DNA from: Candidatus Bathyarchaeota archaeon B24-2
Lineage (GTDB): Archaea; Thermoproteota; Bathyarchaeia; Bathyarchaeales; B24-2
Length of the DNA: 38,556 nt
Assembly: GCA_002490245.1 (NCBI GenBank)
Contig: PCNA01000017.1
Location: forward strand, 1-38,556
Reading direction: 5' to 3'
In this document: positions 1-38,556 of the stretch, one piece after another
How the letters are laid out: each line of letters starts with the position of its first letter
Position numbering within the stretch: position 1 is the stretch's first letter
Made by a program: the position numbers and the translations under genes
Notes under the pieces: generated by a model
Told to the model about the DNA's origin: nothing
What the model saw: only the letters and a program-made list of their open reading frames with translations
The model's database searches: none

Positions 1-1072
1 TCCAAACTACACGTTTATAGCCTCCGTCGGCTTGGAGGAACTTGGGCGAACGCATATACTCTATCGAGATTCCGTGGAAACCATCGACCTGTCTACCCCC
101 GGCAGCAGAATCAGCCATCGTCGAGAATGGGAGACCATTAACCGTCACCCCACGGAAACCTCGATGAACTATACCTAGACCGTCGACCTCAGGGATGTAG
201 AAGGCTATAGCTTCAAAGCATCCACACGATGTATGTGGATATCCGAAGGCTGAGTAGAGCCAAACTCGGGTGACCTCGCCCATCGACCTCTTCTTCGCGT
301 GTTCGTTAACGCCAGTATATTCTCCTCTCAATGGATCTAGGCATTCTCCCTTCTTTATCGGGAATATCGGGCCTTTGGGGTCTATTCTCGCAGCTGCTCT
401 CCCATCGAACCAGCTTATGGCTCCACAGTTCGAATATCTCTGCGGAGTTATGACGCAGACATGTGTAGGCGCGAAGGACTGACAGAGCGCGCATCCGTAG
501 AATGTGTCTACCTCCTCATCTGTGAGGCCTCTCGCCCTAGCATCTCGTGCATCATAAATCTTCAGCGCTTCTTGATACAGCTCTTTAACCTTCTCAGGAT
601 CTGTTATAAAGGTAACCTGCATCTTCTCTATTATGGGTAGCTCGCTCTTGAAGAGTCTGTATAGGACTTTCCCGACATACTTGAATGAGTTTAAACCTTT
701 ATTGAACGATTTCTTGCTGAGTCTAATCCATATATCGTAACGTTGATTTAGATGCATCAAGCCTTCCACGTAATTCATGTATTCGTGTATTCTTCTCTCG
801 ATTACTCCCTCTAAGTCCTCCTCGAGCTGAGAGCCTGATACTTCGACGAGGATTCCGAAGGGATAGCTTTTACCTTCCTCCAAGTCTTTGAGGTCTGGAC
901 CGATGATTATCGTTTCACCGTCCTTCACTTCTTCGGGTTTCTTGACTCTAGCTAGTTCAAATTTCTCCTTTATCTTCGGCCCACCGAGCTCGACGTACAT
1001 GTCTTTCCTACGTACTCTCTCGCCTTCATAGATGACGCTTACGTCTACAGGAATATCCTCAAACATAGACAT
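1..1072 (-). CDS. cdhC: Acetyl-CoA decarbonylase/synthase beta subunit (CdhC/AcsB-like), C-terminus cut by the window edge
   Basis: Manual reverse translation from ATG at 1072: MSMFEDIPVDVSVIYEGERVRRKDMYVELGGPKIKEKFELARV... and ...FYGCALCQSFAPTHVCVITPQRYSNCGAISWFDGRAA... (A-cluster Cys region), ...SCGCFEAIAFYIPEVDGLGIVHRG... No stop before position 1; missing from the ORF track because it is open at the edge. Confidence 0.93.
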   Translation of the reverse strand, partial: MSMFEDIPVDVSVIYEGERVRRKDMYVELGGPKIKEKFELARVKKPEEVKDGETIIIGPDLKDLEEGKSYPFGILVEVSGSQLEEDLEGVIERRIHEYMNYVEGLMHLNQRYDIWIRLSKKSFNKGLNSFKYVGKVLYRLFKSELPIIEKMQVTFITDPEKVKELYQEALKIYDARDARARGLTDEEVDTFYGCALCQSFAPTHVCVITPQRYSNCGAISWFDGRAAARIDPKGPIFPIKKGECLDPLRGEYTGVNEHAKKRSMGEVTRVWLYSAFGYPHTSCGCFEAIAFYIPEVDGLGIVHRGFRGVTVNGLPFSTMADSAAGGRQVDGFHGISIEYMRSPKFLQADGGYKRVVW

Positions 1073-1073
1073 T

Positions 1074-1634
1074 TTACATACCAGCCTCCATCTTTTCGAT
1101 TATGACCCTTAAGTTTTTAGCCCAATCTTCTATCGATAGGGTTGGAAAAGACCAGCTTGCATGCGGGTGATATACTCCATCCAACGTCAACGTCTTTAAT
1201 CCTCCAGCGAAATGCTTAAGCCCTGACAGTATTAACCATTCAACATAGTATTGCATTCCAATAAATAAAGCTAGATCGTAGGGTCCGTTACCGTCGAGAC
1301 CTTCCCACTCAGGGTCTTTAAGCCTGTTAGCTATATCCACTATCGGCATGAAGCCGTCAGGTTTGAATCCTCTCTTCAGGAACTCTCCTACCGTATGGGC
1401 CGTGGCGACCACAGGTATCTTACCGGCTTTAGCTAGTTTTATCACGTAATCGATCAGCTTCTCCCCCGCAATATCGATCTCAGCTACTTTAGATCCCGCG
1501 ATTAGGATCGGTCGTTTAGCCCTCTTTATCATAGCAACTACCACTTCAGGTTTCGTGATTACTAAAGCCTTCTTAGGACCTGGAATCTCGGCTTTCTGCC
1601 AAGGTTCAGCTTTCATCAACCTTCTACGCCTCAC
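1074..1634 (-). CDS. cdhB: Acetyl-CoA decarbonylase/synthase epsilon subunit (CdhB); true start may be the internal Met (MKAEPW, ~1616)
   Basis: 186-aa ORF with KPILIAGSKV..., located between cdhA and cdhC; family recognised from sequence and operon context. Confidence 0.88.
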   Translation of the reverse strand: MRRRRLMKAEPWQKAEIPGPKKALVITKPEVVVAMIKRAKRPILIAGSKVAEIDIAGEKLIDYVIKLAKAGKIPVVATAHTVGEFLKRGFKPDGFMPIVDIANRLKDPEWEGLDGNGPYDLALFIGMQYYVEWLILSGLKHFAGGLKTLTLDGVYHPHASWSFPTLSIEDWAKNLRVIIEKMEAGM

Positions 1635-3978
1635 TCTTCCTTATCAGTCTAGGTAAGAGAGTCGGGTCAGGGATCACGGTTTCTTTCCATCCTTTCTCCT
1701 TCAATATTTTGGTTATCTCGTCCTTCATGGTAACTGGGAGGTCAGCTAATGTACGGACGAACAAGTGTATGTCTTCCGGCATGGTTCCGTACAATCTTTT
1801 ATGTAGGTCTATGTAGTGCGTGAGCTTTATAGCTCTACCTTTAGTCGTGTCGTTCGGCCTCATACAGAGCTTAGCTATCATGACCATCGCCTCCTCCTTC
1901 GTCTCCGCCGCATAGAACAGGTGTTCAGGTGTAGGGCCAACATAAACCTTTTTTCCTGTACGCGCGTCGTAAACATACCAGTCTTCCTCACGGTCGGCCC
2001 TGCCAAGCAGCATACGCCTATATTTGAGGCCGTGGGGGCCGACGACGACGGGTACTCCTAAACGCCAGAAGCCGCTGGCTATAGAAGCCGCCTTCTGCGA
2101 CATAGCCCCCCAAGCCACACCCACGGCTCCGACACGGTTAAGGACGTAGTCGGCTATCTCCTCGTAGTTTCCGCGTAGGTTACGTCTCGCGAATATACTT
2201 GCAATCTTTATGGCGGCACCTGCTATATGGGGGTTCGAGACGCATGAGCCTACGTTCAGTAAACATCCTGCATCGAAGTCTCCCGGGAACATCTCGTATG
2301 GCGTTTTACCCTCCTCATTCTTGTACATACCGGCCGACATGGCTGCACAGCCCGAAGTTACCACGATATATCTTCTCTTAGCGAACTCCATGGCCATCTC
2401 TGCGATCTCTCTTCCACCTTTCGGGTAGTTTGCGCATCCGACGAAAGCTATTATGCCGGGAATCTCACCTAATACGATGGGACCGCCGACTTTCCGGATC
2501 TCGATGTCTTGTATGGCTCCCCTGCCAGCTCTGACCTTGAATGTCTCCTCCTTCATCTTCTTCTCCGCGGCTTTCACGATGAAGCTGTGGATAGGCAGGT
2601 TCTCTGGGCAGGCGTGTTCACAGCGAGCGCATCCTATACAGTCGTCGTAGAGCTCGTTAAGTTTATCGAGGTTTCCTCCAGCGGCGGCTTTTATGGCAGC
2701 CGGTATCGGAAGGTCGTTCGGGCAGGCTCTCCTACATTCATTGCATTGCCTACATCTCTTCGAGCCCTCGATAACCTCGCTCACGTCTGGAATAACCTTA
2801 AATTTCTTACGTTTAGGAGCAACCTTCAACGCGACTTTCACCGCAACTTCGCCTACCTTCTCTGGATCGAGTATCAACACGCCTGGAACCTTACCGTTCA
2901 CAAGGTCGTCCACGATTTTATCTGGGTCGTCGTCCGTCCTATTCTCGAGGCCTAGGCAGTTCTTCTCGCTTGCAGCGATCAACGGAGCATGGATCTTCTG
3001 CGCCTCCACTAGAGCGTCCGCGCGTATACACTGCTCGTCTACTACTATAACGTCTGGAATTCCGCTTCGGATGGCGCGTAGCTGCCAAGAGATCGGACCC
3101 ACTATCTTCGCTTTGGGGTTATACCTCGTCACGTCGTGAGCTGTGCAGCATAAACCGACTACCTCCACTTCGCCTAGGAGGCCTAAGTCGTTCAGGTAGT
3201 CCACTATCTCTATAGCCGGTGGGACGTTATGTCCTATAACCATGATTACAGGCTTCTCTCGGTCTACTACGCCGAAGCCTAGCTCCACGAGTGGAGCATC
3301 AGGGTCAGCCCTTGGGAAACCGTAGGCAGATATTTGGGCTATGTCGGCTATCTCCATCCCAACTTGGTCTATCATACCAGCATGGAAGACCTTAGATTCG
3401 AAGTCTATGTTACTGCCTTCCTGTCCTGTATGAGTTACGGATAGGAGGTGTGTTAGCTGCTCTTCTAGATAGTCTAAAACTTCCTCTAAGTCGCCTAGCG
3501 TTCGGGGTCGAATACCGCATACGAGGCGTGTGACCGGGGCCTCGACCTCGACGTTCGTCCCGCCAACGTTTATCGGGGTTCTTCTACCAAACTTCTCTAT
3601 CAAGTGGTCGACTAAATGCCTAGCGTGTCCTATGTGGGTTGCCGCTCCTATGCAGCATGCAAGCAACACTATACGGGATTGCTGAGCAGGCATGTTCAGT
3701 CCGCAAGCTCCGCGTTTATCTCCGGTTAAGTCGCATTTACCGAACGTGCATAGACAGCATACGTCGCAGAAGGGCATATAGAAGGGCTTATATCGTTTCA
3801 ACAGTTTTAGGTCCCATTCTCTAAGGTCTGTGATAGAGGGGAAGGGTGTCGGACCTATGGGCTCCTCCCATTCCTCCTCTATTACTCGTCCCACAGAGAG
3901 CTCTAGACCTTTTATGGTTGCAAAATCACTTTTCAGCTCATCAATCCTTATTCTCGTTTTCTTCAAGTAATGCACCAC
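1624..3978 (-). CDS. cdhA: CO dehydrogenase/acetyl-CoA synthase alpha subunit (CdhA)
   Basis: 784-aa ORF with FCDVCCLCTFGKCDLTGDKRGACG, two ferredoxin-like motifs (CRQCNECRRACP, CIGCARCEHACP), and Ni-Fe-S cluster Cys segments (GCANYPKGG, GCAAMSAGMY, LNVGSCVSNPH). Confidence 0.96.
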   Translation of the reverse strand: MVHYLKKTRIRIDELKSDFATIKGLELSVGRVIEEEWEEPIGPTPFPSITDLREWDLKLLKRYKPFYMPFCDVCCLCTFGKCDLTGDKRGACGLNMPAQQSRIVLLACCIGAATHIGHARHLVDHLIEKFGRRTPINVGGTNVEVEAPVTRLVCGIRPRTLGDLEEVLDYLEEQLTHLLSVTHTGQEGSNIDFESKVFHAGMIDQVGMEIADIAQISAYGFPRADPDAPLVELGFGVVDREKPVIMVIGHNVPPAIEIVDYLNDLGLLGEVEVVGLCCTAHDVTRYNPKAKIVGPISWQLRAIRSGIPDVIVVDEQCIRADALVEAQKIHAPLIAASEKNCLGLENRTDDDPDKIVDDLVNGKVPGVLILDPEKVGEVAVKVALKVAPKRKKFKVIPDVSEVIEGSKRCRQCNECRRACPNDLPIPAAIKAAAGGNLDKLNELYDDCIGCARCEHACPENLPIHSFIVKAAEKKMKEETFKVRAGRGAIQDIEIRKVGGPIVLGEIPGIIAFVGCANYPKGGREIAEMAMEFAKRRYIVVTSGCAAMSAGMYKNEEGKTPYEMFPGDFDAGCLLNVGSCVSNPHIAGAAIKIASIFARRNLRGNYEEIADYVLNRVGAVGVAWGAMSQKAASIASGFWRLGVPVVVGPHGLKYRRMLLGRADREEDWYVYDARTGKKVYVGPTPEHLFYAAETKEEAMVMIAKLCMRPNDTTKGRAIKLTHYIDLHKRLYGTMPEDIHLFVRTLADLPVTMKDEITKILKEKGWKETVIPDPTLLPRLIRKSEA

Positions 3979-4180
3979 GCTAACGTTATGTTAGGTTTAG
4001 ATCGTTAAGAGGGTAACCTATCTTAATAAAAATATTTCCTCTATAGTGTAACAATATAGTATGTATTACTCTTCGCCATATTCGATGAAAACGATGTTAA
4101 ACGCTATACTATTTAAGCTGGATTTAGCCTATGTAGATAAAAGTAGAAAAAGTTTGTAGGGAGACTGAAACCTCGAACTT

Positions 4181-4432
4181 TTATTCGTCGCCTTTATACT
4201 GTTTAGCTACTATCATAGTTGAGGTTAAGTAAACGTCGGGGAGAGACCTTATCTTGTCTGTTATGAACGTATCGAGTTCCCTGAGGTTCGAAACCTTGAC
4301 TTGGAGCAACGCGTCGTATTCGCCGTAGAGTTCGCTGACCTCTACCACTTCCTCGTTCTCCGCGATCTTACTGCAAACCCTTCTCTCTGAACCGGGGGTT
4401 AGGGTCACTAAGATATAGGCTTTAACGACCAT
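4181..4432 (-). CDS. Lrp/AsnC-type ligand-binding (RAM) domain protein without a DNA-binding domain
   Basis: 83-aa ORF MVVKAYILVTLTPGSERRVCSKIAENEEVVEVSELYGEYDALLQVKV..., typical of stand-alone RAM domain proteins. Confidence 0.85.
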   Translation of the reverse strand: MVVKAYILVTLTPGSERRVCSKIAENEEVVEVSELYGEYDALLQVKVSNLRELDTFITDKIRSLPDVYLTSTMIVAKQYKGDE

Positions 4433-4529
4433 CCTGAAACCTCACTAACTGAAAAATATGGTTTTACCCTTAATATACCTTGTTTTAATTTAAGGTTTGA
4501 AATCAAATTTTTTTATATTAAAGAGCGGT

Positions 4530-4770
4530 CGGTGATCGTTCGTAGAGGATGAGAAAATCGAAAAATATCGATTGTTCCAGGGACTGAATAAACCATTCTG
4601 AAATAATAGTGAGCTAGAAAGGACTGTTCCTCAGCACTACGGCAAAGGTCGGGAAGAGGCGTACATAAAGACTTGTGAGGAACCGAAAAGGGGCGTTCGC
4701 GACCCATGACGGTAGGGGATCATAAGGCCCTGCTCAAGAGCTCTACGGCGGAACTCTTAACCACGAACAC
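4530..4770. ncRNA. Candidate structured intergenic RNA, identity unknown; strand uncertain (plus favoured by an upstream TATA-like element)
   Basis: Several hairpins in a region with no convincing ORF: aatcga/tcgatt (4556-4573), gttcctca/tgaggaac (4626-4633 with 4676-4683), ggggcg-ttcg-cgaccc (4690-4705), aagag/ctctt (~4736-4758). TATA-like tttttatatta at ~4509-4519 on plus. Confidence 0.3.
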
Positions 4771-4800
4771 ACCGAACCTTAAACAAATTAAGTTCCTCTT

Positions 4801-5217
4801 TTAACGGTATGACTTCTGGAACCTCGCCCTAGCTCCCGGACCTCCGAACTTTTTGGGTTCCTTTCTTCTCGGGTCGCCTGTGAGGAGAGTTCTGTCGAAC
4901 TCCATGAAAACCCTCTGAAGCCGGGTGTCCTTATACCATTTAACTAGAGCTCTAGCGATGGCTGTTCTAGCTGCTTCAGCTTGCCCCATGAAGCCTCCGC
5001 CGGACACTTTAACTTCGATGTCTACGTCTTTGAGTAATTCTTCCCCTGCCAGTATGAGGGGCTCCATGATCTTCTCCCTAGCGATCTCGGGTTGATAGAT
5101 CTCGATCGGAACCCTGTTTATCCGAACCCTTCCTTTACCCTGCTTTATCACAGCCCTAGCGATAGCAGTCTTTCTTTTACCGCTTGTGAGGAGTACTCTA
5201 GGGTGGCTTCTCGACAT
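4801..5217 (-). CDS. rps9: Ribosomal protein uS9 (archaeal S9)
   Basis: 138 aa; [27 protein letters not shown]... ending [24 protein letters not shown]. Confidence 0.97.
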
Positions 5218-5220
5218 ATC

Positions 5221-5652
5221 CTAGACCTCCGGGTTCCATCCTATTCCTTTCGCTAGCTCGCCTAAAGTAACGTAGGGACAACGGAGTTTATCAACTTTAG
5301 CTTCAGAGATCACTTCGAACTCTGCTCCCTCATACTCTTTAGGAACGCCCAGATAAACCCTTAATCTCCGATAGGCTTCGACACCCTTAGGTTTCCTCCT
5401 CGGAAGCATACCACGAATCGTTCTCCTCAAGATTCTATCAGGCCTTCTTGGATGGTGTGGACCCTTACCTGGATGGCCCACCTGAAGGAATTCTTTCATC
5501 TCTCGGAGTAGGCTCAGCCTTTTCCCTGACAACACCGCCTTTTCTGCGTTTACTATCACGATACGCTCTCCTGAGAGTAGACGCTTAGCTACTATGCTTG
5601 CGAGTCTACCGAGGATCGCTCCTGAAGCGTCTATAACCACTTCGTCGTCCAT
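5221..5652 (-). CDS. rpl13: Ribosomal protein uL13
   Basis: 143 aa; VIDASGAILGRLASIVAKRLLSGERIVIVNAEKAVLSG... GMLPRRKPKG. Confidence 0.97.
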   Translation of the reverse strand: MDDEVVIDASGAILGRLASIVAKRLLSGERIVIVNAEKAVLSGKRLSLLREMKEFLQVGHPGKGPHHPRRPDRILRRTIRGMLPRRKPKGVEAYRRLRVYLGVPKEYEGAEFEVISEAKVDKLRCPYVTLGELAKGIGWNPEV

Positions 5653-5659
5653 TCAACCG

Positions 5660-6016
5660 TCACCCCATGAGCTTAACGTTAGACCCTTTCGGGTTCTTGC
5701 TGATGAGGTCTTGTATGCTCAAGACTTCCCCGCCAGCCTCCAGTATCTTAGCTTTAGCGTTTTTAGAGAAAGAGAAAGCGGCAACCTTAACGGGGTGGTC
5801 TAGCTTCCCGGAGCCTAATACTTTGCCGGGCACGAGAACCGTTTCACCTTCCGCGGTGTATCTGTTTATCCTGCTAAGGTTCACTACCACCCTCCTACTT
5901 CGAGGTTTAGATAGACGTTCGGCCGCGTCCCTCCAGATGGAAGCGTTCTCTTTGGAGGAATTCTTCTTAAGTAGACGTACGGTCTTTAGCAGGTCCTCGT
6001 TCATCATACGTTTCAT
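5660..6016 (-). CDS. rpl18e: Ribosomal protein eL18 (L18e)
   Basis: 118 aa; RSRRVVVNLSRINRYTAEGETVLVPGKVLGSGKLDHPVKVAAFSFS. Confidence 0.95.
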   Translation of the reverse strand: MKRMMNEDLLKTVRLLKKNSSKENASIWRDAAERLSKPRSRRVVVNLSRINRYTAEGETVLVPGKVLGSGKLDHPVKVAAFSFSKNAKAKILEAGGEVLSIQDLISKNPKGSNVKLMG

Positions 6017-6841
6017 CCGTTCTCACCCGGCTCTTCGATCTCCTCGAGGCAGCGTATGAAAGATTCAGCCTTCTTATTAAAGATGTTTATCGCCTCCAAG
6101 AATATTCTCTTCGGGTCGAGGACGCCTGTAGATTCCAGCGTTAATATGAAGGAGTTTTTATCCCAGCTGACCTCTATGGCTTTCGGCTCTTTTCTACATG
6201 CTTTAACGCAGTCGGAGCATAAGCTGCATTCTTCGACGTCTTCGACCCTAACTTTGCCGTCTTCTATATGTAGTATCTTTTCTGGACATACCTCGACGCA
6301 ATCCCCACATCCGTCGCATCGCTCATCATAAACTTTCACACGTGGATAGTTCTTATATATGCAGAGTGAAACAGGCTGCCATTTAGCATGTTTTTTCCCT
6401 CTACCCAACCTCGCGTAAGCTTCGAGCCTGATCCTCTGACCAGAACTCAACTTGACTATCGGTATTTTATCGCTTACCGGAACGGTCTCCGGATCCTCCG
6501 GGATGGTCTCCTGAATAGACCACCCTCACACCCTCCGTCGACTCGACGTCTAGGGTGAAGGACGCCCTACAGAGGGGGCAGCCTAGTTCGCTCTTACATT
6601 CACACTCCTCGGGTAGCTTGTAGGCGTCTAAGTTAGTTTTGATAGGTATTAGACCTAGCCTGTGACTTAAGAACTCGTCACTCATCACCGAAGAGTTCTC
6701 CAGAATGATCACGTCGTCTATAGCCATACATGGAACCTCAGATAAGATGATCCTTCTTATCGAGTTCAGGAAAGAGCTATCTACACCCTCGACGATTAAC
6801 TTAAGGTTGTTTTCATTTAGGTTTAAAATCTTAACGTGCAT
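6013..6841 (-). CDS. rpoD: DNA-directed RNA polymerase subunit D (RpoD/Rpo3), interrupted by an apparent +1 frameshift at ~6500-6502
   Basis: ORF 6467..6841 gives the RpoD N-terminus (MHVKILNLNENNLKLIVEGVDSSFLNSIRRIILSEVPCMAIDDV...VVYSGDHP); the other frame continues [44 protein letters not shown]... through 6013, with two CxxCxxCxxxC motifs. Confidence 0.93.
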
Positions 6842-6883
6842 AAACCTCGCCTAGACAAACGAAACGATCGTCTGGATGCGGCC

Positions 6884-7288
6884 TTACACTCTACGGCCCC
6901 TTCTACCCCCCTTTCTTCTGGTTCCGTCATGCGGTATAGGGGTAACCTCTTCTATACGACCTATCCTCAGGCCAGACCTCGCCAGCGCTCTTATAGCCGC
7001 TTGTGCTCCAGGCCCAGGGGTTCTAGCCCCAGAGCCTCCAGGCGCCCTAACCTTAATGTGTATGGCGGTTATCCCCTTGTCTTTAGCTACCTGAGAGACG
7101 TAGGCAGCCGCTCTCATGGCAGCGTAGGGTGAAGACTCAAGCCTATCGGCTTTAACGAACATCCCGCCTGAGGCTCGCGCGATGGTTTCGGCTCCTGATA
7201 GGTCGGTGAGGTGTACTAGGGTGTTGTTGTATGAGCTGTATATGTGGACTACTCCCCACCTTTCTTTCTTTTTGCTCAAGTCGGTCAA
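6884..7288 (-). CDS. rps11: Ribosomal protein uS11
   Basis: 134 aa; [38 protein letters not shown]...[18 protein letters not shown]. Confidence 0.97.
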
Positions 7289-7836
7289 CCTCCACTCTTG
7301 ATCTCAGGTTTCTCCGTTTTACCTATAGATTGACGAAGCGGATGTGAGGGGTCGGCTAGCGGACTCTTATAGTAGTAGGTAACAGCCTCCTCTTCATCCT
7401 TCATGACGAGGTATCCTGGAGAGAACACTCTTCTATCCCCGATCGCTATGTGCCCGTGAGTTATAAGCTGTCTAGCTTGGTAAGGAGTCTTTGCTAGACC
7501 CTTCCTGTAGACTATCGTTTGGAGCCTACGTTCAAGCAAGTCCTCGACCGACAAGTCTAAGACGTCGTCTAACACCGCATCCTCCATTAATACTCCCATC
7601 CGTTTCAGGCGGCTTAGAAGCTGGTTCTCGAGTAAGCCTCTCTCCTCAGGCGGTTTACTGAGTAGTGAACGCGCGTTGCTTCTGAACTTGGATAGCATCG
7701 TGGTATAGCGCCAGAGCTCCCTCTTGTTCCTTAGACCGTATTCACCGATCAGTTTAAGCTCTGCCTGAAGGGTCTCAGCCTGCCAAGGGAACTTCGGAGT
7801 AGTATATTTTTTACGTTGCTTCTTCGGGTCACCCAC
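7285..7836 (-). CDS. rps4: Ribosomal protein uS4
   Basis: 183 aa; [43 protein letters not shown]... S4 domain [16 protein letters not shown]. Confidence 0.97.
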
Positions 7837-8287
7837 GGCCTGCCCGCCTCCTCCTTACACCTACGGCTTTCCCCGTCCTTCCCGTAGTCTTCGTCCTCTG
7901 ACCCCTAACTCTGAGGCCCAGCGCATGGCGTACACCCTTCCAACACTTGATCCTCTTCATGAGTTCTATATCGGATTTAACCCTCAACTCTAAGTCTGCA
8001 CCCAGTAGGTGTAGGTTCTCCCCCGTCTCTAAGTCTTTACGTCTATTCAGAGCCCACTCAGGTATATCGTATTTACTCGGGTTTTGGATGATGTCTGAGA
8101 GGCTTTCTATCTCGGATTCCGTGAGGAAGCCTAGCCTCATGTCAGGGTCTATTCCAGCCTTCTTCAAGATCATCTGCGCTAGGTTTATCCCTATACCTTT
8201 AAGCCCGGTTAGGGCATAGGCTACTTTAAGCGAGCCGTCGAGGTCTCGATCCACGATCCTCACTATATGTTGAAACTGCCTCGACAT
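7829..8287 (-). CDS. rps13: Ribosomal protein uS13
   Basis: 152 aa; [36 protein letters not shown]... [25 protein letters not shown]. Confidence 0.97.
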
Positions 8288-8446
8288 TCCGGATCTTCCA
8301 TATTTGTTGATCTGGACTTATTTACCGTGATTTCCCCAACCTATTTAAATTTTCTCTATAACGACTTAAATGTTACCAGTTTCCTCTCTGAAGGCTTTCA
8401 ATACGACCTGTCTTAGACGACTCTACAGAGACTAGTGGAGGCAAGG

Positions 8447-10561
8447 TTATTTATGATAGACGATTTTTATCCAGCTCACCGGATTTTTCAGTCCACTCGT
8501 AGTTTCAGACCTTACGGCCATATGGTTTATCCCTTCATGCAGTCGCCAGATGAAAGTTTTATCTTTTTCTGCCCAGCCAGATCCGTCTATGTTAACGAGG
8601 AAGCCGGAGAAGTCAGGGGTTATGGTCTCCAAGTATACTCTAATGCTTCCGGGTTCCTCTTCCATCTCCAAGACAAAGGAGACTTGGTTTATACTCCAGT
8701 ACATGTCTTGTGGCCTGTTTGTATGTTTTGAGAAGTGTGGTAACGGAGGAGTCTTCTCGTCGGCCCAGTTTAAGTATCCGTCCCAACACCACACCACGTC
8801 TCCTTGGTTGACCGGGAGAGGTCTGTGACGGCTAAGAAAGTTGTTACGTGGAATTATTCTTAGGTGCTGAAATATGAGGAACTGGCTTTTTAGAGCGTAT
8901 TCTGTGACCGGAAATCTGTTCTCTCCTTCACGTACGCCTATGGGGAGGTTTTTCGTTAACTCGGATATGTCGTGGGTAAAGTAAAAGGGTCTCCGCCAAT
9001 CCTCTACTTCCTTAAGTCTTTCGACTAGAATGTTATGTATCTCCAAAGCGTTTAGTGGGATTCCTGTATTCTTATCGTAGTAGTAGAAGTCTCTTGTGGG
9101 ATCCATGTAAATCCACTTCTCATAGTCGTTAGACCAGACTTCGACGACCTCATGACCGCTCAATCCCTCGCTGTTTATGTTTATGTGACGAGCTTGAATA
9201 CCAAAGCTCAGGCAAGCCTGCATAAACACTATAGCAGGGAAAAGGCACATCTTATCCCTCCTCCTCTGGTCATAAACGTTCAGTTTTATTTCTCCTTTAG
9301 AGTCGTATTCTAGCTTCAGCATCCGGAGAGCGTCCCAAGGGTAATAGCAGACCTCACCGATGGGTATACGGTAAGCCCAATTCAGTAATCTAAGTATTTT
9401 TTCAAACTCCGTCTTACATCCCTCGACCACAGAATCTAACTTAAATTTCCTTCTGAGCTCCTGCAACCTTGGATGGTCCCATTTCTCATAATCGAAGTTC
9501 CAAGAGGAACGCTTAAGCTCAGGATTTTTGTAGTCGACGACTTTCAAGAAGCCTTCAGGCCAGTCATACTGTATGACCTTCGACCTTATCTTAATGGACT
9601 TCAGGGTCGGTGTTGTGAGTGGGTCATCCGTTGTTAACGTAACTTTCCATTGTAAGTATCTGTTGAGCATCTCTCCATCGAGTTTATAGACCTTCTTTTC
9701 CCCCGACCCAAGTTCTATCCATCTACTCCACGACGCTTCGTCATAGAAGGGAGTCTTTCCGGTTCTAACTTCAAGGGTTGCATACGTCTTGGGAGGCAAG
9801 TCTAGGTCTAAGGTGATCGTTATCTCTTTAACGTCCACTCTATGCTTAACGATGGATCCTTCAGGAGCGCTTCCGACGTCGATTATCGAGGACGTTATCG
9901 AACCTTTCCTCCGAAACTTCTTGAGGTAAATCCTCACAATGTATTCCCCGTCGAAGGCGTCCTCACTTCCCAGCCTATCGTAATTCCACGTTTTACCGCC
10001 GTCTTTACTCTTTGCACTCGTGTTTGGCGGCTTTACGTCCTCTATCGTCCCCTTATAGTACTCTTCGTCGTTAGCTACCAGTATATACCAGCTTGGCTCT
10101 TTGCTGGGTGTTCTAAAGACTATCTCGTTTTTACCTTCCCTTAAGTAACTTAAAGGCAAATCGACATAGTACCACCTACCCCACCCAAGCTGGTACTGTT
10201 TAGCCAGAGGATAACCGATCAACGAAGCCTTCCTAACCACGGTGTTTCCGTTAACGTCTATATAGAGAGGCGTTTTGTTGCCCTTCTCCTCTTTCCCGAG
10301 GAATAGTAGAAGAGCGGAGGATGCTCTAAGGTCTTCGATCCATAACTCCTTTTTCGCGAATATCCTATTCGTTATAGCTTCGTATACCCCGGGAGCTAAC
10401 CTACTCTCTCCCGCCGCAGGAGAGTCGTTCTCTATCAGCTCGCCCTCTAAGAGCTTTATCCCATAGTCTTTAGCCTTCTTCCAAACGTTATCGACGGTTG
10501 AAGTTCGATAGATCTGCTCAGCCGACTGAATAATCTCTATTTCTTTGAGTTTTCCCTCCAC
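8447..10561 (-). CDS. Large transglutaminase-like domain protein of unknown function
   Basis: 704 aa; candidate Cys-His-Asp core RRRDKMCLFPAIVFMQACLSFGIQARHI ... GHEVVEVWSNDYEKWIYMDPTRDF; beta-rich flanking regions. Confidence 0.75.
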   Translation of the reverse strand: MEGKLKEIEIIQSAEQIYRTSTVDNVWKKAKDYGIKLLEGELIENDSPAAGESRLAPGVYEAITNRIFAKKELWIEDLRASSALLLFLGKEEKGNKTPLYIDVNGNTVVRKASLIGYPLAKQYQLGWGRWYYVDLPLSYLREGKNEIVFRTPSKEPSWYILVANDEEYYKGTIEDVKPPNTSAKSKDGGKTWNYDRLGSEDAFDGEYIVRIYLKKFRRKGSITSSIIDVGSAPEGSIVKHRVDVKEITITLDLDLPPKTYATLEVRTGKTPFYDEASWSRWIELGSGEKKVYKLDGEMLNRYLQWKVTLTTDDPLTTPTLKSIKIRSKVIQYDWPEGFLKVVDYKNPELKRSSWNFDYEKWDHPRLQELRRKFKLDSVVEGCKTEFEKILRLLNWAYRIPIGEVCYYPWDALRMLKLEYDSKGEIKLNVYDQRRRDKMCLFPAIVFMQACLSFGIQARHININSEGLSGHEVVEVWSNDYEKWIYMDPTRDFYYYDKNTGIPLNALEIHNILVERLKEVEDWRRPFYFTHDISELTKNLPIGVREGENRFPVTEYALKSQFLIFQHLRIIPRNNFLSRHRPLPVNQGDVVWCWDGYLNWADEKTPPLPHFSKHTNRPQDMYWSINQVSFVLEMEEEPGSIRVYLETITPDFSGFLVNIDGSGWAEKDKTFIWRLHEGINHMAVRSETTSGLKNPVSWIKIVYHK

Positions 10562-10730
10562 TCCGCCTACACCACCCTATAGTAAGCCTTATTTTACTTT
10601 TTAATGTATGCTTCTATGGAATTTTAGAAAAGAGGTTTTCTAAGTCGAACTATTTGAGTTTAGAGGCCGAGGTGACCGTCTAAAACCATCTCTCTAAGGC
10701 TAGAGCTACGCCTGTAAAAGGGTTAAAAAT

Positions 10731-10738
10731 TTTAAATA
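10731..10738 (+). promoter_or_regulatory. Putative TATA box of tRNA-Arg
   Basis: tttaaata at 10731-10738, about 29 nt upstream of the tRNA 5' end (10767). Confidence 0.45.
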
Positions 10739-10766
10739 ACTTCGTCTTGTATAATTCGTGTGATAT

Positions 10767-10897
10767 GGGCCCGTAGCGCAGACTACTTTACAAAGCGAAA
10801 GTAGGCGAAATATGGATAGCGCAACGGCCTCCTAAACCTGAAGACCACCGATGGAGAGAGCCGTGGGTCGTGGGTTCAAATCCCACCGGGCCCGCCA
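10767..10897 (+). tRNA. tRNA-Arg(CCT) with two putative introns (10782-10810 in the D-loop; 10835-10858 at 37/38); CCA encoded
   Basis: Acceptor GGGCCCG/CGGGCCC, D-stem GCGC/GCGC, anticodon stem ACGGC/GCCGT with loop CTCCTA-A, T-arm GTGGG TTCAAAT CCCAC, discriminator G then CCA. Removing 29 + 24 nt leaves a canonical tRNA; BHB-like pairing is visible at the 37/38 site. Confidence 0.88.
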
Positions 10898-11058
10898 AGT
10901 TTTCAAGACCTTGAATCTCTGAGGGTTTTCAGCTTTTACGATCAGTAAATTTATAGAGCGGGCTCTTCTCTCAGGATCGACGTAACGACCTTCCTTGCCT
11001 CTTCTATGAACGATGTTCTGGCCGCAGTAGTTATCTTGTAGGATGGCTAAAATTATTC

Positions 11059-11547
11059 TTGGTGAACTTTAACGTGGGTAAGATTACGCTTGGAGAGATT
11101 ATAAAGCGGCTAAAATCTGCCTCTAAGAATTTAGAGGAGGCCTTCGGGGAAGCCTATGTTGGGTTGCTACTTTTTGGAAGTTACGCTAGAGGCGAGGCTT
11201 CAGATAGAAGCGACGTCGACGTTCTTGTAGTAATGCGAGGTTTGAAAGGCCTTAAGGTTAGAGGCGACGTTTATGGTATTCTGGCCAAACATGTTGGGAG
11301 GCCGCTTACTCTTATCGATGTGGATTTAGCGGATATTTCGAGAGACGACTTGGAGGTTACGCCTCTACTTCTCAACGCCCTATACGATGGCGTTATAGTT
11401 TATGACAGGTTTGGTGTACTTGAAAGACTTAAGTTGAAGACGATCGAGCTTATAAGAAAAGCCAACCTCGTGAGATATAGGACGCCCGACGGAAAATATG
11501 GTTGGAAGAGGGCTAACGGAAAGCCTATCGAGGCTGTGGAAGCTTGA
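11059..11547 (+). CDS. Minimal nucleotidyltransferase (MNT) domain protein, putative antitoxin
   Basis: 162 aa; LLLFGSYARGEASDRSDVDVLVV (GSxARG...SDxD motif). Confidence 0.88.
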   Translation: MVNFNVGKITLGEIIKRLKSASKNLEEAFGEAYVGLLLFGSYARGEASDRSDVDVLVVMRGLKGLKVRGDVYGILAKHVGRPLTLIDVDLADISRDDLEVTPLLLNALYDGVIVYDRFGVLERLKLKTIELIRKANLVRYRTPDGKYGWKRANGKPIEAVEA

Positions 11548-11981
11548 AGCTTAACCCAAGAAACGAGGTCTCTTATAGGGCCAGACTTGCAATACGATAT
11601 CTAGAGGAGGCTGAAGAGGCTTATAAGCGAGGAGATTATAGAGGTACCGTTGCCTCATCTCAGCTTAGCGCAGAGAACGCTGCTAAGGCTATTATAGCAT
11701 TATTCAGGACGCCTAGTTGGAGTCACGATCCATCCTATGAATTAATAGATGTTTTGCCTCTGCTGCCCGTTGATTTAAGGAGTTTAACTCAGGAACTCGC
11801 TGAGATCACTAGACGCCTTGCACCTGAACATGGAAGGGTTACATATGGCGAGCCCCTGAGAGGTCTCACTCCATGGGATCTATACGATGAGGAAAGTGCT
11901 TCTGAGGTTCTTTTAAGAGCTAGGAGAGCCCGAGAGATAATGGGTATAATACTCAGCAGACTGGGAAATCTTCGGATTTAA
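11544..11981 (+). CDS. HEPN domain protein, MNT partner, putative toxin
   Basis: 145 aa; YRARLAIRYLEEAEEAYKRGDYRGTVASSQLSAENAAKAIIALF...; start overlaps the MNT stop by 4 nt (TTGA). Confidence 0.83.
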   Translation: MKLNPRNEVSYRARLAIRYLEEAEEAYKRGDYRGTVASSQLSAENAAKAIIALFRTPSWSHDPSYELIDVLPLLPVDLRSLTQELAEITRRLAPEHGRVTYGEPLRGLTPWDLYDEESASEVLLRARRAREIMGIILSRLGNLRI

Positions 11982-12071
11982 ACATACTCGATGGTATCAT
12001 GGTAAAAAGAACTGATGGATTAAAAGGCAGGTTTTTAGTTTGTCACTCTACCTTAATGGTAGAAGGAGGAT

Positions 12072-13127
12072 GTGGAGTCAACGATGGCCAAGTTTCGTGC
12101 ACCTGAACCGTTTTCAGGAGGCATATTCTTAACCTACAAGTGTACAAGCATGTGTAGACACTGTATGTATGCTTGCTCTCCGAAGTGGAGTGAAGATTGG
12201 ATAGATGTTAAAGGAGCAGAGAAGGTTCTAACTATACTATCCGAGAGGCTTCGAGGAAAATATCCCTCGAGGTCAAATACGATAGGTGTGAACTATGGAG
12301 TACATTTTACTGGGGGTGAGCCTTTTCTGAATTTCGAGCTTTTACTTAAGCTCACTGAGGTTGCTCATAGTCTTGAGTTACCGTCGCTTTTCGTCGAAAC
12401 GAACTGCTTTTGGTGCGTTAACGATAAGGTCGTTGAGGAGAAACTTAAACGGCTTAAATCTGCTGGTCTTCAAGGCATACTGATAAGCGCAAATCCCTTT
12501 CTGGTCGAGTATGTGCCTTTCGAGAGGATAGTTAGGTGTGAGAGAATCGGAAGGAAGGTCTTCGGCAGAAACGTGATAGTATACCATGACCTCTTCTATA
12601 GTCAGCTGAAACGGTTGGGCTTGAAGGGGAGGATGTCATTCGAGGACTATCTGGAGTTCATGATGAAGAAGTGTAGAGGGGAGATCCCTCTAGCTTTAAG
12701 TTTCAACTCTGTTCTACCGATGGGGAGAGCACCGTATAAGTTAGGTTACCTGTATAGGAGGTACCCTGCAAAAGTCTTCTTCAGCGAGTCCTGTAGACGG
12801 GAGCTAACTCGCGAGTGGCATGTCCATATAGACAACTACTTTAATTATATTACGGGATATTGTGGTGGGATCTCGTTGGGTGACGCGAGGGAGCTAGACT
12901 CCCTGTGTGAAGGTATAGAGCTCGACGAGCGGCCAGTCCTTAAAGCCCTCCTAGAGAGTTTAGGCTCTCTCTACGAGTTCGCGGTTGAGGAGTTTGGTTA
13001 TAGGGAGCTGCCTGAAGGATACGTCTCGAAATGTCATCTATGCGTGGATATAAGGAGACATATAGCCAAACAAACAGACAGGTTCGAGGAGCTTAACCCT
13101 AGAGAGTTCTATAAACACCTCGAGTAG
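12072..13127 (+). CDS. Radical SAM domain protein (start may be internal, MAKFRAPEPF, 12084)
   Basis: YKCTSMCRHCMYACSP (CxxxCxxC), FTGGEPFLNFELL (GGEP motif), C-terminal SKCHLCVDIRRHI Cys pair. Confidence 0.88.
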   Translation: MESTMAKFRAPEPFSGGIFLTYKCTSMCRHCMYACSPKWSEDWIDVKGAEKVLTILSERLRGKYPSRSNTIGVNYGVHFTGGEPFLNFELLLKLTEVAHSLELPSLFVETNCFWCVNDKVVEEKLKRLKSAGLQGILISANPFLVEYVPFERIVRCERIGRKVFGRNVIVYHDLFYSQLKRLGLKGRMSFEDYLEFMMKKCRGEIPLALSFNSVLPMGRAPYKLGYLYRRYPAKVFFSESCRRELTREWHVHIDNYFNYITGYCGGISLGDARELDSLCEGIELDERPVLKALLESLGSLYEFAVEEFGYRELPEGYVSKCHLCVDIRRHIAKQTDRFEELNPREFYKHLE

Positions 13128-13719
13128 GACGCTTCGAGACGAACATATTTCCCTTGATGAAGAACCTCAGCTCCCTCTCTAAGTCCTTCTTGACGCCTAT
13201 CCTATGGGAAGACCCTATCTCGAAGACCTGTTCGCCGTCTGAGATGAAAACTTCACTCTCGATCGAGTAGACTGGTAAGCCGTTCAGCTTCTTATCTATC
13301 TTGAAGGCCCTTGTCAGTTTTCCCGGACCATTAGTCAACTCGAAGACGTTTTTAGCTTTTCTGTTTCGCTTCATAACCTCTAAGCCATGTATCGGCTCCA
13401 CAGCCCTTATCAAAACAGCTCCCACCTCACCCTCCCTATGTGCGACCACGTTGAACATCCAATTGTTGTGGACGTTGTAGATGAACGCTATGCCCGGTTC
13501 ACCCCACATCGGCGCGTTATATCTCTTCATCCCATGGCGGGCCCGTGAAGCAGGGTCTTCCATACCAAAGTAGGCTTCGGTCTCGACTATCAATCCTTCG
13601 AGTGTTTCTTTGTGAAGCCTTCTAACGAGGATTTTACCCAGCAGTTCCTTGGCAACCAGCTCCGGGTCTCGCTGGTAGAAGCGCTTGGAGAGGGGTTTCC
13701 GGCAGGCGTGTCTCACCAT
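13099..13719 (-). CDS. DNA-3-methyladenine glycosylase, AAG/MPG family
   Basis: 206 aa; LLGKILVRR...GLIVETEAYFGMEDPASRARHGMKRYNAPMWGEPGIAFIYNVHNNWMFNVVAHREGEVGAVLIRAVEPI...TNGPGKLTRAF. Confidence 0.93.
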   Translation of the reverse strand: MVRHACRKPLSKRFYQRDPELVAKELLGKILVRRLHKETLEGLIVETEAYFGMEDPASRARHGMKRYNAPMWGEPGIAFIYNVHNNWMFNVVAHREGEVGAVLIRAVEPIHGLEVMKRNRKAKNVFELTNGPGKLTRAFKIDKKLNGLPVYSIESEVFISDGEQVFEIGSSHRIGVKKDLERELRFFIKGNMFVSKRPTRGVYRTL

Positions 13720-13831
13720 AGGTTTAGGTTTAATCGACGGTCGATATGAAGGTTAACCTGCGAACCTTCTTATGTCAGAAAGGGTTATTCTTCTGGAGGT
13801 CGATGCAACCATTAGAGTTGGGGGCTAAGGT

Positions 13832-14929
13832 TTGAGGAGAGCGCTGTACACCCTTGTGATAGCTTGTTTAATCGCTCTTTCATCGGTCGAGGGGATCTTC
13901 TACTTTCAACTCTCGGTCAAACATGAAGACCTTAAGTCAAAGTATATGGAGCTTAAATCGAACTATGGTAGCCTAGTAGAGAACTATACTAAACTCCAAC
14001 TCGGGTATAAGGAGCTCATAGAGGACTATTCGAGGCTTCAGGATAGCTACGTGACCCTGAACGCTAGCTACGCAGGCTTAGCCGACAGATATGATGAGCT
14101 ACGTGACTACTTCAGACAGGTCGAGGCTTACCAGAAGAAGTTAAACGAGACTTACCACACTCTTCTAGAGAGCTATAAGACGATGAAGGGAGAATACTCT
14201 AAACTGAAAGGTGAACTACAGAAGGTTAACGAGGCTTATCTCAGGTATCAGGAAGCGTACCGTAAACTGGCGTTTCAGGTTAACTTGAGGGTCGTTCACC
14301 CGAACGGCAACGAGAGTCTATTCATAACCCCAGACGACCCGGAGGTTAGGAGTAAGGTCTTAGAGATAACCGGGGGTTGGAGCGATAAGAAAGACTGGAG
14401 CGAGTTCTGGATAGACGTTAAGAAGCTATACGATTGGGTCGTGGATAACATCGTCTACAGGAACGATACCCTCTATCCCAAGTTACCTGACGAGCCGAGC
14501 GGAAAAGTGGAGAGTATACCTGAAGTCTGGCAGTTCCCGAACCAAACCCTGATGCTTGGCAGCGGAGACTGTGAGGATATGGCTATCCTTCTAGCTAGCA
14601 TGGTCTATGCGTACGTCGATAAAGAGTACTGGGTCGAAGTAATAGTGATCACGGATCACGTAGCAGTCTACATACCGGTGAAAGAAGGTAAAATCTGCAT
14701 ACTCGACCCTGGAGGAAGATACTATACCGGTGTAGGCCGTCCTTGGGGAGGGCTTACGGCTAGAGACGTAAGAGGAGAAGTCTATAGATGGTTGAGCTAC
14801 TGGAGCGGTAGGGTGGAGAACCCGGAAGTCAAGTGGGTGTTCTCGGCCTATTTATGGAGGGTCTTCGCGAAGCCCGGTGAAAACGGGACAGAGAACTTCA
14901 TAGACTGGATGTACAGCCGCGAACTATAA
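13832..14929 (+). CDS. Membrane-anchored coiled-coil protein with C-terminal transglutaminase-like domain
   Basis: N-terminal hydrophobic segment (LYTLVIACLIALSSVEGIFYF), heptad-like YxxL repeats, then LGSGDCEDMAILLASMVYAYVDKEYWVEVIVITDHVAVYIPV...ILDPGG. TTG start. Confidence 0.82.
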   Translation: MRRALYTLVIACLIALSSVEGIFYFQLSVKHEDLKSKYMELKSNYGSLVENYTKLQLGYKELIEDYSRLQDSYVTLNASYAGLADRYDELRDYFRQVEAYQKKLNETYHTLLESYKTMKGEYSKLKGELQKVNEAYLRYQEAYRKLAFQVNLRVVHPNGNESLFITPDDPEVRSKVLEITGGWSDKKDWSEFWIDVKKLYDWVVDNIVYRNDTLYPKLPDEPSGKVESIPEVWQFPNQTLMLGSGDCEDMAILLASMVYAYVDKEYWVEVIVITDHVAVYIPVKEGKICILDPGGRYYTGVGRPWGGLTARDVRGEVYRWLSYWSGRVENPEVKWVFSAYLWRVFAKPGENGTENFIDWMYSREL

Positions 14930-15029
14930 ACGCTGGAGAACCTTCTATAATGCTATATGGCTAAACCCAGGAAACCATAATAAACGTCTGAGGTTGAGGC
15001 TATAGAAAGTAATCTGGAAGTGGTTGTAG

Positions 15030-16541
15030 TTGCCTGAGCTGTTGTTGGGCATAGACGTAGGTACGACTAGGGTTAAGGCCGTAGCCTTCAACCTTGAGGG
15101 TGAACCGTTAGCCTCCAGTATAGCTGAGTATGGCATACTAACGCCTAAGCCTGCTTGGGCCGAACAGAAGCCTGAGGTCTGGTGGAGAACACTCAGAGAG
15201 GTCGTTCATAGACTGTTTAAAGACTGCGATGTTCACCCGGGAGACGTTAGAGGGTTAGGTGTCTCGGTCTTAACCCCAGCTCTCGTCCCGGTAGATGAGA
15301 AAGGAAGAGCCTTGAGAAACGCGATACTGATGATCGACCAGAGGGCGGTCGAGGAAGCCGAACTCATTCACAGAGTCGCTGGAAAGGACAAAGTCTTCGA
15401 GATCACGGGAAACAGGATAGCACCAGGCACATATACTGCTCCAAGCATACTATGGATAAAGAGGCATGAACCAGAGGTCTACGAGAAGACCTACAAGTTC
15501 CTCCATGCTAACGGATATATAGTTCACAGGATGACAGGAGCCTTCACAACCGACTATACACAGGCCTCGGCCACCCTGCTACTCGATATAAAGAACGTGA
15601 AGTGGAGTGAAGACTTATGCGAAACCTTAAACATAGACCAGTCCAAGCTTCCTGAAATACGTCCATCCTGGAAGGCTGTAGGTGAACTGACAGAGGAGGC
15701 TGCACGTGAGCTAAACCTGCCTCGAGGGATACCGGTCGCTGCAGGAGCAAACGATACGGCCTGTGCGTGCATAGGAACAGGTGTTGTGGAGGAAGGGATG
15801 GCCCTTGAGTCCATAGGAACCACCATCACCTTGTCTTACATAACCGCTAAACCTTCGTTCGACATAAGGGTGTTGAACAGACTGCATGCTGTCCCCGAAC
15901 GCTACATACTCATGGCCGCCACGTCGACTCCAGGGGCGGCGTACAGGTGGCTGAGAGACCAATTCTATCGAAGGAAATCGGGAGCTACGTATCGCGAGAT
16001 GGACGAGGAAGCTGAAAGAGCACCTCCGGGGTCGAGGGGCCTGATATTCCTGCCATATCTATCAGGTGAGAGGACGCCTATCTGGAACCCCAACGCGAGA
16101 GGTGTACTCTTCGGCTTGACCTTAACCCACACTCGAGGAGACGTAGCTAGAGCGTTCCTCGAAGGCGGAGCGTATTGCGTTAAGGACTGCTTGGAAGTCT
16201 TTAAGTCACGTAAGTTTGAGGTGTCTGAAATTCGGGTGACCGGAGGAGGTGCTAAAAGCCGTCTATGGAGGAGTATAATGGCTGACGTGTTAGGCTTGAC
16301 GCTGAGGGTTCCGAACGTGGAGGAGGCGTCTTGCTTGGGAGCGGCGGTTTTAGGTGGAACTGCTGCGGGGGTGTACGGCGACCCTATAGAAGCGTCGAGG
16401 AGGATCGTTAAGGTCGTAGACGAAGTTAAACCGCGCCTTGGAAACCATGTGAAATATCAGCGTTACTACAAGCTGTTTAAGCGGGTTTACCTTAAACTGG
16501 TCGAGGAGTTCGACGAGCTAAAAGCTTTGGAGGCTTCATAA
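15030..16541 (+). CDS. FGGY-family carbohydrate kinase (xylulokinase-like)
   Basis: 503 aa; LLLGIDVGTTRVKAVAFNLEGE...PAWAEQKPEVWW...GANDTACACIGTGVVEEG...RVTGGGAKSRLWRSIMADVLG. Confidence 0.93.
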   Translation: MPELLLGIDVGTTRVKAVAFNLEGEPLASSIAEYGILTPKPAWAEQKPEVWWRTLREVVHRLFKDCDVHPGDVRGLGVSVLTPALVPVDEKGRALRNAILMIDQRAVEEAELIHRVAGKDKVFEITGNRIAPGTYTAPSILWIKRHEPEVYEKTYKFLHANGYIVHRMTGAFTTDYTQASATLLLDIKNVKWSEDLCETLNIDQSKLPEIRPSWKAVGELTEEAARELNLPRGIPVAAGANDTACACIGTGVVEEGMALESIGTTITLSYITAKPSFDIRVLNRLHAVPERYILMAATSTPGAAYRWLRDQFYRRKSGATYREMDEEAERAPPGSRGLIFLPYLSGERTPIWNPNARGVLFGLTLTHTRGDVARAFLEGGAYCVKDCLEVFKSRKFEVSEIRVTGGGAKSRLWRSIMADVLGLTLRVPNVEEASCLGAAVLGGTAAGVYGDPIEASRRIVKVVDEVKPRLGNHVKYQRYYKLFKRVYLKLVEEFDELKALEAS

Positions 16542-17351
16542 AACAGTCTTAGCTGCTTCCTCAGCCGGCACGTTCTCGTGGACCACCATTCTTATCGCTT
16601 TAGCCATGGCGTCTGGACGCTCATGTGAGAATAGGTTTCTACCGACGGCTACGCCTATTGCTCCTGCCTTAATCGCGTTTTCGACCATTCGCAGAAACTT
16701 TAAGTCGCTCTCGACCTTAGGGCCTCCGGCCTGAATAACCGGGACTGGACAGGTTTCCACGACCTTTCTGAAAGATTCTAAATCGCCGGTATATGAGGTT
16801 TTAACGTAGTCTGCGCCTAGCTCCGCGGCTGCTCTAGCAGCGTAAGCCACCCTATCGGCGTTATACCACTCCTCTTTAGGTATTTCCTCGCCTCTAGGAT
16901 AAGCGTGGACAAAGAGGGGTAGGCCCCACTCCAAGCAGGCCTCGACGAAGAAGCCAGTATTGTTCAGGAGGTTTACCTGAACGTCGCTTCTGTTACCGAA
17001 GAGGAAACCCACGGACACCGCGTCTGCGCCTAGCTTAACGGCTTCCTCGACGGAGCCTATCGGCGCGTCGAAGTGCGGATTGAAAGGAGTGAAGGCGGTT
17101 AATTTAACGATTAAGCCTACGTTCCCTGCGAAGTCGGAGAACAAGCTCTTCACGTTTCCCGGGTTTAAGATAACGGCGTCGGGTTCACCCTCCATTATCT
17201 TACCGAGAGTCCTCTTGAGTTTCCCTATACCTTTAAGGTGTGGGCCATGCTGTAACCCATGGTCTAAAGCGGCGATAAATATCCTTCCGGTTTTCCTGTT
17301 TATGAGTCTACCTAACCTATGCTTCTTCGCTACGGCAGACAAGCTCCTCAC
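16536..17351 (-). CDS. DhnA/FbaB-type class I aldolase family protein
   Basis: 271 aa; FIAALDHGLQHGP...GADAVSVGFLFGN...ADYVKTSYTGDLESFRKVVETCPVPVIQAGGPK...AGAIGVAVGRNLF. Confidence 0.88.
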   Translation of the reverse strand: MRSLSAVAKKHRLGRLINRKTGRIFIAALDHGLQHGPHLKGIGKLKRTLGKIMEGEPDAVILNPGNVKSLFSDFAGNVGLIVKLTAFTPFNPHFDAPIGSVEEAVKLGADAVSVGFLFGNRSDVQVNLLNNTGFFVEACLEWGLPLFVHAYPRGEEIPKEEWYNADRVAYAARAAAELGADYVKTSYTGDLESFRKVVETCPVPVIQAGGPKVESDLKFLRMVENAIKAGAIGVAVGRNLFSHERPDAMAKAIRMVVHENVPAEEAAKTVL

Positions 17352-17383
17352 CGCCTTTAAGTTCTCTACTTTAAATTTTAGCT

Positions 17384-18439
17384 TTACCCTCTAGAAGCGT
17401 TTATTATTACAGGCTTTAAGCCTTCTAGGCGAATCCTTCTTTCGATGGCCTGCTTCACTTCGCTTAAAGGGAACTCGCCTGTAAGTAGGGGTCTAAGGTT
17501 TATTCTGCCGTCCGCGATCATCTTTAAAGCCCTCTTAAAGACTGTGAGGGGTGCATTCTGGCTTGCTGTGACGTGAAGCATCTTATAGTGTATCAGGTTA
17601 AGGTCGAGGGAAGCCTTAGAGTTCAAGGGGAAGCCTGCGAAGAGGTTTAGGCGGCCCTTCTTCCTGAGCGCCTTTAAAGCTTCTTCGACGACTCCGGGTA
17701 CTCCAACGCTCAGTATGGCGGCGTCCACTCCCAAACCTTCAGTCTCGCTCATAACGCGTTCGATAAGGCTCTCCTCCCGTGGATTCACGACTACGTCTGC
17801 GCCTAGCCTCTTGGCTAACTTAAGTCTATCTTCGTCTACCTCGCTAACGATGAGCTTTCCTACACCTGAACGTTTAGCCACCAACAGTAACATCAAACCC
17901 ATCGGCCCCGCACCTATTATCAACAGCGACTCTCCGACCTTCAAGTTCAGAACTTCTACACCGTTTATACTACATCCCAGAGGTTCGGTAAGCGCGGCTT
18001 CCTCAGGGGGAATCTTCTCGGGAACTCTAACGACGTTACCTAGCCTGACCAGCTTCGACGGAACTAGAACATACTCGGCGAAGGCTCCGTTATAGTCGTA
18101 GCCGAAGGTCTTCCTGTTCGCACACATGTTCTGGTGGCCTGTTTGACAATAGAAGCATGAACCGCAAAAGACGACTGGATAAACGGTTACCATATCACCG
18201 ACCGAGAAGCCTTCGACTCCTTCACCCATCTCCGATATCTCACCGACGAACTCATGTCCCAAGACGGTTCCAGGCTTGGCTTTCTTCTCTCCCTTAAAGA
18301 CCCTCACATCAGACGCGCAGACAGAGGATCGCACAACCTTTACGAGTATATCTCCAGACCTAACCTTTGGTATAGGTGTTTTCTCGAACCTCAAGTCTCG
18401 AGGTCCATAATAGACGTTCGCCATCATAGTCTTAACCAT
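17384..18439 (-). CDS. Zinc-dependent medium-chain alcohol/polyol dehydrogenase
   Basis: 351 aa; GTVLGHEFVGEISEMGEGVEGFSVGDMVTVYPVVFCGSCFYCQTGHQNMC...LIIGAGPMGLMLLLVAKRSG. Confidence 0.93.
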   Translation of the reverse strand: MVKTMMANVYYGPRDLRFEKTPIPKVRSGDILVKVVRSSVCASDVRVFKGEKKAKPGTVLGHEFVGEISEMGEGVEGFSVGDMVTVYPVVFCGSCFYCQTGHQNMCANRKTFGYDYNGAFAEYVLVPSKLVRLGNVVRVPEKIPPEEAALTEPLGCSINGVEVLNLKVGESLLIIGAGPMGLMLLLVAKRSGVGKLIVSEVDEDRLKLAKRLGADVVVNPREESLIERVMSETEGLGVDAAILSVGVPGVVEEALKALRKKGRLNLFAGFPLNSKASLDLNLIHYKMLHVTASQNAPLTVFKRALKMIADGRINLRPLLTGEFPLSEVKQAIERRIRLEGLKPVIINASRG

Positions 18440-18637
18440 ATTGCCGCACCCTCCTTTCTGATAGACGACGACCTTTACCTATCCATATAGAGGTCTAGGC
18501 TTTATAGTCTTCTTTATCCTCGAAATAAACTTTAATAGAGGTTTACGGTCGGGGAGAAGGATTCTGAGCTTTCGCCTTCCAAGAACCGCGGCTTAACGTT
18601 AGAGAGCCTTTATATTCAAGGTTGAACGTAAAAGGAA

Positions 18638-19534
18638 ATGGAGGAATACTTAATGAAGAGCCGTATTAAAGGTGTAATCCCGCCCCTCACAACCCCCTTT
18701 ACAGAGGAGGAGGAAGTCTACGAGGAGGGATTAAGGAACCTTTTAGACTTCCAAATCGAGAGAGGTATACATGGAGTCTTCCTATGCGGCACCTACGGTT
18801 CAGGTCCACTCATGTCGCTCGAGCAGCGTAAGAAAGTAGTAGAAATAGCGATGGATCAAATTAAGGGACGAATAGCGGTCATAGCCCATGTGGGCACAAC
18901 CAACACGCGAGACACCATAGAGCTAGCTAGACATGCCGAAGAGAATGGTGTGGACGCGGTAGCCTCCGTTCCTCCATACTACTATAGACACGACGAGCAG
19001 ACGGTTCTCGAGTATTTCAGAAACCTAGTTAACGCAGTCGATATTCCCGTGTATGTATATAACAATCCTAAGACCTCGGGTTTCACGGTGACTCCATCGA
19101 CGCTCGCGAAGCTAGCAGACTTAGGAGTGAAGGGGATAAAGGATAGTGGGTTCAACCTCATCGAGTTTTCACACTTCATCCTCAGGGAAGAGTTCAACTT
19201 CATAATAGGGACTGAAGCGTTGTTCCTTCCAGCCATGCTTCTGGGAGCGAGCGGATGCATTTCTGGACTAGCAAACGTTTTCCCCGAGCTAGTGGTCGAG
19301 CTATACGACGCCATAGTAGAGAAGAAGTATGAGAAAGCGGCTGAGCTACAGTTAAAGGTTAACAAGGCTCGGCAGATACTCCATATACCGAGGTCGACCA
19401 ACGCCGCATGCTACGCTATGCTGAGGGAGAGAGGAGTCGACGTAGGAGTGCCTAAACGCCCAGTCTTACCGGTACCAGAAGAAAGTGTGAAGTTGATGAA
19501 AGAGGAGTTCGCTAAGATTGGGTTGAATGTTTAG
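18638..19534 (+). CDS. DapA-family aldolase (candidate 2-keto-3-deoxygluconate aldolase or dihydrodipicolinate synthase-like)
   Basis: 298 aa; GVIPPLTTPFTEEEEVYEEGLRNLLDFQIERGIHGVFLCGTYGSGPLMS...VYVYNNPKTSG...GVKGIKDSG (Schiff-base Lys region). Confidence 0.92.
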   Translation: MEEYLMKSRIKGVIPPLTTPFTEEEEVYEEGLRNLLDFQIERGIHGVFLCGTYGSGPLMSLEQRKKVVEIAMDQIKGRIAVIAHVGTTNTRDTIELARHAEENGVDAVASVPPYYYRHDEQTVLEYFRNLVNAVDIPVYVYNNPKTSGFTVTPSTLAKLADLGVKGIKDSGFNLIEFSHFILREEFNFIIGTEALFLPAMLLGASGCISGLANVFPELVVELYDAIVEKKYEKAAELQLKVNKARQILHIPRSTNAACYAMLRERGVDVGVPKRPVLPVPEESVKLMKEEFAKIGLNV

Positions 19535-19588
19535 ATTTTAGTCCACATCCGCTTTCTTTTTTATTTCTTGAATTGAGGGTGAAGGTGT

Positions 19589-20551
19589 ATGTTCGGTCAG
19601 GTGGAAGTGGTAACGATAGGGGAAACCATGCTGATGCTTACTCCGCCACGTTTCCACTTGATAGAGAATTGCGAGAACTTTAGGGTGATGATCGGCGGGT
19701 CGGAGGCTAACGTCGCTATAGGCCTCCAGAGGCTAGGGGTGAGGAGCGGCTGGATAAGTAAGGTCGTCGATAACGCTCTAGGTAGGAGGATAGTTAACGA
19801 GATCCGCGGGTATGGTGTAGACGTTTCACGGGTAGTTTGGACGGATAAGGGGCGAGTAGGCCTCTTCTTCGTCGAGTTTGGGGTTGAACCTAGACCCTCG
19901 AAGACCATATATGACCGTGCAGGCTCCGCCGTAACCACGCTTAAGCCTGAGGAAGTAGACTGGGAGTACGTTAAGCAGGCAAAGATCCTTCATCAGACCG
20001 GAATCACGCCTGCACTTAGTGAGGTCTGCGAGAAACTAACCTTGAAGGCTGCGGAGAAGGCTAGAGAGATGGGACTTAAAAACTCTTTCGACGTTAACTA
20101 CCGCTCGTTACTCTGGAAGCCGGAGGAGATGAGAAAGACGTTAAGCAGGATTCTACCCTACGTCGACATCTTAATATCCACCTTAAGAGACGCTCATCTC
20201 CTCATAGAGGATGAACCGTCTCCGGAGGATACGGCAGCTAGGTTGAAGAAGGAGTATGGAAGTGAGGTGGTAGTCATCACGCTTGGGGAGAAGGGGAGCC
20301 TAGCCTTAAGCGATAGAGTATACCATGGGAGAAGCTATAGGCTAAAGGAGGTAAACCGTTTAGGTACAGGGGACGCTTTCGACGCGGGTTTCATCTATGG
20401 ATACTTGAAGGGGAACGTGCAGGTTGGGTTAGAGTACGCCGCCGCCATGGCAGCCCTTAAGTTCACGGTTCCACAGAACATACCGCTCATAACTAGGGAG
20501 GACGTAGAAAACCTAATCGGCGGGGTACAAGAGAGAGATATCAGACGGTGA
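19589..20551 (+). CDS. PfkB-family sugar kinase (candidate KDG kinase)
   Basis: 320 aa; IGGSEANVAIGLQRLGVRSGWISKVVDNALGRRIVNEIRGYGVDVS...VITLGEKGSLALS...RLGTGDAFDAGFIYGYL. Confidence 0.93.
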   Translation: MFGQVEVVTIGETMLMLTPPRFHLIENCENFRVMIGGSEANVAIGLQRLGVRSGWISKVVDNALGRRIVNEIRGYGVDVSRVVWTDKGRVGLFFVEFGVEPRPSKTIYDRAGSAVTTLKPEEVDWEYVKQAKILHQTGITPALSEVCEKLTLKAAEKAREMGLKNSFDVNYRSLLWKPEEMRKTLSRILPYVDILISTLRDAHLLIEDEPSPEDTAARLKKEYGSEVVVITLGEKGSLALSDRVYHGRSYRLKEVNRLGTGDAFDAGFIYGYLKGNVQVGLEYAAAMAALKFTVPQNIPLITREDVENLIGGVQERDIRR

Positions 20552-20570
20552 AGAATCATAGGTAACTTAC

Positions 20571-21536
20571 CTACTTCGAACGGTTTAACTCCTCGATGAG
20601 CTCTCTGGCAGCAAGCCTAACGGACTCTCTACAGTTATGTCTAGGTCGCCAGCCTAAGGCTTTAAGCTTACTTATGTCGAGTAACATGTTCTTAACGTCT
20701 CCAACCCATCCACGCCCATCCTCGAGGCCTCCCACGTAAGCGACCTTAACACCTTTTAGGCCCATCTCCTCGATAACTATTTCAGCTATTTCCCTCACCT
20801 CTAGCTGGTCTTCCGCACCTACGTTTAGGATAGCCACCTGCTCTTCAGACTTCTCTAAGCCGACCATCATGGCCTCTATGCAGTCCTTCACGTAGAGGTA
20901 AGACTTGTTTTGTCTCCCGTCTCCAAGCACCCTAAGTTCCTTCGGGTTACTTTTCAACTTCTTTATGAAGTCGTATATGATCCCGTGTCTGCTTCTAGGC
21001 CCCACTATGTTCGCAAGCCTGTAGATTAGGGCCCTAAACCCGTAGGTGTATGCATACGCCATTATTAGAGATTCGCAGGCCAGTTTGGACGCACCATAAA
21101 CAGATATGGGCTTTAGAGGCCCATAATCCTCTGGGGTCGGAATCACCGTTGCTTCACCGTAAACCGTCGAAGTGGACGTGAAGACCAGCGTATCGGCCTC
21201 TCCGACCTTCCTAACGGCCTCTAGCAGATTAAAGGTAGCCTCCACGTTCTGTCTATAGTGGACTTCAGGTCTTCTTGTGCCCACTCTGACTTCAGGGTTC
21301 GCCGCCAGATGGTAGATTGTGGTGGATTCTTCGACCGCCTTCTTCACGGTTTCGTAATCCAAGAGGTCGCCTTTCACGAACTTAACGTTCGGGTCGTTGA
21401 GGCAGGACTCTAAGTTCTTTAAGTCTCCGCCACTCAGGTTATCTATCACGAGAACCTCGAATCCTCTCGACGCTAACTCCTCCACGAGATGGCTGCCTAT
21501 GAAGCCCGCACCACCTGTTACGAGCGCTCTTCTCAT
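20571..21536 (-). CDS. NAD-dependent sugar epimerase/dehydratase (GalE-like, extended SDR)
   Basis: 321 aa; ALVTGGAGFIGSHLVEELASRGFEVLVIDNLSGG...STSTVYGEA...YGASKLACESL. Confidence 0.94.
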   Translation of the reverse strand: MRRALVTGGAGFIGSHLVEELASRGFEVLVIDNLSGGDLKNLESCLNDPNVKFVKGDLLDYETVKKAVEESTTIYHLAANPEVRVGTRRPEVHYRQNVEATFNLLEAVRKVGEADTLVFTSTSTVYGEATVIPTPEDYGPLKPISVYGASKLACESLIMAYAYTYGFRALIYRLANIVGPRSRHGIIYDFIKKLKSNPKELRVLGDGRQNKSYLYVKDCIEAMMVGLEKSEEQVAILNVGAEDQLEVREIAEIVIEEMGLKGVKVAYVGGLEDGRGWVGDVKNMLLDISKLKALGWRPRHNCRESVRLAARELIEELNRSK

Positions 21537-22558
21537 GAAGACTCCTCATCCAACCCTTTCAGTATTCTCTTCGCTATGGAGAAGTCCTCCTCCAACTCCT
21601 CGAGTGAGCCGACGCCTATCATACACGCGTCTACTCCGACCTCGTTAAAGACGAAGTCTAAGGCTTCGGCGGGAGGAATCCTGCCTCCAGCCATAGTCTT
21701 TATAGCTATAACTGGCTTACTAGAGCCTTTAATGGCTTTTAAGGCTAGCTCCCTGTTGGGAAGCATGAGGGCTCCCAGCTTGTTTACAGGTGTTAGGTAA
21801 CCGTCTACCTCTATCTCAGAGTCCTCCAAGATGGGTATGGTGGAACCTGCATGGTGAACCCCGAGGACTATGGTTTCGAAGCCCTCGTTTCGAAGTAGGG
21901 AAACCAGATCCTCTAGGAGGTCTAATCGTCCGCTTATCGCTAAGAAATCGCTTTCCGAGCCCGGTTCGACGAATATGACCTTAAAGTCTCTAAAGCAATC
22001 TAGGCAATCTTTAACCCTGTCGAAGTCGATCTCTAACTTATCGAGCTCATCTCTATCATATCCGCCTAGATGGTCGACCGTATATCGAAACCTCTTTTTC
22101 CAACCTTTTCTGCATAGGAGGATCGGGTCGTTGAGGTAACGTTCTAGAACGCTCTCTCCGACAAGTTTCGCCTCATAATTCAAGTATGAAGCCCACCTTC
22201 TATAGTCGTCTATACGCTCACCTTCCATCCTTAAGGGTATTCTTAGACAAAAGGTGAGAGCTAACTCGACATCTGTGATCCTCTCGGTCCTTTTTATAGC
22301 CTCTAAAAGCAAGCTCGCCAGTCGACCTTCCATCGAGGGAACGGCGCTGACAGCCGTCGCCCCATAATCCTCTACGGCCTTAACGAGAACTTTGACCGTG
22401 TAGTCGACGTTAGAGAACCTTTCGACGTACAGCCTGTTCTTCGCTTCACCTTGATATGATTCGCCGAGGAACGGTAGGCAGCCGATTATGACCCTAGGGA
22501 CAGGTATTCCGCCGACCCCGACTAGGGGGAAGCCCGAAGCCTCGACATAGCTCCTCAT
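21533..22558 (-). CDS. Conserved hypothetical protein, possible TIM-barrel enzyme
   Basis: 341-aa ORF with 4-nt overlap to the epimerase gene; PVIAIKTMAGGRIPPAEALDFVFNEVGVDACMIGVGSLEELEEDF resembles the C-terminal strands of a TIM barrel. Confidence 0.65.
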   Translation of the reverse strand: MRSYVEASGFPLVGVGGIPVPRVIIGCLPFLGESYQGEAKNRLYVERFSNVDYTVKVLVKAVEDYGATAVSAVPSMEGRLASLLLEAIKRTERITDVELALTFCLRIPLRMEGERIDDYRRWASYLNYEAKLVGESVLERYLNDPILLCRKGWKKRFRYTVDHLGGYDRDELDKLEIDFDRVKDCLDCFRDFKVIFVEPGSESDFLAISGRLDLLEDLVSLLRNEGFETIVLGVHHAGSTIPILEDSEIEVDGYLTPVNKLGALMLPNRELALKAIKGSSKPVIAIKTMAGGRIPPAEALDFVFNEVGVDACMIGVGSLEELEEDFSIAKRILKGLDEESS

Positions 22559-22629
22559 AACCGAATCAAATTAAAATTTCAACGAAGACCCTCTAAAGCT
22601 TTTCAGGCTCTTTGAAGGGAAATTCTACA

Positions 22630-23607
22630 TCAGTCTGGGATGTCGAGCTTTAGCTGTCTCTTGAGCGTCTTATACCTGTTTCTGACGGTGACTTCTGTTA
22701 CGTTGGCCGCCTGCGCTATGTCCTTCTGCGTCTTCTTCTCTCCAGAGGCCATGCAGGCTAAGTATAATGCGGCGGCGGCGAGGCCTAGAGGGTCTTTACC
22801 GGCGGAGACCTTCAACTCCTTCGCTCGACGTATGTAGAGTATGGCTAAGCCCTGTGTTTTACCGCTTACACCTATCCTCTCCGCTATCTTAGAGATGTAG
22901 GTCATCGGGTCTGCAACCGGCATCTGGATCTCCAGCTCCCTCAAGAGCAGCCGATAACATCTAGCCACATCCTTCCTGTCGACAAGACTGGCCTCCGCTA
23001 TCTCTCTAAGGGTTCTCGCGGTGTTAGTGGTCCTACAGGCGGCGTAGAGCGAGGCAGCCGCTATAGCGGCTATAGAGCGTCCTCTAACAAGCCCCTTCTC
23101 TAAGGCCTTACGATAGATGACGGCTGCCTTCTCTTTCACCGGACCAGAGACGTAGACTTTATCAGAGAGCCTATCGAGCTCGGACATCGCTTGAGCTAAG
23201 TTTCTGTCGACCGAGGAGTGTACCCGAGACCTGATCTGCCATTTACGTAGCCTGAGCATCTGAAGCCTTGTCGAGAGGGGTAGCCTACGGCCTAGTGCGT
23301 CGCGGTCTATTCTACCGATAGCTGTCGATAAACCTTTATCGTGCACCGAGAAGGATGTCGGAACGCCGACCCTGCTTCTAGAGTTCTTCTCCTCTTGGGT
23401 GAAGGCCCTCCACTCTGGGCCTTTATCCATTATCTGTTCCCTGATCACTAGACCGCATTCTCCGCAGACTATCTCCCCGCTATCGTAATCTTGGATTACG
23501 TTTGAGCTACCACACTCCGGGCAGCTCTCCATAGAGAAGCGTTTACGTCTAATCGGCCTCAGGGAACTCCTCTTCTTCTCCGCATAGGAAATGACCAACT
23601 TTTTCAC
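22630..23607 (-). CDS. tfb: Transcription initiation factor IIB (TFB)
   Basis: CPECGSSNVIQDYDSGEIVCGECGLVIREQIMDKGPEWRAFTQEE zinc ribbon/B-finger plus two cyclin-like repeats. Confidence 0.97.
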   Translation of the reverse strand: MKKLVISYAEKKRSSLRPIRRKRFSMESCPECGSSNVIQDYDSGEIVCGECGLVIREQIMDKGPEWRAFTQEEKNSRSRVGVPTSFSVHDKGLSTAIGRIDRDALGRRLPLSTRLQMLRLRKWQIRSRVHSSVDRNLAQAMSELDRLSDKVYVSGPVKEKAAVIYRKALEKGLVRGRSIAAIAAASLYAACRTTNTARTLREIAEASLVDRKDVARCYRLLLRELEIQMPVADPMTYISKIAERIGVSGKTQGLAILYIRRAKELKVSAGKDPLGLAAAALYLACMASGEKKTQKDIAQAANVTEVTVRNRYKTLKRQLKLDIPD

Positions 23608-23768
23608 AGCCCTGCCGACCGCGCTTCAAAATCGTCCATTGAAGTGAACCTCAAAACCCTCTCGTTAAATATATAAATTTTTCGGTTAACAATTACTATT
23701 AACGAATCTAGTATTTATAACTTCCCTAAAACTTAAAAAGAAGTGTTGTCGGCTTAACCGAGGACTGC

Positions 23769-24740
23769 TTGGAACATACCTTTAAATTTTTCGAAGAATC
23801 TAAGGCTAGAACCCTTTCTATAAAAAAGTTTTATACGTTCACCCCCTTCCTTAACTTTCATGTGTTAAGCTTGAGGGTGCTCGGATTGTGCGGCTTCCGT
23901 ATTAGGAGGATGAGGCCTCAGGACGTCGTCGAAGTGGTTAGGATAGCGAATCAGGCATTCCGTGAAACCGCTCGGCTCACGAGGAGGCTTGGTTACGGCT
24001 TCGCGAAGTATATGCTTGAAGGTGGAGAGTTACTGTTCGTGGCCGAAACAGAAGGCGGGAAGGTCGTGGGTTTCGTATTCGGCCGCCGTGAAGAAGACTC
24101 CGCCGTCATAGGCTGGATAGCGGTCCATCCAGAATATCAAGGTAGGGGAGTAGGCGGTCTACTTCTCAAGGCTGTAGAAGATGAAGCTAGAAGGGCAGGT
24201 TTAAAGACTGTAATCACAGGTACACCCTTCGCGAGGTCTTTCTATGAGAAGTATGGTTATGAGTGCTATAGAGTAGAAAGAGCTCTGCTCTTAGAGCTTA
24301 TCGGAAGAACCGTGAACCCTCCTAAAGACATGGATGTCCACCCTTTACTCTTAGACGATCTTCCAGCTCTAGCCTCTTTCATGGGCGACGAGGAATATCT
24401 AAGGTTTTTGATGGCCTATTTCAGCGTCTACGACTCGGATCCAGACATGTGTTTAATAGGGTTTAGGGGGAAAGACGTAGCTGGCGCAGTCGTCGGTAAA
24501 AGAAACGAGGTTTATCCAGAGCTTGTGACGCTTGAAGAACTCGTAGTTAAGGATGAAAGCTATGCTTATGATATGCTCGACGCGTTGACCTACGCCGTGT
24601 CGGTTAAGGGGTATAGGTGGGTCGGTGTGAGACTCTCGGTTAGAGGGTTAGATGAGGAGGAGCTTTTAAGGAGGGGATGGAAGGACGCTAAGTTGCCGTC
24701 ATTCTGGACTAGATATCACATTCGTAAACACTTACGGTGA
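23769..24740 (+). CDS. GNAT-family N-acetyltransferase; true start probably ~23887-23909
   Basis: RIRRMRPQDVVEVVRIANQAF...GWIAVHPEYQGRGVGGLLLKAVEDEARRAGLKTVITGTPFARSFYEKYGYECYRVERAL; the first ~40 residues look non-native. Confidence 0.88.
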   Translation: MEHTFKFFEESKARTLSIKKFYTFTPFLNFHVLSLRVLGLCGFRIRRMRPQDVVEVVRIANQAFRETARLTRRLGYGFAKYMLEGGELLFVAETEGGKVVGFVFGRREEDSAVIGWIAVHPEYQGRGVGGLLLKAVEDEARRAGLKTVITGTPFARSFYEKYGYECYRVERALLLELIGRTVNPPKDMDVHPLLLDDLPALASFMGDEEYLRFLMAYFSVYDSDPDMCLIGFRGKDVAGAVVGKRNEVYPELVTLEELVVKDESYAYDMLDALTYAVSVKGYRWVGVRLSVRGLDEEELLRRGWKDAKLPSFWTRYHIRKHLR

Positions 24741-24751
24741 GGTGAACGGTC

Positions 24752-26716
24752 TTGTTCGTTAAGTTATTGAATAAAATATCGCCCTACATATCCGGGGTCA
24801 ACGCTTTAGAGTTGATTAAGCATATAAACGACCTCGACCGCTGGTCGTCGTTCGACAAGCACCACGAAACAGCTCTATACTGTATAGATACGATGAAGGG
24901 TTACGGTCTTGAAACCGAAATCTTTCAGCTTCCCGCCGATGGAGAGAAGACCTATGGAGACTGGGTTATGCCGCGTGCATGGGATGCATGGTCTGCTAGA
25001 CTCACCCTGCTACCTAAAGACGGAAGAAGAGAAGTCATACTCTGCGACTATAAAGTTAACCCATGCTCGCTTGTAGTCTATAGTAAGCCTACACCGCCTG
25101 GAGGAGTCACAGCCGAAGTCGTTGTGGTAAAGGGAGGATCTAAACCTGAAGACTATGATGGGTTAGACGTTGAAGGAAAGGTGGTCTTTACGAGCGATTC
25201 TGCCAGAAGTTCACGGATAGAAGCTACTAGGCACGGCGCGGTCGGAATAATCTCAGACCATCTACCGGTGATCGAGTATTACCGGCCACCTATGGAACTT
25301 CCAGACTGCTATTTCTGGGATAGGTTCAGCACAGACACCCATGGAGGTTGGGGTATGAAGAAGGGAGACGTCGAATGCTGGGGTTTCGTTTTAACGCCTA
25401 GACAGGGACACTGGCTTAGGGAATTGATTCGTAAAGAGAAGACCGTTAAGGTCCATGCCGAGGTGAACTCCCGCTTCTACGATGGAACGGTCGACGTGGT
25501 TACTGGATATATTCCGGGGGAGACCGATGAGGAGGTGCTAATTAACGGCCATCTATACGAGGTTGGGGCTATAGATAACGCAAGCGGATGCGGGGTGGCG
25601 ATAGAGGTTCTCAGATGCCTTAATGAATTGATCGAAAGAGGTGAGCTCAAGAGGCCTAAACGTGGGATAAGGATGCTGTTCACCTATGAGTGTATGGGGA
25701 CGATGGGAGCGGTTATCGAGAGGCCCGACATCTTTAATCGCGTAGTGGCTGCTATAACCCTCGACTCGGTCGGGGGAGACGAAAGCTTATGTAAAGCTTT
25801 CCTATCGTTATCGCATAATCCACATGCCCAAAGCTCATATACAGACACTTTACTTAGGCTTATAATGGAGCACATGACCCACAGAGAGAAATTCCTCGTA
25901 AATTGGCGTGAAAGGCCGTTCCTCAACGCAGACAACATAATCTCAGACCCTACGATAGGAATCCCCTCTCCTCTACTGCTGGAATATCCGTATAGGTATT
26001 ACCATACCTGTATGGATACGCCCGACAAGCTCAACCCAGACAAACTCTCTTGGATAGGAGTGGTAGCGGCGACCTACGTTTACTTTATAGCCAACGCTGG
26101 CGAAGCGGAGTGCAAGTGGCTTATAGAAGAGGTGTTGAGCGAGGGAAAAAAGGCTATGATCGACGCGGTCAAGGAGTATGTAAAGGTTTATTATGAAAGT
26201 GGGGGGAGGAGGTCTGAAGAGCTATGGAAGAGACTAAATTACCTAAGGATACGGTATGATAATGCCTTAGAGTCCATACTGCGTCTAGCATCTAGCGACG
26301 ACCACGACACTCGTAGGAGACTTAACCATGCTAAGAGGGAACTTATCGAGTTCGCTGAGGCCTCTTATAGACGGTTTTGCCATATAACCGGAACCACCGC
26401 TGAAAAGCCTAAACCGAAAATGAGTAGATATAAGCTTGAGGCTTCTAAGGTCGTTCCTAAGCGATTAATAATCGGCGTATCCAAGAGAACACGTATACCA
26501 GCAGATAAGCGTGAGGAATGGTCGAAGAAGCTTAAAGAGTGGAATATAGACGCGGACGTCGAATTCTCTGCTCAGATGTGGTGCGACGGGAAGCGCAGCG
26601 TAGCAGAGATAGAGGAGCTAGTCGAATGTGAAACGGGAAAGACGGGCATAAAATTGCTCGAATACTTCCGTGAGATGGAGAAGTACGGATACTTCGAATG
26701 CTCGGTTAAAGATTGA
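24752..26716 (+). CDS. M28-type/DUF4910-like aminopeptidase family protein
   Basis: 654 aa; GHLYEVGAIDNASGCGVAIEVLRCLNELIERGELKRPKRGIRMLFTYECMGTMGAV...ITLDSVGGD; C-terminal winged-helix-like segment. Confidence 0.85.
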   Translation: MFVKLLNKISPYISGVNALELIKHINDLDRWSSFDKHHETALYCIDTMKGYGLETEIFQLPADGEKTYGDWVMPRAWDAWSARLTLLPKDGRREVILCDYKVNPCSLVVYSKPTPPGGVTAEVVVVKGGSKPEDYDGLDVEGKVVFTSDSARSSRIEATRHGAVGIISDHLPVIEYYRPPMELPDCYFWDRFSTDTHGGWGMKKGDVECWGFVLTPRQGHWLRELIRKEKTVKVHAEVNSRFYDGTVDVVTGYIPGETDEEVLINGHLYEVGAIDNASGCGVAIEVLRCLNELIERGELKRPKRGIRMLFTYECMGTMGAVIERPDIFNRVVAAITLDSVGGDESLCKAFLSLSHNPHAQSSYTDTLLRLIMEHMTHREKFLVNWRERPFLNADNIISDPTIGIPSPLLLEYPYRYYHTCMDTPDKLNPDKLSWIGVVAATYVYFIANAGEAECKWLIEEVLSEGKKAMIDAVKEYVKVYYESGGRRSEELWKRLNYLRIRYDNALESILRLASSDDHDTRRRLNHAKRELIEFAEASYRRFCHITGTTAEKPKPKMSRYKLEASKVVPKRLIIGVSKRTRIPADKREEWSKKLKEWNIDADVEFSAQMWCDGKRSVAEIEELVECETGKTGIKLLEYFREMEKYGYFECSVKD

Positions 26717-26875
26717 ACAGCTAAAAGCCTTTTAATCCACCATTTTTAAGGAGTGAATAGAGATCGGTTTAAATACCTATCGAAGACTGGATAACCCCTC
26801 AACGTTCACAACCTATTAGAAGTTCAATTTTTATTAGAAAGGTTGAAACCATACTATAATGTATAAAATGCGGAG

Positions 26876-26951
26876 AGCCCGGTGGTGTAGCGGTCAAGCA
26901 TGGCGGGCTCTGGACCCGCTGACGGGAGTTCGAATCTCCCCCGGGCTACCA
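26876..26951 (+). tRNA. tRNA-Gln(CTG), CCA encoded, no intron
   Basis: Acceptor AGCCCGG/CCGGGCT, anticodon stem GCGGG/CCCGC with loop CTCTGGA, T-arm GGGAG TTCGAAT CTCCC, A discriminator, CCA. Confidence 0.93.
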
Positions 26952-27328
26952 TATTAAACTTATCAAATAAGCCCGACTCATGCCCATTTTGGCTACGACG
27001 TAGTTAAACAGTAGTCTATTTCTACGCTCACCTACCATTTTACTTCTAGGTTCGAACACGCATAATCTATAGCGGACTGCAAAAATCCATTCTGGGAATC
27101 AGAGTTGCTGGTCGGTCGCACTCAGAGAATGCTGTTAGAAGCGCTGAACGTCTTCATGACAGCATAGCCCTCTCTCAAGCTTCTTTCTTAGATCAAGTAT
27201 TTGCTGAACTTTATGAATGCTCCTTTATCAGCATTAACTAAAAAGGCTGGGAGAATGTGAAGTTCCGACAGAAGAACATTAAAGTAAAGGTTTAAGAACT
27301 TATTAAGTAATACATATGAGGGAATGCC

Positions 27329-27514
27329 ATGCCCATCGAATTGAAGGAGATAATCAGGTTCATAAAGGATCTGGGATACGAGGTCAAGACCGAGGTTACT
27401 GGTAAGAGTGTCGTCGATGAGCTTTTGGGAGCCTTTGAGGGCGTTGTTCCAAGGGGGATGACGAGCACCGAGTACTTGAAGAATCTCAGAGAGACCGGGT
27501 ATGGAAAATATTAG
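27329..27514 (+). CDS. Small putative antitoxin paired with a PIN toxin
   Basis: 61 aa; overlaps the downstream PIN-domain ORF by 14 nt. Confidence 0.65.
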   Translation: MPIELKEIIRFIKDLGYEVKTEVTGKSVVDELLGAFEGVVPRGMTSTEYLKNLRETGYGKY

Positions 27515-27980
27515 CGTATTTCTCGATACAGACGTTCTGATAAATTGGCTTGCTAAAGAGGTAGATCCAAATACTGGGGAGGAGCTCTGGAGGGCTCCTC
27601 TGAGAATTCTCAAGGAGATCGAGGTAGGCGAGCTGAGCGGGTTCACTTCCATCATCAATCTCATGGAGATCATCTTTGTCCTCAGGCGGAAGAAGAGATG
27701 GAAGGATGAGAAGATAATCTCCACGATAGGCAGAATTCGAGAGATACCGAACTTCAGCGTGCTCATACCGACAGAGGCCGACATGATCTCGGCATACAGC
27801 ATTCAAACAGTTTTTGCCCTAGATCCCTTCAACAGCATCTATTATTCGATGTCCAGAAAGAGGATCGATTATATCATCTCAAGGGATTCAGATTTTATAT
27901 CGATAGTGAACAGTACAGAAAAGAAGCTAGTGGCATTTACACCTGAAAAGTTCCTGAAAGACGTGATGAAAAAAAGTTAA
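27501..27980 (+). CDS. PIN-domain ribonuclease toxin (VapC-like)
   Basis: 159 aa; ISVFLDTDVLINWLAKE...TSIINLMEIIFVLRR...ALDPFNSIYYSMSRKRIDYIISRDSDF (acidic PIN residues). Confidence 0.88.
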   Translation: MENISVFLDTDVLINWLAKEVDPNTGEELWRAPLRILKEIEVGELSGFTSIINLMEIIFVLRRKKRWKDEKIISTIGRIREIPNFSVLIPTEADMISAYSIQTVFALDPFNSIYYSMSRKRIDYIISRDSDFISIVNSTEKKLVAFTPEKFLKDVMKKS

Positions 27981-28039
27981 CTTCTTCTCAAAATATCGGA
28001 ACTCCTCCATGCCTATGGTTATCTTAAGATGACCTAAGC

Positions 28040-28303
28040 ATGGCAGAGAAGCCTAGATGGAAGGACGTCGGCGCTGTCTGGCTGAAGAAGGATAACATGC
28101 TTGGAATAAATGTGGATCTCGGAGTTCTAGGGACACTGCACGCAACTGGCTTTTCTGTTGAGGAGAAATCGCTGATGAAGAAGATCGAGAAAAAGCTTTC
28201 ATCGCTAAAGCCAAAAAGCGAGACATTTAATTGGTTCGACCGCCGGAAACTTCTCCCAGAACTAAGCTCGAATTACGTTCCACCCTCGGAGTCCTTCGAC
28301 TAG
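28040..28303 (+). CDS. Hypothetical protein
   Basis: 87-aa ORF directly downstream of the PIN gene, same strand. Confidence 0.5.
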   Translation: MAEKPRWKDVGAVWLKKDNMLGINVDLGVLGTLHATGFSVEEKSLMKKIEKKLSSLKPKSETFNWFDRRKLLPELSSNYVPPSESFD

Positions 28304-28559
28304 CTTCGCCCACTCAGGGCAAGCCTCGGCTCGAGTGCTTTTCCCGGGTTTTTAAATTTCTCGACTGTGATAATAATCTCCATAATGTTTGAGGTTCGAA
28401 AGTGTTGGAGGATTACATTAGGTGCGAGATAGACATGAAAGTTTAATAAAAACCCTTTTTAGATTGCTGGGGGGTTACTACTTTTTGATCTATCAAGAGA
28501 GACTCACAAACTACTCTAAAAGCGTGTCTATTGTGGGAGTCGCTTCCAAGTCTGGTTCT

Positions 28560-29180
28560 TTATGGTTTTTCCATAAAGAAGTAATTTGCGACGTGCGGCG
28601 TTCGGAGTAATTTCATTTCAATTATATGAAAATATTGTTCGAACAATTCTTTAAGCTCTCTTTGCGATGAGAAATATAACTTCATCCCAGACGGACTTAT
28701 TCTATATTTTTCTCCCGGATTACCAAATTCAGCACTTTGTTGGTTAAAGCAAACCGAGAGATATTTTCCGTTTCTATTTAATATCTTCGCCACGTCCTTC
28801 ACATACTTCTGTCTTTGCAGCGGCGTTATCTGATGTAAAAGAAACCATTCTAGAACGAAGTCGAATTTTTCTGTTATCTGTCCTAAATCGGCTATATCCA
28901 TAACTATAAAGCGAACTTTAACTCCCCGTCTTGCCGCATTCTCTTTCGCATATCGTATAGCCCTTTCTGATAAATCTATTCCTAACACATCAAACCCCTT
29001 TGAAGCTAAATAGATAGAATTGAAGCCCTCTCCGCAACCCACATCGATTGCTTTACATGGGGCGACCTTCCCGCTTTCTATTAGTTCTACTAATTCTCGT
29101 GGCGGCTCGGTTCTTGTCCAAGGTGCTCGTGGTTTTGCGTAATGTCTCTCAAGCACCTCTTTCACTTTTCCACTCATCAT
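28560..29180 (-). CDS. Class I SAM-dependent methyltransferase
   Basis: 206 aa; CKAIDVGCGEGFNSIYLASKGFDVLGIDLSERAIRYAKENAARRGVKVRFIVMDIADL. Confidence 0.92.
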   Translation of the reverse strand: MMSGKVKEVLERHYAKPRAPWTRTEPPRELVELIESGKVAPCKAIDVGCGEGFNSIYLASKGFDVLGIDLSERAIRYAKENAARRGVKVRFIVMDIADLGQITEKFDFVLEWFLLHQITPLQRQKYVKDVAKILNRNGKYLSVCFNQQSAEFGNPGEKYRISPSGMKLYFSSQRELKELFEQYFHIIEMKLLRTPHVANYFFMEKP

Positions 29181-29563
29181 CCCCGCTTAGTTTTAATTTG
29201 AACTAATTTATTAAACTTAGTTCTAGCTCAAATGAAAGGTCAAGAAATCAAAGTTAAGATTCTTTTTAGAGGATCGTTACGACCTACTCTCAACCTACCT
29301 AGAAATTCTGGTCTAGACCGGCATAGCGCTATATAAACCTTTGACTTCTAATTGAGAAAATCTTCAGAGAAATAAAATTTAAACTGAAAATCCCTCAGAA
29401 AACGTAAACGCAGACTGAACACCATTCAGCTACCTCCACGAACTATATAAACCTAGACTAAGATATAGGAGACAAAAGAATGGAGTCTCAGGACACGAGG
29501 TAAATCGGATTCTCCGATCCTTTCATAAAGACTATTAGCGTTCTCTCTCAATAAGTTTTTGAG

Positions 29564-30361
29564 GTGTGTTGGAGGTTGATGGAGAATAAGCTTAGGGTTT
29601 TGTTGGAGAAGGGGGAGCCCACGGTTGGGACGCATATCCACGTCGTCTGGCCTGGTGTGACAGAACTCATCGGCCATACAGGGATGGTCGACTACGTGGA
29701 GTTCACGAGTACCTATGCCCCATACGACCTTCACGACTTGGACAATTTGGCGAGGGCGGCGGAGCTGGTGGGTATGGCTTCGATGATAAAGATCGACCAG
29801 CAGCCACGTGTCTATCTGGCTGAGAGAGCGTTGGCCGCTGGAATCCAGAACATACTCTTCGCAGACATCAGGACCGTCGAGGATGCGGAGGAGGCGGTTA
29901 AAGCCGTTAAAGCCGAGCCGAGGGGGATAAACGGTGTGAGGATGTGTAGGACCGTAGGATACGTGTTCTGTAAGGGTTCCATAGCCGATTTAGCTAAGTG
30001 GTATGACCAAGCGGTCGTGGCTTTGATGATAGAGAAGAAGTCTGCCGTCGAGAACCTCGAGGAGATACTATCGGTCGATGGAGTAGACATGGTACAGTTT
30101 GGGCCTGGAGACTACTCTATGAGCATCGGACATCCGGGGATGCTTGACCACCCTAAGGTTAAGGAGGCGGAGCTAAAAACCATCAAGACCGCCTTAAAGA
30201 TGGACGTTCGACCGAGGGCCGAGATAAACAGCCCTAAAGAGGCTGAGAGGTACATAAAGCTTGGAGTGCGGGACTTCTGTATGGGGATAGATATGCTTAT
30301 CCTCTACGAGTGGATAAAGAATAACGGGCGGGAGCTCAGAAGGCTCCTATCTCAACTCTAG
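29564..30361 (+). CDS. HpcH/HpaI-family aldolase (start probably 29579, MENKLRVLL)
   Basis: 265 aa; GTHIHVVWPGVTELIGHTGMVDYVEF...ALAAGIQNILFADIRTVEDAEEAVKAVKAEPRGINGVR...VDMVQFGPGDYSMSIGHPG. Confidence 0.92.
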   Translation: MCWRLMENKLRVLLEKGEPTVGTHIHVVWPGVTELIGHTGMVDYVEFTSTYAPYDLHDLDNLARAAELVGMASMIKIDQQPRVYLAERALAAGIQNILFADIRTVEDAEEAVKAVKAEPRGINGVRMCRTVGYVFCKGSIADLAKWYDQAVVALMIEKKSAVENLEEILSVDGVDMVQFGPGDYSMSIGHPGMLDHPKVKEAELKTIKTALKMDVRPRAEINSPKEAERYIKLGVRDFCMGIDMLILYEWIKNNGRELRRLLSQL

Positions 30362-30365
30362 GAGG

Positions 30366-31094
30366 CTATACTTCAGGCGTCTCTGAACCTGCGGGGTAAA
30401 CTTCAACCCTAACTTTTTGCCCGTCTTTAAGCTTGAGCTTACCCCTCAGATATACGGGGGCTAGAACCTCTATAACCGAGTCGTCGTAGTGTGTACGCAT
30501 AGCGAATACGATGGCCCCCTTAAATTTATTCGCTATTATAGCCGGATAGCATCTTCCGTCACCGTAGGTTCTAGCCTCGTTTCTGAAGCCTTTAATCTCT
30601 ATCGCGGGGAAAGAGTCCAGCTCCCTCCTTAACATGAGGTCGTATTCAGATGTTAGCTTAAGGTTTAAAGTTCCAGGGTAAGGGTCGAATCCCAGCTTCT
30701 CTCGGAACTGTCTCCTATAATGTTCTTTCGAGACATAGTATGCTCCCTCACCGAAGCCGGTGAAGACCTGACCTTCAAGCGTTATAGGCTGGGGGACCTT
30801 AGACTCCAAAACTTTAGAGAGGGATGAGTGAAGCCTCTTTAGCTCGGAGACGCCAGCTTCCGTAGCCTTGATCAGACAGCCTTCACGAGTGATCTTCCTC
30901 TTTATCCATCCGACCCTCTCTAGCTCGATGAGATATCTAGAGGCGGTTTGCTGTGAGGCCCCTATACGCTGAGCTAGATACTCGGTCGAAGTCTTGACTA
31001 CCCTATCGCAGGCACCCATCTCCGCTAACTTATACAGTAGAAACAGTCTCCTCCACCGTTTCGCGTCCAGGCTAGAATCGAACATAGTGACCAC
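30366..31094 (-). CDS. ribK: CTP-dependent riboflavin kinase with N-terminal HTH domain (RibK/RbkR type)
   Basis: 242 aa; N-terminal winged HTH (EYLAQRIGASQQTASRYLIELERVGWIKRK) and kinase domain (GQVFTGFGEGAYYVSKEHYRRQFREKLGFDPYPGTLNLKL). Confidence 0.93.
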   Translation of the reverse strand: MVTMFDSSLDAKRWRRLFLLYKLAEMGACDRVVKTSTEYLAQRIGASQQTASRYLIELERVGWIKRKITREGCLIKATEAGVSELKRLHSSLSKVLESKVPQPITLEGQVFTGFGEGAYYVSKEHYRRQFREKLGFDPYPGTLNLKLTSEYDLMLRRELDSFPAIEIKGFRNEARTYGDGRCYPAIIANKFKGAIVFAMRTHYDDSVIEVLAPVYLRGKLKLKDGQKVRVEVYPAGSETPEV

Positions 31095-31223
31095 TGGTTT
31101 CTCAGAGCGCTACACTCAACCTTAAAGAAGGAAGAGAAGAGCTTAATAAAGGTTGAACGTTGTCAGATTTTCGTTAAGGGCCTTCAAGGTTTAACTTTTA
31201 AATCCAGACCCTTAAACATTAGG

Positions 31224-32435
31224 GTGGAGGTGGATTTTAAGTTGAAGATAACTGGTTTGAAGTGTGCGGTCATAGCTCAGACCCCGGTAGTTAGGATAAC
31301 CACAGACGAGGGGATAGACGGGCTAGGTCAAATAGAGGCATCCAAAAACTATCTTAAACCCCACGTTCTATTCTACGAGCGTTTCATCTTGGGAGAAGAC
31401 CCGACGAACGTTCAGCGGATAACGATGAAGCTACGTAGGTTCGGCGGGTTTAAGCCTTGGGGGAGTAGTGTAAGCGCTATAGAGATGGCGCTATGGGACA
31501 TCGCGGGTAAGGCCGCCGGCCTACCGGTTTACAAGCTTCTGGGGGGAAAGGTTAGGGATAAGGTGAGGGTCTACAACACCGCTACGGGTCCACGTCTCAA
31601 GGGCTACTCGCCCGAGGATTACGCCGAGAACGCTAGAGAGAAGCTAGCCTTACCGCATGGATTCAAGATATTCAAGTTTCCGTTAGGCTTTCATGGCGGT
31701 ATGTTCGCGTCCAACCCGAAGTTCTTTTACGGCGAGGTCGAAACCGGATATCCACATCCGAATAAAGGGTACGTCACAGAACTAGGATTAAAGCACTGCG
31801 TTGAATGCGTCAAGGCGCTTAAGGAGGTTCTGGGAGAAGAATACGGATTAGCATTAGACTGCGGTCCAGGCTTCCCCATACCCTCTGCGATAAAGCTCGC
31901 TAAAGCCCTCGAACCCTTCAACGTCATGTGGCTTGAAGACCTGATAACCGGAGATTACTATCCATACACCGAGGTCGAGGCCTTCAGGATAGTCAAGTCG
32001 AGCACCACCACGCCGATCCACACGGGAGAGCAGATATACCTAAGGGAGGGGTTCAGAGACCTGATCGAGAGGAACGCCGTGGACATCATAGGGCCAGACC
32101 CATGCGATGCGGGGGGAATAGCGGAAACTAAGTGGATCGCTGAACTAGCAGACTTACATGGAGTCCTCATCGCACCACATTCGGGTCTAAACGGGCCGAT
32201 AGAGCTCATGGCGGCCGTACATATGGCGGCAACCCTCCCGAAAAACTTTATAGCTCTAGAGTTCCCGTTCGCTCCGCAGGAATGGTGGGAAGGAAACCTG
32301 GTGAAAGGCTTAGAGAAGCCTGTCGTTAAGGACGGGTTCGTGGAGGTACCTGATAAACCCGGTTTAGGCATAGAACTTAACGAGAAGGCTGTAAGGAAGG
32401 TCTTGAGGGAAGAAGATAAAGACTTCTTCGAGTAG
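31224..32435 (+). CDS. Mandelate racemase/muconate lactonizing enzyme family (enolase superfamily) sugar-acid dehydratase candidate
   Basis: 403 aa; AIEMALWDIAGKAAGLPVYKLLGGKVRDKVRVY...WLEDLITGDYYPYT...PIHTGEQIYLREGFRDLIERNAVDIIGPDPCDAGGIAETKWIAELA...APHSGLNGPIELMAAVH. Confidence 0.94.
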   Translation: MEVDFKLKITGLKCAVIAQTPVVRITTDEGIDGLGQIEASKNYLKPHVLFYERFILGEDPTNVQRITMKLRRFGGFKPWGSSVSAIEMALWDIAGKAAGLPVYKLLGGKVRDKVRVYNTATGPRLKGYSPEDYAENAREKLALPHGFKIFKFPLGFHGGMFASNPKFFYGEVETGYPHPNKGYVTELGLKHCVECVKALKEVLGEEYGLALDCGPGFPIPSAIKLAKALEPFNVMWLEDLITGDYYPYTEVEAFRIVKSSTTTPIHTGEQIYLREGFRDLIERNAVDIIGPDPCDAGGIAETKWIAELADLHGVLIAPHSGLNGPIELMAAVHMAATLPKNFIALEFPFAPQEWWEGNLVKGLEKPVVKDGFVEVPDKPGLGIELNEKAVRKVLREEDKDFFE

Positions 32436-32514
32436 TCCCTCGGTAAAGGGAGCGTTCGACGTAGAGGTAAAGATGCTTCGGAAAGCAGAAAGCGGTTAGG
32501 AACCGTGGAGAATT

Positions 32515-33366
32515 ATGGTAGACTCAGTTAAAGTCGCGGGAATCCAGATGGAACCCAAGATTCTGGAGAAGGAACTAAACTTAGAGAGGTGTTTAGACTT
32601 CATACAGACCGCTGCCCGGCAGGGAGCTAAACTCCTCGTCTTTCCGGAATGTGCCTTAACCGGATACTGCTTCTCCAGCCTCGATGAGGGTTTATCCGTG
32701 GCTGAGGCCATACCGGGTCCGAGTACTGAGGCCATAGCTTCGGTCTGCAGGGAGCTAGAAGTCTACGTGGTGATGGGTTTACTCGAAAAATCTGGGAATA
32801 AGTGCTATAATGCCTTAGCTTTCGTCGGCCCTGAAGGCTTGATCGGAAGTTACAGAAAGATTCATCTGCCATATCTGGGAATCGACAGGTTCGCCACACC
32901 CGGGAACCGACCGTTCCGGGTTTACGATACGCCTGTGGGGAGGGTCGGCTTGAACATCTGCTTCGACGTTAGGTTTCCTGAGAGCTCTAGGGTGATGGCC
33001 CTTCAAGGAGCGGAGGTCATAGCGTTGCCTACAAACTGGCCTAAGGGGGCGGAGAGCGCCCCAAGGTTCATCGTCCATACGAGGGCTTACGAGAACCGGG
33101 TTAACTACATAGCCGTGGATAGGGTGGGGGTGGAACGCGGGTTTAGGTTTATCGGTCAAAGTAAGATAGTCGACTATAACGGGCGGACCCTAGCCGAGGC
33201 GGACGTGTCTAGAGAGGAGATTATCTACGCGGACCTCGATTTGAAGGCTACCAGAGAAAAACGTGTCGTTATAATTCCAGGGGAGTTTGAGCTTCCGCTC
33301 TTCGAGGGTAGGAGGCCTGAATTCTACGGTTTAATCTGCGAACGCGGGGAATCCGTCGAGTGCTAG
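32515..33366 (+). CDS. Carbon-nitrogen hydrolase (nitrilase superfamily)
   Basis: 283 aa; LLVFPECALTGYCF (Glu), GSYRKIHLPY (Lys), VGLNICFDVRFPESSRVMALQGAEVIALPTNWP (Cys). Confidence 0.94.
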   Translation: MVDSVKVAGIQMEPKILEKELNLERCLDFIQTAARQGAKLLVFPECALTGYCFSSLDEGLSVAEAIPGPSTEAIASVCRELEVYVVMGLLEKSGNKCYNALAFVGPEGLIGSYRKIHLPYLGIDRFATPGNRPFRVYDTPVGRVGLNICFDVRFPESSRVMALQGAEVIALPTNWPKGAESAPRFIVHTRAYENRVNYIAVDRVGVERGFRFIGQSKIVDYNGRTLAEADVSREEIIYADLDLKATREKRVVIIPGEFELPLFEGRRPEFYGLICERGESVEC

Positions 33367-33371
33367 GACGT

Positions 33372-34643
33372 TTAGGTTCCTGCTTCGAACGATTTCAGGT
33401 ACCTCTCCTGCTCGGGGGTTAGGTCGTCGATCCTTATACCCATCGTCTCGAGCTTTAGCCTAGCTATCTCCAAGTCCTGCTCTCTAGGCACCTCGTAGAC
33501 CCTCGGTTCCAGTCTCCCCTTTTCCTTCACCAGCCTAAGCACCGACATAAACTGGTTCGCGAAGCTCATGTCCAGCACCTCCGAGGGGTGGCCTTCAGCG
33601 GCTACAAGGTTAACTAGACGGCCTTCTGCCAGAAGGTATATTCTCCGCCCGTCTGGTAGGATGTACTCCACGTTGTTAGGTCTGATCTCCTTCTTGGATT
33701 TAGCCATCTCCTCTAGGTCTGACACCGAGATCTCGACGTTGAAGTGTCCTGCGTTGGCTAGAACGACGCCGTCTTTCATCAACGCTATGTGCTCCCTTCT
33801 TATCACGTCTTTGCATCCGGTGGCCGTTATGAATATGTCTCCTATCTTCGCCGCCTCGCTCATCGGCATGACCCTGTAGCCCTCCATCACTGCTTTAAGC
33901 GCCTTGATCGGGTCGACTTCACAGACCGTAACGTTGGCTCCCATACCTCTCGCCCTTAACGCTATTCCTCTACCACAGTGACCGTAGCCTACGACCACCA
34001 CGTTCTTCCCTGCCAGAAGTATGTTCGTGGCCCTCAGGATTCCGTCCAGCGACGATTGACCTGTACCATAGACGTTGTCGAAGTCCCATTTCGTCTCGGC
34101 GTCGTTGACCGCTATGATCGGGTACTTCAACCTGCCGGACTCGGCCATAGCCTTCAACCTATGGACTCCGGTCGTGGTTTCCTCGGTTCCCCCTATAATG
34201 CCGTCGATGACCTCAGGCCTCTTCTCGTGGATCGTGACCACTAGGTCTGCCCCGTCGTCCAACGTGATGTTAGGTTCAGACGCTATCACCTGGTCTATAC
34301 ACCAGTAATACTCCTCCCTCGAGAGCCCCCGCCAACCGAAGACCGCTACACCCTCCTTAGCCAACGCGGCCGCCACGTCATCCTGAGTGGACAGAGGATT
34401 GCATCCACACCAAGCTGTTTCGGCTCCGGCTGCCATGAAGGTTCTGACGAGGACGGCTGTCTCTTTGGTTATGTGCAGGCAGCCGCCTATACGGATGCCG
34501 CTTAGAGGCTTCTCCTTAGAGTACTTCTCCCTGAGCTTCATCAGAACGGGCATCCTCGACTCAGCCCACTCTATCTTAAGCAGACCTTGATCGGCTAAGC
34601 TTAAGTCCTTAACCTTAAACTTCACATCCATACACTCTCCCAA
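33372..34643 (-). CDS. ahcY: Adenosylhomocysteinase
   Basis: 423 aa; [40 protein letters not shown]...[48 protein letters not shown]...TGCKDVI. Confidence 0.97.
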
Positions 34644-34706
34644 CTTGTTTACGGCCTTTAAGAGTCGAAGTTAATTTTCTCCCGAACCCACATAAAGTTT
34701 AGCTGG

Positions 34707-36020
34707 ATGATCAAGTTTAATTTAGGGGGAGCTATAGTCTTCTGGGGGTTTAAGGTGAAGCTTCTATTCCTAGTGCTGGACGGCGCCGCGGACAGGATGA
34801 ACGGGGAGACGCCGCTGGAGAAGGCTGAGGCAGACGGCTTAAACGAGCTAGTAAAACATGCTAAATGCGGTCTCCAGTATACGGTGGGTAGGGGTATAGC
34901 GCCGGAGAGCGACGTGGCTGTACTCTCGATCCTCGGGTATAACCCGCATGAAGTCTATACGGGTAGGGGGCCTTTGGAGGCCCTCGGTATAGGGGTTCGC
35001 CTGAGGGAGGGTAAGGAGGTGGTTTTCAGGGGGAACTTTGCCACCGTAGAACCTGAAAGTTTGAGGTTGATAGACAGGAGGTGCGGCAGAGACCTTTCGC
35101 TGAGGGAGGCTGAAAGGCTGGCTGAAACGCTTAACAGCTCCGAATTGAACAGCCCTGAAGGCTACTTTAAGGTCTATCCGACGGTTGGATACAGGAACAT
35201 CGTTATATTCGGGAGCGAGTTAGGCTTATCCGATAGGGTGTCCTCGACGGATCCGGCGTACATTCAGGTGGATAGAATATCGACTGCCCAGATGGGTTAT
35301 GAACCTAAAGTTAAGGAATGTACTCCGCTCGACGGGACAGAGGAGGCTTCGAGGACTGCGAGGTTGGTTAACGCATTCACCAAGGAGACCGTTAGGCTAC
35401 TGGACGAGCATCCGGTGAACCTTGAAAGGGTCCGTAGAGGTAAACTGAAGGCTAACTGCATAATCTTAAGGCAGGCTGGAGGGTCGCTGCCTAAGGTTAA
35501 GCCGATAAACGACCTGTACGGGCTTAGGTTCGGCTCGATAACCGAGATGCCGATAGAGAAGGGTATCGCCCGCCTCTTAGGGATGAAAGCCGTCGAATGC
35601 AGGTCTATACCCGAAGACCCTGAGAGAGACCTCGCGATAAAGCTAGACGCCGTAGACGAACTCCTGAAGTCGGTCGACGTCGTCTACGTGCATCTGAAGG
35701 GGCCAGACATACCCGGACATGACGGAAACTTCGAGAAGAAGGTTGAAGCGATAGAGGTTATAGACGAGTTCTTCGTGAAGAAAGTTCTCGAGAGACATAG
35801 TTTAGACGAGCTCTCCTTCCTCGTAACCTCAGACCACGCTACGCCGTGGAGGCTGAAGGCGCATAGCGACGACCCGGTACCTTTCATGGTCGCTTCTAAC
35901 AGGATTAAGCCGGACGGGATAGGGAAGTTCTGCGAGAGGGAGTGTTTAAAGGGGTCTTTAGGCGTGCTGGAGCATGGATGGCTCCTACTTCCTAAGGTAA
36001 TTCAGATGCTATCCGTTTAA
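34707..36020 (+). CDS. apgM: Cofactor-independent phosphoglycerate mutase, archaeal ApgM type (start probably GTG 34755, MKLLFLVLDGAADR)
   Basis: LLFLVLDGAADRMNGETPLEKAEADGLNELVKHAKCGLQYTVGRGIAPESDVAVLSILGYNPHEVYTGRGPLEALGIGV...HLKGPDIPGHDGNFEKKVEAIEVID...TSDHATPWRLKAHSDDPVPFMV. Confidence 0.95.
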   Translation: MIKFNLGGAIVFWGFKVKLLFLVLDGAADRMNGETPLEKAEADGLNELVKHAKCGLQYTVGRGIAPESDVAVLSILGYNPHEVYTGRGPLEALGIGVRLREGKEVVFRGNFATVEPESLRLIDRRCGRDLSLREAERLAETLNSSELNSPEGYFKVYPTVGYRNIVIFGSELGLSDRVSSTDPAYIQVDRISTAQMGYEPKVKECTPLDGTEEASRTARLVNAFTKETVRLLDEHPVNLERVRRGKLKANCIILRQAGGSLPKVKPINDLYGLRFGSITEMPIEKGIARLLGMKAVECRSIPEDPERDLAIKLDAVDELLKSVDVVYVHLKGPDIPGHDGNFEKKVEAIEVIDEFFVKKVLERHSLDELSFLVTSDHATPWRLKAHSDDPVPFMVASNRIKPDGIGKFCERECLKGSLGVLEHGWLLLPKVIQMLSV

Positions 36021-36037
36021 AGTCGGTCAAGGACTAC

Positions 36038-36481
36038 TTGGAAGGATGGAAGACCTTGATCGAGGTTAAGCCTATAGGCTTCGTCGTGAGGGAAGATAGC
36101 TTAGAAGACGAGTCCAAAGTGGTTTTGGCGGAGGAGTTCGCTGAGGGGTTAGACGGAATAGAGGGGTTCTCCCATGTCTACGTGATCTTCTGGCTCCATA
36201 AGGTTAAGAACCGTGAGAGGAGGGTGCTGAAGGTTCATCCCAGAGGTAGGAGAGACCTGCCTTTAGTCGGAGTATTCGCGACCAGAAGCCCTATGAGGCC
36301 TAACCCGATCGGCTTAACCCTAGTCGAGTTGGTCGAGCGTAAGGGTAACGTCCTAGTCGTTCGAGGTTTAGACGCTTTCGACGGTACTCCCGTGTTGGAT
36401 ATAAAGCCTTGCGTCTCGGAGACTGCCGGGAGGAAGTTTAGGTTTCCAGACTGGTTGGTAAGGCTTAAAGCCGAACCTTGA
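36038..36481 (+). CDS. trmO: tRNA (N6-threonylcarbamoyladenosine(37)-N6)-methyltransferase TrmO-like
   Basis: 147 aa; PIGFVV...LDGIEGFSHVYVIFWLHKV...RGRRDLPLVGVFATRSPMRPNPIGLTLVELVERKGNVLVVRGLDAFDGTPVLDIKP. Confidence 0.92.
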   Translation: MEGWKTLIEVKPIGFVVREDSLEDESKVVLAEEFAEGLDGIEGFSHVYVIFWLHKVKNRERRVLKVHPRGRRDLPLVGVFATRSPMRPNPIGLTLVELVERKGNVLVVRGLDAFDGTPVLDIKPCVSETAGRKFRFPDWLVRLKAEP

Positions 36482-36487
36482 GTTAAC

Positions 36488-37906
36488 CTACCCCTTAAAC
36501 TTCCATCTGGTTCCGGAAGCCGAATCCTCTATGACGAAGCCCAGCTCTTCGAGCTTCGACCTTATGAAGTCCGCGGTCTCGTAGTCTCTACGTCTCCTCA
36601 GAACGTTCCTTACCTCGAGTATCAGCTCGACTAGCTTGGGGGAGAGGCCTTGAACCTCCTTCTCTTCCACCTTGGTCTCTATGCCCAGTACACCGTCTAG
36701 GAGTTCTTCTATCACTTTTAACACTCTCCCTTTAGTTTCGCGGGAAACGCCTTCACGTGAACCTGTGAACTCGTTGAGCTCGCTTATGAAGTCGAAGATC
36801 GCTGCCAAGGCTTTCGGCGTGTTGAAGTCGTCGTCCATGGCTTCCTCGAACCTACGTCTTAAATCCTCCACGTGGGCTAGAAGTTCTTTCTCCCCCTCCA
36901 CCTGAGTCTCTAGCTCTCTTAGCCGCCTGAAAGCCTGTATAGAGGACCTTATCTTCTCTAGGTTTCTTCTAGCCTGCTCGATCGTTCTCTCGTTGAAGTC
37001 TATCGGGCTCCTATAGTGGGCGGAGATGAGGAACATCCTCAAGGTTTGGGCGCCATACTTGGAGACGGCGTCCCTAACCGTAATAAAGTTGCCTAGGGAC
37101 TTGGACATCTTCTCGCCGTTTATCGTCAACCACTCGTTGTGGAGCCAGTATCTGGCTAGGGGCTTGCCTGAAGCAGCCTCGGACTGCGCTATCTCGTTCT
37201 CGTGATGTGGAAATATCAGGTCTTTGCCTCCCGCATGTATGTCGAAGGTTTCGCCGAGGTATATCGAGGACATGACGGAGCACTCTATATGCCAGCCCGG
37301 CCTTCCGGGACCCCATGGACTATACCAGAAAGGCTCGCCGGGTTTCCGGCTCTTCCAGAGGGCGAAGTCTGCAGGGTTCCTCTTGTTCGGGTCTACCTCG
37401 ACCCTAGCGCCCTTGATGAGGGACTCTACTTTGACTCCGGAGAGCTTCCCGTATTCAGGGAACTTCGTTACGTCGTAGTAGACGTTACCCTCTACTACGT
37501 AGGCGTACCCCTTCTCTATGAGCTTCTCTATCAGCGCTATCATCTCGCCTATATGCTGCGTAGCCCTCGGGTTCACGTCGGCCTTCTTCACTCTTAAAGC
37601 CTTCAAGTCCTCGAAGTATGCCTCCGTGTATAGCTCGCCTAGCTGCTGTAGGGTTATGTTCAGCTCCTTAGCCCTTCTGATCGTCTTGTCGTCCACGTCG
37701 GTTATGTTGCTGACGAACTTAACCTTAAACCCCTTATACTCTAGGTAACGTCTCACCACGTCGAACGCAACGAAAGACCTAGCGTTACCTATGTGAATGT
37801 AGTCGTATACGGTCGGCCCGCAGACGTAGATGCGGACCTCACCGGGCCTGAGTGGGTGGAAGGGCTCCTTCCTCTTCGTCAACGTATTGTATACCATCAG
37901 AGGCAA
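36488..37906 (-). CDS. cysS: Cysteinyl-tRNA synthetase
   Basis: 472 aa; VYVCGPTVYDYIHIGNARSFVAFDVVRRYLEYKG...FVSNITDVDDKTI...GWHIECSVMSS...GGKDLIFPHHENEIAQSEA...KMSKSLGNFITVRD. Confidence 0.97.
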   Translation of the reverse strand: MPLMVYNTLTKRKEPFHPLRPGEVRIYVCGPTVYDYIHIGNARSFVAFDVVRRYLEYKGFKVKFVSNITDVDDKTIRRAKELNITLQQLGELYTEAYFEDLKALRVKKADVNPRATQHIGEMIALIEKLIEKGYAYVVEGNVYYDVTKFPEYGKLSGVKVESLIKGARVEVDPNKRNPADFALWKSRKPGEPFWYSPWGPGRPGWHIECSVMSSIYLGETFDIHAGGKDLIFPHHENEIAQSEAASGKPLARYWLHNEWLTINGEKMSKSLGNFITVRDAVSKYGAQTLRMFLISAHYRSPIDFNERTIEQARRNLEKIRSSIQAFRRLRELETQVEGEKELLAHVEDLRRRFEEAMDDDFNTPKALAAIFDFISELNEFTGSREGVSRETKGRVLKVIEELLDGVLGIETKVEEKEVQGLSPKLVELILEVRNVLRRRRDYETADFIRSKLEELGFVIEDSASGTRWKFKG

Positions 37907-38018
37907 ACCTTACACCTGCAAGTCCATGCCTAACCCATAATACCTATAAGGTAGGATTAAAATCTGTCTAAAAACCGTTTAGGTTTAAACCTTCCGTTAG
38001 GAAGTCTTCTCAAAGCCG

Positions 38019-38144
38019 TCAGAACACGCTTCTTTCAAGATTCGTATACGTTGTGGTTTTAACGTGTTTGCTCGCCTTTCTTCGCAGGGTCTTGTCTTCT
38101 GTCACCAACGGCACGAGCGCTGAAGCGTCTAGAAGATACTTCAA
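38019..38144 (-). pseudogene. Truncated VapC-like PIN-domain remnant
   Basis: Reading from TTG at 38144: (M)KYLLDASALVPLVTEDKTLRRKASKHVKTTTYTNLERSVF-stop (41 codons). Has a PIN-like N-terminus LLDASALVPLV but is far too short for a PIN domain. Confidence 0.65.
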
Positions 38145-38371
38145 TATGATTCCCTATCCTGACGTACTAGGTCGGCTATCAGCTCGGGGTTTATCTTATC
38201 GCTTAAGCGTTTCCTGAGAGCCTCAAGTCTCTCAGCGAGACCTCTCATCTCAAGTTCGGAGAGATACTCGGATAGGAGCCTCCTCACGGTTTCGCTCACA
38301 TTCACATCATACTTCTCAAGTTTCTTCTTAATCTCATCGGGAACCCGAACGGTTATGATGGCCACCCGCAT
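38141..38371 (-). CDS. Ribbon-helix-helix antitoxin, VapB-like
   Basis: 76 aa; MRVAIITVRVPDEIKKKLEKYDVNVSETVRRLLSEYLSELEMRGLAERLEALRKRL; stop overlaps the TTG start of the PIN remnant. Confidence 0.85.
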   Translation of the reverse strand: MRVAIITVRVPDEIKKKLEKYDVNVSETVRRLLSEYLSELEMRGLAERLEALRKRLSDKINPELIADLVRQDRESY

Positions 38372-38556
38372 ACACCGTAATATAATTAATTAATGAGTGA
38401 TGTACGGTTATAAATCTGCAACTTTGCTTTACATTTACCGCAATTATTCTAAGGTTAGCGCTAAAACAACGATTTAGAAGTGAATGTAGCAAATTAACCC
38501 CGCTTCAAACTCATTACCACAGGAATATTCGAAAACCCGTAGAACTACACCCTTTT

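Follow-up and report, generated by a model that had tools for sequence, protein, structure and literature searches.

An interrupted tRNA-Arg(CCT) gene of Candidatus Bathyarchaeota archaeon B24-2 and a same-site D-loop intron in tRNA-Arg(TCT) genes of relatives

The tRNA-Arg(CCT) locus of Candidatus Bathyarchaeota archaeon B24-2 raises the question of whether a tRNA gene interrupted by two insertions, one of them in the D-loop, encodes a working tRNA, and from where the D-loop insertion came. A sequence-only reading of the window, that is, the whole analyzed stretch of 38,556 nt (contig PCNA01000017.1), had proposed that both insertions are introns whose excision gives a canonical tRNA. The proposed boundaries agree with intronless orthologs and with five relatives that carry a D-loop intron at the same site, and folding of the spliced RNA gave a perfect cloverleaf for the 75-mer, in which all stems, the conserved nucleotides and the CCA are intact. 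The locus is therefore very probably a functional tRNA-Arg(CCT) gene, apparently present in one copy, and its precursor would be spliced at two introns (Table 1).

Same-order relatives possess intronless Arg(CCT) genes of 75 nt that are as much as 87% identical to the spliced form, with AGNNNGGATA or a close variant as the D-loop. Because these orthologs match the spliced length, the two insertions are exactly the surplus sequence. A ranking script that enumerates introns with bulge-helix-bulge (BHB)-capable flanks, and scores the remaining cloverleaf, returned as its best solution the same pair as the sequence-only reading, 29 nt at 15/16 and 24 nt at 37/38. A CCA end is likewise encoded by the majority of the other tRNA genes in B24-2. 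The TATA-box-like element TTTTAAATAA is located 28 to 37 nt upstream of nucleotide 1 of the tRNA, a position that fits an archaeal TATA box, and it may function as such.

Table 1. Features of the tRNA-Arg(CCT) locus, in window coordinates.
Feature	Position	Strand	Basis
tRNA-Arg(CCT) gene with two introns and encoded CCA	10767-10897	+	sequence
Exon 1, tRNA nt 1-15	10767-10781	+	alignment to intronless orthologs
Intron 1, 29 nt, D-loop 15/16	10782-10810	+	absent from orthologs; top of ranking script; same-site intron in 5 genomes
Exon 2, tRNA nt 16-37, anticodon CCT at 10831-10833	10811-10834	+	alignment to orthologs
Intron 2, 24 nt, canonical 37/38	10835-10858	+	orthologs, ranking script, shuffles
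Exon 3, tRNA nt 38-73	10859-10894	+	alignment to orthologs
Encoded CCA 3' end	10895-10897	+	seen in sequence
Putative promoter, TATA-box-like TTTTAAATAA	10730-10739	+	sequence; position suits archaeal TATA box
Intron 1 BHB	10777-10811	+	MFE fold, shuffles, covariation
Intron 1 BHB central helix	10777-10779/10805-10807	+	MFE fold, shuffles, covariation
Intron 1 BHB 5' bulge AG|A	10780-10782	+	MFE fold, shuffles, covariation
Intron 1 BHB inner helix	10783-10789/10798-10804	+	MFE fold, shuffles, covariation
Intron 1 BHB 3' side AAA|T	10808-10811	+	MFE fold, shuffles, covariation

Intron 1 is extra relative to the intronless orthologs, and its removal leaves a canonical tRNA. When the precursor was folded without constraints, its MFE structure contained the 7-bp hairpin ctacttt/aaagtag noticed in the sequence-only reading, with GCG pairing to the D-stem strand and a 3-nt 5' bulge. 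The form is that of a relaxed BHB, with three of four central pairs, the 3-nt 5' bulge, a 7-bp inner helix and a 3' bulge of 2-3 nt. Of the central pairing originally read as GCGC with GCG(A), three pairs stand and the fourth does not, G10776 facing A10808; relative G071 has all four. The outer pairing CCGTA/TATGG was likewise upheld in part, pairs 9-16, 7-17a, 6-18 and 5-19 being kept in relatives and 8-17 not. When the 29-nt insert was shuffled, none of 200,000 trials equalled the observed BHB fit of three central and seven inner pairs.

Intron 2 occupies the canonical position, with 3-nt bulges (TA|A and AG|A) flanking a 4-bp central helix (10829-10832/10853-10856, 4/4 pairs) and a weak, hBH-like inner helix, the weakness of which the sequence-only reading had noted. 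Since about 1% of shuffles reach the central helix, position and orthology carry more of the case for this intron; the Arg(CCT) gene of relative G034 also has a 37/38 intron. The anticodon arm ACGGC/GCCGT (10824-10864; L009, L021) is common to the Arg(CCT), Thr(TGT) and Glu(CTC) genes of B24-2, and ACCTGAAG, part of the 37/38 intron, is common to Arg(CCT) and Glu(CTC). We do not claim that the anticodon arm is a mosaic derived from Glu(CTC) or Thr(TGT): the idea would rest on an 8-mer and a single base pair, and the G034 Arg(CCT) intron is similar.

A pattern permitting a D-loop insertion was run over 163 genomes of the order and matched six, B24-2 and five of a single genus (g25, family f9). 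The host tRNA in the g25 genomes is Arg(TCT), likewise with a second intron at 37/38. All six 15/16 introns, 29 to 39 nt long, share the consensus A-CTA...TAG-GCG-NAR; the first intron base, the CTA/TAG helix base and the bulge A are the same throughout, and the loops have diverged. Across the relatives the central helix is kept, the inner helix covaries and the loop varies in length. When the five distinct sequences were aligned with their loops trimmed, 96.7% of cells were paired compared with 26-42% in slid controls, a figure that leans toward the structure because the window itself had served to propose it. Three pairs have changed on both sides, which is better evidence for the 15/16 BHB than the paired percentage. 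A similar pattern found no further 15/16 intron in 257 genomes of the class, and six extra matches in a phylum-wide sample of 398 genomes were rejected as chance, having no tRNA in their surroundings. No gene order common with relatives was found among seven neighboring proteins; the flanks are short. The g25 Arg(TCT) genes (L206-L210) have the anticodon loop CCTCTAA, with C at position 33 and not the nearly universal U, and this C would pair with the 37/38 intron.

The B24-2 genome encodes two tRNA_int_endo proteins, and the sequence-only reading had asked whether the splicing endonuclease is of the heteromeric type able to cut relaxed BHB motifs. The 184-aa subunit has the triad Y122, H130 and K161, and its best match is the solved, crenarchaeal-type catalytic subunit 3p1z_B, from what we take to be the Aeropyrum pernix enzyme. 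The second protein, of 192 aa, is without the catalytic histidine, as expected of a structural partner. In the crenarchaea-specific loop, K39 of the 184-aa subunit aligns with A. pernix K44, a lysine tied to broad substrate use (PMC6379350). The genes thus specify a predicted (alpha-beta)2 enzyme, with the Y-H-K triad, the lysine that has been linked to cleavage of relaxed BHB motifs in its loop, and a separate noncatalytic subunit; an RtcB ligase gene is also present. We infer that the gene would be transcribed as a two-intron precursor, that the (alpha-beta)2 endonuclease would cut both BHB motifs, one with a strong inner helix and a 3-bp central helix in the D-loop and one with a 4-bp central helix and a weak inner helix at 37/38, and that RtcB would join the exons. 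Because the 5' strand of the D-stem is paired to intron 1, the D-arm would form only once intron 1 is out. Among Arg codons in the long ORFs of the window, AGG is the most frequent (41%).

Were the locus instead a decaying pseudogene, the insertions would be damage and AGG would be decoded by another tRNA, for which the tRNA-Arg(TCT) of the genome, reading AGG by wobble, is a candidate. Common finders call no gene here: neither ARAGORN nor the Rfam model reports the locus. The earlier remark that standard finders may miss it is right for these two and would hold less surely for tRNAscan-SE 2.0, which searches for noncanonical archaeal introns by default (PMC8450103). Against decay stand the intact stems, conserved nucleotides and CCA, the BHB shape of both insertions and the conservation of the D-loop insertion at the same site elsewhere. 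A second Arg(CCT) gene, which would have spoken for an unexpressed copy here, was sought in the draft genome (1.35 Mb, 92 contigs, 97.9% complete) and no other full-length copy was found, but one could be missing because of the 92-contig assembly. We regard decay as extremely improbable. It is also very unlikely that the D-loop boundary lies 1-3 nt away, at 16/17 to 17a/18. Sliding the 29-nt excision to the right by up to three bases still leaves AGNNNGG, as the orthologs have, but the BHB bulges fit 15/16, and the exon following the intron in relatives is CCT/CTT-GG, like that of an intronless Arg(TCT) gene (L149).

How the same site came to be occupied in two isoacceptors is less certain. 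In a FastTree phylogeny of four ribosomal and polymerase proteins, B24-2 diverges early within its order, though support is modest, and its lineage and genus g25 are not sisters. Its ribosomal protein S13 is at most 63% identical to the closest homologs, which are from Bathyarchaeota, and the relatives returned included no further member of its family. Since the two groups are not sisters, the 15/16 intron was inherited and lost many times, or it moved, or it arose twice. An independent gain in the B24-2 lineage and in g25, with the tRNA spliced as described, is possible but rather doubtful; the likeness would then reflect only the demands of a BHB at a common D-stem sequence (GCGY). It would suit the differing isoacceptors, the nonsister lineages and the absence of such an intron from the other genomes searched. 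Moreover, the GCG block is dictated by exon pairing, so that identity beyond the pairing demands comes to some 5 free bases, and homology of the introns is likely, not proven. However, all six introns agree in the first intron base, the CTA/TAG base and the bulge A despite their diverged loops, and the insertion point is exactly the same. In the intronless Arg(CCT) genes listed, GCCT or GCTC forms the 5' strand of the D-stem, and B24-2 Arg(CCT) has GCGC there; the Arg(TCT) gene of relative G009 has GCGC as well, which would fit transfer from a gene of the Arg(TCT) type. Tentatively, and with somewhat less than even confidence, we suggest that the D-loop intron passed from one arginine isoacceptor gene to another, and across lineages of a single order, carrying the D-stem (GCGY) with it, by transposition or by conversion of a tRNA half. 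If this is true, tRNA intron transposition operates well outside the Thermoproteales.

Archaeal tRNA genes with multiple BHB introns, or with BHB introns in the D-arm, are well known (reviewed in PMC4090602; see also PMC4307357, PMC3293823), and those in the D-arm of Sulfolobus tokodaii tRNA-Glu are cut in vitro by EndA (PMC4307357). The two-intron tRNA-Arg(CCT) is a further case of this known archaeal habit. It resembles the genes of Thermoproteales and other Crenarchaeota in its BHB or relaxed BHB motifs, D-arm site, two introns per gene and (alpha-beta)2 endonuclease, but the host belongs to the Bathyarchaeia, and 15/16 is not among the examples given in the text of PMC4090602. No mention of site 15/16 in archaea was found in the text lists of the literature compared. 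The tRNA-Thr(GGU) of Caldiarchaeum subterraneum also has two introns, one in the D-arm (24/25 and 45/46), but differs in tRNA, positions and lineage (PMC3293823). The permuted tRNA-Arg(CCT) of Cyanidioschyzon merolae is listed with a 27-nt hBHBh' intron at 14/15, alike in anticodon, length and near-identical D-loop site, but it is from a red alga and the gene is circularly permuted (PMC3978253); the likeness is probably coincidence. A 2010 study cited in PMC4033280 described similar introns in different tRNA species; here, the intron is at the same site in different arginine isoacceptors from different families of one Bathyarchaeia order. Our literature search found no work on tRNA introns of the Bathyarchaeia, an uncultured archaeal class that now joins the intron-rich lineages. 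What deserves further work is that a single D-loop intron appears to be shared by, or to have been transposed between, arginine isoacceptors of distant lineages. The case is a tractable one in which to ask by what route tRNA introns spread and if the D-stem travels along.

The interrupted tRNA-Arg(CCT) is one of several such genes in B24-2. Rfam reports 24 tRNAs above threshold; further ones came from T-loop pattern matches and an intron-aware script, a survey that may be incomplete. About eight other genes have noncanonical introns, namely Arg(TCT), His, Val(CAC), Leu(TAA), Leu(CAA), Leu(GAG), Arg(TCG) and Arg(CCG), some assignments being provisional and that of Arg(CCG) read by eye. Several further tRNA-like genes are missed by the Rfam model, and common tools underestimate the tRNA inventories of such genomes. 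On the minus strand, a 178-nt tRNA-like gene (L169), with acceptor and T arms that match, seems to have at least two introns, for which a search produced no convincing splicing solution. Within the window, a weak Rfam match to HOTAIR_3 (19203-19290, plus strand; 22 bits, E 0.71), far under threshold, was taken as chance. Just downstream of tRNA-Arg(CCT), at 11059-11981 on the plus strand, adjoining genes encode an MNT-like nucleotidyltransferase and a HEPN protein, a layout typical of a toxin-antitoxin pair.
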